Part shown: one piece after another, positions 1 through 64,000 of the stretch
Layout of the letters: each line of letters begins with the position of its first letter
Position numbering within the stretch: position 1 is the first letter of the stretch
From: Zygnema cylindricum
Taxonomy: Eukaryota; Streptophyta; Zygnematophyceae; Zygnematales; Zygnemataceae
DNA: 64,000 nucleotides
Direction of reading: 5' to 3'
Assembly (NCBI GenBank): GCA_037447655.1
Contig: JBBHKE010001237.1
Location: forward strand, 1 to 64,000
Notes under the pieces: generated by a model
Database searches by the model: none
Told to the model about the DNA's origin: nothing
The model's input: only the letters and a program-made list of their open reading frames with translations
Program-made: the position numbers and the translations under genes

Positions 1-365
1 CGAACGGACGACATTCAATGAGAAAATACGAGCGGACGATCAGCGTGAGCGCCGGCATCTCGGAATGGCTTTTTTGGCGGCTTTTGCCAAAAAAGCCGAC
101 GGATTGACACGTGGCAGGTTTCCAGTGGATCCCAAAAAATAAAGGGGCAAAGCCACGGCGTCGGATGTGAAAGGTACATCGTTTTAATTGGAGCCGTACT
201 AAAGCCGTACACATCATATGCAGGCTACTGTACTTTCGGCTTGTACAAATGATCTGATTGGTAGGTACCTCAAGGGTTGTGAGAAGGGCGCGTTGGGGGA
301 ATATGACGTACAGTTGAGTGTACATGCCGTACATTTATATGTACGGCTCGTACAGTTATCGCCGA
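1..365. other. LTR-like debris, no gene
   Basis: No coding sequence is seen. The stretch is rich in GTAC/CGTAC words and has an ACACGTGGCAGG motif, features that recur in the upstream (U3-like) parts of the copia LTRs across this window. It is probably a truncated LTR, but no second copy or end was found. A 12-bp perfect inverted repeat lies at 67-97 (arms 67-78 and 86-97, loop of 7). Confidence 0.35.
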
Positions 366-483
366 TAGTTATCGTTATCGGCATTGACCGATAGCGATAT
401 ATCGTACCAATATATCGATTATCAGGTCCCCAAAAAAAGGCCCATCTCGGTTATCGACAAATCCTTACCGATACACAACACTA
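366..483 (-). repeat. hAT-like terminal fragment, CGATA-rich
   Basis: The stretch is rich in CGATA/TATCG words. Read on the minus strand, its right edge begins TAGTGTTGTGTATCGG, which resembles a hAT terminal inverted repeat. Two other copies of this end occur at 13190-13273 and 62533-62909. No left partner end is visible here, so it is called a fragment. It lies next to the decayed hAT transposase at 640-1085. Confidence 0.5.
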
Positions 484-639
484 CTATTTACATAGTTGTT
501 CAATTCGTGCGAATCTTTCATTTTTTACAATTTCTACGTATTAAACGTTAGTCTTATACTTTTCTTTAAAATTCGCCTCGTACTTTCTGTATGGAAAACG
601 GTACGTAATTTTTCAAAAAGAGACGTTGCACCATTTGCG

Positions 640-1085
640 CGCGATCAGTATGAATTGGACTGTCCACTTCCACAAGGAGGCAGCCATTAAAACTCCTCTA
701 CAAGGAAGATGTCAGGATGGAAATAGTGGCAACAGTTTAGATCTGTCACCTATCTTGCAGAAGGTAGCAATAAAAATCCTTGCACATTCACCCCTATCTT
801 GCAGAAGGTAGTAATAAAAATCATTCCACATTGCTTAGTTGCCACCTCTTGTGAGTGGCATTGGTCAACGTATGACCATATTCCCTTTAAGAAAATGAAT
901 AGGTTGACGGCTAAAGGGGCCAATGATTTGGTATGAGTCTTCAACAATCTCAAGCTCTTACAAAAGACTAGGGATGTCAGCTATAAAGAGACCATGATAG
1001 CATAGGAAGAAGAGGAATGGGAGGTAGGGGAAGAGGATTTTGAGGAAGACATGATTGCCTTAAATTAAGAGGAAGCAGATTTTGA
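640..1085 (+). pseudogene. Decayed hAT transposase, C-terminal dimerisation region
   Basis: In broken plus-strand frames the translation shows LQKVAIKIL, then SCEWHWSTYDHI, then FKKMNRLTAKGANDLV and FNNLKLL. This is the order expected of the hAT family C-terminal dimerisation domain (LQKLAIRILSQ, C-E-R-N-W-S-x-F, K-K-R-N-R-L, N-D-L-V, Y-N-L-R-L). An acidic tail follows (runs of E and D to about 1070), also typical. A 44-bp tandem duplication (749-792 and 793-836) repeats the LQKVAIKIL codons and breaks the frame. In-frame stops follow NDLV and near 1005. hAT transposases cut and paste DNA between short terminal inverted repeats; this remnant cannot encode a working enzyme. Confidence 0.7.
749..836. 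repeat. 44-bp tandem duplication, two units
   Basis: Two adjacent 44-bp copies (749-792, 793-836) both begin CCTATCTTGCAGAAGGTAG and differ at a few bases. They lie inside the hAT transposase remnant and duplicate part of its coding sequence. Confidence 0.8.
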
Positions 1086-1876
1086 GTAAAGATAGATGAA
1101 GGAGATATGTATATTTGGTGAGTTAAGTTAACTAGTGTGAACAGTAAACAATACCCGTTAAGTAAATAAAAAGATGGTATTTTTTTTGTTAAATGTGAAC
1201 TTTTCCTTCTTCATTATTGGCGTGTAATTAATAATTCATTTAAATACAAGGATTTTTTTTTTCCTTCAACGTGAATGTTTATTTTTAAATTATTGACATG
1301 TTATGTGGCGCCTGTTGAAAAAAAAGGTATTTTATAAATCTATCTTCTTAGTCAGTCTATGGGCATTCTAAAGTGTTATCATACTTGTTGTAGTTACTGA
1401 GAGCTGGCGGGTACCCATGGCTGCCTCAAAAGACAGGCAGAAGATAGAGCTCATGCAAAAGGCAGGCTGCCAAAAACAGGAATTGATCCTATGACCTCGG
1501 GATCAAAGACACGTGAGGAACCGTTGACCTTATCCTGTAGGTGTTGTTAAATTATTGTCATAGAAATAATTAATAAATATTTTAAAAGTTAAGCAACGAC
1601 ACATTTCTACGAAATGTAACATTGAAACATATAGTATCGCACGAAATGAACGAAACGAAATCAAATGTCATTTCGCGATCAACAGTTCGCAAAGAAATAC
1701 GAATTTTCAACGGTTAACACGGAACGACGATCGTTGAATTTCAAAGGTCAAACATTATTCGGCGCGCCATCAAATCGAACGGCCGAAATTGATCGCCGAA
1801 TTACGAACATACCGCACGCGTGAGTGCCGGCATGCCCGAAAGGTTTTTCTTGGAGCACTTCGCCAAAGTGGAGGAA
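1086..1876 (+). other. No gene; partial copia-type LTR from about 1380
   Basis: 1086-1380 is AT-rich with no motif seen. From about 1380 the sequence has the landmarks of the copia LTRs in this window: ACCCATGGCTGCCT, an AGGCAGGCTGCC block, and on the minus strand a GGATCAATTCCTG B-box-like run near 1475-1495. This suggests a plus-oriented LTR fragment into which the TRIM at 1882 inserted. No matching second LTR was found. Confidence 0.4.
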
Positions 1877-1975
1877 GATGATGTTGACGTACGTGAAACG
1901 TGCGCTCGATATCTAGAATTATGGTAAAATCCACACTAAAACCTATATAAAATTGGACCCACCAACGTAACATCT

Positions 1976-2047
1976 GAGTTGGTGGTAAGTGGTTAGTACA
2001 TTCATAGCTAAAGTGAAAGGTCCTAGGTTCAAATCATGGCCGGCTCA
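1976..2047 (+). tRNA. tRNA-like cloverleaf in TRIM left LTR
   Basis: A 72-nt sequence folds as acceptor (GAGTTGG with CCGGCTC, two G-U pairs), D arm (15 nt), anticodon arm TTCAT/AGCTAAA/GTGAA, variable loop AGGTC, and a T arm with loop TTCAAAT. The T stem has one mismatch and a wobble. The loop places CTA at the anticodon position with G at position 33 instead of the usual U. It is a degraded copy of the better-formed one at 2263-2335. A TTTT run follows near 2084-2087, a possible Pol III stop. Confidence 0.75.
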
Positions 2048-2102
2048 TACATCCCTTTATTGGGATCGTCCATTCTATCCACCGATTTTAGGAATCTTAA
2101 CA

Positions 2103-2121
2103 TGGTATCAAAGCCAAGGGG
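2103..2121 (+). other. TRIM primer-binding site
   Basis: It starts directly after the left LTR with TGGTATCAAAGCC. Apart from one base this is the complement of the plant initiator tRNA-Met 3' end (TGGTATCAGAGCC form), the usual plant PBS. This sets the plus orientation of the TRIM. Confidence 0.85.
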
Positions 2122-2262
2122 ACCAGGTTTACATGGACTATTATGACCGGCTACCTCTCGAGGGGGGGTGTTGACGTACGTGAAACGTGCGCTCGATATC
2201 CAGAATTGTGGTAAAATCCACACTAAAACCTATATAAAATTGGACCCACCAGCGTAACATCT

Positions 2263-2335
2263 GAGCTGGTGGTACAGTGATTAGTACATTCACAACTAAA
2301 GTGAAAGGTCCCAGGTTCAAATCCTGGCCGGCTCA
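2263..2335 (+). tRNA. Well-formed tRNA cloverleaf in TRIM right LTR, anticodon CTA
   Basis: All 73 nt fit a class I tRNA. Acceptor GAGCTGG pairs with CCGGCTC (one G-U); positions 8-9 are TG. The D arm is GTAC-AGTGATTA-GTAC with a fully paired stem. The anticodon arm is TTCAC-AACTAAA-GTGAA, fully paired. The variable loop is AGGTC. The T arm is CCAGG-TTCAAAT-CCTGG, fully paired; the discriminator is A. A TATATAAAA box lies about 30 bp upstream, as at some plant Pol III tRNA genes. The anticodon position reads CTA, which would match UAG codons, but position 33 is A, not the near-universal U, so a decoding role is doubtful. The D arm most resembles plant tRNA-Gln. No T4 terminator follows within the LTR. 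Confidence 0.8.
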
Positions 2336-2397
2336 TCAATCCCTTTATTGGGATTGTCCATTCTATCCCCCGATTCTAGGAATCTTAACAGATGATA

Positions 2398-3569
2398 TGA
2401 AACTCTGTGTGCTCCATTGCCCACGAAATCGCAGATCCAAGAGAAACTTATCTAGGTAGTACCGACTCCAAGTTGATATAAACCCAAATGACTGACCCCT
2501 TGACAATCACAAACCCATTATAGCTTCGCCCATGTGAAATAAGACTTTCTGTGTGCTCAGTTCCACCACAGAATGCAAAGTTAGAATATGAGTTTTGGAC
2601 ACATTCACCCACTTTGACTTTCCCTTAGAAATACAGCCACCCTGGCACGCAAAAACTATGACGGACTACACCCATGTGTAGCGTGGACTCCCCTGAGGCC
2701 GTAGCAAAAACAATCACTGAAAATTGTCAAGTAAATTGATCGTTATGGCTGGCCAAAGTTTGCAATTTATATAAGGTGCTCTCTGGGAGAGGCAACTACC
2801 TACCCAAAATTTTCTAAGTCCTATTCCCCCTCTTAAACTCTATCTACTGAAGTACGCCACCAATCAAATTACTGTGTCGTACAGAAAAGAATAGGTGCGG
2901 GAGTACTTTTTGTACGACCATTGTATAACATGGCCAAAATGTCGACACGTGTCAAATTAGGATTTGTTCCCGTAATCTCCAGAGTTCCCGTAATCAAATG
3001 TTATCACGCCACATGTCATCGGACGTGGCAAAGACCGAAAAACGACAAAAGTACCTCTTCCGTGATCGTGGCGCCTATCGCGGGCGTCTGATCAAAACCG
3101 GCTATAATCCTAGCCGTTGAAATTCGACGTGCAGTATTTGTTTCGCTATCGAAACAAATGCGCAGTATTCGTTCCGTCCCCATATCGTACTTCGTACTAA
3201 ATCAAAATGTATCTACGCACTAAGTATCTATTCTCCGTTAAACGAATTAATCTACGTGTAACAATTTATATATTTATCAAACCTTATATATCGTAATACT
3301 AGTCCTAGACTTAACGGTTAGAGGTAACTGCTACGGTATTTTGACGGATGGCAGGTATCAAGATCAATTCCTGGGTCCGTTAAGTACCTTTTGGTAAATC
3401 TACCTAATCCACCCCTTGTCTTCTCTAGTGAGCTTAGGCAGCCATGGCTCTAGCTCCCTATCAAGCCTTTAGTTACTACAACAAGTGTGGGGGCTTGGAG
3501 AAGGGAGTCAGGGACAGACTGCCTTTGCTCTTTTTCTATAAAGACCTAGAAATTACGCAAATATCAACA
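2398..3569 (-). repeat. Copia D, 3' LTR (minus element)
   Basis: A 1172-bp LTR. On the plus strand it starts TGAAACTCTGTG and ends ATATCAACA, followed at once by CTCCCCTTATTT, the complement of a polypurine tract. The paired LTR is the truncated copy at 11743-12813. It belongs with the LTRs of element B and solo LTR F. It contains CACGTG-type boxes, repeated GTAC words and a tRNA-like block at 3302-3383. Confidence 0.85.
3302..3383 (+). other. tRNA-like block in copia D LTR (antisense to element)
   Basis: An A-box-like TTAACGGTTAGAG run is followed about 45 nt later by a B-box-like AGATCAATTCC in a T-arm hairpin. TTGACGGA before the hairpin pairs with TCCGTTAA after it. No canonical acceptor stem is seen. 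The same block is at 12644-12727. Confidence 0.55.
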
Positions 3570-3830
3570 CTCCCCTTATTTTCTAGTCTACTTCCTTTCA
3601 ACACTTACAAACAAATAAACAAACACTCGTTCCCATATTTCCTTTTCCTTTTTCTTTTTGCTTTTATAAAACTTAAGAAAAATACTCTCGTATTTAAAAC
3701 AATGCATTAGATTAATTGAAATAATAATTGCATCACACATTTCATTTAGAACCCAATTATCATAAATCCGATCAAAGATGTTTTCCACCTCCTCCCCTTT
3801 TCATCGAACCAGAATCTACTTTCCCTTTTG
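3570..3830 (-). pseudogene. Copia D internal tail, before 3' LTR
   Basis: This is the downstream end of element D's internal region, separated from the rest (10050-11742) by the insertion of element A. It matches the corresponding tail of element B: a lysine/glutamate-rich low-complexity coding end, then the polypurine tract at 3570-3581. No catalytic motif is present. Confidence 0.6.
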
Positions 3831-3835
3831 CATTT

Positions 3836-4724
3836 TGTTGAAAAGAGGTAATTAATAGTTCACTTCCCTATTTTAGTTTTGTTTTAACGAAAGAGAGTAA
3901 GGATCAAAGGCGCGCCATGGCTGCCGCCATATTTAGAAAGTGGCAGTTTTTGCAGTTAAGGGTATTTTGGCTAAAATGACGCATAAGTCTGATTTGAACC
4001 TGTGACCTCTAGATTCTTTATAGACTAACGCCTTAACCATTAAGGCGTTACGAAGCGATACACGTGCAGGTTTCATAAATATATAAACATTAACGAAACA
4101 GCTAATTAACAGCAGACTAACCAAAATGAGCAATTTCTGCATGTACGCGAATCTGAACCGTGTAAAATATGTTTTGATCGGACGGCCGGCATTAAAGCCG
4201 CCACGCGAAGTGAGCTTTTCGGCGGCATACGGATATAGCGTCACGCGGTGCCACGTGGCGCCACATTATTTGATACCGGAGAAGATGGGAGGAGGAACCA
4301 TGGCTTCCGATATGACAGGTGTCACCTTGTAGACGTTGTCGTACAATAGTTGTACAATAAGTACATCGCCCATTGTACCTTCTTGTACTTTATAGTGTTC
4401 CTATTGGACTAGGGTTTAATAGTAGGTAGTCGTGAGTAGGCAGACCGAGACTTAGTAATATTTAGGTACCTCTCTCTCTAAGAGAGCTTGTAACTATAAA
4501 GGTCATCTTTGACCAGCCATAACTTACTGCTCAGGTGAGCAAATTCAGTGATTCTTTTTGCGTTTGACTCAGGGGAGTCTTGTCCTCACAAGGGTGAGAG
4601 TGGTCAGAATATTTGTGTGCCTGGGCGGCGCTTATTCAGCGGGAAAGTAGAAGGGGCAAATATTATCCTAGAGGCTTTACATAGGCTGCTCATTCTGTGG
4701 GTCAATGGAGACCACAGAATTTCA
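3836..4724 (+). repeat. Copia A 5' LTR
   Basis: 889 bp; the promoter-containing LTR. It holds CACGTGGCGCC, repeated GTAC words and CCATGGCTGCC near its start. The gag start codon lies at 4705, inside its last 20 bases. A tRNA-like block on the minus strand lies at 3985-4053. Confidence 0.95.
3985..4053 (-). other. tRNA-like block in copia A LTR (antisense)
   Basis: On the minus strand a 10-bp perfect hairpin with loop ATGGT carries an A-box-like AATGGTTAAGGCG. It is followed by AGAGGTCACA and a B-box match GGTTCAAATC. The spacing suits a type I tRNA, but the T stem and acceptor do not pair. The identical block is at 9305-9373 in the 3' LTR. Confidence 0.55.
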
Positions 4725-5757
4725 GGTTATGGGCCCACCCTCTAGGGTGCCCATATTTGATTGATCAGACTTTCTTTATTGGGAAATGATGATGGAGGGA
4801 GAACTATTTGAGAAGCATTTATGGGGCATAGTGTCTGGACAAATTCGATGCCCACCTCCACCTGGGTTTGGAGGGACACGTTTTTCTGGCACCTCCGCCT
4901 CTACAGTTGGTAGAACAGGTGCCACCATCACCGAGGATGAAGATGAGGAAGGAGAAGAGATTGTCATGGAAGGAGAAAAGGAAAGAGTTGCAACTCAAGT
5001 AACACCATTGCCGAAGGCGATACCGGCAGCAGCACCACCAGCAACAACAACAAGGGTTCAGACCGAAAGATCAGAGTATGAAAAGTGGAACTACAAAGAC
5101 AAGGTTGCTAAGCTCTTAATTTTTAAAAGTGTAGCAAAGGGCATTGCCATTCCCCTTATGCATGTCAAATCTTCATCTCAGATTTGGATATCACTAGTTA
5201 ACAAATATAAGAGTGGATCATTGCAGCAGCAACAGTTGGCAGAAAATAAGATTGCAGCTTATACTTATAAGGGAGGAAGTATGGATAATTATTGCAATGA
5301 TTTAGGAGCATTGTTTGGAGAGTTAGAGAGTGCAGGTAACTCATGGTCTGAGAGACAAAGAGTGAACACATTAATGATGAAACTACCTGAAGAGTATGAG
5401 AATATCATTAACCGATTGCAGGACATAGGAGATAGCAATTGGAATTGGGATGACACTGTGGGAATGATTTTAGTGAAAGAAAGCACCATAGAGCTTAGGA
5501 GAAAGAGTCCAAGTGTTCAAGCATTGTCTGCAGGAGCTGATTGGCGGAAGTGTGATGAGGAGAGAGGGAAAGATCCTTATCGAAACTTTGGTGGAAGAGG
5601 ACAAGGAGGTGGCAGATTTGATAGACATGGGAGAGGAACGTCTCGAGGAGGATTATGTCACTTCTGCAAGAAACCGGGACACTATATGGCAGATTGTGTC
5701 AGACTTGCAGATCCTCGACTGAAAGATGGTCAAGGAACTTCAAAGGACGGAGGATAG
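4705..5757 (+). pseudogene. Copia A gag, interrupted
   Basis: Gag is the capsid/nucleocapsid protein that packages element RNA. The frame opens at an ATG at 4705 inside the 5' LTR and reads through the PBS (EFQVMGPPSRVP). The homologous LTR start is used by elements B, E and R. An in-frame TGA at 4762-4764 replaces the Gly seen at this place in element B. The 323-codon stretch from 4786 is then open: a copia gag core (KSSSQIWISLVNKYKSG, YTYKGGSMDNYCNDL, MKLPEEYENI), a basic Gly/Arg stretch, and a zinc knuckle C-H-F-C-K-K-P-G-H-Y-M-A-D-C. A TAG at 5755 stands where relatives have Lys in a GKKKA motif, so gag and protease were one frame. Confidence 0.88.
4725..4740 (+). other. Copia A primer-binding site, half-tRNA type, inside gag
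   Basis: GGTTATGGGCCCACC directly follows the LTR. Its complement, GGTGGGCCCATAACC, is the anticodon arm (CAT anticodon included) of plant-type initiator tRNA-Met, not its 3' end. Drosophila copia primes with a half-tRNA cut in this loop. Here the site is also coding: it encodes the VMGP of gag. Confidence 0.85.
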
Positions 5758-6288
5758 AAAAAGGCTTTCCTGACTCAAGTTCTTGATGAGGAAGTGGAAG
5801 GAAAAACTGAACCTGAAGAGGAGCTTGAGGAGCTTCTCCTTAATCCGAAAAACACTGAAAAGCATGTCGACATTCCACGGAGACAAAAGTGTGCTTTCGG
5901 AGGTAAGAGGGATCCACCCGAGGATGGGTGGATCATAGACTCAGGGGATTCAATGCATATGTGCAAAGATAAACGGTGGTTCACTAAACTGAGAAAGATC
6001 CCAACAGTTGAGATAGAGTACGGAGATGGTAGAGTAGAAACCACAAGTCTTATTGGAACTGTTGACTTGAAGGTTCTAGTTGATAGAAAGGCCTCAATTG
6101 TAACACTCTCAGACGTTCTTTACATTCCACAACTTAGCAAGAACCTAGTCTCAACAGCTGTCCTAGATGAAAAGGAGTTTGAAACAGGAACTAGGAAAAG
6201 AATCGTCACAGCAAGCTTTGATAATGAGGTTTATTTCATAGCTGAGAAAGGCAGTCAAGGAATGTTCAGAATTGTACTTTGCAAATGA
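5758..6288 (+). pseudogene. Copia A protease region
   Basis: Retroviral-type aspartic protease that would cut the polyprotein. It continues the gag frame after the TAG at 5755. The active-site motif reads WIIDSGDSMHMC (relatives have DSGAS), then DGRVETTSLIGTVDLKVL, SDVLYIPQLSKNLVSTAVLD and the FIAEKGSQGMF stretch before the integrase. A one-base frameshift near 6270-6288 moves the reading into the next frame, where the pol frame at 6272 takes over. The catalytic Asp is kept. Confidence 0.85.
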
Positions 6289-8593
6289 AAAGAGTGTTCT
6301 CTACGCGTGTGCAAGTGAGATGATGCTTTGGCATAAAAGGTTGGGGCATGTGCATCTAGATAGATTAAAGAAAATGAAGAAAAATGGAATAGTGGAGGGT
6401 ATTACTTTTGAAGATGATGAGACCTTTGATGATTGTAGTGGATGTGCCCAAGGGAAGATTCATAGACTTCCATTTCCAAAGGCAACCACATTTAGGAGAG
6501 AGAAAGTATCAGATCTAGTTCACACTGATGTTTGGGGACCTGCTAGGTATGCCTCACATGGGGGGAAAAGATGGATGTTAACTATCACAGATGATTGGTC
6601 TAGATACACGAAGGTATACTTTCTCAGACATAAGTCAGAGGTATTAAGATGTTTCAAAGAGTATAAAGTATGGAGTGAAAAGCTACATGAAACCTCAATA
6701 AAAGAGATAAGAAGTGATAATGGGAAAGAATACACCTCAAGGGAATTTGAAGAATATCTTAAAGAAGAAGGAATTCATCATGAGAAAATTGTTCCCTATA
6801 ATCCGGAACAAAATGGAGTAGCAGAAAGAGTGAATAGAACTTTAGGAGATATGTCCAGAAGTATGTTAAGTGATAAGAGGATATGGCTGCAGTTTTGGGC
6901 TGAGTCTATGAACTATGCTAATTTCATCAAAAATAGAGTCATAACTTCAGCAAATAAAGAGGAAACTCCGTATGAGAGGTGGACAGGAAGAAAGCCTGAT
7001 TTGTCTAGTTTGAGAGTGTTCGGAAGTCAAGTCTACAGTTTGGATTCCGATAAGACTAAATGGAAGTTAGAGGGAAGAGGGAAACCAGGATATCTTGTAG
7101 GATATGATGAGAGCACAAAAGGATACCGAGTGTATGACTTGAAAAAGAGAGATATAATTTTAGTAAAACACATAGTGGTGATGAATGAAGAGAAGTCCAT
7201 TGATCCATTCAAATATAATAAGGAAGTCAAAATCAGATTTGAAACGGATCAGTTTTCTGACTTTGACTTTGAAAATGAAGAGAAGGAAGAGGGAGAAAAA
7301 GAAAAATTTGCAGATCTACCAAAGGAGAAGGAGGAAAGGACAACATCCGAGGCAACGCCACAATACGAAGTGGAAACCGATGAGGAACTTGATGAGACAC
7401 CGGAATTGGAAGATAGGGAAGCTGAAAATTTCCCAAAACGAAACCCAAGAATGCCTTCCATACCGGCGTCCGATTTTGAAAGGGGAAGAAGAAGTAGTAA
7501 ACGACTTCAAGAAAGACAAGTAAACAACCAACTCACAAAGATGTCTCAGCCAGATGAACCTCAAACATACTTAGAGGCCATAAACACTCCAGAAAGTAGC
7601 CGGTGGATCACAGCTATAAATGAAGAAATGGCCTCTATCATGGAAGCCAATACATGGGAGTTGGTAGATTGTCCACCGGACCGAAAACCGATCGGATGTA
7701 AGTGGGTGTTTAAACTTAAATTAAACCCGGATAATACCATTGAGAGGTACAAAGCTAGGTTAGTTGCAAAAGGTTATACACAGAAAGAGGGGATAGACTA
7801 CGAAGAAACCTTTGCACCTGTAGTCAGATTTCCTTCTGTTAGAATCCTTTTAAGTATAGCCGCAGCGGAGGATATGGAAATCCACCAGATGGATATTAAA
7901 ACTGCCTTTTTGCACGGAGAGTTGGAAGAAGAAATTTACATGAGGCAACCGGAAGGATTCGTGGAAAGTGGGGAAGAAAACAAAGTTTGCAAACTGATAA
8001 AATCACTCTATGGGCTTAAGCAAGCCCCGCGACAGTGGAATATAAAGCTCGACGAATTTCTGACCGGTTTGGGGTATATCAGAATTAGTTCAGATCACTC
8101 TATATATTTATTTGAGGATGAGAATGGAGTGATATTTATTGCTATTTATGTGGATGATTTGTTGGTCTTAAGCAAGTCTTTAGATAAAATTAACAAACTA
8201 AAACGGGATCTTAGAAGCAGTTTTGATATAAAAGATCTTGGCGAAGCAAAGTACATTTTGGGAATTCAGATGGAGAGAGATAGAGGGAATAGAATTATAA
8301 GACTCACTCAAAAAGAAGCAATCGGTAATATGCTAGAAAAATTTCAAATGGAGAAAGCAAACGGATGTACTACTCCCATGGATTTGAAGAAAGTGAGTGA
8401 GGGGAGTGAAGAGGGAGGAATATTCATCATTAATGATGAGATGGACGAGATAGAAAGAAAATTTATGGAAAATATCCCTTATCGGCAGATTGTAGGCAGT
8501 TTAATTTATTTTATGAACTGTACCCGTCCGGATATAGCTGCAGCTGTAGGTGTCCTTAGTAGAAATCCAAATGAACCAAGAAAGAGAGATTAG
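6272..8593 (+). CDS. Copia A integrase and reverse transcriptase (773 codons open)
   Basis: The longest open copia frame here. Integrase comes first: a zinc-binding WHKRLGHVH...CSGCAQGK, then catalytic acidic residues in HTDVWGP, SDNGKEY and PEQNGVAERVNRT (the D-D-E triad), then the C-terminal GYLVGYDESTKGYRVYD. A Glu-rich linker follows. The reverse transcriptase has the copia motifs NTWELVDCP, GCKWVFKLK, ARLVAKGYTQ, HQMDIKTAFLHGELEEEIYM, KSLYGLKQAPRQW and the active site YVDDLLVL. It is interrupted at 8591 by TAG where relatives have Trp (RDWEAAKR). The ATG at 6272 is not a natural start; the frame would come from the gag-protease frame. This is the likeliest source of activity among the copies seen, but it needs upstream repair to be expressed. 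Confidence 0.93.
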   Translation: MYFANEKSVLYACASEMMLWHKRLGHVHLDRLKKMKKNGIVEGITFEDDETFDDCSGCAQGKIHRLPFPKATTFRREKVSDLVHTDVWGPARYASHGGKRWMLTITDDWSRYTKVYFLRHKSEVLRCFKEYKVWSEKLHETSIKEIRSDNGKEYTSREFEEYLKEEGIHHEKIVPYNPEQNGVAERVNRTLGDMSRSMLSDKRIWLQFWAESMNYANFIKNRVITSANKEETPYERWTGRKPDLSSLRVFGSQVYSLDSDKTKWKLEGRGKPGYLVGYDESTKGYRVYDLKKRDIILVKHIVVMNEEKSIDPFKYNKEVKIRFETDQFSDFDFENEEKEEGEKEKFADLPKEKEERTTSEATPQYEVETDEELDETPELEDREAENFPKRNPRMPSIPASDFERGRRSSKRLQERQVNNQLTKMSQPDEPQTYLEAINTPESSRWITAINEEMASIMEANTWELVDCPPDRKPIGCKWVFKLKLNPDNTIERYKARLVAKGYTQKEGIDYEETFAPVVRFPSVRILLSIAAAEDMEIHQMDIKTAFLHGELEEEIYMRQPEGFVESGEENKVCKLIKSLYGLKQAPRQWNIKLDEFLTGLGYIRISSDHSIYLFEDENGVIFIAIYVDDLLVLSKSLDKINKLKRDLRSSFDIKDLGEAKYILGIQMERDRGNRIIRLTQKEAIGNMLEKFQMEKANGCTTPMDLKKVSEGSEEGGIFIINDEMDEIERKFMENIPYRQIVGSLIYFMNCTRPDIAAAVGVLSRNPNEPRKRD

Positions 8594-9142
8594 GAGGCTG
8601 CCAAAAGGGTGATGAGGTATCTGGTGGGGACAAGGGAATTATGGTTGCATTTGGGAGGGGAGCACACTGACATCACCACTTGGATTGATGCAAGTTAGGG
8701 AGATGTGCCTTTAAAGAGGTGTACGACTGGATATGTGTTGCAAATTGGATCCGGTGCATGTTGTTGGAGTAGCAAGCAACAAAAAGTAGTTGCTCAGTCC
8801 ACTATGGAGGCTGAATACATAGCTTCCTGTGCTGCCACCAAAGAATTAATGTGGGTTAAATCTCTTCTTCAAGAACTTGGGTTCATGAAGTCTGGAACTC
8901 AAAATGTTTTTTGTGATAATCAAGCTGCTATCTCTATTGCAGCTAATCCGAAACATCACTTCAAAGCTAAGCATATGGATATTAGACTAAGCTTTGTCAG
9001 AGAGAAGGTAGAAAATAAAATTATTAAACTGGTTCATAAAACTGATAGAGAAATGATTGCAGACATGATGACAAAAGCAGTGCCTTCCCCTAAGTTGATT
9101 TATTGCAGAGAAAACTGTGGATTAAAATTGAAAAGTGACTAG
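8594..9142 (+). pseudogene. Copia A RNase H domain
   Basis: Continues the pol frame after the TAG at 8591 and has a further TAG near 8696 (the Tyr of SYGD in relatives). From 8705 it is open to 9142: CTTGYVLQIGSGACCWSSKQQKVVAQSTMEAEY (catalytic Glu), FCDNQAAISIA (catalytic Asp) and KHMDIRLSFVREKV. RNase H degrades the RNA strand during reverse transcription. It ends 2 bp before the purine tract. Confidence 0.9.
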
Positions 9143-9155
9143 GAATTAAGGGGAG

Positions 9156-10044
9156 TGTTGAAAAGAGGTAATTAATAGTTCACTTCCCTATTTTAGTTTT
9201 GTTTTAACGAAAGAGAGTAAGGATCAAAGGCGCGCCATGGCTGCCGTCATATTTAGAAAGTGGCAGTTTTTGTAGTTAAGGGTATTTTGGCTAAAATGAC
9301 GCATATGTCTGATTTGAACCTGTGATCTCTAGATTCTTTATAGACTAACGCCTTAACCATTAAGGCGTTACGAAGCGATACACGTGCAGGTTTCATAAAT
9401 ATATAAACATTAACGAAACAGCTAATTAACAGCAGACTAACCAAAATGAGCAATTTCTGCATGTACGCGAATCTGAACCGTGTAAAATATGTTTTGATCA
9501 GACGGCCGGCATTAAAGCCGCCACGCGAAGTGAGCTTTTCGGCGGCATACGGATATAGCGTCACGCGGTGCCACGTGGCGCCACATTATTTGATACCGGA
9601 GAAGATGGGAGGAGGAACCATGGCTTCCGATATGACAGGTGTCACCTTGTAGACGTTGTCGTACAATAGTTGTACAATAAGTACATCGCCCATTGTACCT
9701 TCTTGTACTTTATAGTGTTCCTATTGGACTAGGGTTTAATAGTAGGTAGTCGTGAGTAGGCAGACCGAGACTTAGTAATATTTAGGTACCTCTCTCTCTA
9801 AGAGAGCTTGTAACTATAAAGGTCATCTTTGACCAGCCATAACTTACTGCTCAGGTGAGCAAATTGAGTGATTCTTTTTGCGTTTGACTCAGGGGAGTCT
9901 TGTCCTCACAAGGGTGAGAGTGGTCAGAATATTTGTGTGCCTGGGCGGTGCTTATTCAGCGGGAAAGTAGAAGGGGCAAATATTATCCTAGAGGCTTTAC
10001 ATAGGCTGCTCATTCTGTGGGTCAATGGAGACCACAGAATTTCA
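9156..10044 (+). repeat. Copia A 3' LTR
   Basis: 889 bp, 7 differences from the 5' LTR. It is followed by target duplication CATTT at 10045-10049. The tRNA-like block is at 9305-9373 (minus). Confidence 0.95.
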
Positions 10045-10052
10045 CATTTCCA

Positions 10053-10310
10053 GCGGTCAGCCCCATCCCCAACCTGTAACACATACCCGGATGATAACCC
10101 TTTTATAGGCACATCTTCACAAGTGACATCACACCAAGTAGTGATGTCAAATCCACCCACCCCCAAATATTCCCAAAAAACACTAGTCCCCACTACGTTC
10201 CTCATAAGATCTACATCTTCCATACTCATATTTTTATCCATGATAATTACCCCATTTTCTGAACTTTCCTCACTCTCTCCCATGGAATTCTTTCCACTAT
10301 CACTTTCTAA
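10053..10310 (-). pseudogene. Copia D RNase H-derived remnant
   Basis: The minus strand reads FDITTWCDVTCEDVPIKGLSSGYVLQVGDG. It aligns with the RNase H stretch ITTWSDASYGDAPMRRCTSGYVLYVGEG of full copia elements. The catalytic WSSKQQK...MEAEY part is absent, so no RNase H activity is expected. Element B has the same degenerate fusion in an open frame. Upstream lies MGESEESSENGVIIMDKNMS, with no known match, also shared with B. Confidence 0.7.
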
Positions 10311-10796
10311 TTAAATTCCCAATAAAAATTTCTTCTCCTCTAAACCTTTAATCAAATATTTCTCTTCTCCCCTATCCTTTAAAACCTCTTTGAGTTTCAC
10401 TTCTCCCCTTTCCTCGGAATCCGTTGAGGTCTCCCTTTCCGACCAGTTTTCTAATTCCAAAATACCTATAAAATTATCCTCATTAATTTTATCTTTCCCG
10501 TTTTCACTTATGGATCCTAGATCTGACTTTCTCATTTCTAAGTCATACACTTTACACTCCTCGACATCCTCAAGTACCTCCTCTCTCTTTACTTCCCTTA
10601 TACCTCCAAAAGCACACTGTTGCTTTCGTGGAATTTCTGTGTGCTTTTCTCTCTTCCCCATACTACTAATCCAGAGAAGCTCTAAAATATCTTCATCCTC
10701 TTTCTCCTCTTCCCCTTCTTCCTCCTCATCCACATTCCAACTTCTAAGTTTTTCCAAACAAGGGCATTCCTCCATATAATGACCCGGTTCCCTACA
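10311..10796 (-). pseudogene. Copia D zinc knuckle plus acidic ORF
   Basis: A zinc knuckle (residual around MEECPCLEKL; intact in B as C-F-F-C-x4-H-x4-C) is followed by a long acidic region rich in Glu/Asp. It includes PRKQQCAFGG, a piece of the copia protease lead-in, and REVKREEVLEDVEEC. No protease active site, integrase or RT follows. The same 150-residue unit is in B with few changes, so it existed in a mobile ancestor. The function of the acidic part is unknown. Confidence 0.75.
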
Positions 10797-11740
10797 AAAG
10801 AATTAAACCCCATTTTTCAAAACTCCCCTTTCTTTTCCTCTCCCTCTCTTTCCACCAAAGTTTCGATAAGGTTTACCTTTGTCTTTCTTCCTCTCATCAC
10901 GCTTCCGCTCGTCACCACCATTCCCCTCATCACGCTTCTGCCAACCACCACCAATTGTAAATGCATTCACCCTGTCACTTCCCCTACGAAGCTTCAAAGT
11001 GCTTTCCCTCACAAGAATCATCCCCATTGTAAAGCTCCAAGTCCATGAGGAACTATGAATTGACTGCATACGACAAATGATGTTTTCGTACTCATTTGGG
11101 AGTTTTATGAGTAGTGTGTTAATCTTTCTCTCCTCAAATTCTACATATCCCGCAATATCAAGATCAACATATAACGCATAAATATCATTGCAAAACTCTA
11201 TCATGTTACCACCTTTATAAACATAAGCCTCTATTTCCTGTTTTACTAACTGCTGCCTCTGAATAGTCTCACTATTATAAATCTGAATCAGTGCATCCCA
11301 TATCTTTGAATACTTGGTTAGACTTAAAAGAGTGATAGCTATGGACTTAGACACATATCTAAAAATAAGATGTTTTGCTATAGTGTTTTTGTATTCCCAT
11401 ATTTTTTCTGTGATTTTCTTCAGTTTTAATCACTACAAGTGGTACCATAGCTGAGAGCCTAGCTCCCCTCACCATAGGTGTCCCTTTTTCCTTCTCCCCT
11501 ATTTCCCTATCTACGGAAAGGTTTTTCCCCTCACCTTCTGTTGCATCTGAACTCCGGTTGATATTCTGGGCAGCCACAGATGATTCTCCATAGTAAGCTC
11601 CTCAAAAGCCAGGTTGCGGACATCTCACTTGTCCCCAAAAAATTCACCATAAGTGCTTCTCGAAAAGCAATCCCTCCATAGTAAACCCCCAATAAGTGAA
11701 GCCTATTCAATCAAAAATAGGCACCCTAGATGGTGGGCCC
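10797..11740 (-). pseudogene. Copia D gag
   Basis: Copia gag on the minus strand in two adjacent frames (11577-11359 and 11354-10803). Recognisable parts are WDALIQIYNSETIQRQQLVKQEIEAYVYKGGNMIEFCNDI, LLIKLPNEYENI, MGMILVRESTLKLRRG and a basic RNFGGKRGRG tail, all matching the gag of A, C, H and R. A frameshift lies near 11355, and the zinc knuckle is separated by a stop near 10800. The complement of the half-tRNA PBS is at 11731-11743, against the LTR. Confidence 0.82.
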
Positions 11741-11742
11741 AT

Positions 11743-12813
11743 AAACTCTGTGTGCTCCATTGCCCAGAGAAATCGCAGATCCAAAAAAAGCTTATCTAGA
11801 TAGTACTCACTGCAAGTTGATATAAACCCAAATGATTGACCCCTTGACAATCACAAACCCATTATAGCTTCACCCCTGTAAAATAAGACTTTTTGTGTGC
11901 TCAGTTCCAACACAGAATGCAAAGTTAGAATATGAGTTTTGGACACATTCACCCACTTTAACTTTCCCTTATAAATGCAGCAACCCTGGTAGGCAAAAAC
12001 TATGACCGACTACACCCCTATGTTGCTTGGACTCCCTTGAGTGCGGAGCAATAAGAATCACAGAAAATGGTCAAGTAAATTCATAGTTATGGCAGGCCAA
12101 AGTTTGCCATTTATACAAGGTGCTCTCTAGGAGTGGCAACTACCTACCCAAAATTTTCTAAGTCCTACTCCCCCTCTAAAACTCTATCTATTGACGTACG
12201 ACACCAATCAAATTAGTGTGTCGTACATAAAAGTACAGGTGCTGGTGTACTTTATGTACGGTTATTGTACAACATGGCCAAAATGTCGACACGTGTCAAA
12301 TCAAGATTTGTTCCCGTAATCTCTGGAGTTCCCGTAGTCAAATGTTATCACGCCACGTGTCATCTACGTGGCAAAAACTGTAAAATGCCAAAAGTACCTC
12401 TTCTGTGATCGCGGCGCGTATCGCGGCTGACCGATCAAAACCGGCTATAATCATAGCCGTTGAAATTCGACACGCGGTATTTATTTCGCTATCAAAACAA
12501 ATGCGCGGTATCTGTTCCGTCCCCATATCGTACTGCGTACTAAATCAAACTGTATCTATGCACTAAGTATCTATTCGCCGTTAAACGAATTAATCTACGT
12601 GTAACAATTTATACATTTATCAAACCCTATACATCGTAATATTAGTCATAGAGTTAACGGTTAGAGCTAACTGCTACGGTATCGTGACGTACGGCAGGTA
12701 TCAAGATCAATTCCTGGGTCCGTTAAGTACCTTTTGGTAAATCTACCTAAATCCACCCCCTGTCTTCTCTAGTGAGCTTAGGCAGCCATGGCTCTAGCTC
12801 CCTATCAAGCCTT
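11743..12813 (-). repeat. Copia D 5' LTR, truncated
   Basis: Matches 2398-3569 from AACTCTGTGTGCTCC to CTATCAAGCCTT, where similarity stops. About 110 bp of LTR end and the outer target duplication are missing. The tRNA-like block is at 12644-12727. The adjoining 12814-12944 matches nothing seen here. Confidence 0.85.
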
Positions 12814-12942
12814 AAGAAGTAGAGTACAGATTTGTGTACGTATGGTAATTAATTGTGGTACGGTAACAACTGTGATACAAAAATTTGGGATCTTTTGTTT
12901 GTATATTTCGCTCAAAACAAAAGTGCAATTTTTAGCTTTTGA

Positions 12943-12944
<2 letters not shown>

Positions 12945-12992
<48 letters not shown>
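12945..12992. repeat. (AT)24 microsatellite
   Basis: 48 bp of pure AT dinucleotide. Such runs commonly mark slippage and breakage sites; this one lies 130 bp from the truncated end of element D. Confidence 0.97.
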
Positions 12993-12995
<3 letters not shown>

Positions 12996-13518
12996 AAAAT
13001 AAGCGTCTAATACTTGTTTAACAAATAGGTCCTCGAAGACACTCCAACATGGAAGCCTAATTATTATACAGAGTATGGAAAAGATTGTCATACGCGGCAT
13101 GCCAAGCTATATAAAGTCAGTAATATAATACAATATATTATAAAGTACTTTGATATAACGTAATTGAATTTGTTGGTCTAAGAGCGACTTATTGGGATTC
13201 CTCACCGTTCGATAACCGATAACAATCGGCCTCGTTTTTATCGCGATAAGTCTCTTGTCGATACATAACACTAATTTTATAAATTTTCTACGGCTGGTTT
13301 TTATAATACGTTTGTCTATCAGACTCGAACTTTGTGAATTTGTTTATAATCCTCAAAACCACTTGTGTAAATAGGTTGGTCTTGTTTGACTATATAAGTA
13401 AATCAACGACCGTAACACGCGCTTGTACCCTGTCCAATTTATCACGCTCGTTACAAAAACGAACAACCGTACCTTTTCCTTAGATGTTCCAGTACCCTTT
13501 CTAAAAGTTGTTCGTAGA
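12993..13518. other. No gene; hAT-like end fragment at 13190-13273
   Basis: No coding sequence is seen. 13190-13273 is CGATA-rich and ends, on the minus strand, with TAGTGTTATGTATCG, like the ends at 483 and 62909. The rest shows nothing recognised. The last five bases (GTAGA) precede the LTR of element C. Confidence 0.5.
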
Positions 13519-14523
13519 TGCAATTCTATGCCCTCCATTGGTATACAGAATTTAGGAAGCCTCTAGATAGTTTTTAACTTACTCACTTGAAGCCACAACC
13601 ATTGCTTCCCAAGAAGGCAAATTGACAATCTCACTGCACCCCTATGCAGCATGGACTCCCGTGAGTGTGTAGTAAAAAGAATCACTGAAAACGGCAAACC
13701 AACCGATAAGTTATGAGCCGACAAAAATGCCAATTTTATACAAAGCTCTCTTAGATCTAGGTGACTACCTACCAGTTTTTCTTAAGTCCTAAACCCCTCT
13801 TACAACCCCTATGTACTGAAGTATGAACCAATCATATGACTGTAAAGTACAGAAAGGTACCACGGCCGATGTATTTTCTATACGGCCTGTGTACGACAAG
13901 GCCTCTAAGTGGACGCGTGTCACCTTTCCACTCGTCCGTATGTTCCCCGGAATTCCTGCGACCAAATGTTATCCCTCCACGTGGCGCCATGTCATGACAC
14001 GTCCATAAACACCAAAGTGACCATTCCGCGATCTTGGCAGTGATGTGTGATGTCGGATTAAATCCAACATTGAATGTCGGTCGTCGAAAAACTTGTCCAA
14101 TTTATTTGTTTCGTGCGGAATGACGTCCGCACTAAAATTCAACTAGTTCTATGTTCCCTCGTTCATATTTTAGTTAATCGGTTTCTGTACCATACAATAG
14201 TTTAAATACATATCAAAACCCTATATATACTAACGGACTTCTATGACAGACTGGTTAGAGCTAACGGCTACGCCGCGCTCTGCCGGTCGGAGGTTCAAGT
14301 CCTCTCGGACTCAACCTTTTGTTGAGAATGACTTAAATCACTCTTTAGTCCTGCCTATTGAGCTGAGGCAGCTATGGCTCCATCACTCTCTCTCTCCTTT
14401 AGTGATTACAACAAGTATGGGGGGAAGAGAGTAGAGATGAAGGCAGGCTGCCTGCATTTTCCTTTTCTGTTTTGGCTAATACATTTAGACCTAGAAAATA
14501 CCCAAAAACTAGTTATTTCAACA
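13519..14523 (-). repeat. Copia C 3' LTR (minus element)
   Basis: 1005 bp. The plus strand starts TGCAATTCTATG and ends TTATTTCAACA, then CTCCCCTTATTT (purine-tract complement, 14524-14535). It is the same family as the LTRs of element R (1050 bp). A tRNA-like block lies at 14231-14313. Confidence 0.88.
14231..14313 (+). other. tRNA-like block in copia C LTR (antisense)
   Basis: A-box-like ACTGGTTAGAGC is followed by a GC-rich middle and B-box GGTTCAAGTCC in a T-arm hairpin (GGAGG, loop, CCTCT). The acceptor pairs poorly (5 of 7 at best). Copies in element R are at 51699-51782 and 57069-57152. Confidence 0.55.
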
Positions 14524-15183
14524 CTCCCCTTATTTTCTAGTATAATTTTAACTTTTCTTTTAATCCACATTTTTCCCTACAATATTTTAACTTGGGAGAG
14601 GGCACAGGTTTGGTCATCATGTTAGCCACCATTTCTTCATTGGATTTATGCACAAGATATACAATTTTATTTTCAACCTTTTCCCTCATGAAGCTCAATT
14701 TTATATCCATATGCTTAGCCTTGAAATGATGTTTTGGATTGGCTGCAATAGCAATGGCAGCTTGATTATCACATAAACCTCCATACACTCCCTCCTTCAT
14801 ATACCCCAATTCTTGCAACAAGGATTTGACCCACATCAACTCTTTCACAGCCAAACAAGAGGCCCTATACTCAGCCTCCATAGTAGACTGAGCAACCACC
14901 TTTTGTTGCTTACTGCTCCAACAGCAAGCACCTTCCCCCACATACAACACATACCCATAAGTGCATCTACTCATAGGTGCATTCCCATAACTAGCATCAC
15001 TCCAAGTAGTGATATTAGTGTGCTCCCCTCCCAAATGCAACCATAACTCTCTCGTTCTTACCACATATCTCATGACTCTCTTGGTTGCCTCCCAATCTCT
15101 CTTCCTAGGATCGTTAAGACTCCTATTGCTGCCGCTATGTCCGACCTTGTACAGTTCATAAAATAGATCAAACTTCCTACGAC
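14524..15183 (-). pseudogene. Copia C RNase H and RT end
   Basis: RNase H on the minus strand, open from 15073 to 14537. It shows LWLHLGGEHTNITTWSDASYG, ACCWSSKQQKVVAQSTMEAEYRAS, CDNQAAIAIAANPKHHFKAKHMD and ends at the purine tract. Between 15073 and 15183 the linker (IYFMNCTRSDIAAA and following) is out of frame through small indels. Catalytic Glu and Asp are kept. Confidence 0.85.
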
Positions 15184-16485
15184 CTATCTATAAGGGATAG
15201 ACTTCATAAACTCTCTCTCCTGTGGACTCATCTGATCATCTAAGATTATCACTTCTCTTTCTACACTCCCATCTCTTACTTTTTTCAAGTCCATGGGAGT
15301 GGTACAACTATTAGCATTTTCCATCTGGAATTTCTCAAGCATATTACCTATTTCTTCTTTCTGAGTAATTCTGATAATACTTTTCCCCCTATCTCTCTCC
15401 ATTTGGATCCCCAAAATGTATCTTGCCTCACCTAAATCTTTCATATCAAATCTACTTGTAAGATCTTTCTTTAGCCTATTGATTTTCTCCAAAGACTTAC
15501 TTAGCACAAGTTGATCATCCACATAGATTGTAATAAAAATGACACCATTCTTATCTTCAAACACATAGATAGAATGGTCAGAACTGATCCGGATATATCC
15601 ATGACCGGTGAGAAACTCATCTAGTTTCTTATTCCACTGTTGAGAAGCCTGCTTCAGTCCATATAAAGACTTTATTACCCTGCAAACTTTACTCTCTTCT
15701 CCTTCCTCCACGAACCCCTCGGGTTGCCTCATGAAAATTTCTTCCTTTAACTCACCATTAAGATAAGCAGTCTTAATGTCCATCTGGTGTATTTCTATGT
15801 CTTTCGCTGCTGCCAGACTGAGGAGAATCCTTACTGATGGGAACCGAACAACTGGAGCAAAGGTATCGTCAAAGTCAATCCCCTCCTTTTGAGTGAACCC
15901 CTTCGCTACCAATCGAGCCTTATATCTCTCAATGGTATTATCTTGGTTCAGTTTTAGTTTAAATTCCCATTTACAGCCAATAGGTTTTATGTTTGGAGGA
16001 CAATCCGCTAGTTCCCAGGTATTTGCTTCCATGATGGAAGCCATCTCATCATTTATGGCTCTAATCCATTTGTCTTTTTATGGGCTGTTCATTGCCTCCA
16101 AGTATGACTGAGGCTCATCACGATGTGATAGCTTAGTTACCTTATGAGCTGCCTGTTTCTCTTGTATCCTTTTGCTGCTCCTTCTCCCTTTCTTGAACTC
16201 TGAAGTTGGAATGGAAGGAAGTCTATGGTTTCTCCTTACCGTCTCATCAATTCCTCTATTCATGGAAGCTGGTTCCAGTTCCACCTCTTCTGTCTTCTCG
16301 AAGTTGATAGAAATATGTGAGGTGTCCGGTAGATCTTTTGTTTCTTGGATATCCGCTGAATCTACAATCATTGTATCACTCATGTCCTTTTCGGGAAAGA
16401 CAGGACTCTCCTCGCTTTCAGACTCAAAGCGAATTTTTTTCTTTTTGGTAAATTTGAAGGGGTCAAATGACTTTCCTTCATCCAT
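15184..16485 (-). pseudogene. Copia C reverse transcriptase
   Basis: Minus strand. 16485-16078 is the acidic linker after integrase (FDPFKFTKKKKIRFESESEESP, RRNHRLPSIP, RRSSKRIQEKQ). 16044-15184 is RT: NTWELADCPPNIKPIGCKW, ARLVAKGFTQKEGID, HQMDIKTAYLNGEL, KSLYGLKQASQQW and a catalytic YVDDQLVLSK. A stop or frameshift lies between the two blocks near 16045-16077. It is about 90% like the corresponding part of R. Confidence 0.85.
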
Positions 16486-16490
16486 GACAA

Positions 16491-17412
16491 CTAGGTGTTG
16501 ACCAGAATAATATCTTTCTTTGCTAAATCATAGACTCTATATCCTTTGACATCCTCATCATATCCTACAAAGTATCCATGTTTGCCCTTAACATCTAGCT
16601 TCCAGTTTTTCTTATCCGTATCAACACTGTAAACTTGGCTACCGAATACTTTAAGGTGAGAGATATCTGGTTTCGTTCCAGCCCATCTCTCATAAGGTGT
16701 CATTCCCTTTACAGCTGAGGTAAGGACTCTATTCTTAATGTAGTTGGCAGAAATTATGGCTTCTACCCAAAATCTCTTTCCTATTTTCTTGTCAAACAAC
16801 ATACTACATACCCTATCTCCTAATGTTCAGTTCAATCTCTCAGCTACCCCATTTTGTTCCGCGTTATATGGTACAGGTTTTTGGTGCTAAACTCCTTCAT
16901 CTCTCAAGTATTCCTCAAATTGGTTAGAGGTATATTCTCCCCCGTTATCACTCCTTATTCTGTTAATGGGGGTTTCTCGCAACTTCTCACTCCAAGCTTT
17001 ATATTCTTTGAAGTAAGTTGGTGTTTCAAAATTTGTTTTTTGGAACTAGACTTTGGAGTTCCTAGACCAGTCATCGGTTATTGTAAATATTAACCTTTTC
17101 CCTCCAACCGAAGGTACTCTTGCATATCCCCAAATATCTGTGTGGACAAGATCTAGTACCTTTTTTCCCCTATATATGTCGACTTTGGGAAAAAGAAGTC
17201 TGTGAGCTTTTCTTTGAGCACATCCACTACAATCATCCACCATTTCATCATCACCAAACTGAATGCCTTTTTCATTTCCCTCAACCTATCAAAATGCACA
17301 TGCCCCAACCGCTTATGCCAAATCATCAATTTTGGAACACCAACATAATAAACATTCTTCTTTTCATTACTCATGTTAAGCCTAAACATGCCTTGGCTAC
17401 CCTAATCTGCCG
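16491..17412 (-). pseudogene. Copia C integrase, cut by element B
   Basis: Minus strand in several frames. 17389-17153 covers the pre-integrase and zinc-binding region (MIWHKRLGHVHFDRL). 17243-17046 has CSGCAQRKAHRL and LVHTDIWG. A decayed core follows. 16802-16491 is the C-terminal part (GYFVGYDEDVKGYRVYD). The catalytic core in 16803-17045 is frameshifted, so no active enzyme is expected. Element B inserted at the upstream end with target duplication TGAAG. Confidence 0.8.
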
Positions 17413-17608
17413 TGAAGTGTTGATATTTGTGTATTTTCTAGGTCTGTAAATAGGATAAAAAAAGGCAGAGGCAGTTTGCCTCTAACTCCCCTCTCCAAGC
17501 CCCCACACTTGTTGTAGTCACTGAAGGCTAGATAAGGAGCTAGAGCCATGGCTGCCTAAGCTCTCTAGAGAAGACAATGGGTAAATTAGGTAGACTTACC
17601 AAAAGATA

Positions 17609-17690
17609 GTTGACAGACCTAGGAATTGAACTTGGTCCCTGCCGTTCGTCATTTTGCATTAGCCGTTAGCTCTAGCCGTTAAGTCTAGGA
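17609..17690 (-). other. tRNA-like block in copia B LTR (antisense)
   Basis: The minus strand shows TTAACGGCTAGAGCTAACGG, then a T-arm-like hairpin. The right LTR copy at 19565-19645 keeps a cleaner hairpin (AGGATC / GATCCT side). It is the same block as in D and F. Confidence 0.5.
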
Positions 17691-18070
17691 AACATATTAC
17701 GATATATTGGGTTCGATATATATATATATAAATTGTTACATGTAGATTAATTTACTTGACCATTTTCAGTGATTCTTTTTGCTGCAGACTCAGGGGAGTC
17801 CAGGCTACACAGGGGTATAGTTGGTCAGAGGTTTTGTTTGCCAGGGTGGCTGCATTTCTAAGGGAAAGTCAAAGTGGGTGAATGTGTTCAAATCTCATAT
17901 TCTAACTTTGCATTCTGTGGTGGAACTGAGCACACAAAAAGTGTTATTTCACAAGGTTGAATCTATATTGTGGTTTTGACTGTCAAGGGGTCAGTCATTT
18001 GGGTTTATATCAAGTTTGGAGTCGGCACTATCTAGATTAGCTTCTTTGGATTTGCCTACTCCGAGGGCCG

Positions 18071-18349
18071 ATGGAGGTCTCAGAGTTTCAGGTAATGGGC
18101 CCACCATCTAGGGTGCCTATGTTTGTTGGAACAGACTTCACTTATTGGGTGTTTACAATGGAGGGACTGCTTTTCGAGAAGCACTTATGGGGAATTGTTG
18201 CGGGACAAGTCAGATGTCCGCCACCTGGCTTTGGAGGAGCTTACTATAGAGAATCATCTGAGGCTACCCAGAATATCATCCGGAGTTCAGATGCAACGGA
18301 AGGTGAAGGGAAAAACCTTTCTGTGGATGGGGAAATAGGGGAGCTTTGA
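18071..18349 (+). CDS. Copia B truncated gag N-terminus
   Basis: A 92-codon frame whose ATG lies inside the LTR (18071) and which reads through the PBS: MEVSEFQVMGPPSRVPMF, GTDFTYWVFTMEGLLFEKHLWGIVAGQVRCPPPGF. This is the intact N-terminal start of gag in this group. It ends at a TGA next to an internal deletion that removed the gag core. The downstream frame at 18346 overlaps its end by 4 bases (ATGA type). Confidence 0.75.
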   Translation: MEVSEFQVMGPPSRVPMFVGTDFTYWVFTMEGLLFEKHLWGIVAGQVRCPPPGFGGAYYRESSEATQNIIRSSDATEGEGKNLSVDGEIGEL

Positions 18350-19344
18350 AAAAAGGGGTTTGCTTCTTTTGTAGGGAATCGGGTCATTATATGGAGGAAT
18401 GCCCTTGTTTGGAAAAATTTAGAAGTTGGAATGTGGATGAGGAGGACGAAGAGGAAAAGGAGAAAGAGGATGAAGAAAAATTGGAGCTTCTTCATATCGG
18501 TAGAATGGGGAAGAGAGAAAAGAACGCAGAAATTGCACGAAGGCAACAGTCTGCTTTTGGAGGTATAAGGGAAGTAAAGAGAGAGGAGGTACTTGAGGAT
18601 GTTGAGGAGTGTAGCGTGTATGCCTTAGAGATGAGAAAGTCAGATCTAGGATCCATAAGTGAAAACGAGAAAGATAAAATTAATCAGGATAATTTTATAG
18701 ATAATAGGGAACTAGAAAACTGGTCAGAAAGGGAGACTTCAACGGATTCCGAGGAAAGGGGAGAAGTGAAACTCGAAGAGGTTTTAAAGGATAGGGGAGA
18801 AAATAAATATTTATTGGGAATTAAATTAGAAAGTGATAGTGGAAATAATTCCATGGGAGAGAGTGAGGGAAGTTCAGAAAATGGGGTATTTATCATTGAT
18901 AAAAATATGAGTACGAAAGATGTAGATCTTATGAGGAACTTAGTGGGGACTAGTGTTTTTTGGGAATATTTGGGGGTGGATGGATTTGACATCACTACTT
19001 GGTGTGATGTCACTTGTGAAGATGTGCCTGTAAAAGGGTTACCATCCGGATATATGTTGCAGATTGGAGATGGGGCTGGCTGTTTGGATTGCAAGAGAGA
19101 AATCGGGTTGTGTGTGGATGACAAAGTGATGAGGTGGATAAAATCTTTGCTCGGGGTAATAAAAATTGGGATGCTTAATAAAATATGTGATCAGCAAGAT
19201 CGAATGTTTATTTCAGCTCATCTAATGGACCTTTTAAAATGTGAGGGCATTGTCATAAAGGTTTATAAAAGGAAAAGGAAAAAGGAAAATGAAAAAAAAA
19301 AAATGGGAGGGGGTATTTTGGTTTTTTTTGTGTGTGGGAGTTGA
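18346..19344 (+). CDS. Copia B zinc knuckle / acidic / RNase H-remnant protein
   Basis: An uninterrupted 332-codon frame. Residues 5-20 form a zinc knuckle C-F-F-C-R-E-S-G-H-Y-M-E-E-C, the nucleic-acid-binding end of gag. Residues 25-60 and 75-165 are highly acidic (DEEDEEEKEKEDEE). Residues 190-290 resemble degenerate RNase H (DITTWCDVTCEDVPVKGLPSGYMLQIGDGAGC, MRWIKSLLGVIKIG) without the catalytic MEAEY and DNQAA motifs. The end is Lys-rich. Element D has the same arrangement, so the fusion is inherited. It could be only the remains of an in-frame deletion; whether it has a role is unknown. Confidence 0.7.
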   Translation: MKKGVCFFCRESGHYMEECPCLEKFRSWNVDEEDEEEKEKEDEEKLELLHIGRMGKREKNAEIARRQQSAFGGIREVKREEVLEDVEECSVYALEMRKSDLGSISENEKDKINQDNFIDNRELENWSERETSTDSEERGEVKLEEVLKDRGENKYLLGIKLESDSGNNSMGESEGSSENGVFIIDKNMSTKDVDLMRNLVGTSVFWEYLGVDGFDITTWCDVTCEDVPVKGLPSGYMLQIGDGAGCLDCKREIGLCVDDKVMRWIKSLLGVIKIGMLNKICDQQDRMFISAHLMDLLKCEGIVIKVYKRKRKKENEKKKMGGGILVFFVCGS

Positions 19345-20047
19345 AAGGAAAATAGACTAGAAAATAAGGGGAGTGTAGATATTTTTGTATTTTCTAGGTC
19401 TGTAAATAGGATAGAAAAAGGCAGAGGCAGTCTGCCTCTAACTCCCCACTCCAAGCCCCCACACTTGTTGTAGTCACTGAAGGCTGGATAGGGAGCTAGA
19501 GCCATGGCTGCCTAAGCTCTATAAAGAAGATAAGGGGTAAATTAGGTAGACTTACCAAAAGATAGTTGACGGACCCAGGAATGGATCCTGGTCCTTGCCG
19601 TCCGTCAATTTGCATTAGCCGTTAGCTCTAGCCGTTAAGTCTAGGAAACATATTACAATATATTGGGTTTGATAAATATATAAATTGTTACATGTAGATT
19701 AATTTACTTGACCGTTTTGAGTGATTCTTTTTGCTGCAGACTCAAGGGAGTCCAGGCTACACAGGGGTGTAGTCGGTCAGAGGTTTTGTTTGCCAGGGTG
19801 ACTGCATTTCTAAGGGAAAGTCAAAGTGGGTGAATGTGTCAAAATCTCATATTCTAACTTTGCATTTTGTGGTGGAACTGAGCACACAGAAAGTGTTATT
19901 TCACAGGGGTGAATCTATATTGGGGTTCTGACTCTCAAAGGGTCAGTCATTTGGGTTTATATCAAGTTTGGAGTCGGCACTATCTAGATTAGCTTCTTTG
20001 GATCTGCCTACTCTGAGGGCCAATTGAGATCTCAGAGTTTCATGAAG

Positions 20048-20532
20048 CAGACTTCATCCCCATACTTAGTTGTAAAGACTCCCTTTCTAGTGAAGGTATC
20101 AAACTCTTTGTCATCTAATACAGATGTAGAGACAAGATTTTTGCTCAGCTGAGGAATGTAGAGTACATCTGAGAATGTGAGTATAAAAGTATTACCCTCC
20201 ACTAAGACTTTTAGATCTACTGACCCCACTAGATCTATAGTAACCACTCGCCCATCGTTATAGTCTATCTCTACAATAGGGATCTTTTTTAGCTTAGTGA
20301 AAAGTTGCTTATCACGACATATATTCATGGATGGACCTAAATCGATAATCCATCCTTCCTGTGGAGATTCCCGAATTTCTATAAGGGCACACTTCTGTCT
20401 CCGTGGGATCTCCTTCTTCTCCAGACTCTTGTCAACAAGAAGCTCCCTATTCTCCTTAGAGGACTCGTCCTCGGTTTCTCCTGTCACTTTTGTGACCACA
20501 AGTGCCTTTTTCTTCCCTTCGGAAGAACCCAC
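20048..20532 (-). pseudogene. Copia C protease
   Basis: Minus strand: KKEIPRRQKCALIEIRESPQEGWIIDLGPSMNICRDKQLFTKLKKIP, DGRVVTIDLVGSVDLKVLVEG, SDVLYIPQLSKNLVSTSVLDDKEFD. The active-site Ser of DSG is Leu (DLG), which should abolish activity. It continues across element B into 17412 and below. Confidence 0.82.
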
Positions 20533-21079
20533 TCCACGGTTCTCTTAGAGCCTTAGCTCCGCCAGCTTGACATAATCCGCGAAAATGTATCTTGGCTTTT
20601 TGCAAAAACAACAAAGGCCCTTTGGGGGCCTTGGCCCTCTAGATTGATCTCTTTCCCCTTTGTACGGTTTCTTTGGATCCTTCCCCCATCGTTCCCCTCC
20701 TGAACCTAGAGCTTGAATGCTCTTTCCTCCTCTCTTAATCTCCATGGTGTTTTCCAGCACAAGTATCATCTGGACCACTCTATTCCACTTCCATGAACTA
20801 TCACTCATTTCTTGTACTCGGTACACTATGTTTTCGTACTCGTCAGGTAACCTAAGATGAAAGTGTTAACTTTCATCTTCATTGTACTTGTCCTCCCGGC
20901 ACTTTCCATCTCCATATACAAACAAGAAAGATCATAACAATAATCTAACATCTTTCCTATTTTGTAGGTGTAACTCACTAGCTTCTGCTCAACCAACTAG
21001 AGCTCCTGAATAGTACCTGCTCTAAAGATCTCCACCAAACTCACCCACAACTCCTCGGCCTTGTAAATGTGAAGGTGAG
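20533..21079 (-). pseudogene. Copia C gag C-terminal half
   Basis: Minus strand: EIYRAGTIQELQLV, YKIGKMLDYCYDL, VYRVQEMSDSSWKWNRVVQMILVLENTMEIKRGGKSIQALG, then the zinc knuckle region GLCCFCKKPRYIFADYVKL (His to Ile and Cys to Tyr changes break the knuckle). Frameshifts lie near 20826-20870. The gag N-terminus is missing: the coding sequence runs straight into the PBS complement at 21080-21094. Confidence 0.8.
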
Positions 21080-21094
21080 GGTGGGCCTATAACC

Positions 21095-21395
21095 TGCAAT
21101 TCTGTGTCCTCAATTAGACTACACGATTTAAGAAACCTCTAGATAGTTTTCAACTAACCAACTTCAAATCACAACTACTAGTGCCCAAGAAGGCAAACTG
21201 ACAGTGTGACTGCTCCCCTGTGCAGCTTGGACTACCTTGAGTCTGTAGCAAAATGAATCACTGAAAAAGGTCAACTAACCGATAAGTTATGAGCCGGCAA
21301 AAATGCCAACTTTATACAAAGCTCTCTTAGATAGAGGTGACTACCTACCAGATTTTCTTAAGTCTTAAACCCCTCTCACAACCCCATCACAATTA
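21095..21395 (-). repeat. Copia C 5' LTR, truncated
   Basis: Starts TGCAATTCTGTGTCC next to the PBS complement and follows the R-type LTR for about 300 bp to TCTCACAACCCC, then changes to unrelated LTR sequence. The outer 700 bp and the target duplication are lost. Confidence 0.82.
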
Positions 21396-22676
21396 TAAGA
21401 GCGAATCAGGATTGGACATGTGTTGACTTTTTAGCCATGTCGTACGACGACCGTACAAAAGGTACACCGACATGTGTACCTTTATGTACTATACAGTAAT
21501 GTGATTGGTTCGTACCTCAGTACTAGAGGGTGCAGTCTGCCTCTAACTCCCTTCTCCAAGCCCCCACACTTGTTGTAGTCACTGAAGGCTAGACAGGGAG
21601 CTAGAACCATGGTTGCCTAGGCTCTCTATGGAGAAAGGATGTAGATTTGGTAGACTTACCAAAATGGTATCTGATGGACCCAGGAATTGATCCTTGTACC
21701 TACAGTCCGTCAGGTAACTGGCAGCCGTTGGCCTTATCCGTTTAGTCTAGGACAAGTGCTAAGACGTAATGGGTTTGGTAAAAATTTAAATAGTATTTAG
21801 TAGGGTTTTTGATTTAACTGGATTACGGTTTATATGTCATAGAAACAATTGTACTTTTAAGTACCGGACGAAACAAATAGTACGGACATTTGTTTCGACG
21901 GTCCGTATGAAATGCCGAAATAAATCGGACGACTATGATTAGCGCCGGCTAGGCGAAAGGAAAATTTGGCAGTTTGCGGACGTCACCACTCCGGATGACA
22001 CGTGGCGACATCGTACAGGTTGTAGAATCTACGAAATGGAACACAACAAATTAGGATGTGACAAATGTCACATTTTGGCAACATCGTACACTTTCCGTAC
22101 AGAAAGAACTCCGACACCTGTACTTTCTTGTACGATACCGTTTTCCTGACATGGCATGACCTGGCGCCACGTGGAGAGATAAGATTTGGAGGCAGGAATT
22201 TTAGAGATTATAAGAGCGAATATGGATAAGACATGTGTTAACTTTTTAGCCATGTCGTACGATGACCGTACAAAAGGTACAACGACACCTGTACCTTTAT
22301 GTACTATACAATAATGGGATTGGTTCGTACTTCAGTACTAGAGGGTTTAGAGAGGGGATTAGGACTTAGAATATTTCGGGTAGGTAGCCACCTCTCTCCC
22401 TGAGAGCACCTTGTGTAAATGGCAAACTTTGGCCAGCCATAACAATCAACTCAGGTTACCAATTTCAATGATTCTTGATGCTGCAGACACAGGGGAGCCC
22501 AGGCTACACATGGATGTAGTCGGTCAGAGTTTTTGTCGCCTTGGTGGCTGCATTTCTTAGGGAAAGTCAAAGTGGTTTAATGTGTTCAAATCTCATATTC
22601 TAACTTTGCATTCTGTGGTGGAACTGAGCACACAGAAAGTGTTATTTCCCAAGGGTGAAGCTATATTGGGGTGTAG
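21396..22676 (+). repeat. Chimeric plus-oriented copia LTR pieces
   Basis: Two LTR segments are joined. A stretch starting TTATAAGAGCGAAT occurs at about 21401-21510 and again at 22208-22350. Between them is an LTR front (GCAGTCTGCCTCTAACTCCC, CCATGGTTGCC), a minus-strand tRNA-like block (about 21681-21755), and CACGTGG promoter-like words. From 22350 the sequence matches the D/B/F LTR back part up to GAAGCTATATTGGGGTG. No coding sequence is seen. Confidence 0.65.
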
Positions 22677-23184
22677 TTTCGGTGTATAAAAGTAGGACTT
22701 AGTGAATTTGATTTTTAGGAACAAATGATATGAAAACTGTACACTCAGTTTTATGTAATTTCATTTCTACATATCTCACAGATTTGTGAGCGGAATTTAT
22801 TGAAATTTTGTGTGTGTGTTCCTTTGTATATTATCTACATTGTGGCAAATTTTCAGACGTTTGGAGCGTTTTTCTGAAAGTTATAGTCTGTCAAAGTTGC
22901 TGTTCAGCCATCGGTATTTGTGGAAGCTTCCTCTCTTGATTTTTTCTACGATGACTACTGTTGCATCTTCTTCATCTTCAGTACCAACACTTGTCTCAGA
23001 ACAAGAGAGCTCACTATGGAGAATCATACGAGGCTGCCTAGAAAACCAACCAGAGTTCAGATGCAACGGAAGGTGAAGGGAAAATCATTACCGTGGAAAG
23101 GGAAATAGGGGAGAAAGATAAAGAGACACCTATGGTGAGGGGAGCTAGGCTCTCAGCTACGGTTTCACTTGTGGGGGTTATAAC
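22677..23184 (+). pseudogene. S-type LTR end joined to a gag start
   Basis: 22677-22999 matches the 3' part of solo LTR S (47136-47999) read in reverse. The shared coding text YSLSKLLFSHRYLWKLPL and MTTVASSSSS comes just before the LTR end. It is then fused to D/B-type gag sequence (SLWRIIRGCLENQPEFRCNGR, then GEKDKETPMVRGARLSA) up to 23184, where solo LTR F begins. The ATG at 22950 again lies within the LTR end, as in the other gag genes. Broken downstream. Confidence 0.6.
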
Positions 23185-24364
23185 TGAAACTCCGAGACCT
23201 CCATTCGCCCTTAGAGTATGCAGATCCAAAAGAAGCTAATCTAGATAGTGCCGACTCCAAGTTAATATAAACCCAAATGACCGACCCCTTGACAGTCACA
23301 ATCCCAATATAGATTCACCCGTGTGAAATAACACTTTCTGTGTGCTTAGTTCCACCACAGAATGCAAAGTTAGAATATGAGATTTGGTCACATTCACCCA
23401 CTTTGACTTTCCCTTATAAATGCAGCCACCCTGGAAGACAAAAACTCTGACCGACTACACCCGTGTGTAGCGTGGACTCTCGTGAGTCCGCAGCAAAAAG
23501 AATCACTGAAAATGGTTAAGTAAATTGATAGTTATGGCTGGCCAAAATTTGCTATTTATACAGATTGCTCTCTGGGAGAGGCAGCTGCCTACCCAAAATT
23601 TTCTAAGTCCTATTCCCTCTCTAAAACTCTATCTACTGAAGTACGACACCAGTCAAATTACTGTGTCGTACATAAAAGTACAGGTGCCGGTGTACTTTAT
23701 GTACGGCCATTGTACGACATGGCCAAAATGTCGACACGTGTCAAATCAGGATTAGTTCCTGTAATCTCCGGAAATCCCGTAGTCCAATGTTATCACGCCA
23801 CGTGTCATCTGACGTGGCAAAGACCGTAAAACGCCAAAAATGCCTTTTCCGTGATCGCGGCGCCTATCGTGGCCGTCCGATCAAAACCGGCTATAATCCT
23901 AGCCGCTGAAATTCGACGCGCGGTATTTGTTTCGCTATTGAAACAAATGCGCGGTATCCGTTCTGTCCACATACCGTACTTCGTACTAAATCAAACTGCA
24001 TCTATGTACTAAGTATCTATTAGCCGTTAAACGGATTAATCTACATATAACAATTTATATATTTATCAAACCCTATATATCGTAATATCTGTCCTAGACT
24101 TAACGGCTAGAGCTAACGGCTAATGCAGATTGACAGATGGCAGGTACCAGGATCAATTCCTGGGTCCGTCAACTAACTTTTGGTAAGTCTACCTAATTCA
24201 CCCCTTGTCTTCTCTAGAGAGCCTAGGCAGCCATGGCTGTAGCTCCCTATCCAGCCTTCAGTGACTAGAACAAGTGTGGGGGCTTGGATAGGGGAGTTAG
24301 AGGCAGACCGCCTCAGCTCTTTTTCTATCTTAATATAGACCTAGAAAATATTCAAATATCAACA
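23185..24364 (-). repeat. Solo LTR F (D/B family)
   Basis: 1180 bp. The plus strand starts TGAAACTCCGAG and ends AATATCAACA; no internal region is attached on either side. The flanks ATAAC and CTACT do not match, so later recombination is likely. The tRNA-like block at 24091-24173 has a perfect T arm (CCAGG-ATCAATT-CCTGG). Confidence 0.8.
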
Positions 24365-24471
24365 CTACTCTACGCTCGTTCTACACCGTAGCTCTAGCAG
24401 CTGCTCCTTTCACTCTTAACTTCCTCCTCATAGCCTCATCTATTGAGAACTTAAGCTTTCAATTTGAACAC
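24365..24471 (-). repeat. Remnant 3' LTR of element E
   Basis: 107 bp ending AAGCTTTCAATTTGAACA, followed by CTCCCG, a purine-tract complement. It matches the end of 27980-28270. The rest of the LTR is lost at the junction with solo LTR F. Confidence 0.6.
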
Positions 24472-25443
24472 TCCCGTAAAGCTTTAGATTCAATAGTCCA
24501 TGCAGATGTGTTGCCCTAATGGAAATACAAACAAACTGAAGAATGTGGAATATTTAGAGATTAAAAATTCTCTATCAACCTCCACTACCAATGATTCAAA
24601 AATATTAGCCAAAATTAACTTCACCACTGTTTTGTTGACGTCGCCACGTCCCATTTGTCTTGTTGAAAACCACCACCTTGCAGAATTTGTCATGTAACAG
24701 CTCCCCGTAAGTCATAAATGTGAAATTGTCACTTTCACTAACGTTATAACACCATTTCTTCCGCTGCGTTGCTTCTCGTCGATGCGTTGGAAAGCGAACT
24801 GCTTCCGCTAATTCTCCACTGCCTCCGCTGCGTTCCTGCCATGTTTTCCAATCTTCCCCGTCTTGACAACTGCCTCTTTGCCGAGTTAATCTTTTAACAT
24901 TCAAACACTCTCTGTCTTCCACGAATAACTTTATCAACCACTTTTTTTTTTTAATTTCTATGAATTTTACACACTAACAGATTTGAATATCGTCCCGTTA
25001 CAGCTCCTCTTATGCCATAAACGTCAAATTGTCCTTTCAAAAAGAATACATCTCTCTAGTAACTATGAATTCCACCCGTAATCGTCACCTACTCATATGA
25101 TCAGTATTTGTCAAAAATATCTATCTTCTACCCACTTTCATCAACCAATAGTTGTACCTCCCCCCTATCAAACACTTCCACGTCATTCGCTGCGCTGCTA
25201 TGTTGCGTCATTGCTTTGCGACGTGAACCGCTTCCGATGATTCACCACTGCTTCCGATACCTCATTCGGTTTTCAAAAATACATAAGTAACACTTTTTGT
25301 TTCTTTTCAACTAACTCAACAAGAAATAACATTAAATCTAAAATCCTACCAAAAAATATTTAATGTCAAAAGGAGCTAAGACATGCCTGTAATATAAGTT
25401 TTTCCAAAATTAAGATTTCTCTAAATTCACGTTTTCTAGTAAA
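24472..25443 (-). other. Element E interior, no clear gene
   Basis: No open frame with recognised motifs. A weak minus-strand end near 24490-24560 (FPLGQHICMDY) may be a relic of an RNase H end, but support is thin. The rest, including 24700-25440, shows nothing recognised. Confidence 0.4.
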
Positions 25444-25713
25444 TCATTTCTCCCGCTGTCTTCTCTTAATCACGTTTCGATCATGCTTTCTTTTGCCCTT
25501 GATCCGTTGAATATTGTATCTTTTCTTTGTTTTCTTCATTATCTTTTGTCTTTTCGGAAAATTTTCATTCATGTCACAATTTTCTACTCTTTTAATGTCA
25601 AAAATATTAATTTTCTGTTTTACCTCTATGTTTTTCTTCGTAGATTTGCTATTCCCATTAACTTCATTCATCTGAGAAATTTTAATTTTGATTATTTTTC
25701 TTTTCAGCTGCAC
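25444..25713 (-). CDS. Element E lysine-rich hypothetical ORF
   Basis: 89 codons, about one third Lys/Arg (KRKIIKIKISQ, KRQKIMKKTKKRYN, KGKRKHDRNVIKRRQREK). No family is recognised. It lies downstream of the gag pieces of E, where full elements have integrase. A basic low-complexity end could bind nucleic acid, but it may be a chance frame in AT-rich sequence. Confidence 0.35.
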   Translation of the reverse strand: MQLKRKIIKIKISQMNEVNGNSKSTKKNIEVKQKINIFDIKRVENCDMNENFPKRQKIMKKTKKRYNIQRIKGKRKHDRNVIKRRQREK

Positions 25714-25736
25714 TCTTTTCCTCCTATTTTCTTTTC

Positions 25737-26105
25737 CTATATTTCTAACGTTTGCATTTCTATTACATTTTTCACTCCCACAAACTTATTCTCTCGATCC
25801 AATTTCTTAACAGTTTTTCTTTGTTCTTCTCCTAGTTCACCAATTTCCACATCCACCTTATTTCTAGTTTCTGCTTCTAAGTGTCCATCTCTTCCTTCGT
25901 CATTTTTCCTTACTTCAAGAAACTCTTCCTCCTGTAACTCTTTTGTACTCACCAATCTGTCGTCGAGAAAAGGGACAGACATCAAATCCTTTTCTATCAC
26001 CTCCTTATCCTCATTCCAAACAACATAGAAGGTCGGTAGGTAAATAAATTTGTCAACACACTGTGTATGCCTCTTGTCATCGGTTGAGTCTTGTCTCTCA
26101 CTCAC
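25737..26105 (-). CDS. Element E acidic hypothetical ORF
   Basis: 122 codons directly after the gag zinc knuckle: TDDKRHTQCVDKFIYLPTFYVVWNEDKEVIEKD, then EEEFLEVRKNDEGRDGHLEAETRNKVDVEIGELGEEQ. Acidic and not recognised. Its position matches the acidic stretch that follows the zinc knuckle in B and D, although the sequences do not look alike. Confidence 0.4.
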   Translation of the reverse strand: MSERQDSTDDKRHTQCVDKFIYLPTFYVVWNEDKEVIEKDLMSVPFLDDRLVSTKELQEEEFLEVRKNDEGRDGHLEAETRNKVDVEIGELGEEQRKTVKKLDRENKFVGVKNVIEMQTLEI

Positions 26106-26162
26106 GAAAGAACTTGATTCTCTTCTTGTTGATGGTCGAACTAGATTGTTGTCCCATCCATC

Positions 26163-26453
26163 TCAGAAATTCCCTGTAACACATGCACTTTTATATGACG
26201 GACATACCCTGAAGGTATGTCCCAAATCATTACAATAAAAGCAATTCTTTTGCCGATCTCCGAACTCGCTATTCTTTTTAATTTTCTGAAACTGAGACTT
26301 ACATTCCTTTATATTCCTCTTACTTGAAAAAACCTTTTTATTAGCCTCTTCATCTAGAACACCACGCCTTGCTACAGTTAAGCTCCAATCCCTTTTATCA
26401 ATTAAATTCAGTCGATCTAAAGCACTCTTATATTCTTTAGGTAGACTTCTCAT
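26163..26453 (-). pseudogene. Element E gag C-terminus with zinc knuckle
   Basis: 96 codons: RSLPKEYKSALDRLNLI (the copia gag LPxEYE motif), RRGVLDEEANKK, then the zinc knuckle C-F-Y-C-N-D-L-G-H-T-F-R-V-C, a complete CX2CX4HX4C. It is separated by a stop near 26500 from the upstream gag part. Gag of this family is clearly diverged from that of A, C, H and R. Confidence 0.78.
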
Positions 26454-26495
26454 TAATAATATAGCTTGTTGGGCATCTGTAAAGTTTCCTCCTGC

Positions 26496-26906
26496 CTAAT
26501 CATTTTCTGCAAATAATACTTGTAAGTCAATACAGTGTTTTTCCATACTACCTCCTACATACTTGAATTCAACTATTTCGGTAACATTGCTAACCCAATG
26601 ATATAAAGAAGTCTTTGCATACATACATTCTAAGCATTTCCATAATTCAGATGCCTTTTTAAAACTTAAGTATGACATTACCAAATCCCCAGTCAAGGAG
26701 TTCTTGATAACCCTTAGGCACTCATGATTTTTCCTTTTCCATCCAGTTGATGTTTCGGCCAAGGTACCGTCCACCACATCCATGAGCTCCATCATCTCGA
26801 AGTAGCTCTCGAGTGCATCCTTCCAGTAGTGATATTTTGATCCATCAAATATGGGTAGCCATGGGTGTGGGCCCATAACCTGTTCTCCATAGCCTATTTC
26901 AGCCAT
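26496..26906 (-). pseudogene. Element E gag N-terminus, start inside LTR
   Basis: 136 codons: MAEIGYGEQVMGPHPWLPIFDGSKYHYWKDALESYFEMMELMDVVDG, then DLVMSYLSFKKASELWKCLECMYAKTSLYHW and FKYVGGSMEKHCIDL. This is the copia gag layout. The ATG is in the LTR (LTR begins 26881, ATG at 26906 on the minus strand), and codons 9-13 are the PBS (minus strand GGTTATGGGCCCAC). It keeps the same overlap as the distant A, B and R elements. Confidence 0.82.
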
Positions 26907-27979
26907 GGATTACTCACGGAAACACCCACAGACTACCTCAAAAACAGTTATGTTCCATACAACACAGATTACTAAAAAAAAAACAGAATTACCTCAAACT
27001 GCACCAATGTGCAGTATACCGTATAAAATGTAAACTCCTAAAGTTACAGCTAAATCCACTTGGGCATATAGAAGATATAAGCTCAAGAGTTTCCCAAAAA
27101 TAGTTGACAGCTTCACAAACTAACCACTTAGACTGTACACAGAATCTTACAGAGATACTGAAATACAATGAAACCTAACACACATATATATTCTATATCA
27201 TAAAATAACTCCACAAAGTTTCACATGTAAGAACCTAACAGAGTGATCACACCATCAGGTCAAAGATGCAGAAAACAGTTTGCCATTGCTTTGATAAACT
27301 TGACTGCGATACTCAAAATATTATAAGTCCTACAAGTTATACTCAGAGAGTTCACTAGTGAATGTACGGAGGCATACCAGCCATACAGTATCTACCATCT
27401 ACTTAAAATATTGTAAGTATACCCGAATAGTTCAAGGTATGTCAGACCGAACAAATGTACACTAATAATTAATTAGCAAAATGACAAACCTTTGTTGAAC
27501 ATAATATTTACACCGACATCTCCACAATCTTCGTACGTTAAAAACCAAGTTACCACTCAGTAAATATCATTACTCACAATCTATACTAGTCATATTATTC
27601 GTAGCTGCGTCAGCTGCTTTGTCCGTGCGGATCGTATCAGGGTAACCGCAGCTGCGTTGACTCGTCTGCGTCGCAGCTGCTCCGTACCGGCGGCGCATAT
27701 TCATCCAAAATAACCGCAGTTGCGTTGTCATGTTTGCGTCGCAACTGCGTTGTACCAGCGGTGCTTGTTTCAACATTTCGTTTATTCCACATCGGATCGC
27801 TTAGCGATGCGCCGTCCTTTTGTCAATGCTTGTACCCGCCACTCAGTGAGTCTTTAATATAACTTAAATTATATTCGTTCGTTCGCTCCCCCACTCCATG
27901 AATCCATTCGAATCTCCACATTAAATTCCATAGCGCACGAACTGTCTCGTACGCACAAAACAAACTATTCAAAACAACA
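26881..27979 (-). repeat. Element E 5' LTR
   Basis: 1099 bp. The plus strand starts TGTTCTCCATAG and ends AAAACAACA; on the minus strand it begins TGTTGTTTTGAATAG like solo LTR M (44520). It contains GCAGCTGCGTT repeats near 27600-27770. The outer edge is ambiguous because a further LTR-like segment (27980-28270) adjoins. Confidence 0.72.
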
Positions 27980-28270
27980 CTCCCCCAAAAATTTAGTTTC
28001 GTGCATCTATAAAAATATGCATCGTATGTTGCTACACTGCGCTAGTTCGACATCGTAGCGCAGTATCAATACAGTATACAGCGTGTACTGCTCTGCTACT
28101 ACGCTGCGCTAGTTCATCATTGAAGCGCAGTATGAATACAGTATGCAGCGTGTATTGCTCTACTGCTACACTGCGCTAGTTCTACATCGCAGCTCTAGCA
28201 GTTGCTCCTTTCACTCTTACCTTCCTACTCATAGCCTCATCTACTGAGGCTAAAGCTTTCAATTTCAACA
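27980..28270 (-). repeat. LTR-like segment with about 66-bp tandem repeats
   Basis: Two full units and one partial unit of a 65-67 bp repeat (about 28042-28200) share CTGCGCTAGTTC, AGCGCAGTAT and ATACAGTAT. Its right end, GCTTTCAATTTCAACA, matches the remnant LTR end at 24471. It is either the front part of E's LTR or the end of another element. Confidence 0.6.
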
Positions 28271-28907
28271 ACTAATAGCAACTTGTTTGGCATTCATGTC
28301 ACCTATTCTGAGGAATGAGGAGAATGATACTGATACTTGGGACTTCAACAATATGGCGGCAAAGTACTTCATCCTCCGCCATCTGACTCAGGGACTTGCA
28401 TGTCATTATTTGCAAGATGAAAGGGCATCCGGTCTTTGGATGGCTCTCATAAAGATGTACCGAAGAAGTACGATTCAACAACAACAGTTGGTTGATAAAA
28501 AAGTTAAGGAGTATGTATACAAAGGGGGGAAGATGTTTGATTTTTGCAATGAGCTTGCTACACTTTTCATGGAGCTAGAGGGTGCTGGAAAAGATTTTAG
28601 TGAAAAAGAAAAGGTTAACTGTCTACTGATAAAGTTACCCGATGAGTTCGAGAACATAGTCAACCATGTGCAGGACTTGCCAGACTCAAGGTGGATATGA
28701 AACTCAGTGGTAGGAATGATTCTCGTTTTGGAGAATACAATTGAGATGCGAAGGGGAGGAAAGAGTGGGCAAGCCTTGGCAGTTGTGACCGACTGGAAGA
28801 ACAAGAATTTCGAGGAGATCTGTCGGAAATTACAGAGGGGGGTAGCAGAAAAATTAGACCGACGAGTTTGGACCAACGGCTCCCTAGGGTTTATGTCATT
28901 TCTGTAA
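28271..28907 (+). pseudogene. Copia H gag, 5' truncated
   Basis: The 5' LTR and first gag codons are missing. 28287-28700 is open: DTWDFNNMAAKYFILRHLTQGLACHYLQDERASGLWMALIKMYRRSTIQQQQLVDKKV, YVYKGGKMFDFCNELATLF, LLIKLPDEFENIVNHVQDLPDSRW, then TGA (28698-28700). 28707-28907 continues with VGMILVLENTIEMRRGGKSGQAL, and a frameshift separates it from the zinc knuckle. Confidence 0.85.
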
Positions 28908-29478
28908 GAAACCAAGACACTATATGGCAGAGTGCACTAAGCTAACCGAGCTTCGGTTAAAGGAGGGGCTGACTAGTGGAACCCTGAGAGGAAAGAAAAA
29001 AGCCCTTGTGACACAGGTACATGAGGTGGAATCTGAAGACGAGGACGATGAGCTCCTTTTGGATGAGGAGTTGGTAGCGACAAACGAGGTAGAAATTCCA
29101 CAAAAGCAGAAATGTGCTTTCGGTGGATTGAAAGGTGAAGCACGCTGGATTATAGATTCACGTGCCTTCATGCACATGTGTAAGGATAAACACGTGTTCA
29201 CTAAGATAAGAATGATTCTCACCGTAGAGATAGAGTACGAGGATGGGAGGATAGTCACTACTACTCTTGTAGGATCAGTAGATCTGAAAGTGCTGGTAGA
29301 AGGAAAGACATCCATAGTTACATTCTCCGATGTATTGTTTATTCCTTAGCTGAACAAAAACCTCATGTCTACGTCTGTATTAGATGATAAGGGTTTTGAT
29401 ACTAGCACTCGGAAATGAGTCTTTACTGCTAGTTTTGAGGAGGAAGTTTATTTCACTGCTGAAAAAGGTAGCAAAGGT
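28895..29478 (+). pseudogene. Copia H zinc knuckle and protease
   Basis: Zinc knuckle C-H-F-C-K-K-P-R-H-Y-M-A-E-C, then KEGLTSGTLRGKKKALVTQV (the GKKKA motif where element A has a stop). The protease reads WIIDSRAFMHMC: the active-site Gly of DSG is Arg. It then has DGRIVTTTLVGSVDLKVLVEG and SDVLFIP followed by TAG (29347), and TGA at 29416. Inactive. Confidence 0.83.
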
Positions 29479-29889
29479 ATGTTTAGGCTGATTTTAAGCA
29501 ATGAAAAGAAAAAACTTTATTATGCTGGTGTTCATGATATAATGATGTGGCATAAGAGGTTTAGGCATGTGAATCTAGATAAACTAAGAGAGATGAAAAA
29601 GATGGGAGTGGTGGAAGGAATTCAGTTCAGTGAGAGTGAGAATCTAAGTGATTGTAGTGGATGTGCTCAAGGTAAAGCACACAGATTGCCCTTTCCGAAA
29701 ACAACCACCTATAGAAGAAAAAAAAATCTACATTTAGTACACACAGATATTTGGGGACCGGCCAAAGTGCCTTCACCAAGGGGGAAGAGATTTATGATGA
29801 GTATCACTGATGATTGGTCTTGGTATTCCAGGGTGTATTTTTTGAAAAATATGTCAGAAGCTCAAGATTGTTTTAGACAATAAAAAGCA
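29479..29889 (+). pseudogene. Copia H integrase, first part (cut by J)
   Basis: Zinc-binding WHKRFRHVNLDKL and CSGCAQGKAHRLPFPK, then catalytic HTDIWGPAKV and DDWSWYSRVYFLKNMSEAQDCFRQ. The frame is cut at AAGCA (29885-29889), the target duplication of element J. The missing half resumes at 46000. Confidence 0.88.
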
Positions 29890-30483
29890 TGCAACTCTGA
29901 GACCTCCATAGGACCTCAGAGTAAGCAGCTCACACGAAGCCTCTAGGATAACCCTGACCCCTTTAACTTTCAGCACGAATAATTGCCACCTTAGAAAATA
30001 AAAACTTTGACCACCTTCACCCCTATGAAAGCAAGACTCTCTTGAGTCGATAACAAAAAGAATCTTTGGATTTTCTCCCTTGAGCAATAAGTTATGGAGG
30101 GTCATAGTTGACCTTTTATTCAAAAGCTCTCTAGGAGAGAGGGTCCTATCTACCAATTTTTTCTAAGTCCTATCTCTCTGTAAAACTCTATCTACTGGTG
30201 TACGACACCTATAATATTACACTGTCGTACACAAAAGTACAACTGTCGGTGTACTTTATGTATAGATATTGTACGACATGGCCTAAATGTCGACACATGT
30301 CATATCCTGATTCGGTCCCGTAATCCCCGGAGATTCCACGATCCAACGTAAACGTGCCACGTGTCATCCGATATAGCGATGACCAAAAACCGCCGAGAAT
30401 CTTTTTCGCGATCTCGGCTTTTTTTTCGGCCATACGATTGAATGCAGATTTCAATCGTAGCCGTCATAAATGCTTGTGCGGTA
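29890..30483 (-). repeat. Copia J 3' LTR, first part
   Basis: Starts TGCAACTCTGAGACC and matches H and Q LTRs until TTGTGCGGTA, where L begins. It continues at 40853 with TGTGTTTCGTAAAAG, the expected next LTR bases. Confidence 0.88.
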
Positions 30484-31748
30484 TGTCAAGCTTAAGTGCT
30501 TTTCAGGCACACTTCTATATTACCGAGGATTTCCGTACTCTTCCGACCCGTAATATTCTCAGATTTCAGAGATGCCCGCACAACCTGCTAGAAGGATTGA
30601 AGCATTTCCTCTACTAAACAAGACGCACTTTGTTTCGTGCCTAACGGAGGCTGGACGACAAAGTTCTACCGTCTGAAAGATCGCAGTTCCGTCACATAGT
30701 ACTAGCTTCCACCAGCCCTAGTGGAGGGTACATTGTGGATTGCCACGTAGACTCCCAGACTGTAATCTAGATTTTGCTGTTAGCTGTCTGTAGCAATTCA
30801 GGTGAGATTCAGCTGATCAGTGGTTAATTAATTACATTAAGTCAAAGCTTGGCACTTCCGTGTCTTTTTAGTACTTTGTCTTAAAAAATGTGGAAGAAAT
30901 AATACCTTCCGGCCGCGGATCTAGCCGTGGTCAGAGGTCCAATTTTTTGCCCCCAAGAGTAGTACACATTATTTTGTCTTATGTCAATTTGATTGCCGTT
31001 GCTAATCGCTCATTGGCTAATAGCGTAGGTTTGACTTTTGGACCTGATTTTGGACAAAACTTTGATGTATAAGGCGCATGGGGCCGAAGGAGACAGGTTG
31101 CTTTTCAGTACTGTCTCCTGTGAAAACCCTCAAAAATTCCAACAAACCTTCTTTTGGAGAATCTTTGTGTTGTTTGACTCTTTTGCCATCTCTGTTTTGG
31201 ATTTGTCCATTTTGGGAATCATAGTTCGGGCTGGTGGTTGGCACTACCGCCCCTTTGGGTGATTTTTGGATTTTTCGCTGCTTGAAACTGAGAAGACTCT
31301 AGTCGGTTCCGAGCTGCGGACACCGAGGGTTGAAGGAGTACCATACCTATTTACACTGCCATCAGGAGAGACTTCGCCTTTCTCCCATTGTCATCGTAAA
31401 TTACCAGGGTAGGTTAAGCTTGCTTCGCCATCTTTTAAATCTTCCATCTTATATTTTATTTCTGTGGTCAAGGTGATATTGTTAAATCTGAAACAGCCAT
31501 TCCTATTTATTTTTATATGTCCACGTGGTAGTGCATTTGTGTCTTCACTTTTAGTCTCTTTTGCTTTGGCGCGGACTTCCCGGGGTAAAACTTCAATTTC
31601 TAGGCACCGAAACAGTGGGTTTTGAGGGAACGAATGCTATAGACTTCTTGTGGAATAAGCACAGTACTGAAAAACCCACCCTGTCTCCTTCGGATTAGAG
31701 GGGATAGGAGCTTTTTGACTTTAGAAGCTCTCTTGGCGGAAGCGAGTA
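30484..31748 (+). other. Element L 5' LTR/leader region
   Basis: No coding sequence is seen. It should hold the 5' LTR and PBS. A possible PBS is TGGCGCGGACTTCCCGGGG at 31567-31585, which has the layout of a tRNA 3'-end complement (TGG, acceptor, T stem), but the preceding bases do not end CA. An inverted pair of about 12 bp (GAAGGAGACAGG near 31085, CCTGTCTCCTTC near 31680) may fold. Confidence 0.45.
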
Positions 31749-32096
31749 TTGTTTTCTTTCGTTAATTCCTCTTTCGAGACCTTCGTCATCATGGGGGGAG
31801 GTGAAGGTCAAGATAAGAATCTCTCTGGTGCCAGGCCGGAAGAACGGGCGAATCTAGAAGCGGTGGTATCAGAAGAAGAGTCACAGATTCCCGAAGAATC
31901 CGTCCCCTTCACCTCGCTTGCCAACATAGAGCGGTTTCTCCAGGGGATGATGCCTGAGCCTGTTAGGGTTGAAACTCCTCCAAAACCACCCGAACCACAA
32001 ACTTCGCCCCCATTTCCTCCTAGCCTCACTCCTGAACATTTTCCCTCCTTGGCAGAGTCCTCCAGAACCTTTGCCGAGGAAAGAAAGGAGTCTTGA
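31749..32096 (+). CDS. Element L leader ORF, unknown function
   Basis: 115 codons: MFSFVNSSFETFVIMGGGEG, then an acidic region with SEEESQIPEESVPFTSLANIERFLQGMMPEP and a proline-rich end (PPKPPEPQTSPPFPP). It may be the N-terminus of gag, continuing in another frame at 32384 after a frameshift. No family is recognised. The second Met (VIMGGG) at 31791 is an alternative start. Confidence 0.45.
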   Translation: MFSFVNSSFETFVIMGGGEGQDKNLSGARPEERANLEAVVSEEESQIPEESVPFTSLANIERFLQGMMPEPVRVETPPKPPEPQTSPPFPPSLTPEHFPSLAESSRTFAEERKES

Positions 32097-32383
32097 ACAC
32101 AGGCTCAAGAAAGAAACCGAGTGTTACCCCGGGTTAGGCCAAAGAGGTAAGCTCAGCGGGAGCCCCTTTTGGGTCCCCTTCCGGAGGTCGGGCTTCACAC
32201 AAGATCAAAGATTCCCAAGGCCGAAATTCAGATTGACCCTGCGGTTTTGACGGATCCTAGCCGCCCTGTTCGAAAGGAACTCCTTGCTCTTCATGATCTT
32301 CATGAACTGAAGGTTAAGCAGGAGTTGGTGCAAAAAGTGTCTTGGTCGGATCGACCTCGGGTGGTTAAACCAGTGAAGGGGTA

Positions 32384-34054
32384 GTGGAGATTCTAAGTAG
32401 CTCTTCAGAGAGTGGTTCCTCCCAGTCCTTGCGGGAACGGCCCAGGAGGGCTCCTCCTTCTCGCCCTCCTCCATCTTCTTCCCAAGACACTGCAGCAAGC
32501 CTACCGTCCCGTGGGCGCCCAGCTTCGAGGTCTCGTAGGAGAGCCGGTGGCTGCGATAGCGGGGTTCCAGAGCTGGGGAGGGGGAAGAAGTTTGACCACA
32601 GGGATAGCAAGGGTAGATTTGCACCTATTCCCAAGGAAGAACCTTCCCCAACGCGAGTGCCAGTCTCCACCGAGAGATATACCCCTCCGGCACCCCGGGT
32701 CCGCCCTGATGGAGGGTTCTGGCGACCCGAACCCACTGACCGAGAGGTTCCGGAAACCGAACCAGAAGAGTTGTCCGAGGGATTGTTTCGAGCCAGGCCT
32801 ACAGATCCAGAAATTCTAGGAGCAGGGATAGCTGATCTGACCGGAGTAGTGGAAAGGGCTAAGGAACTAGTGGAAATTTTAAAATCACAGGGCTCGGCTA
32901 CGGCGGGGACTGGACGCGTTACAGTAGATTGGGAAGCGTTAGAGGAAAAACGGAGAAAGTTGTGGGAGCAGGAATTGAATCTCATTCGGGAAGCTAGGCG
33001 GAGGTCCAGTGGGATCCTCTTTGGGCGGATCCCTCCAACACCAGTAGCGGAAACCTCGCCCGGAGCTCCACCCTAGGCTCCTTCTTCAGAGATTGGTCAA
33101 GAACCTCCTCTCCAACGGGAAGAGGGGGCAGACACAAGACCTAATATTGGGGGTTTGGGTGCAGATTTACCGTCTGAACTCGAAGCGGCTCCGCGGGAAG
33201 AGCCTACTTTTGTTTTGGTGGAGGTTTCTGAAGCTGTTGAGGCCTTAGTGGAGTTACGACCGGATGAAAGAATTCACATCCCCTTGAGACCGTCTACACC
33301 TCTTTCTCCTCCACCCAGACTGTCCCCTGATCCTCCTCCTTTCCCTCCTCATCCTCCTACTTCCCACTCCCAGGCTTCGGCAGCAGAACCCCGGGACAAT
33401 CCCATCTCCTCTCCATCTCCTTCCGTTTCTCTTACTGGAGCCGACCGTGGGTCCCCAGGTCCGCTGAATTTACCCTATAAGTACGACGTATACTCCCCTC
33501 CTCACCGGCGTTCCCCATCCTCTAGTTCTGGAACTCCTCCCCTTGAAACCTCCAGAAGAAGGCCTCGGAAACCGACCGCGTCCAGGAGACAGACACCTTC
33601 TCCCCAGAACCGGCCTTCATCTCGATCCTCTTCTCCATCCCTACCCCAATATCCACCAGCAAACCGACCTCGGCTTCACTTCCCTTCCACGAAAACAGTT
33701 CTCCGAGACGAGCGATACTCCAATGAATATAGAGGGGTTGATATAGGGGAGTGGGCCCCTTCTACTTCAATCGGACAGACTGGCCCACAGATATCCTCTG
33801 CACCAAGAGAATCATCAAGGAATACCCTTCCTCCTACCACATTTCTAGGCACACGTACTTCCTTTGTTGGAGGAGATTCCACACTTCACAGGGCCACACC
33901 TCCTACCGGAGGAGGAGTCGGATCCATTGCCGAGGACGAGGACCTAGGAGCCACTTCGCCAGCCCAGTTTGTCAGTCCCACCGGACCTTCGTTGTCTCAG
34001 TTCACACATCCAACAGAGGAGGAAAAGGAAATGAGGACATCCGAATCTTTATAG
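32384..34054 (+). pseudogene. Element L proline/serine-rich pre-gag region
   Basis: One frame of about 556 codons with a single internal TAG (33074-33076). The first part (230 codons) is Ser/Arg/Pro-rich and then helical and charged (IADLTGVVERAKELVEILKSQG, WEALEEKRRKLWEQELNLIREARRRSSG), a possible coiled coil. The second (299 codons) is low-complexity Pro/Ser/Arg (TPLSPPPRLSPDPPPFPPHPP). Long disordered gag N-termini occur in some large gypsy elements. No domain is recognised. Confidence 0.55.
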
Positions 34055-34352
34055 GAGATAGCTCTGGGATAACTTTCTCTGATTTCGAATTGTTGTGGAA
34101 ATCCTTCACCTAATCTGAAATTAACAAGTACAGGGGAGGAGCTATTCGTGACGACTTCGAAAAAAATCTCTTTCCCATGATGGTCAACTACCTCTCTGGA
34201 GGGACGTTGGCAGATTATAAGGAGCGTCAACCTCTCTTGATGGCTCCAAGCATCAAAATCTTAGATCCGGCCCTGGATGCAGAAGTTTTACGAGCGGAGG
34301 CAGATTTGGCTGCCGCAGCGGTGACCTCTGTAAAGCTACCTTCATCGGTGAT

Positions 34353-35222
34353 ATGAAGTTGCACGCCCAAGGGAGGGCCTATGTTAACCAGCTGCAAGCA
34401 ATTCAGGCAGCTCGGGCCGCAACTCATATGGTGGCAAATCCTACCCCTTGCACCACTCTTCTAAACATCTGGAGACTCCTCTACACCGAGAGGAACGAAT
34501 CAACCATCAAGGAATTCACGGAATTCCGGTGTTTGAAGAATGAGACGCCTCAGACACTCTTTAACCGCCTCTCTAGTCTTTGTCAGAAGACTAAACTGTC
34601 TACCATTGACCTTCCCGCAATGGCGACCAAGTATTTCATTGCTGTCCGTAATTCCTTCGGACCGACAGGGCAGACTGCCTTGGATAACTGGATCGCAGGA
34701 CAGGCCATCCAGGACATAAATCCCTCGGCCAAGGACATATCCCTGGTGGCCATGAAGTTATACGACCACTTCGTTCACAGTGAGGCGAGAGAAAAAGCCG
34801 TGACCGGCAAGGCAAGAGCGAATTTTGCAGGATTCGCCGGGGAAACTTCCTTAAGTGGGGAAGAACAAGCGGAACTCCAAGCTTTGCGGAAGCTTAAAGG
34901 GAAGCAAGTTGTGGACAGCGGGCCAAAACATGCAATGGGGGCCGACGATCGGGTGATTCTGTACAATTGCCTAAATTGTCAACAACCTGGATATGGATGG
35001 AAACGCTGCAGCAAGGAACTCAAACCGGAGCTAGCCCTCAAGTTGAAAGAATGGGAGGTAGAGCGTTTAGAAAGGATCCAGAAGCAGCATGAAGAAAGGC
35101 TCAAAGCAGGGGGGGGGGGAGAGAACACCGGTCACAAAGAACAATTACCGACCCACTCCCCGGAGCGAAACTTCGAAAATTTCCCAGTCCCAACTGCGGC
35201 AAATCAAACTGCCAAAGTTTGA
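34353..35222 (+). CDS. Element L gag capsid region
   Basis: 289 codons. Residues about 30-130 resemble the retrotransposon gag fold (LLNIWRLLYTERNESTIKEFTEFRCLKNETPQTLFNRLSSLCQKTKL, then ATKYFIAVRNSFGP). A first knuckle-like C-L-N-C-Q-Q-P-G-Y-G-W-K-R-C has Tyr where His is expected. A charged helix (LKEWEVERLERIQKQHEERLKAGGG) follows. The frame ends TGA at 35220, and a second, standard zinc knuckle (C-E-A-C-G-F-M-G-H-K-E-G-Q-C) lies in the next frame near 35278. A frameshift therefore separates the two knuckles. Confidence 0.75.
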   Translation: MKLHAQGRAYVNQLQAIQAARAATHMVANPTPCTTLLNIWRLLYTERNESTIKEFTEFRCLKNETPQTLFNRLSSLCQKTKLSTIDLPAMATKYFIAVRNSFGPTGQTALDNWIAGQAIQDINPSAKDISLVAMKLYDHFVHSEAREKAVTGKARANFAGFAGETSLSGEEQAELQALRKLKGKQVVDSGPKHAMGADDRVILYNCLNCQQPGYGWKRCSKELKPELALKLKEWEVERLERIQKQHEERLKAGGGGENTGHKEQLPTHSPERNFENFPVPTAANQTAKV

Positions 35223-35250
35223 CGATGCTCAGATCTCTAACGAGATTTGA

Positions 35251-36213
35251 AGCCAGTATACCACTGAGGGTCACAAATGCGAAGCATGTGGTTTTATGGG
35301 GCACAAAGAGGGACAATGTTTCCGGAAGAACAGAATACCTAAGGAAATGATGTAATTCGCTTTGTTCACGGGAGGAGGAGAGACTGCCGTTAACCCTCTT
35401 CCCCTACAACTCTTTTATCCTTGGGAGCGCCCAGTGCTGCCTACCCCAGTGACGCCAAAACCATTAACAACTGCTCCCGCAAGACTTACACCAGAGATAA
35501 TAATCCAACAGCAGAGTAAGCAGATGGCTGCCATGGCTGCAGAATTGGCTGCACTTCGCTTGGGGTCGACTTACCGGCCTGCTCCTCTTACGGCAGCGCA
35601 ATGACTCCAAAGACAAAAGCAAGAGTTACTACAAAAGCTAGCGGAGCTTGAGCTTCAAAGCACATCGGGTGTTAATGACAATGATTTGATGGGCTGGGAT
35701 TTGGAACCCCGAAATGCCCACCATGCAAACAGTTTCTTGCATGGAGCATGGAATGTTGGAGTGGGAGATGGTCGTAGACAACTCCGCTCCTCAACCTCGG
35801 ATCAAAGGAGAGACAAGCGGAAAATGGGCCAAAAGGACCACAACCGGAAGGCCACCGGGCCTTTGTCTTTGACGCCCAGGGCAATCATTCTGAACAGTGA
35901 CATAGGCCTTGGGATCAAGCCCACTCAACCCCCTCCTCTTCCTCCTCGACCTAAATTGCCTCCCGGTTTCGAAAATTACAAGAAAGAGAAACTGCAGCAG
36001 GAGACAAAATCACTGGAAGAGGACAACCAAAGCACACAGGATTGGTTTGAGCGGGTTATGGCCAAATGCCTGGACGAACATGCACCGTAAACTCCACCCG
36101 TACCTGATTCTGGTTCTGAAACTGATGGCAACGAAGAGATAGAACCGGATCAGGAACAGAATCCGCCGACATCCTCCCCTAGAGCTCCGCTCCATTCCTC
36201 CAAGCCTGTTGTT
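35251..36213 (+). pseudogene. Element L gag-protease linker with second zinc knuckle
   Basis: In one frame: the zinc knuckle near 35278, TAA (35353), an alanine-rich helix (QQQSKQMAAMAAELAALRLG), TGA (35602), NDLMGWDLEPRNAHHANSF, a proline-rich PPPLPPRPKLPPGFENYKKEKL, TAA (36088), then the protease frame. The three stops each differ from CAA or CGA by one C-to-T change. Confidence 0.6.
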
Positions 36214-36960
36214 ATGCTGGTCCGGCATTTGATGCCTTATGCCTTGACACATGTTAAGACCCTTGCTTCCTCCCATAATCTGCCCGAAGAGATCCTCATT
36301 CAAGCCCTGGGAGAAGAGATCCATTCTGGAAAAGACAAAGTCGACAGGGTGACACCACCCACGGTGGTATACTTGTCTTCAGATCCTAAGACCCTTATGG
36401 CAAATAGGGACTACAAAACTTTGTCCGTGGCACTCTTTCTAAACCGGACCGGGAATTTCAAACTGAACGGGTACGGCGGGTATCAGGACGATGTGGTTGA
36501 TACCGGAGCACTTCCCAACCTCATCACTACTTCTGCATTGCAGAAAATGCCGGAAGAACTCAGACCCCAGATCTGCCCGAGTAACATCTGCTTGAGCACA
36601 GTCAGCAGCGGCAATCAGCCAGCCCATGGGATCATCAAAGCCATGGACATTGAATTCTCAGATGATGCGGGACTGAAGGTGAAAATTGGACTTTTTTTCT
36701 TAGTGGTGGAAGGGAATCAGTTTGAAATTCTTTTGGGAATGGCAACTTGGACCCTCATGAATATGAGTTTGAGTGTTTGGAAGGAGCAATGTACAGTTCG
36801 GGACCCAGGAAATCTCGAAGGAACCCAAGTTGTGGTTCGTTTGGATTTATGGAACCGGGGAAAGACGAATGTTCTAGTGTCTGGCTGTTACCTCGTGTAT
36901 TCTACCACCTCTCCGGCCGAGCTGTTTGACAGTTCCACAGATATTGCCGGAGACATCTAG
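36214..36960 (+). pseudogene. Element L aspartic protease
   Basis: 248 codons. The active-site motif DDVVDTGALPNLIT holds D-T-G at residues 96-98. It is followed by LSTVSSGNQPAHGIIKAMDIEF and the ILLGMATW segment, which matches the I-I/L-G-M-D pattern of retropepsins. It would cut the polyprotein. The frame ends with TAG (36958-36960), and the same frame is open again at once into the methyltransferase, so the TAG is the only barrier between the two. The bases after the stop are CAATTC. Confidence 0.8.
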
Positions 36961-37008
36961 CAATTCCCAATTTCCAAGCGGTGGGAGAGAGAATACACAG
37001 ACACATTA

Positions 37009-38667
37009 TTGCAGGTGGCGAAACTCCGGCGGGGAGTGGATCAAACATTCTCGGCCTTACTCTTATCGAAAACAGATTCGACGATCCAGTCAGATGTTTT
37101 CAAAACCAAGACTGGAAGCGAGGACTTCAATCGACAAGTGGTGTCATTGACAGTCCCAGACTCCGGACTTCAGATTTTATCTTTATTTTCAGGAATCAGT
37201 TTTGATTTGGAGGCAGTTTTAAAGGCAGGGTATCGAGTGGAGTCATACACAGCAGTGGAAATTTCATCGGAAGCGCGAGCTGTCACTGAACACCGCCTAC
37301 ATCAATTGCACCGCTTATATCCTCAACATCTTCCAGTGTCTTCCATTTCCAAAGCTCACCGGAGTCTTCCCCAGAATGTGGATAATATAATGGCACCTCA
37401 TTTAGCTAGTCTGGGAAGAGTAGATGTGGTTGTGGCGGGATGGCCTTGTCAGGGATACTCCCTTGCAGGACAAGGAAGAGGGCATCAGGACCACCGAAGT
37501 GGAACATTCTATCAGATGATTACATCGATATCGTGGATTCAGCAGCTCCAAGACACACCAGTGGGGTACATTCTGGATAATGTCCACCCGGGGGATGATA
37601 AACGAAAGCAAGTTGCAGAAAGTTGGAATCAGGTAACCAGTACTCTGGGAGCTCCCTTGGTTTTTGACGCTCCTCAAATGGGGTCTCGAGCGCACAGACT
37701 CCGGGCATATTGGACCAATATGATCCCTCTTCCAGTCCTTCGGCAACTGTTAGACACACAAACCCACGACCCCCAGATTTTAGTGCAAGAGATACTTCGA
37801 AAAGGGAGAATGGCGACACCTGTAACAAAACCGGATCATACAACTTTCTTCCAATGCAATATCCCCGGATTCCCACGTCGAGCACTCCTCACGTTGGTAT
37901 CTTTTCCTCACAGTCACGCCTACCGGAAAGGAGCGGGTGGAATGATTTTTGACAGTAAGGAAAGACTTTGGACAACACCAACAATAACGGAACGAGAACA
38001 AGTAATGGGATTTCATCCGGAAACCACGGCAGCACCAGGTATTTCAGACCTACAGCGGTGCAGCCTCATAGGGCAAAGCATGGATTTAAATGCCATTACA
38101 TGGGTTGTGAAGCATGCTCTTGCCTATTCCAGTCTCCACGCTCCAGATTCACGCAGAAATTACCTTCAAGCTCCACAGTTATTGTCCATGCAAGCAACTT
38201 TGCAGCTTGAGGGGGGGAGAGAAAAGAGAAAAATTCTATACCCAAGAGTTCCTTCAGCGGGGGGGAACAGGAGCTCAGAAAGAGACAGCTTAGCGGAAGT
38301 TGTCAGCAGTAAAGTATTATCCGGAGGAATAGAGGCAGATCCACACGTTGGGCTAGAATTCGACATCAACCTTTGGGGAAGACCACCGGAAGCTTGGGCT
38401 GCGGTTGAGCCGGGAAAAACGGATTGGACTCTGGGGGAGCAGCTGGACCCTCAGCAGAAAGAACAGCTAACAGAACTCTTGGCTAGAAACACTCAAGTTT
38501 TCTCATGGTCCGAAACAGATGTCGGAATCTACAAAGGAACCCCCTTTCGGATAGATTTGATTGACGAAACCGCAACGGTTTGGCAGAAACAATATCCTCT
38601 CAGCTTCAAAGAGAAAGAGTTTATTACTGCAAAGGTTCAAACTTTCGTGGACGCAGGGTTGGTTTAG
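37009..38667 (+). CDS. Element L cytosine-5 DNA methyltransferase fused to RT N-terminus
   Basis: 552 codons open. C5-MTase motifs are in canonical order: I, LQILSLFSGISFDLEAV (54-70); IV, VVVAGWPCQGYSL with catalytic Cys147; VI, YILDNV (ENV in most enzymes, here Asp); VIII, APQMGSRAHRLRAYWTN; IX, ITEREQVMGFHPET; X, CSLIGQSMDLNAITWVVKHAL. The wording around VIII-X (AHRxRxxW, ERxxxGF) resembles DNMT3 more than DNMT1 or chromomethylases, and it is not circularly permuted like plant DRM. C5-MTases transfer methyl from AdoMet to cytosine. Residues about 440-552 are the N-terminal gypsy RT (TPFRIDLIDETATVWQKQYPLSFKEKEFI). TAG ends the frame at 38665; RT continues in frame after it. The ATG at 37009 is nominal; the natural product is probably a polyprotein. 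Confidence 0.88.
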   Translation: MQVAKLRRGVDQTFSALLLSKTDSTIQSDVFKTKTGSEDFNRQVVSLTVPDSGLQILSLFSGISFDLEAVLKAGYRVESYTAVEISSEARAVTEHRLHQLHRLYPQHLPVSSISKAHRSLPQNVDNIMAPHLASLGRVDVVVAGWPCQGYSLAGQGRGHQDHRSGTFYQMITSISWIQQLQDTPVGYILDNVHPGDDKRKQVAESWNQVTSTLGAPLVFDAPQMGSRAHRLRAYWTNMIPLPVLRQLLDTQTHDPQILVQEILRKGRMATPVTKPDHTTFFQCNIPGFPRRALLTLVSFPHSHAYRKGAGGMIFDSKERLWTTPTITEREQVMGFHPETTAAPGISDLQRCSLIGQSMDLNAITWVVKHALAYSSLHAPDSRRNYLQAPQLLSMQATLQLEGGREKRKILYPRVPSAGGNRSSERDSLAEVVSSKVLSGGIEADPHVGLEFDINLWGRPPEAWAAVEPGKTDWTLGEQLDPQQKEQLTELLARNTQVFSWSETDVGIYKGTPFRIDLIDETATVWQKQYPLSFKEKEFITAKVQTFVDAGLV

Positions 38668-39930
38668 GAAAGCACTGGACTCCATGGGTTTGCTTCCCCC
38701 ACAGTTCTCCCTCCCAAAAAGGATTCATCCGGGAAAACTGTGGACTTCCAAATGTGTGGGGACTACCGCATGTTGAACACGGCCACCATTCCTGACCGGT
38801 ACCCAATGCCAACTCCGGAAGAGATATTCGACTCTCTTGCTGGGGCCACTATTTTCTCCACATTGGACATGAAGAATGGTTTCCACCAGATTGCCATGGA
38901 ACCAAAACAACGGGAGAGAATGGCATTTGGGCCAAATCTAAACTTTATGAGTGGCTTTACATGCCTTTCGGACTGAAGAATGCACCAGCAAAGTTCCACC
39001 GGGCCATGGACAAAGCGCTCCGAGGAATCGATTGTGCCAGGTGCTACATCGACGATGTGATAATATTTTCCAAGACCTTTGAAGAACACTTGGAGCATAT
39101 CCGGATCGTTCTCCGGGCTCTTCAAGCAGCGGGCTTGAAATGTCACCCGGGCAAGGGTATTTTTGGAATGCAGAAAATCATTTACCTCGGACATGAGGTA
39201 ACTCCTAGGACATTGGGTCCCCATATGGTGAAGGTTGCAGCCCTCGACGCTCTTCCTCCCCCGCAGGACATTTCTGCCTTGCGCACCTTTCTCGGCCTGG
39301 CTAACTACTATCGCAGGTTTATTCTCGAGTTCAGTAGTCACGCCCAGCCCCTGAATAAGCTATTATGGAAAGATCAAGAATGGCAGTGGGCCGAGGAACA
39401 GCATATCGCTTTCCAGTTCTTGAAGGATGCCCTGAAGCAGCACCCAGTGCTCCGGATGCCTGATTACCAGAGGCCTTTCCTCCTTTACACTGATTGGAGC
39501 AGGTTTGGATTGGGAGCTGTTTTGGCTCAAGTTGACGACGCAGGTGCCAAATATGTGGTGGCTTACGCAAGCCGGAGCAATAACCGAGTTGAGGGAAACT
39601 ATAGCAGTTATCATGGGGAGCTTCTTGCCGCGGTTTGGGCCATCCAGCATTTCAAACCTTATTTGTACGGGGTCCATTTCACACTAATCACCGATCACCA
39701 ACCCTTGAAGTGGATCATGGAAAATAGTAAGTTGACCGGCAAACTCGCCAGATGGGTTCTTATCCTGCAAGAACATGATTTCAGCATTGTCCACCGGGCA
39801 GGGGAAATTCATGGGAATGCCGACGGACTGAGCCGAAACCCCGATCCTTCTACCCTGGATTCCACCGGGGCTCGGCACGACGAGGATCCGGAAACCAGTT
39901 TTGGACTCATTCGAGCATCCTCCGTCTTGA
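38668..39930 (+). pseudogene. Element L reverse transcriptase and RNase H
   Basis: Continues after the TAG at 38665: TVLPPKKDSSGKTVDFQMCGDYRMLN, PMPTPEEIFDSLAGATIFSTLDMKNGFHQI. A one-base frameshift lies near 38930, then MPFGLKNAPAKFHRAMD, the active site YIDDVIIFS and the primer-grip/thumb (GHEVTPRTLGP, FLGLANYYRRFI). RNase H follows: LLYTDWSRFGLGAVLAQ, YHGELLAAVWAIQHF, LITDHQPLKWIMENSKLTGKLARW and HGNADGLSR. The order is that of Ty3/gypsy. Catalytic residues are present, but the stop and the frameshift break the protein. Confidence 0.92.
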
Positions 39931-40461
39931 TTAGGCTTCTTCCATCTGGGGGGGAATTGTCAACTTTTGCAGTAGATGTTGAGGGGCAGGCACCCATGGG
40001 AGCCGGACGAAAAGACATTTGGAATGACTCCGAAGCTCTCCAATCTATTCAACCGGGATCCCCTCTTCCCCACTTGGCTGGAATTCAATTAGCGCCGGAG
40101 CGGAGATTATATGCCCCGACAGCGACGATTTGTGCCAGGGGACTTTGTGTATCGCATGCAACAAAAGAAGGACACGCTTCACATTTTTGCCGGGCGGGTG
40201 ATCTTGAAAGTGGTGGAAGTTTCAAATAAGGGAGTTCTGACTTTGGAGGGGAAATATGGGCGAAGAATTAAAGAAAATCAAATCAATGTGGCCCATTGTC
40301 ACCTCCGAGGATTAGAAGACGAACCGACTTTCCACTTGACTTACTTTACCGATCCTCTTTCCTGTTCATCATCCTGCAACTTGTCCTCCCAGCAGCAAGA
40401 CATCTTGGTCAGCCATCAGTGCGGGCAGTGCTCGCATCCAGCTTGTCTCCCCTTCTCATAG
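39931..40461 (+). pseudogene. Element L integrase remnant (core missing)
   Basis: After RNase H comes GRKDIWNDSEALQ, the usual lead into integrase. The zinc-binding HHCC and the D-D-E core are absent. In another frame from about 40105 is PRQRRFVPGDFVYRMQQKK, GRVILKVVEVSNKGVLTLEGKYGRRIKENQINVAHCHL, which has the pattern of the gypsy integrase C-terminal domain. Roughly 0.8 kb coding for the catalytic core must have been deleted near 40060-40100. Confidence 0.65.
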
Positions 40462-40848
40462 GAACCACGCCCTCCATCCCCTAGTCCATGGTTCTGCGGG
40501 AACTGTGAATTGGGTGGGTAACTATTTCTTTTTCTTAGCCACTGTTGACTAAGAGGGGGAGAAATTGGGGCACCAACCCGATTACCGAGAACCCTACCCC
40601 TTTCCCTGGCTTTATGGGGAAAGTAAGGGGGAGGGGAGATCTTTTCGCCTTCCTATGCACTCATCCCTATTCCCTATCCTTGTGCCTCTCCTATCTGTGC
40701 ATGCATTCCTGTTGGGAGGGATGGGGTCAGCAGTGGGCATTATCATTATTATGGGAAGCATTCGCATTGGTGGGTTCTTTGCAGGACGCCGAGACCGGCC
40801 ATTCCAAGCAGTGGGCCCTTCCCTTGTGTTTCTCTGGCACGCTCGACA
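40462..40848 (+). other. Element L 3' end, purine tract and probable short LTR
   Basis: No gene. AAGAGGGGGAGAAATTGGGG (from 40551) looks like a polypurine tract, placing a 3' LTR of about 285 bp up to GCTCGACA at 40848. This segment has no evident match at the 5' end of L. Confidence 0.5.
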
Positions 40849-40852
40849 GGTA

Positions 40853-41204
40853 TGTGTTTCGTAAAAGAAAAAAAATGCGCGGTAATCGTTTCTTATCCAT
40901 ATCGAAATCCGTACGTTTACATAACTGGATCTATGTATCCGTAAACATCCTCCGTTAAATGAATATCCCTACGTGGCAACATTTTAATAAATATCAAACC
41001 AAGTAGTATTTATCTTAATGTCTAGACTTAACGGATAAGTCTACCAGCTACAGGCGTTTTGACGGTCGCCAGGTAGCAGGATCAAATCCTGGTTCAGACA
41101 TACTCTTTTTAGCAAATTAACCTACCTATTTGTAAATGAACTAATCTATTTTCCGTAAGCCTCTGGATAGCCTAGGTAGCCATGGCTCTAGCTTCCTTTC
41201 CAAT
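40853..41204 (-). repeat. Copia J 3' LTR, second part
   Basis: Resumes the J LTR after L and runs to GCTTCCTTTCCAA, where it joins integrase coding sequence. It contains the tRNA-like block 41018-41101: D-arm hairpin GACTT-AACGGAT-AAGTC, T-arm hairpin CAGG-ATCAAAT-CCTG, and outer ATGTC pairing with GACAT. Confidence 0.8.
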
Positions 41205-42356
41205 CTGACTCAAATTTAAATTTTTCTGACTCAAATCTGATTTTTACTGACTTTGTATACTTGAAGGGATCCACAGACTTTCCTTCATCCATAACTACTA
41301 GATGTTTTACAAAGATTATATTTTCCCTTTTTAGATTGTAAACTCTATATCCTTTAACATCCTCATCATATCCTAATAAGTATCGCGATTTTCCTTTAGG
41401 ATCTTGCCTCCAATTAGATCGATCTGTATCTAGACTGAATACTTGATTACCGAAAACCTTTAAGTGAGATATGTCTGGTTTTCGACCGGTCCATCTCTCA
41501 TAAGGTGTTTGATCTTTTATAGTTAAGTTAAAAACTCTATTTTTGAGGTAATAAGCGTAGTTCATTGCTTCTGCCCGAAAACCTTTTCCTATCTTCTTAT
41601 CCGACAACATACATCTAGCACTATCACGCAGTGTCCTATTTAATCGTTTAGCCACCCCATTATTTTCCAGGTTTTCTGGAAGTGTCTTTTGGTGTTGAAC
41701 TCCATCTTCCTTAGAAAATCCTCAAACTGGTTAGAAGTATACTCTCTACCATTGTCACTCCTTACTCTCATGATAGGAGTTTCATGGAGTTTTTCGCTCC
41801 ATGCTTTATATTGTCTAAAACAACCTTGAGCTTCTGACTTGTTTTTAAAAAAATACACCCTGGAATACCGAGACCAATCATCATAGATAGTCATCATAAA
41901 TCTCTTCCCCCTTGGTGAAAGGACTTTGGCCGGTCCCCAAATATCTGTGTGTACTAAATCTAAAAAAAAAATCTCCCGTATAGGTGGTTGTTTTGGGAAA
42001 GGGCAATCTGTGTGCTTTACCTTAAGCACATCCACTACAATCACTTAGATTCTCACTCTCACTGAACTCAATCCTTCCACCACTCCCATCTTTTTCATCT
42101 CTCTTAGTTTATCTAGATTCACTTGCCCAAGCCTCTTATGCCACATCATTATATCATGAACATAAGCATAATAAAGTTTTTTCTTATCATTGCTTAAAAT
42201 CAGCCTAAACATCCATAGGCTACCTTTTTCAGCGGTGAAATAAACTTCCTCCTCAAAACTAGCAGTAAAGACTCCTTTCCTAGTGCTAGTATCAAAACCT
42301 TTATAATCTAATACAGACGTAGAGATGAGGTTTTTGTTCAGCTCTGGGATAAACAA
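41205..42356 (-). pseudogene. Copia J integrase
   Basis: Minus strand. 42356-42045: FIPELNKNLISTSVLDYKGFD (protease end) and MMWHKRLGQVNLDKL (zinc-binding His). 42044-41640: CTKVKHTDCPF region, LVHTDIWGPAKV, DDWSRYSRVYF, VRSDNGREYTSNQFEDFL. 41655-41188: catalytic Glu region decayed, then AKRLNRTLRDSARCMLSDKKIGK and RYLLGYDEDVKGYRVYNLKRENIIFVKHLVVMDEGKSVDPF. Frameshifts lie near 42045 and 41650. The end runs into LTR sequence, so RT and RNase H are deleted. Confidence 0.85.
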
Positions 42357-42740
42357 TACAATCGGAGAATGTAACTATGGATGACTATCCTCCCATCCCC
42401 GTACTCTATCTCTACAGTGGGAATCATTCTTATCTTAGTGAAAAGGTGTTTATCCTTACACATGTGCATGGAGGCACCTGAATCTACAATCCAGCCTGCT
42501 TCAGCTTTCAATCCACCGAGAGCACATTTCTGAATTCGTGGAATTTCTACCTCGTTTATCGCTTCCAACTATTTTTCCATTAGAAGCTCATCGTCCTCGT
42601 CTTCGGATTCCACCTCATGTACATGTGTCACAAGGGCCTTTTTCTTTCCTCTCCCGGTTCTACCAGTCAGCCCCTCCTTTAACCGAAGCTCGGTTAGCTT
42701 AGTGCACTCCGCCATATAGTGCCGTGGTTTCTTACAGAAA
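42338..42740 (-). pseudogene. Copia J protease and zinc knuckle
   Basis: Minus strand: the zinc knuckle region near 42740-42690 (CNFCKKPRHYMAECTKLTELRLKEGL in decayed frame), then EIPRIQKCALGGLKAEAGWIVDSGASMHMCKDKHLF with an intact D-S-G and EIEYGDGRIV. A deletion and frameshift near 42365 cut the second half of the domain. Confidence 0.78.
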
Positions 42741-43600
42741 TTACATAAACCCTTGGGAGCCCTTGGTCCAAACTGGTTAGTCTCATTTTTCTGCTCCCCC
42801 CCTCCGTAATTTCCGACCGATCTCCTAGAAATTCTTGTTCCTCTTATCGGTCCCAGCTACCAAGGTTTGTCCACTCTTTCCTTTTTTTCGGATCTTAATT
42901 GTATTCTCCCGAACGAGAATCATTCCTACCACTGAGTTCCATATCCACCTTGAGTCCGGCAAGTCCTGCACATGGTTGACTATGTTCTCGAACTCATCGG
43001 GGTAACTTCATAAGTAGAAAGTTAACCTTTTCTTTTTAACTAAAATCTTTTCCAACACTCTCTAGCTCCATGAAAAGTGTAGCAAGCTCATTGCAAAAAT
43101 CAAACATCATCCCCTCTTTGTTTACATACTCCTTTACTTTCTAATTAGCCAATTGTTGTTGCTGAATTGTACCACTTTGGTACATCTCTATGAGAGCCAT
43201 CCAAATATCGGATGCCCTTTCTTCATGCAAATGAGTAAGATGGCAGAGTATGAAGTGTTTTGACACCATATTGTTCACGTCCCAGGTATTAATATCATTC
43301 TCCTCGTTCCTCGGAATAGGTGATATGAATGCCGAACCAGTTGCTTTTAGTGTGGTCGTCTCCTTCTCATTTCCTTTGTCCACCACCGCTCATTCCTTTG
43401 TCTCTTCCGTTGAAGATGGATCTGCATCTCTAGTAAATCTGCCTCTTGTAAACCATGGAGGTATCCTAAGACTGGATGGGCGCCTCACCTGTCCACTCAC
43501 TATTCCCCAAAATCGTTATTCACATAGAGCTCATCTCATCATACTTTCCCAGTATATGAAGCCGGCTCCATTAAATATTGGCACCTTAGATGGTGGGCCC
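42741..43600 (-). pseudogene. Copia J gag
   Basis: Minus strand. 43386-43141: ETTTLKATGSAFISPIPRNEENDINTWDVNNMVSKHFILCHLTHLHEERASDIWMALIEMYQSGTIQQQQLAN. The rest (43140-42741) is broken by stops but shows FCNELATLF and LPDSRWIW. The N-terminus (43600-43387) runs to the PBS complement at 43592-43606 (GGTGGGCCCATAACC on the plus strand). Confidence 0.82.
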
Positions 43601-43606
43601 ATAACC

Positions 43607-44519
43607 TTCAACTCAAAGACCTCCATAGGACCTCAGAGTTAGCAACTCATACAAAGCCTCTAGGATAACCCTGACCCTTTTGTCTTTCAGAACAAATAAC
43701 TGCCACCTTAGCAAACAAAAAATCTGACCACCTTCACCCCTCTGAAGGGAAGACTCTTTTGAGTTGATAGCAAAAAGAATCTCTGGATTTGCTCCTCTGA
43801 GCAGTAAGTTATGGAGGGTCAAATTTGACCTTTTGTATAGAAGCTCTCTATGAGAGAGTGTCATTTTTACCAATTTTTTCAAGGTTCTATCTCTCTCTAA
43901 AAATCTCTCTACTGGTGTACGGCACCAATGATATTACACTGTCGTACACAAAAGTACAACTCTCGGTGTACTTTATGTATAGATATTGTACGACATGGCC
44001 TAAATGGTGACACATGTCATATCCGGATTCGGTCCCATAATCCCCAAAGATGCCGCGATCCAACGTCATCGTGCCACGTGTCATCTGATGTGACGATGAC
44101 CGCAAACCGTCGAAATCATCTTCCGCGATCTTGGCTTTTTTTTTGGCCGTCTGATTGAATGCAAGTTTCAATCGTAGCCGTCATAAATGCTTGTTCGGTA
44201 TTTGTTTCTTAAAAGAAACAAAATGCATGGTACTTGTTTCTTATCCATACTGAAATCCGTACATTTACATAATTGGATCTATGTTACCGTAAACATCAGC
44301 GGTTAAATGAATTTTCCTACATGTTAACATTTATATAAATATCAAACCCAAAAAGTATGTATCGTAACTTCTAGACTTAACGGTTAAGGCTACTGGCTAC
44401 CGGCGTTCTGATGATCGGCAGGTACTTGGATCAAATTTTGGTTCAGACATACTTCTTTTAGTAAATAAACCTACCAATCTGTAAATCAACTAATATATTT
44501 CCCGTAAATCTCTAGATAG
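43607..44519 (-). repeat. Copia J 5' LTR, main part
   Basis: Follows the PBS complement and aligns with the H, Q and left J LTRs. It is interrupted at GATAG (44515-44519) by solo LTR M and continues at 45841-45999. The tRNA-like block is at 44367-44450. Confidence 0.86.
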
Positions 44520-45840
44520 TGTTGTTTTGAAAACGTAGTTTCGTGCGTACTCCACGTTTTGTGCGCATGCGACGTTTCGTGCGTATGTTATTACCGAAAG
44601 TAATGTGGTTATACAAATGGAGGTTCGAATGGATTTGTGGATTGGGGGAGTAAATGTATGAGTAAAATTAAAGGGACGTGATGGAGTAAATGAGTGGCGC
44701 GGAATGCGTTAAAAAATGGACGGCGGATTGCGACGCGATCCGACGTTAAATATTTGAAGAGACTAAAATGGTACGTCGCACGTACGAAACATAATGCGAC
44801 AAGTGGCATTTATGGAAAAAGACGCGACGGTACAAAGAATCTTATTTTACAAGAGTGCTTAAAATTGGTGGGCGTAATTTATGGCGTAGTACGTAATTGC
44901 AGTACAGACAAATTTGGATGGTTTGACGTCGTTTCGTCAAGTGGAATTTGGGATCACGTGGCGCGACATCGAGGGTGCCGAACAAGAGCGACGGACGGCG
45001 CACAAAGGCCGCCGGTATTTTTCAAGTAGTGGTGACGCGAAATCGCGTCAATCATACAATATCTATTTTTGGACGGCTCGGATTGTTTTACGAGATTCCT
45101 AGAGTCTTGTTGACTTACGCGCAATGACTCAGCATACGATTTTGTTGTCGGTGTAAATATTTGGTAAACATTGTTTTGTCTTTTTGTGAATTAGTTATTA
45201 GTGTACTTTTACTCATTTTGACATACCTTGAAGTATTCGGGTATACTAACATTAATTGAGGTAGCTGGTAGATAGCGTACGGCTGGTATGCCTCCGTACG
45301 TTCAGTAGTGAGCTCTAGTTTACATTTGTAGGACTTAGTCATTTTAAGACATAGGGAACTTTCTTTACCAAAAACTGTTTATGGTCATTTTTGGTAATTT
45401 TGTCTGAGTATTGCTCTCAATCTGTTGGCAAAATTATGTGAAATTTTGCATGTATGTTTTTCCTTATATTGTATACCTTGCTACAGATTATGTGAAATTT
45501 TGCATGTATGTTTTTCCTTATATTGTATACCTTGCTACAGATTTGCAGACCTATTGTGTGTCTGGTCTGTGTGTAATTTTATTGTGAAGTTGTCAGTTTT
45601 ATCAAAGTTCTGGCAGACTGTTTTTCTGCAACTTTGACTAGATGATGTGATCACTCTTTTTATTATTTTTGTCTGAAACTTTGTGAGGTCATTTTATAGC
45701 CTAATAACTATCTATCTTTAGAGTTTCAGCTTGGTTTAATATTTCTGTAGAATTCTGTGTTTATTCAAAGTAGGCTGTTTTTGGGTAGTCTGTGGTGCTT
45801 CTGAGGGTAATTCCATGGCTGAAAATGGCTATGGACAACA
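44520..45840 (+). mobile_element. Solo LTR M (E-type family)
   Basis: 1321 bp, TGTTGTTTTG to GGACAACA, flanked by GATAG (44515-44519, 45841-45845). Its end (TCCATGGCTGAAAATGGCTATGGACAACA) parallels the E LTR end, including the gag ATG (MAENGYGQ). No interior is present, so it arose by LTR-LTR recombination. It contains a perfect 54-bp tandem duplication (45433-45486, 45487-45540). Confidence 0.9.
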
Positions 45841-45999
45841 GATAGCCTAGGTAGTCATGGCTCTAGCTTCATCTCCAAACTCTCAGTGAATGCAACAAGT
45901 GTGGGAATTGGAGAGAGAAGTTAGAGGCAGACTGCCTCGGCTTCTTTCTATATTCGAATTTAGACCTAGAAAATAATAAAATAACCATGGATTTCTACA
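45841..45999 (-). repeat. Copia J 5' LTR, outer part
   Basis: Completes the J LTR after M: GCCTAGGTAGTCATGGCTCTAGC, the palindrome GAGGCAGACTGCCTC, and the edge TTTCTACA next to AAGCA. Confidence 0.86.
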
Positions 46000-46688
46000 A
46001 AGCATGGAGCGTAAAACTCCATGAAACTCCAATCAAGAGAGTAAAGAGTGACAATCGTGGAGGGTATACTTCTAACCAGTTTGAGGATTTTTTGAGGGAA
46101 GATGGAGTTCAACACCAAAAGACAGTTCCAAAAAACCCGGAACAGAATGGGGTAGCTGAAGGATTAAATAGGACACAAAATGATAGTGGTAGAAGTATGT
46201 TGACGGATAAAAAGATACGAAAAAGGTTTTGGGCAGAAGCAATGAACTATGCTAATTACCTCAAAAATAGAGTTTTTACCTCAACTATAAAAGATCAAAC
46301 ACCTTATAAGCGATGGACCTGCCGAAAACCAGACATATCTCACGTAAAGGTTTTCGGCAGTCAAGTATTCAGTCTAGATACAGATCGGTCTAATTGGAAG
46401 CTAGATCTCAAAGGAAAACCGGGATACTTATTAGGATATGATGAGGATGTTAAAGGATATAAAGTTTACGATCTAAATAGGGAAGATATAATATTAGTTA
46501 AGCATTTAGTAGTTATGGATGAAGGAAACTCTGTGGATCCCTTCAAGTATACAAAGTCAGTAAAAATCAGATTTGAGTCAGAAAATTCCGATGACTTTGA
46601 GCTTTCTAACTATCCAGGTTTTACAGAAGATGACATTCTTGCAGGTACAAATCAGACCGAAATGACTCGGCTGCGGAAAATCCAGTGA
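46000..46688 (+). pseudogene. Copia H integrase, second part
   Basis: Resumes after the AAGCA duplication: KAWSVKLHETPIKRVKSDNRGGYTSNQFEDFL (second catalytic Asp), VPKNPEQNGVAEGLNRTQ (catalytic Glu), then FWAEAMNYANYLKNRVFTS, KRWTCRKPDISHVKVFGSQVFSLDTDRSNWKLD and GYLLGYDEDVKGYKVYDLNREDIILVKHLVVMDEG. Open to 46688; joined to 29479-29889 it would cover the domain once J is discounted. Confidence 0.9.
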
Positions 46689-47135
46689 CAACTCTACCCG
46701 AAGCGGAAGACATGATGGAAATTAATTTGGAATCAAGGGATAGGGGAGAATTCGATATTGTTCGAAAGAACCCACGAGATCCATCTATTCCACCACAGAT
46801 TTTGAGGGGGGAAGGAGAAGTAGCAAAAGATTGCAAGAAAAACAGGTTAATGACAAGGTAACAAAACTATCTCATCAAGATAAACCTCAAACTTGTGGAG
46901 AAGCGATAACTTGTCTAGAAAAAAACTGGTGGAAGAGAGTCATCAATGATAAGATGGCCACAATTATGGCAGTCGATACTTAGAAGCTGGTGGATTGTCC
47001 ACCGAACCAAAAACCAATCGGTTGTAAGTGGGTTTTCAAATTAAAACTGAACCCGGATAACACCATTGAGCGTTACAAAGCCTAATTAGTGGCAAAAGGA
47101 TTTACACAGAAAGAAGGAATCGACTCCGAGGAATT
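46689..47135 (+). pseudogene. Copia H linker and RT start
   Basis: Broken frames. Traces of KNPRDPSIPP, the GGRSSKRLQEKQ linker, NTWxLVDCPPNQKPIGCKWVFKLKLNPDNTIERYKA and KGFTQKEGID are followed by solo LTR S after GAGGAATT. Several stops are present (for example TAG at about 46981). Confidence 0.78.
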
Positions 47136-47999
47136 TGTTGTTTTGAGACAACTGATGGCACTAAAGGTGAAGAAGATGCAGCAGTAGTCATCGTATAACA
47201 AATCAAAAGAAGAAGCTTCCACAAATACCGATGGCTGAACAGCAACTTTGACAGACTATAACTTTCGGAAAAACGCCTTAATCGTCCTGAATATTTACCA
47301 CAGTTTAGATAACATACAAAGAAACACACAAACAAAATTTCAATGATTTTCGCTAACATATTTTTGAGATATGGAGAAATGAAATTACATAAAAGTGAGT
47401 GTACAATTTTCATATCATTTGTTCTTAATGAATCAAATTCACTAAGTCCTACTTCTATACATCGAAACTACACTAAGCTGTACGGAGGCATTCGAGCCGT
47501 ACATCTAAGATTCTAAGACAACAAATACTGTGAGTATACCTGTGTACTGAAGGTATGTCATAAACCACATTCTCAACACTAAACAACTAATTCACTACAT
47601 ACAAAATTCTGTTCTACCAAATATTTACACCGAAGTTCAGACAACGTAAAGTGATAGTGATCTAGTCACGCCGATAGTGATACAGTCACGCCTCGTTTGT
47701 ATTTGTTGGCCGCGGCTGTCAACCGTGTGATTAGAGGATTTGGGACCGTAGAATTGAATTCACGAATTCCCGTGGTCCTGCCGAATTTCTGTACGTCCAC
47801 GGAGGACATACTCACGCATTTCTCTCAAGTGACGACGCGTGTCCCAAGTGTGAATGAACCGTGAACTCCCAACTTCACTGTCACACTGATTTTGGTAAGT
47901 ACTAAATCGAACGTAGCCAAAAATAACTTAAGTCTTGAACAGCTCTCGCTCCCTCACAACTGAGGCATAGAGAGGACTAAAGCTTTCTTAAAAACAACA
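47136..47999 (-). mobile_element. Solo LTR S in copia H RT
   Basis: 864 bp, TGTTGTTTTG to AACAACA on the plus strand. The flank GAATT (47131-47135) versus GAAAC (48000-48004) fits a decayed 5-bp duplication of the RT codons E-E-T. On the minus strand its end encodes YSLSKLLFSHRYLWKL and MTTAASSSPLVPSVVS, matching 22810-23000. So this LTR too carries a start codon for a downstream frame. Confidence 0.75.
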
Positions 48000-48685
48000 G
48001 AAACCTTTGCCTCAGTCGTCAGATTTCCCTCCGTCCGCATACTTATCAGTCTACCAACAGCGAAAGACATCGAGGTGCACCAGATGGACATCATGACAGC
48101 CTTTTTGCATGGAGAATTGGAAGAGGAGATCTTCATGCGACAACCCGAAGGATTTGTGGAGGAAGGAGAGGAGAGTAAGGTATGCCGACTGATTAAATCC
48201 CTTTACGATTTGAAACAGGCGCCTCGACAGTGGAATAAGAAACTTGATGAGTTCCTTACCTGTCTGGGATATATTCGGATCAGCTCACATCACTCAATCT
48301 ATGTTTTTGAAGATGAGGAAGGTATTATATTTATTGCAATTTATGTTGATGATTTGTTTGTTTTAAGTAAATCAATGGAAAAATTAATAAACTGAAAACC
48401 AATCTTAAGGGGAGATTTGAAATGAAGGATATGGGGGAAGCAAAACACATTTTGGGAATTCAAGTAGAAAGAGACCGAGAAAGAAAGATTATAAGATTGA
48501 CTCAAAATGAAGCAATAAGGAACATGTTGGAAAAAATTCAGATGGATAAAGTTAATAGTAGTACAACTCCAATCGAGATAAAGAAGGGAAGTGAGGGGAG
48601 TGTGGAAGAAAGAGTCATTGTCTTAGGTGAGGAATTAAGTCCTAAAGAACAAAAGTCCATGCAGACTATTCCTTAAAGGCAAGTA
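48000..48685 (+). pseudogene. Copia H reverse transcriptase
   Basis: RT resumes after S: ETFASVVRFPSVRILISLPTAKDIEVHQMDIMTAFLHGELEEEIFMRQPEGFVEEGEES, KSLYDLKQAPRQWNKKLDEFL, active site YVDDLFVLSKS, then a frameshift near 48393 and MKDMGEAKHILGIQVERDRERK. A stop follows IP at 48674. Catalytic DD is kept. Confidence 0.88.
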
Positions 48686-49349
48686 GTGAGAAGCCTAATC
48701 TATTTTATGAATTGCACCGGGCCGGATTTAGCTGCAGCTGTAGGAGTGCTGAGTAGAAGTCTAAATGCTCCCATTAAGAAGGATTGGGAGGCAGCGAAGA
48801 GAGTCCTTAGATATTTGATAAGACCTAGGGATCTATGGTTGCATTTGGGTGGGGCGAATACTAACATCACTACTTGGAGTGATGCCAATTATGGTGATGC
48901 TCTGATGAGGAGATGTACTTCTGGATATGTATTATATGTGGGTGATGGGGCTTGCTGTTAGAGTAGAAAACAGCAAAAGGTTATTGCTCAGCCCACCATG
49001 GAGGCTGAGTATATGGCCTCTTGCTCTGCTGTAAAAGAATTGATGTGGGTCAAGTCTTTGCTTGGTGAGCTTGGTCACCTTAAGAGTAGTGTGCAAATTT
49101 TTTTTTGTGATAATCAGGCAGCAATTGTTATTTCTGTTAATCCTAAACATCATTTTAAAGCTAAACACATGGACATTAGACTCAGCTTTGTTAGAGAGAA
49201 AGTAGAAAACAAAATAATCATTTTAGAGTAACGACCAGATAGTGAGATGGTAGCTGATATGGTGGCCAAACTTGTGCCTTCCCCTAAACTAATTTTTTGC
49301 AAGGAGAAGTGTGGTTTGAAATTAAATATTGACTAGGAAATAAGGGGAG
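48686..49349 (+). pseudogene. Copia H RNase H
   Basis: LIYFMNCTGPDLAAAVGVLSRSLN, WEAAKRVLRYL, DANYGDALMRRCTSGYVLYVGDGACC, TAG (48960), then QQKVIAQPTMEAEYMASCSAVKELMWVKSLL, CDNQAAIVI and KHMDIRLSFVREKVENK. It ends at a purine tract (AAATAAGGGGAG) before the LTR. Confidence 0.88.
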
Positions 49350-50414
49350 TGTAATATCGATCGTTATTTTTTTATTTTCTAGGTCTAAATTGGAATATAG
49401 AAAGAAGCCGAGGCAGACTGTCTCTAACTTCTCTCTCCAATTCCCACACTTGATGTAGTCACTGAGAAGTTGGAGAGGAAGCTAAAGCCATGGCTACTTA
49501 GGCTATCGAGAGGTTTACGCGAAATAGATTAGTTGATATACGCATAGGTAGGTTAATTTGCTAAAAAAAGTTTGTCGGAACCAGGATTTAATCCTGGTAC
49601 CTTCTAACCGTCAAAACACCGGTAGCCGGTAGGCTTATCCGATAAGTCTAGACATTAAGATACATACTACAAGGTTTGATATTTATTTAAATGTTGCAAC
49701 GTTGGAAAATTCATTTAACGGCGGATGTTTACAAATACATAGATCCATTTATGTAAACGTACGGATTTCGGTATGGATAAGAAACGAGTACCGCGCATTT
49801 TGTTTGTTTTACGAAACAAATACCACACAAGCATTTATAACGGCTACGATTGAAATTTGTATTCAATCGGACGACCGAAAAGAAAGTCGGGATCATGAAA
49901 GAGATTCTCAACAGTTTGTGGTCATCGCCACATCGGATGACACGTGGCATGATTACGTTAGATCGCGACATATCCGGGGATTACAGGACCGAATACGGAT
50001 ATGACATGTGTTAACATTTAGGCCATGTCGTACAATTTCTGTACATAAAGTACACCGCCAGCTGAACTTTTGTGTATGGCAATGTAATATGATTCGTGTC
50101 GTACACCAGTAGATAGAGTTTTAGAGAGAGATAGGACTTAGATCAAATTGGTAGATAAGACCCTCTCTCCTAGAGAGCTTATGTATAAAAGGTCAACTTT
50201 GACCCTCCATAACTTACTGCTCAAGGGAGCAAATTCAGAGATTCTTTTTGCTATCGACTCACGAGAGTCTTGCCTTCATACGCGTGAAGGTGGTGAGAGT
50301 TTTTGTTTGCCAGGGTGATAATTATTTGTGCTGAAAGACAAAGGGGTCAAGGTTATCCTAGAGGCTTCGTGTGAGCTGCATACTCTGAGGTCCTATGAAG
50401 GTCTCAGAGTTGCA
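49350..50414 (+). repeat. Copia H 3' LTR
   Basis: 1065 bp, TGTAATATCG to GAGTTGCA. The next bases TGCTT are the complement of AAGCA inside another copia integrase (50415 on). The minus-strand tRNA-like block at 49570-49658 has a perfect 7-bp T-arm-type hairpin (ACCAGGA-TTAAA-TCCTGGT). Confidence 0.9.
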
Positions 50415-50948
50415 TGCTTTATATTTCCTAAAACAATCCTGAGCTTCTAACTTATTTTTCATAAAATACATCGTAGAATACCGAGACCAATCATCAGTGA
50501 TAGTCATCATAAATCTCTTCCCCCTCTCGTGAAGGGACTTTGGCAAGTCCCTAAATATCTGTATGTACTAAATCTATAATTTTTTTTCTCCTATAGGTGG
50601 TTGTTTTGGGAAAGTGCAATCTGTGTGCTTTACCTTGAGCACATCCACTACAATCACTTAGATTCTCACTCTCACAGAACTGAATTCCTTTCACCACTCA
50701 CATCTTTTTCATCTCTCTTAGCTTATTTAGATTCACATGCCCAAGCCGCTTATGCCAAATCATTATATGATAAACACCAGCATAATAAAGGTTTTTCTTT
50801 TCATTTCTTAAAATCAGCCTTAACATCCCTTAGCTACCTTTTTCAGCAGTGAAATTAACTTCCTCCTCAAAACTAGCAGTAAAGACTCATTTCTTAGTGC
50901 TAGTATTAAAACCCTTATCATCTAATACAGACGTAGAGATGAGGTTTT
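50415..50948 (-). pseudogene. Copia Q integrase-protease fragment (left duplicate)
   Basis: Minus strand: KSLHERGKRFMMTITDDWSRYSTMYFMKNKLEAQDCFRKYKA, a pre-integrase region near 50640-50850 in broken frames, and the protease end to 50948, where the LTR of R starts. With the preceding 114 bp of LTR it forms a 648-bp unit (50301-50948) repeated at 57369-58016. Confidence 0.82.
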
Positions 50949-51998
50949 TGCAATTCTGTGTCCTCCATTGGACTACAGAATACAGGAAGCCTCTAGATAG
51001 TGTTTAACTAACCCAATTTAAGCCACGACCACGTCTGCCCAAAAGGCAAACTAACAATTTGACTGCACCCCTGTGCAGCCTTGACTCCTTTGAGTCCGTA
51101 GCAAAAAGAATCACTGAAAACGGCCAACCAGCTGATAAGTTATAGGGTGGCAAAGATGCCAATTTATACAAACTCTCAGTGAGAGAGGACTATCTACCTA
51201 AATTTTCCTAAGTCCTATTTATTCCTAATTCCCTCTCACAGCTCCTATCTATTGCCTGTACGAACCAATCACAAAACTGTTTAGTACTAGATTGTACTAC
51301 TGCCGATGTACTTTCTGTACGACCTTTGTACGACAAGGCCATTAAGTGGACGCGTGTCCACTTTCCACTCGTCCGTACGTTCCTCGGAATTCCCGCGACC
51401 GAATGATGTCTTCCCACGTGGCGCCAGGTTATGCCACGTCACTAAATGCCAAAATGACCATTCCGGGATTTCGGCGATGATGTGCGCTGTTAGATTTGAC
51501 GCGAACTTCAATCTCGGCCGTAATAAATACTTGCGCGATATTTGTTTCGCTGTCGAAACAAAATGCGCAATATCCATTTCAAACGAGTACAGTACTTCGT
51601 ACTTTGTAGAACTGTATCCATGCGTGGCGTAAATAGTTACAGTTAAATGAATCTAGTACAACACAATAGTTTAAATAGTAATAAAACCCTATATCTCCTA
51701 ACGGACTTCTACGACAGACTGGTTAGAGCTAACGGCTACGCCGCGCTCTGCCGGTCGGGGGTTTGAGTCCTGCCGGACTCAACCTTTTGTTGAGAGTGAC
51801 TTAAGTCACTCTTTAGTCCTTCCTATGGAGTTGAGGCAGCCATGGCTCCATTGCTCTCTCTCTCTCCTTCAGTGACTACAACAAGTATGGGGGCGAGAGA
51901 GAGAAGAGATGGGGGCAGGCTGCCTACATTTTCTTTGCATGTTTTCTGCTAATTAATTTAGACATAGAAAATATACTAAATATCTACTTATTTCAACA
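50949..51998 (-). repeat. Copia R 3' LTR
   Basis: 1050 bp. It includes CCACGTGGCGCCAGG and GTACTTTCTGTACG words, the tRNA-like block 51699-51782, the CAGCCATGGCTCC box, and ends TTATTTCAACA. Confidence 0.92.
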
Positions 51999-52011
51999 CT
52001 CCCCTTATTTT

Positions 52012-53973
52012 CTAGTCTAATTTTACTTTTTCTTTTAAGCCACATTTTTCCCTACAATATTTTAACTTTGGAGAGGGCACAGGTTTTGTCATCATGTCAG
52101 CCACCATTTCCTCATCAGATCTATATACAAGATTCACTATTTTATTCTCCACTTTTGCTGTTACAAAACTTAATCTTATGTCCATATGTTTAACATTAAA
52201 ATGATGTTTTGGATTGGCTGCAATTGCTATGGCCGCTTGATTATCACAAAAAACTTCATGCACTCCCTCTTTCATATACCCAAGTTCTTGCAGTAAGGAC
52301 TTGACCCACATCAACTCTTTCACAGCAGAACAAGAGGCCATGTACTCAGCCTCTATAGTGGACTGAGCAACCACCTTTTGTTGCTTACTGCTCCAACAGC
52401 AAGCACCTTCCCCAACATATAACACATACCCAGAAGTGCATCGTCTCATAGGTGCGTCCCCATAACTGGCATCACTCCAAGTAGTGATGTTAGTGTGCTC
52501 CCCTCCCAAATGCAACCATAACTCTCTAGTTCCCACCAGATATCTCATGACTCTCTTGGCTGCCTCCCAATCCCTCTTCCTAGGATCATTAAGACTCCTA
52601 CTGAGTACACCAACTGCCGCCGCTATGTCCGGCCTGGTACAATTCATAAAATAGATTAAGCTTCCTACGACCTGTCTATAAGGGATAGACTTCATAAACT
52701 CTCTCTCCTCTGGACTCATCTGATCATCTAAGATCATCACTCCTCCTTCTACACTCCCATCACTTACTTTTTTCAAGTCCATGGGAGTGGTACAACTGTT
52801 AGCATTTTCCATCTGGAATTTCTCAAGCATATTACCTATTGCTTCTTTTTGAGTAAGTCTGATAATCTTCTTCCCCCTATCTCTCTCCATTTGGATCCCC
52901 AAAATATATTTTGCCTCCCCTAAATCCTTCATATCAAATCTGCCCCTAAGATCTTTCTTTAGCCTATTGATATTCTCCAAAGACTTACTTAACACAAGTA
53001 GATCATCCACATAAATTGCAATAAAAATGACACCATTCTCATCTTCAAACATATAGATAGAATGGTCAGAGCTGATCCGGTTGTATCCCAGATCGGTGAG
53101 AAACTCATCTAGTTTCTTTTTCCACTGTCGGGGAGCCTGTTTCAGTCCATATAAGGACTTTATGAGCCCGCAGACTTTGCTCTCTTCTCCTTCTTCCACA
53201 AACCCCTCGAGTTGCCTCATAAAAATTTCTTCCTCTAACTCACCATTAAGAAAAGCAGTCTTAATGTCCATCTGGTGTATTTCCATGTCTTCCGCTGCGG
53301 CCAGACTGAGGAGAATCCTTACCGATGGGAACCGAACAACTGGAGCAAAGGTCTCCTCATAGTCAATCCCCTCTTTTTGGGTGAACCCCTTTGCTACCAA
53401 TCGAGCCTTATACCTCTCAATTGTATTATCTGGGTTCAGTTTTAGTTTAAATACCCATTTACATCCAATAGGTTTTCTGTTTAGAGGGCAATCCGCTAGT
53501 TCCCAAGTATTTGCTTCCATGATAGAAGCCATCTCATCATTTATGGCTCTAATCCATCTTTCTTTCTCTAGACTATTCACTGCCTCTAAGTAAGACTGAG
53601 GCTCATCTGGGTGAGATAGCTTAGTTACCTTATGGGCAGCTTGTTTTTCCTGTAATCTTTTGCTGCTCCTCCTTCCTCCCTCAAACTCCGAAGCTGTAAT
53701 GGATGGAAGTCTTGGATTTCTTCTCACTGTCTCATCGGCTCCCCTGTCCATAAAAACCGTATCTTGTCCCGCTTCTTCTATCTCCTCGAAGTCCATAGGA
53801 GTATGTGAGGTTTCCGGTGAGTCTCCTGTATCTTCGATCTCCCCTGAATCTGTAATCACGGTTTCACTCATATCCTTTTCGGGAACGACCGAGTTCTCCT
53901 CACTTTCGGACTCAAATCTGATCCTTATCTTCTTTGTATATTTGAAGGGGTCAAATGACTTCCTTTCATCCAT
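52012..53973 (-). CDS. Copia R integrase C-terminus, RT and RNase H (653 codons)
   Basis: The longest intact RT/RNase H frame among the minus elements. The linker FDPFKYTKKIRIRFESESEEN and RRSSKRLQEKQAAHKVTKLSHPDEPQSYLEAVN is followed by RT: NTWELADCPLNRKPIGCKWVFKLKLNPDNTIERYKARLVAKGFTQKEGIDYEETFAP, HQMDIKTAFLNGEL, KSLYGLKQAPRQW, active site YVDDLLVLSKSL. RNase H: WSDASYGDAPMRRCTSGYVLYVGEGACCWSSKQQKVVAQSTIEAEYMAS, VFCDNQAAIAIAANPKHHF, ending at the purine tract. All catalytic residues are present. The ATG at 53973 is nominal: the frame continues upstream into integrase across one TAA (54157-54159). Confidence 0.93.
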   Translation of the reverse strand: MDERKSFDPFKYTKKIRIRFESESEENSVVPEKDMSETVITDSGEIEDTGDSPETSHTPMDFEEIEEAGQDTVFMDRGADETVRRNPRLPSITASEFEGGRRSSKRLQEKQAAHKVTKLSHPDEPQSYLEAVNSLEKERWIRAINDEMASIMEANTWELADCPLNRKPIGCKWVFKLKLNPDNTIERYKARLVAKGFTQKEGIDYEETFAPVVRFPSVRILLSLAAAEDMEIHQMDIKTAFLNGELEEEIFMRQLEGFVEEGEESKVCGLIKSLYGLKQAPRQWKKKLDEFLTDLGYNRISSDHSIYMFEDENGVIFIAIYVDDLLVLSKSLENINRLKKDLRGRFDMKDLGEAKYILGIQMERDRGKKIIRLTQKEAIGNMLEKFQMENANSCTTPMDLKKVSDGSVEGGVMILDDQMSPEEREFMKSIPYRQVVGSLIYFMNCTRPDIAAAVGVLSRSLNDPRKRDWEAAKRVMRYLVGTRELWLHLGGEHTNITTWSDASYGDAPMRRCTSGYVLYVGEGACCWSSKQQKVVAQSTIEAEYMASCSAVKELMWVKSLLQELGYMKEGVHEVFCDNQAAIAIAANPKHHFNVKHMDIRLSFVTAKVENKIVNLVYRSDEEMVADMMTKPVPSPKLKYCREKCGLKEKVKLD

Positions 53974-54830
53974 GACAACTAAGTGTTTGACCAGAATGAT
54001 ATCTTTCTTTGCTAAGTCATAGACTCTATATCCCTTAACATCCTCATCATATCCAACAAAGTATCCAGGTTTTCCCTTAGCATCTAGTTTCCAGTTTTTC
54101 CTATCCGTGTCAAGACTGTAAACTTGGCTACCAAATACTTTAAGGTGTGAGATATCTGGTTACCTTCCAACCCATCTCTCATAAGGTGTCATTCCCTTTA
54201 CAGCTGAGGTAAGGACTCTGTTCTTAATGTAGTTGGCACAGTTCATTGCTTCTGCCCAAAATCTCTTTCCTATTTTCTTGTCTGCCAACATACTGCGCAC
54301 ACTATCTCCTAGTGTTCGATTCAACCTCTCAACTACCCCATTTTGTTCCGGGTTATATGGTACAGTTTTTTGGTGCTGCACTCCCTCATCTCTCAGATAT
54401 TCCTCAAACTCGTTAGAGGTATATTCCCCCCCATTATCACTCCTTATCCTCTTAATGGGGGTTTCATGCAACTTCTCACTCCAAGCTTTATATTCTTTGA
54501 AGTAAGTTGATGCTTCAGACTTTGTTTTCAAAAAGTAGACTCTAGAGTATCTAGACCAGTCATCAGTTATTGTCATCATAAACCTCTTTCCTCCAACCGA
54601 AGGTACTTTTGCAGGTCCCCAAATATCTGTGTGGACCAAATCTAACACTTTCTCACAAAGGGAAATCTGTGAGCCTTACCTTGAGCACAACCACTACAAT
54701 CATCTATCATTTCATTATCCTCAAACTGAATGCCATCTACTACCCCAAGCTTTTTCATTTCCCTCAACCTATCAAAATGCACATGCCTCAACCGCTTATG
54801 CCAAATCATCACCTTAGAACACCAACATAA
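53974..54830 (-). pseudogene. Copia R integrase
   Basis: Minus strand. 54830-54650: MIWHKRLRHVHFDRLREMKK and CSGCAQGKAHRFPF in a shifted frame. 54648-54160: LDLVHTDIWGPAKV, DDWSRYSRVYFLKTKSEAS, IRSDNGGEYTSNEFEEYL, PYNPEQNGVVERLNRTLGDSVRSML (D-D-E complete), FWAEAMNCANYIKNRVLTS, WVGR, then TAA. 54156-53974: PDISHLKVFGSQVYSLDTDRKNWKLD, GYFVGYDEDVKGYRVYD. One frameshift near 54655 and one nonsense codon. Confidence 0.9.
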
Positions 54831-55351
54831 TAAGCATTCTTCTTTTCATTACTCAGGTTAAGCCTAAACATTCCTTGGCTACCCTTATCTGCTGTGAAGT
54901 AAACTTCATTCCCATACTTAGCTGTAAAGACTCCCTTTCTGGTGAAAGTATCAAACTCTTTGTCATCTAACACAGACGTAGAGACAAGATTTTTACTCAG
55001 CTGAGGAATGTAAAGTACATCTGAGAATGTAAGTATAGAAGTCTTACCCTCCACTAAGACTTTCAGATCTACTGATCCCACTAGATCTGTAGTAACCACT
55101 CTCCCATCCCCATACTCTATCTCTACAGTAGGAATCTTTCTTAGCTTAGTGAAGAGTTCTTTATCACGACACATATGCATGGATGCACCTGAGTCGATGA
55201 TCCATCCTTCCTGTGGAGCTTCCCGAATTGTTCCAACGGCACACTTTTGCATCCGAGGGATCTCTTTCTCCTCCAGACTCTCGTCAAGAAGAAGTTCCCC
55301 ATCCTCCTCAGATGACTCATCCTCGGTTTCTCTTGACACTTTTGTAACCAC
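54809..55351 (-). CDS. Copia R protease and pre-integrase
   Basis: 180 codons: EKEIPRMQKCAVGTIREAPQEGWIIDSGASMHMCRDKELFTKLRKIPTVEIEYGDGRVVTTDLVGSVDLKVLVEGKTSILTFSDVLYIPQLSKNLVSTSVLDDKEFDTFTRKGVFTAKYGNEVYFTADKGSQGMF by blocks, with an intact active site D-S-G-A-S at about residues 51-55. It is the best-preserved protease among the copia copies here. The frame runs from the gag zinc-knuckle region upstream and shifts into integrase near 54815. Confidence 0.88.
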   Translation of the reverse strand: MVTKVSRETEDESSEEDGELLLDESLEEKEIPRMQKCAVGTIREAPQEGWIIDSGASMHMCRDKELFTKLRKIPTVEIEYGDGRVVTTDLVGSVDLKVLVEGKTSILTFSDVLYIPQLSKNLVSTSVLDDKEFDTFTRKGVFTAKYGNEVYFTADKGSQGMFRLNLSNEKKNAYYVGVLR

Positions 55352-56338
55352 AAGTGCCTTTTTCTTCCCTCCGGAAGAACCTCCTCCACAGTTCTCTTGG
55401 AGCCTCAGCTGTGATAGCTTGACACAATATGCAATAAAGTGTCCCGGCTTTTTTCAATAATGACAAAGACCCTTTGGGGGCCTCTGTCCCCCAGAAAGAT
55501 CTCTTTCCCCTCTATAAGGTTTTTTCGGGTCCTTCCCCCATCGGTCCCCTCCTGCTGCTAGAGCTTGAATGCTCTTTCCTCCTCTCCTAATCTCCATTGT
55601 GTTTTCCTGCATAAGTATCATCTTGACAACTGTGTTCCATTTCCACGAACTATCAGGCATTCCCTGTACTCGGTACACTATGTTTTCGAACTCATCTGGT
55701 AATTTCATGATAAGGGTGTTAACTTTCATTTTCATTGTATCTGTCCACCCGACACTTTCCATTTCTGTATACAAACAAGAAAGATCATTACAGTAATCTA
55801 ACATCTTTCCTCCTTTGTAAGTGTAGCTCAATAGCTTTTGCTCAGCCAACTGGAGCTCCTGAATAGTTCCAGCTCTATAAATCTCCACTAAACTCTCCCA
55901 CAACTCCTCCCCCTTGTAAATGTGAAAATGAGGAGTGGCCAAACCTTGAGTGAGGTGCCTCAAAATGAAGTTCTTGGCAGCCATGTTTACATCCTCCCAC
56001 ATTTAAGTATCGTTCTCCACGGTCTTCACGGTCGCCGCTCTCGATACTGTGGCTATAGGAGTAAGGGGTGTCTCCTTCCCTTTTTCTTTTTTGGACACAC
56101 AGCTCTCCCCATCATCTGCCTCCTCCGCTGAGGCAGCCGTTGTTGCAGGAAACCTTACTCCCCCAAATCATGGTGGAGTTCCCAAAGGTGGACGTTTCAC
56201 TTGTCCACTGACGATACCACGGTATCATTTTTCACACAAAGCTCCCATCATCATGGCTTCCCAATAGATGAACCCAGATCCATTGAAGGTGGGCACCCTA
56301 GAGGGTGGGCCCATAACCTGCAATTCTGTGTCCTCCAT
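55352..56338 (-). pseudogene. Copia R gag
   Basis: The ATG is at 56338 inside the 5' LTR, reading through the PBS (METDTE-like start, then LQVMGPPSRVPTFNGSG). Three in-frame stops lie in the N-terminal 112 codons: TGA after CEK, TGA in PPxFGG, and TAA before MWED (about 56003). From 56002 it is open: WEDVNMAAKNFILRHLTQGLATPHFHIYKGEELWESLVEIYRAGTIQELQLAEQKLLSYTYKGGKMLDYCNDL, LIMKLPDEFENIVYRVQ, MQENTMEIRRGGKSIQAL, to a basic tail. The zinc knuckle near 55440 (CHYxKKPGHFIAYC) follows a stop. Confidence 0.86.
56304..56318 (-). other. Copia R primer-binding site within gag
   Basis: The minus strand reads GGTTATGGGCCCACC directly after the LTR, complementary to the initiator tRNA anticodon arm and coding for VMGP of gag. 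Confidence 0.85.
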
Positions 56339-57368
56339 TGGACTACAGAATACAGGAAGCCTCTAGATAGTGTTTAACTAACCCACTTTAAGCCACGACC
56401 ACTTCTGCCCAAGAAGGCAAACTGACAATTTGACTGCACCCCTGTGCAGCCTGGACTCCCCTGAGTCCGTAGCAAAAATAATCACTAAAAACGGCCAACC
56501 AGCCGATAAGTTATAGGGTGGCAAAGATGCCAATTTATACAAACTCTCAGTGAGAGGGGACTATCTACCTAAATTTTCCTAAGTCCTAGTTTTTCCTAAT
56601 TCCCTCTCACAGCTCCTATCTACTCCCTGTACGAACTAATCACAAAACTGTATAGTGCTAGAAAGTAGTACTGCCGATGTACTTTCTGTACGGATTTGTA
56701 CGACAAGGCCATTAAGTGGACGCGTGTCCACTTTCCACTCGTCTGTACGTTCCTCCGAATTCCCGTGACCGAATGATGTCTTCCCACGTGGCGCCAGGTC
56801 AAGCCACGTCACTAAATGCCAAAATGACCATTCCGGGATTTCGGCAATGATGTGCGCCGTTAGATTTGACGCGAAATTCAATCTCGGCCGTAATATATAC
56901 TTGCGCGATATTTGTTTCGCTATCGAAACAAAATGCGCGATATCCATTTCAAACAAGTACAGTACTTCGTATTTTGTTGAACTGTATCTATGTGTGGCGT
57001 TAATAGTTTCAGTTAAATGAATCTAGTACATTACAATAGTTTAAATAGTAATGAAACCCTATATCACCTAACGGACTTCTACGACAGACTGGTAAGAGCT
57101 AATGGCTACGCCGCGCTCTACCGGTCGGGGGTCCGAGTCCTGCCGGACTCAACCTTTTGTTTAAAGTGGCTTAAGCCACTCTTTAGTCCTTCCTATGGAG
57201 TTGAGGCAGCCATGGCTCCATTGCTCTCTCTCTCTCTCTTTCAGTGACTACAACAAGTATGGGGGCGAGAGAGAGAGAAGAGATAGAGGCACGCTGCCTA
57301 CATTTTATTCTCATGTTTTCTAATAAATTTTGACCTAGAAAATATACTAAAAACTACTTATTTCAACA
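56319..57368 (-). repeat. Copia R 5' LTR
   Basis: 1050 bp, the same length as the left copy. The tRNA-like block is at 57069-57152. Gag starts in its last 20 bases. Confidence 0.92.
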
Positions 57369-57478
57369 TTTTGTTTGTCAGGGTGGCAATTATTCGTGCT
57401 GAAAGAAAAAGGGGTGAGGGTTATCCTAGAGGCTTCGTGTGAGCTGCATACTCTGAGGTCCTATGGAGGTCTCAGAGT
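57369..57478 (+). repeat. H/J-type LTR end fragment
   Basis: The last 110 bp of an LTR like 49350-50414, ending GAGTTGCA against TGCTT of the integrase. It is the first part of the right copy of the 648-bp duplication that flanks R. Confidence 0.85.
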
Positions 57479-58360
57479 TGCATGCTTTATATTTTCTAAA
57501 TCAATACTGAGCTTCTGACTTATTTTTCAAAAAACACACCCTGGAATACCGAGACCAATCATCAGTGATAGTCATTATAAATCTCTTCCCCCCCTTGGTG
57601 AAGGGACATTGTCCGGTCCCTAAATATATGTGTGTACAAAATCTATAAATTTTTTCTCCTATAGGTGGTTGATTTGGGAAAGGGCAATCTGTGTGCTTTA
57701 CTTTGAGCACATCCACTACAATCACTTAGATTCTCACTCTCATAGAACTGAATTCCTTTCACCACTCCCATCTTTTTCATCTCTCGTAGCTTATCAAGAT
57801 TCACATGCCCAAGCCTCTTATGCCAAATCATTATATCATGAACACCAGCATAATAAAGGTTTTTCTTTTCATTGCTTAAAATCTGTCTAAACATCCCTTA
57901 GCTACCTTTTTCAGCAGTGAAATAAACTTCCTCCTCAAAATTAGCAGTAAAGACTCATTTCCTAGTGCTATTATCAAAACCCTTATCATCTAATACAGAC
58001 GTAGAGATGAGGTTTTTGTTCAGCCCTGAAATAAACAATACATCGGAGAATGTAACTATGGATGTCTTTCTTTCTACTAACACTTTCAGATCTACCAATC
58101 CTCTAAGAGTAATAGTGACTATCCTCCCATCCCCATACTCTATCTCTACGGTGGGAATAATTCTTATCTAAGTGAACAAGTGTTTATCCTTACACATGTG
58201 TATGGAAGCACCTAAATCTACAATCCAGCGTGCTTCACTTTTTAATCCACCGAAAGCACATTTATGCTTTCGTGGAATTTCTACCTAACTCCTCATCCTA
58301 TAAGAACTCATCGTCCTCGTCTTCAGATTCCACCTCATGTACCTGTGTCACAAGGGCCTT
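57479..58360 (-). pseudogene. Copia Q integrase start and protease
   Basis: Minus strand. Integrase: IMIWHKRLGHVNLDKLREMKKMGVVKGIQFYESENLSDCSGCAQSKAHRLPFPKSTTYRRKNL (57894-57643), then the core lead GGKRFIMTITDDWSRYSRVCFLKNKSEAQ (57725-57501). It is cut at the TGCTT/AAGCA site. The protease (57900-58300) shows IRPLIPKIN, DGRIVTITLRGLVDLKVLVE and ARWIVDLGASIHMCKDKH, with DSG changed to DLG. Stops follow at several points. Confidence 0.82.
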
Positions 58361-59344
58361 TTTCTTTCCTATTCCGATTCCACTGGTGTGTTCCTCTTTT
58401 GACTGAAGCTCGGTTTAACTTAGTGCACTCCGCCATAGAGTGCCATGGTTTGTTATAGAAATGACATAAACCTTTGGCAGCCTTATGTCCAAACTCGTCG
58501 CTCTGATTTTTTTACCCCCCCCCTCCGTAATTTTCGATCGATCTCCTAGAAATTCTTGTTCCTCCAGTCGATCCCAGCTGCCAAGGCTTGCCCACTCTTT
58601 CCTCCCTTTCAGATCTCAATTGTATTCTCCCGAACGAGAATCATTCCCACCACTGAGTTCCATATCCACCTTGAGTCTGACAAGTCTTGCACATGGTTGA
58701 CTATGTTCAAGAACTCATTGAGTAACTTCATCAGTAGACAGTTAACCTTTTCTTTTTCACTAAAATCTTTTCTAACACTATCTAGCTTCATGAAAAATGT
58801 GGCAAGCTCATTGCAAAAATCCAACATCTTCCCCCTTTTGTATACATTCTCATTGACTTTCTGATCAGCCAACTTTTGTTGTTTAATCGTACCACTTCGG
58901 TACATCTCTTTGAGAGCCATCCAAAGTTTGGATGCCCTTTCTACCTGCAAATGAGGACATGCAAGTCCTTGAGTAAGATGGCGGAGGATGAAGTGCTTTG
59001 CCGCCATATTGTTGAAGTTCCACGAAACAGTATCATTCAACTCGTTCCTCGGAATAACTCATATTAATGCCGAACTATTTGCTATTGGTGTGGTCGTCTC
59101 CTTCTCCTTTCCTTTGTCCACCACCTCTCCTTCCTTTGTCTCTTTCGTTGAAGATGAATCTGCATCTCTATTGAATCTGCCTCTTGTAAACCTTGGAGGT
59201 ATCCTAAGACAAGATGGACGCCTCACGTGTCCACTCACTATTCCCAAAATATGTTTCTCACATAGAGCTCCAGTCATCATACTTTCCCATTATATGAAGC
59301 CAGCTCCATTGAATATGGGCACCCTAGATGGTGGGCCCATAACC
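58361..59344 (-). pseudogene. Copia Q gag
   Basis: Minus strand. The N-terminus (59280-59059) starts from the PBS region: MMTGALCEKHILGIVSGHVRRPSCLRIPPRFTRGRF, DKGKEKETTTPIA. 59040-58609: DTVSWNFNNMAAKHFILRHLTQGLACPHLQVERASKLWMALKEMYRSGTIKQQKLADQKV, LLMKLLNEFLNIVNHVQDLSDSRWIWNSVVGMILVRENTIEI. A broken tail contains a zinc knuckle region near 58460 (CHFYNKPWHSMAEC, first knuckle Cys pair damaged). The PBS complement is at 59330-59344. Confidence 0.85.
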
Positions 59345-60410
59345 TGCAACTCTGAGACCTCCATAGGACCTCAGAGTAAGCAGCTCACCCGAAGCCTCTA
59401 GGATAACCCTACCCCTTTGTATTTCAGCACGAATAACTACCACCCTGGCAAAATAAAAACTCTGACCACCTTCACCTTTCTGAAAGCAAGACTCCCTTGA
59501 GTCAATAGCAAAAAGAATCTCTGAATTTGCTCCCCTAAGCAGTAAGTTATGGAGTGTCAAAGTTGACTTTTTGTATAGAAGCTCTTTAGGAGAGAGGGTC
59601 CTATCTACCAATTTTTTCTAAGTCCTATCTCTCTCTAAAACTCTATCTATTGGTGTACAACACCAATCATATTACACTGTCGTACAAAAAAGTACAGCTT
59701 CCGATGTAATTTATGTATAGATATTGTACGCCATGGCCTTTATGTTGACACATGTCATATCCGAATTCGGTCGCGTAATCCCCGAAGATGCCGCGATCCA
59801 ACGTAGTTGTGCCACGTTCCATCTGATGTGGCGATGACCACAAACCGCTGAGAATCTCTTCCGCGATCTCGGCTTTCTTTTCGGCCGTCCGATTGAATGC
59901 AAATTTCAATCGTAGCCGTCATAAATGTTTGTGCGGTATTTGTTTCTTAAAAGAAACAAAATGCGCGGTACTTGTTTCTTATCCATACCGAAATCCGTAC
60001 GTTTACATAACTGGATCTATGTATCAGTATAAATCCGCTGTTAAATGAGTTTTCCTACGTGGCAATATTTAAATAAATATCAAACCTTGTAGTATGTATC
60101 TTAATGTCTAGACTTAACGCATAAGTCTACCGGCTACCGGCGTTCTGACGATCGGCAGGTACCAAGATCAAATCCTAGTTCCGATATACTCTCTTTAGCA
60201 AATAAACCTACCTATCTGTATATCAACTAATTTATTTCCCGTAAACCTTTGGATAGCCTAGGTACTCATGGCTCTAGCTTCCTCTCTAACTTCTCAGTCA
60301 CGGTAACAAGTGTGGGAGTTGGAGAGAGAAGTTAGAGGCAGACTGCCTCGGCTTCTTTATGTATTCCAATTTAGACCTAGAAAATAATAAAATAATCATC
60401 GATTTCGACA
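59345..60410 (-). repeat. Copia Q 5' LTR
   Basis: 1066 bp, TGCAACTCTG to TTTCGACA on the plus strand. It aligns end to end with the H LTR. It contains the tRNA-like block 60101-60188 and the palindrome GAGGCAGACTGCCTC at about 60334-60348. Confidence 0.9.
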
Positions 60411-61246
60411 ACATATACGTGTCACACATAGTGTGGAAGAACGCAACTGCGACGCAGACGGGACAAGCGTAGCTGCGGTAACCTTTGATACGATATATAC
60501 AAACAACATAGCAGCGACCTAACGAGACAAAAAGTAGCTACGGCTAATTTTGTATTGGACAATGCAGCTGGGACGAAGCTACAGATAATTTGAATATGAT
60601 TAAAAATTCAACTGCGCACCTGCGGTTGATATGAATCAAGTCAACAGACGAGATTCATAAGAGGATAAACAAGTAACTCGCTGTTAGGTGCTCTACAACA
60701 GCCAGATGGACGTATCCAGACAAGTGTCACTAAGTTGGCGACAAGTTTTTGAACAAATCACCTGTATAAGATTGTCAGTAATATTAAGTGTTCAATGATA
60801 GATTAGTTTTAGCGTGATTAGGAGCACTTGACCTTAGTGGAAGTTTAGTTCTTTGGACGTATCTCTTAGGGACACTTTTATTGGCGGAAGAACACTATTA
60901 AGTAGGAAAATTGAGTGTAGAGTACAAGACTTAGGATGTAGAACATTCTATGTATCCATACTTCTAGACTGTGTAATTTACAAACTATTTTTGGGAAACT
61001 TCTGAGTTGCAAATCTTTGTGTATGTTAGATCAATTGAGCTAAAACTTTGGGAGTTGTCAGTCTTTGTAATATTCTATATTGTGATAAAAATTGAAGTTG
61101 TTTGGAATTCTGTGTCACATTTGGTGATCTGTTGAAAATAGTTGTTTGGTTGGATTCTTGATAAGCTTTTGTAAGTGAATTATGTCTACTTCTACTACTA
61201 TTGCTGCAGCTCCACCTGCTCCAGTTGTCCTAGAACAACAACAAGA
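60411..61246 (+). repeat. E/S-type LTR fragment, 5' truncated
   Basis: Contains the GCAACTGCGACGCAGACG / CAGCTGCGGTAACC words seen in the E LTR. It ends with a coding start, ATG at about 61181 (MSTSTTIAAAPPAPVVLEQQQE), parallel to MTTVASSSSSVP at 22950 and MTTAASSSP in S. No gag follows; the sequence changes to minisatellite. Element Q appears to have inserted into it. Confidence 0.6.
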
Positions 61247-61635
61247 ACGTAATTGTACAAAAATATAACAATAGAAAAACATGATAGTACAAGTATAGAA
61301 ATATGACCGTATAGGTATAAAAATGATATCGTACAAAAACGTTTCCATACCTAAATGTTATCGTACAAAAATGTGGTCAAACAAAAGGGTGACCATACAA
61401 AACTCTATCTTACATAAACGTGATCGAACAAAAACGTGACTGTATAGAAACATGCTTGCACATAAATGCGATTGTATAAAAGACATGACCTTACTACAAT
61501 GTGACCATGATCAAACGTGACAGTACAAAAACACGACGGTACAAAACGTGACTGCACAAAAATAAATAAATATTCCTGTACAAAAATGAAAAATCTTACC
61601 ATTTAACTTAAAATTCGAACAAAATAATCACTCTT
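61247..61635. repeat. Degenerate minisatellite, ACGTGACNGTACAAAAA type
   Basis: About 20 loose copies of a 16-20 bp unit containing CGTGAC and GTACAAAAA run to about 61600. The pattern continues weakly into the following unit (AACGTGATC, CCGTGCAAAAACGTG). No gene is seen. Confidence 0.6.
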
Positions 61636-62405
61636 CTATAGTATGACATCTTTCAAGCGAAACTTGACCTTATTGAAACGTGACCGAATTGTAACATGAC
61701 CACAAAGTGACGTGACTATAAAGTACCTTTGCCGTGCAAAAACGTGTGACCTTTGAAACTTGGTCGTACTGGAACGTGATCAAACTCAAACTTGAACAAA
61801 TTGAAAAGTGACCGTGTAAATTGAAGCCATCTTCAACCATGATTCTAAGCACCCACATAACACACAAGAGAATTAGGCTACTTTGACCTAAAATTTGCAG
61901 ATCGTAGAGACAAAAAATCAGGACGAAATTGAATATTGTGTTATTTTACAAGACATTATACAAGAACACAAAGTTCCATTTCAATAAGTGAAATATGCTG
62001 CAAAATATATCTCCTCAAAGCTATAGTATGACATCTTTCAAGCGAAACTTGACCTTATTGAAACGTGACCGAACTGTAACATGACCACAATGTGACGTGA
62101 CTATAAAGTACCTTTGCCGTGCAAAAACGTGTGACTTTTAAAACTAGGTCGTACTGGAACGTGATCGAACTCAAACTTGAACAAATTGAAAAGTGACAGT
62201 GTAAATTGAAGCCATTTTCAACCATGATTCTAAGCACCCACATAACACATAACAGAATTAGGCTACTTTGACCTAAAATTTACAGATCGTAGAGACAAAA
62301 AATCAGGACGAAATTGCATATTGTGTTATTTTATAAGACATTATACAAGAACACAAAGTTCCATTTCAATAAGTGAAATATGCTGCAAAATATTTCTCCT
62401 CAAAG
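61636..62405. repeat. 385-bp tandem direct duplication
   Basis: Unit 1 is 61636-62020, unit 2 is 62021-62405. Both run from CTATAGTATGACATC to CTCCTCAAAG and differ at only about a dozen bases. No coding sequence or terminal repeat is recognised. Confidence 0.92.
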
Positions 62406-62532
62406 CTCCCAAATTGTGGTATCTCAACTAATCTAATGAAAGGTAAATAGTTTACAAAAAAACACTAAGTTTTAATATACGCCCTCACATCACTTAGGAA
62501 AATACCGACCATTCAGACAATAGTATTGTACA

Positions 62533-62909
62533 TAATGTTTTGTATCGGTAGCTATTTGGCAACAACCGATATGTACCTTTTTTTGACCTACCGATTATCG
62601 CTGTATTGGTTCAATATATTGGTAAAGGAACTATCGCGATTATGTACCAATAAATATTGGGCCAAGGTATGGATTGTGGTAAATTGTCCAATAGCTCCCC
62701 ACCTCGTCGTGATAACTCCGCCTTATTTCGTACATCGCATCCGTCCAAAATTTTGTGCTCTTGTATGGACCACCCCCCCCCAACCCATAATTCTCGGCAA
62801 TAAGTTTTGTTGGTCTCGAAGCGATATATCGGTACCTCTCACCGTCGATAACAGAAAATATGTGTTATCGGAATTATCGCTATTAAAAATTCCTTGATAC
62901 AAAACACTA
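62533..62909. mobile_element. hAT-like MITE, 377 bp
   Basis: Left end TAATGTTTTGTATCGG; right end, complemented, TAGTGTTTTGTATCAAGG, so the first 13-14 bases form a terminal inverted repeat. The interior is rich in CGATA/TATCG words. Flanking 8-mers ATTGTACA and ATTAAGCA agree at 5 of 8, compatible with an old 8-bp hAT target duplication. It has no coding capacity. Related ends are at 483 and 13273, and the decayed transposase at 640-1085 could be from an autonomous relative. Confidence 0.6.
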
Positions 62910-63850
62910 ATTAAGCATATGGTACAAGTTTGGTACAGTAGACCGTCGATCTTATTTAGTTTGTATGTTTTTTTCGCCACTGAAAACATCTTATCTTCAT
63001 ACATATTTGTCCAATTTTCAATTGAAGACGGCCATTCGTAAGCTAATAATACAACCTTTCAATCGTAACCGTCAGATCCACAATCCGAGATGTATGTACG
63101 GATAAAAGATGTTTTAAGAAACCAAAAAAACATACACGTTAAATACGATCAACGGTGTACTATAATACGGACAAGACCCAATATTATACTTCAACGAATT
63201 ATCTAAGACTGTACACACTAAAATCTATTCACAAACGACAATCTAGCTATTTACTAAAGGAACATTGACATGTTTTCGACACTATGCTACGTCACTTTGG
63301 CCCACTAGTTGTAATAGTGGATAGATATAGCCGTCTGTTCAAATAATTGAGCGGCCCGCACGCGTCATGTTCTCTGACATTCTGGCTTATCGGTTGCCGT
63401 TGCCACCGCCCGATTATTCCAGATATCCTTGAATTGCACCAAGCGTCAACCCGATGCCATATTATTGTTGTCCGCTGACCTCTTTATGTACGGTTAGTGG
63501 GAACCATGAATGACGTGGACGCTCCTCTTAATCGAGGATCAACCGGTACCGCCCGATCGGTCAAGATTTAGAAGTAATGCGGAACATGTCTATCTGGGGT
63601 GATGAGGTACACTAGAACCATTCTGGTGATGTCCGATGACGCTCCAAACAGGATTAGGGTGAAAATCCATTAGACGAAAAGTGAGGTTGTTTAGAGAAAC
63701 TCAGACCTCTTTGTACTACGCCGTACCTTTTATTTTGTTTTTATTAGGAAAACAACATTACAAAGAATCTTACCAATAATCTCCAAAAGTCTGGGAATTA
63801 ACAATGACCGTTGGATATTTTTTCACGAAGCATTCACTTCGAAATTTACT
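62910..63850. other. No gene seen
   Basis: Both strands lack a supported coding region, repeat copy or RNA gene. The base composition is mixed, with no LTR landmarks. Confidence 0.5.
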
Positions 63851-63890
63851 GTAATTGGTGATGTACCTCGCGAGATACATCACCAATTAC
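63851..63890. repeat. 40-bp near-perfect palindrome followed by A9
   Basis: GTAATTGGTGATGTA (63851-63865) and its exact complement TACATCACCAATTAC (63876-63890) enclose C-CTCGCGAG-A, whose inner 8 bases are also palindromic. Only one symmetric base pair mismatches. A run of nine A follows. It could extrude as a cruciform or be transcribed as a hairpin. The flanks were not recognised. Confidence 0.9.
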
Positions 63891-64000
63891 AAAAAAAAAT
63901 GAGCCGGGACACGCTGGATAATGAGCATACGTGTCAAGCTGGCAACCAACGGAAATCAAAATATTTCGCACAGGATATCAGTATATAAATAAGAGAACGT
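63891..64000 (+). promoter_or_regulatory. Possible TATA box near window end
   Basis: TATATAAATA at about 63982-63991 lies 10 bp from the window edge. It could be the core promoter of a gene or element outside the window, but AT-rich matches are common. Confidence 0.2.

Follow-up and report, generated by a model that had tools for sequence, protein, structure and literature searches.

The window, a 64,000-nucleotide stretch of the Zygnema cylindricum genome, contains a dead, decayed member of an old, abundant Ty3/gypsy lineage with a captured DNMT3-type methyltransferase (Table 1). The original prediction of a protease Asp-Thr-Gly, a C5-methyltransferase with Pro-Cys-Gln and a gypsy reverse transcriptase (RT) holds (D-T-G at 36499-36507; PF00145; RT followed by RNase H). 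The single unbroken frame predicted to join them does not, and is interrupted by TAG codons at 36958-36960 and 38665-38667 and by a frameshift near 38.92-38.93 kb. The copy is classed as dead because of its frameshifts, the second stop (38665-38667), deletion of the integrase core and conversion of motif VI from ENV to DNV. This dead state was absent from the prediction, as were the conserved stop, the PHD finger and the split repeats. As a whole, the explanation we consider probable is a decayed copy from a Ty3/gypsy lineage in which a captured DNMT3 would be expressed by readthrough and packaged, insertion would be steered by a PHD finger, and a palindrome would be cut.

Table 1. Features of the DNMT-gypsy element in the window.
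Feature	Position	Strand	Basis or remark
Left target-site duplication GGTA	30480..30483	.	Flank comparison; empty site from uninterrupted copies of the flanking repeat
Whole DNMT-gypsy element, window copy (10365 bp)	30484..40848	+	Starts TGTCAAGC, finishes GCTCGACA; ends agree with other copies
5' repeat half A and leader	30484..31787	+	3' boundary approximate
gag, frameshift-broken	31788..35340	+	tblastn with C1374 gag pieces
Zinc-knuckle-like CLNCQQPGYGWKRC, atypical spacing	34968..35009	+	Translation
Protease region	36136..36957	+	71.5% identity to C1374 PR region
Protease D-T-G	36499..36507	+	Sequence
Proposed readthrough stop, a conserved in-frame TAG in the context TAGCAATTC	36958..36960	+	Junction comparison
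DNMT-containing frame, ends at copy-specific TAG	36961..38664	+	Translation, Pfam
DNMT3-like C5-methyltransferase domain	37138..38130	+	Pfam, solved-structure matches
Motif IV Pro-Cys-Gln	37444..37452	+	Sequence, copy comparison
Motif VI, Asp-Asn-Val in window copy; Glu in 20 other compared copies	37576..37584	+	
Copy-specific in-frame TAG	38665..38667	+	Gln at same place in C1374 copy
Reverse transcriptase	38668..39300	+	Frameshift near 38919-38928; 3' end approximate
RNase H	39387..39773	+	PF17917 and PF17919
Integrase deletion site, residues 1062-1373 (C1374 pol numbering) absent	40078..40094	+	
Integrase C-terminal part and PHD-finger remnant	40078..40518	+	Stops at 40090 and 40459
Purine-rich run, polypurine-tract-like	40551..40570	+	Sequence
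3' repeat half B	40571..40848	+	5' boundary approximate
Right target-site duplication GGTA	40849..40852	.	Flank comparison

The window 5' repeat is called A on the basis of other copies, where half A recurs after B, and positions 30903-31531 are 72% identical in alignment to the 5' end of the C1374 copy. Uninterrupted copies of the flanking repeat lie at about 49791-49860 (minus strand) and 43.8-44.6 kb of the window. A Pfam search returned no match for the zinc-knuckle-like stretch, and Asp_protease_2 matched weakly and only in copies L027 (0.0014) and L084 (0.00078).

The window methyltransferase matches PF00145 (E = 1.1e-7) with its motifs in canonical, unpermuted order. The predicted motif order was correct; motif VI departs from ENV, as noted above. 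DNMT3A is the best solved match to the window copy (5.8e-9) and to a 7-copy profile (1.2e-18), and DNMT3A/3B/3C are the top solved matches in 5 queries, an assignment made by comparison with solved structures. These matches and the unpermuted motifs bear out the prediction of a DNMT3-like enzyme distinct from the permuted DRM type. The catalytic domain resembles animal and plant DNMT3 in motif order and in its best solved matches (DNMT3A/B/C) and differs from them in being embedded in Pol. Alignment with DNMT3A reveals about 17 additional residues between motifs I and IV. PWWP, ADD and DUF3444 domains were absent from the Pfam matches of 2 complete ORFs, and an NCBIfam search returned general dcm-type models only, all below cut-off. 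AlphaFold2 was run on the window DNMT without an alignment; the model had a mean pLDDT of 35 and was set aside.

The predicted existence of other copies with the same PR-DNMT-RT order was confirmed by a genome search. The post-stop junction pattern occurs at 236 places versus 1 for the reversed pattern, and copies number in the hundreds on many contigs of the 352.8-Mb genome. A single freak copy was rejected on this count. The DNMT occupies the same position in the same order in family A, in a second lineage (family B; a single 2395-aa ORF with repeats 99.6-100% identical) and in a third (L084), and intact relatives have the domain order Gag-PR-DNMT-RT-RH-IN-PHD. Related RT copies lacking the DNMT at this site had been named as evidence against the prediction; DNMT or its junction lies upstream in 61 of the 67 copies checked, whose coordinates were taken partly from genome searches that scored best candidates only. 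The remaining 6 have other repeats, or the end of the element itself, in the stretch tested, and PR is joined to RT in none of them. Insertion of the DNMT into the window copy alone was rejected on the basis of the 61 copies. The RT and DNMT trees are poorly resolved within family A, and copy L026, which appears to carry the RT of another element, was kept among the 153 pairs. A 5743-aa open frame at C961 is probably the product of an N run because 487 of the 651 fetched bases are N. A scan of viral contigs gave 29 loci (27-53% over short stretches) that were taken, from the listing alone, for ordinary phage methyltransferases, and a scan of genome contigs gave 5 loci, namely 4 Streptomyces matches and L084.

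The metagenome contig carrying L084 is filed as a cyanobacterium, which would fit bacterial contamination or an assembly artefact. We regard this explanation as extremely improbable given the hundreds of copies on many contigs, the gypsy type of the RT and integrase, the target duplication flanking the window element where it interrupts a repeat, and the scores of the solved enzymes, among which bacterial ones reach 1.4e-7 at best against 1.2e-18 for DNMT3A. The score difference, copy number and target duplication refute a bacterial origin for the window element, and the solved-enzyme scores do not place it with the bacterial contaminants that had been raised as a way for the prediction to fail.

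Between the PR and DNMT frames, which share one phase, lies the TAG at 36958-36960. The TAG is retained at 215 of the 236 genome junctions found by pattern search and is present in 35 of the 37 junctions read (34 with TAGCAATTC); the pattern presupposes CAATTCC and 20 junctions were chosen from matches starting at residue 1, so both sets favour intact junctions. Junction conservation was scored at fixed offsets without gaps, which lowers the conservation of distant columns. From the retention at 215 of 236 junctions, we infer that the in-frame TAG is a programmed readthrough site. Ribosomes reading through the UAG would produce Gag-PR in excess and little DNMT-Pol. One rule for readthrough contexts is UAG-CARYYA. 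The family A stop context, CAATTC, differs from the rule at its last base, which counts against readthrough; the L084 context is CAATCA. Folds 3' of the stop are not uniform: of 6 sequences, 2 gave z below -4 and the other 4 gave -0.7 to -1.1. Host reassignment of TAG to Gln was rejected because no in-frame TAG occurs in the 2395-aa ORF of family B.

The TAG could instead be a splice acceptor that is not recoded, with DNMT-Pol made from spliced RNA as in gypsy elements with a PR-RT intron. Introns are known in plant gypsy elements, and in our reading of the junction alignment ATCTAG/CAATTC could act as an acceptor. Splicing would not require the constant phase of PR and DNMT across the TAG that is seen in the aligned junctions and the window. 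The stop also moves among lineages: it precedes the DNMT in one, follows it in another (TAG CAA TCA in L084) and is absent from the third, where family B keeps one continuous frame through the junction. The L084 and family B arrangements speak against an acceptor and leave splicing an unlikely alternative to readthrough; the missing family B stop is also counted against our overall explanation.

In the comparison of copies called for in the prediction, the median dN/dS was 0.26 for the DNMT (48 pairs left after filtering, from 136 possible), 0.20 for the RT (37 pairs) and 0.52 for the linker (39 pairs), calculated from family A pairs that are not independent, with dS limited to 0.05-1.2 and a minimum of 60% of codons. 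Judged by these ratios the family is under purifying selection. The DNMT evolves faster than the RT, a point counted against the overall explanation. Purifying selection speaks against the DNMT being a passenger. This idea is grouped with action against host methylation in general instead of on the cDNA of the element, for instance by imitation of host marks or titration of factors, and is rather doubtful. In its favor, the sequence itself does not specify a target, and at least 236 junctions represent a copy number high enough to possibly affect the host genome-wide.

The catalytic Cys of motif IV is present in 21 of 21 compared copies, and all but the window copy (20 of 21) retain the Glu of motif VI. 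This conservation argues against a non-catalytic or RNA-directed subunit, such as a nucleic-acid chaperone, and makes that alternative improbable. In its favor, ECQ replaces PCQ in 4 of 4 family B copies, and the related Klebsormidium nitens enzyme had no activity in yeast, a result its authors call inconclusive (PMC5890265) and one that is counted against our overall explanation.

In every lineage, the complete pol ORFs that were read carry a PHD finger at their C-terminus. The C4HC3 pattern is matched at 1.5e-9 in family B (PHF12 match, 1.2e-15) and the domain at 1.2e-11 in L084; the family A match (0.0044) falls below the Pfam cut-off (17.5 versus 24 bits), a point counted against the overall explanation, and its C4HC3 pattern is visible in the alignment. 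RT, RNase H and rve integrase are found in PR-RT-RH-IN order in the C1374 copy and the family B ORF, and the window copy is without the integrase core. The rve integrase of intact relatives and the gypsy-type RT and RNase H substantiate the predicted Ty3/gypsy assignment. Pfam found no tyrosine recombinase or phage integrase in 2 complete ORFs, and rve and H2C2 were found instead.

The repeats are split. The C1344 copy has the arrangement A-coding-B-A-B, with A1/A2 identical over 931 bp and B1/B2 (243 bp) differing by one gap, and B-A-B lies on the 3' side of C507, C1870 and C1042; none of these four has plain identical LTRs at both ends. The split repeats coexist with the rve-type integrase. 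Target duplications of 4 bp flank 2 of the 3 copies read at both ends. The third, C1374, has none, which is counted against the overall explanation.

The element resembles Ty3/gypsy (Metaviridae) in PR-RT-RH-IN order, TG...CA ends and the short target duplications of 2 of 3 copies, and departs from it in the additional DNMT and PHD finger and in having split repeats rather than plain LTRs. It shares A-coding-B-A-B direct repeats with DIRS elements and lacks their tyrosine recombinase. A literature search on gypsy elements with split repeats or a PHD finger gave no relevant titles; the sole passage surfaced dealt with a mosquito insertion and a host gene close to it.

The precedents named in the prediction, in dinoflagellates and a streptophyte alga, are described in the text of de Mendoza et al. 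2018 (PMC5890265). According to that text, SymbioDIRS-Dnmt3 of Symbiodinium has A-coding-B-A-B repeats and a DNMT3 that methylates CG in yeast. SymbioDIRS-Dnmt3 and SymbioLINE-Dnmt are likewise retroelements whose Pol contains or adjoins a DNMT, using a tyrosine recombinase or LINE endonuclease where the present element has a gypsy-type rve integrase. KnitGypsy-Dnmt3 of K. nitens, with a copy number below that of Symbiodinium, is a parallel in sharing a gypsy Pol with an unrearranged DNMT3, DIRS-like repeats, purifying selection on the DNMT and a streptophyte host. It shows that the newness suggested for the placement in a gypsy Pol was overstated. Its reported Ka/Ks is < 0.2; our median of 0.26 is above this and well under 1. 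Compared by description, the present elements differ in the PHD finger, the TAG beside the DNMT, three lineages and at least 236 junctions, and neither 'PHD' nor 'readthrough' occurs in the main text of PMC5890265. As far as that report describes, a DNMT3 in a gypsy Pol from an alga is already known, and the conserved TAG, PHD finger and lineage variety are added here. The DNMT-gypsy combination has a larger scale and more variety than emerges from the text of this single-alga report.

In the proposed mechanism, the DNMT would be packaged with RT and integrase and methylate the cDNA of its own element or a newly inserted copy, a step we rate at about even. Action on host chromatin around the insertion site, or interference across the whole host, is judged to be somewhat unlikely, and an RNA or non-catalytic role more unlikely still. 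The PHD finger behind the integrase may read histone H3 and steer insertion. The inserted form would be cut at the palindrome GACAGCTGTC, carried between repeat halves B and A. Only tentatively do we extend this to a complete epigenetic kit in which a movable UAG would dose a DNMT3-type writer, the integrase tail would carry a PHD reader, and rve integrase would open a circle-junction palindrome, so that the element places and marks its own insertions.

Mobile elements are usually on the receiving end of DNA methylation. The union of a long-selected methyltransferase, a histone-reading module and an odd integration cycle turns the reason why a parasite methylates DNA into a testable question, with a recent copy that has near-identical ends, several deep lineages to compare and a stop whose position varies among them.

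The methyltransferase of the window copy matched PF00145 at 1.1e-7, and better preserved copies matched at 8.2e-13 and 2e-11. DNMT3 enzymes were the best matches among solved structures, with DNMT3A E-values of 5.8e-9 for the window copy, 1.1e-14 for locus L006, 1.8e-10 for family B and 2.1e-8 for L084, a third-lineage copy. A 7-sequence profile searched against the same structures matched DNMT3A at 1.2e-18, HaeIII at 1.4e-7, HhaI at 2.8e-7 and DRM2 at 1.2e-6, and did not match DNMT1 up to 1e-3. The motif order is canonical and the enzyme is therefore not permuted like DRM, which supports the original prediction of an unpermuted, DNMT3-like enzyme. The catalytic cysteine is kept in 21/21 copies, within PCQ in 17/17 of family A and ECQ in 4/4 of family B. 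ECQ replaces PCQ in motif IV of the family B methyltransferases L013, L014, L023 and L024. An exon on another contig (L007) was closest to PDB entries 9mvy, 7ubu and 4fsx (8.1e-28 to 8.8e-28), with DNMT1 entries next at 6.6e-12, ~16 orders weaker. We take 4fsx to be the maize chromomethylase ZMET2. PMC6453930 describes chromomethylases as plant-specific, with charophytes as the earliest group to have them, and the host is therefore probably a streptophyte.

The expected order of protease (PR), DNMT and RT recurs in other copies, which fall into three lineages. Family A (17 copies including the window) has the order gag, PR, TAG, DNMT-RT-RNase H (RH)-integrase (IN)-PHD, and the ORF after the TAG is 1520 aa in the C1374 copy. 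The stop between PR and DNMT is absent from family B (4 copies), and the C1344 copy encodes gag, PR, DNMT, RT, RH, IN and PHD in a single 2395-aa ORF. The third lineage, L084, was found in a scan of genome contigs (41% identity, 4e-76) on CADCWO010000201.1, titled uncultured Synechococcales cyanobacterium AVDCRST_MAG81. It has a Gag-PR-DNMT frame of 1162 aa, TAG CAA TCA and an RT-RH-IN-PHD frame of 1047 aa. The record carries both L084 and L090, and its two ends overlap by 127 identical bases; the gypsy-DNMT element on it was deposited as part of a cyanobacterial MAG. Gypsy elements are not known to us from cyanobacteria, and the record is therefore probably misfiled or misbinned eukaryotic DNA. 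The PHD finger matched PF00628 at 1.5e-9 and PHF12 at 1.2e-15 in family B, and the L084 match was 1.2e-11. The family A match (0.0044) is under the curated cut-off; its Cys/His pattern nevertheless aligns.

The window is positions 1-64000 of contig C928 in a genome of 352.8 Mb and 2689 contigs. The parts of its copy were placed by mapping the C1374 copy onto it.

Features of the window copy of the DNMT-gypsy element
Feature	Position	Remark
DNMT-gypsy element	30484-40848	start TGTCAAGC, end GCTCGACA
gag, six pieces	31788-35340	C1374 mapping
PR	36136-36957	C1374 mapping
In-frame TAG between PR and DNMT	36958-36960	
DNMT-RT	36961-38928	C1374 mapping
Second TAG	38665-38667	
RT-RH	38919-40094	C1374 mapping
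Pol tail	40078-40518	C1374 mapping

PR and DNMT are in phase as predicted, but the proposed unbroken PR-DNMT-RT frame is interrupted by the two TAG codons. By the same mapping, integrase residues 1062-1373 are absent. Motif VI reads DNV, versus Glu in the other 20 copies compared, and the PHD is a broken remnant. From its fragmented gag, second TAG, missing integrase residues and altered motif VI, we conclude that this copy is inactive. GGTA flanks it at both ends, and the empty site is visible in uninterrupted copies of the surrounding repeat. Parts of a Copia-type element and an inverted counterpart, assigned from translated ORFs, surround the insertion (28408-30484 and 40849-43400), and the window includes several copies of related repeats. 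The window also contains a tRNA gene at 2263-2335, its sole Rfam match at the gathering threshold, and a perfect 54-bp tandem duplication at 45433-45540.

The TAG beside the DNMT is conserved. It was present in 16 of 17 junctions from fetched loci, window included (L003 and L012 are one copy), and TAGCAATTC in 15. Twenty additional junctions had TAG in 19 and CAATTC in 20, giving 35/37 and 34/37 for TAG and TAGCAATTC in both sets together. This 9-mer scored highest (0.985) when 168 windows were compared at fixed offsets. The junction pattern occurred at 215 places genome-wide with TAG and 236 when TAG was dropped, with 1 each for the reversed control. Many listed copies carry other stops within the DNMT frame; thus, the TAG outlasts general decay. 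Readthrough of the tobacco mosaic virus type follows a context rule, which UAG-CAA-UCA (L084) fits and UAG-CAA-UUC nearly fits. Among six downstream sequences, predicted folding was strong for L012 (z = -4.0) and L084 (z = -4.3), and z was -0.7 to -1.1 for the other four.

The repeats are split into halves A and B. The C1344 copy (10641 bp, flanked by TTGG on both sides) has the order A1, coding, B1, GC, A2, B2. A1 and A2 are identical across 931 bp and B1/B2 match across 243 bp with one gap, indicating a recent copy. By our reading of its RT- and integrase-like flanks, it is nested in a different gypsy-like element around 84363-97062. B-GC-A-B occurs at the 3' side in C507, C1870 and C1042, B then A in L018 and L021, and B-GC-A in the C1407 copy, which is truncated on its 5' side. 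The window copy, C1374 copy and L027 stop exactly after B; the C1374 copy is without a target duplication, and a search of L019 for its end did not find one. A purine run adjoins the start of B, and no bases separate A2 from B2. The A2/B2 boundary therefore resembles a junction of two LTRs, and the ends of the inserted form would fall at the palindrome that separates B from A. The repeat order is shared with DIRS elements and is here combined with an rve integrase. At L011 with L052 (C1042), another A region (72% identical) lies beyond B2 with its own degenerate B-A junction, constituting two adjoining elements.

Median dN/dS in family A, where 136 pairs were possible, was 0.26 for DNMT (48 pairs), 0.20 for RT (37), 0.19 for RH (36), 0.28 for IN (29), 0.26 for PHD (22) and 0.52 for the linker (39). 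Between window and C1374, DNMT dN was 0.197 with dS saturated, and RT dN was 0.044 versus a dS of 1.49. DNMT and RT distances were correlated (Spearman 0.80; 153 pairs, 18 copies). Copies lacking the DNMT at this site were sought among 73 RT candidates on contigs C1 to C1266, from the best 150 scored of 3057. A listed DNMT match or junction lay upstream of RT in 47/73. Twenty of the remaining 26 were fetched; 14 had the DNMT and 6 lacked it. None of these 6 stretches shows PR joined to RT; 5 match other window repeats (L108 across 97 bases only) and L101 matches the element's own 5' end. DNMT-less copies with an intact PR-RT junction, which would have counted against the original prediction, were not found among the 67 candidates examined.

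PMC5890265 bears out the precedent named in the original prediction, in dinoflagellate and streptophyte algal elements (Symbiodinium and Klebsormidium nitens). It places DNMT3 within a K. nitens gypsy Pol with DIRS-like repeats and Ka/Ks < 0.2, so the placement in a gypsy Pol is not new and the core idea is already known. The K. nitens enzyme was inactive in yeast, a result judged inconclusive there, and SymbioDIRS DNMTs methylate CG. According to its Fig. 4 legend, KnitGypsy-Dnmt3 combines a DIRS repeat structure with gypsy domains, as does the element here. PMC12344493 cites that work when it mentions streptophyte and dinoflagellate elements of the LTR Copia and DIRS types that carry DNMT3. 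Besides PMC5890265, a search by element names over mostly non-subscription papers returned one other paper, in which only 'DNMT3-encoding' occurs. 'PHD', 'readthrough' and 'zinc finger' are absent from the main text of PMC5890265. As far as this literature extends, the additions made here are the PHD finger, a proposed recoding stop, the separate lineages and the scale. DNMT identity is ~42% between families A and B and 41% between B and L084, and RT-to-PHD identity is 47% and 51%, respectively. The DNMT position is common to the lineages, which suggests a single capture of the DNMT that predates their split.
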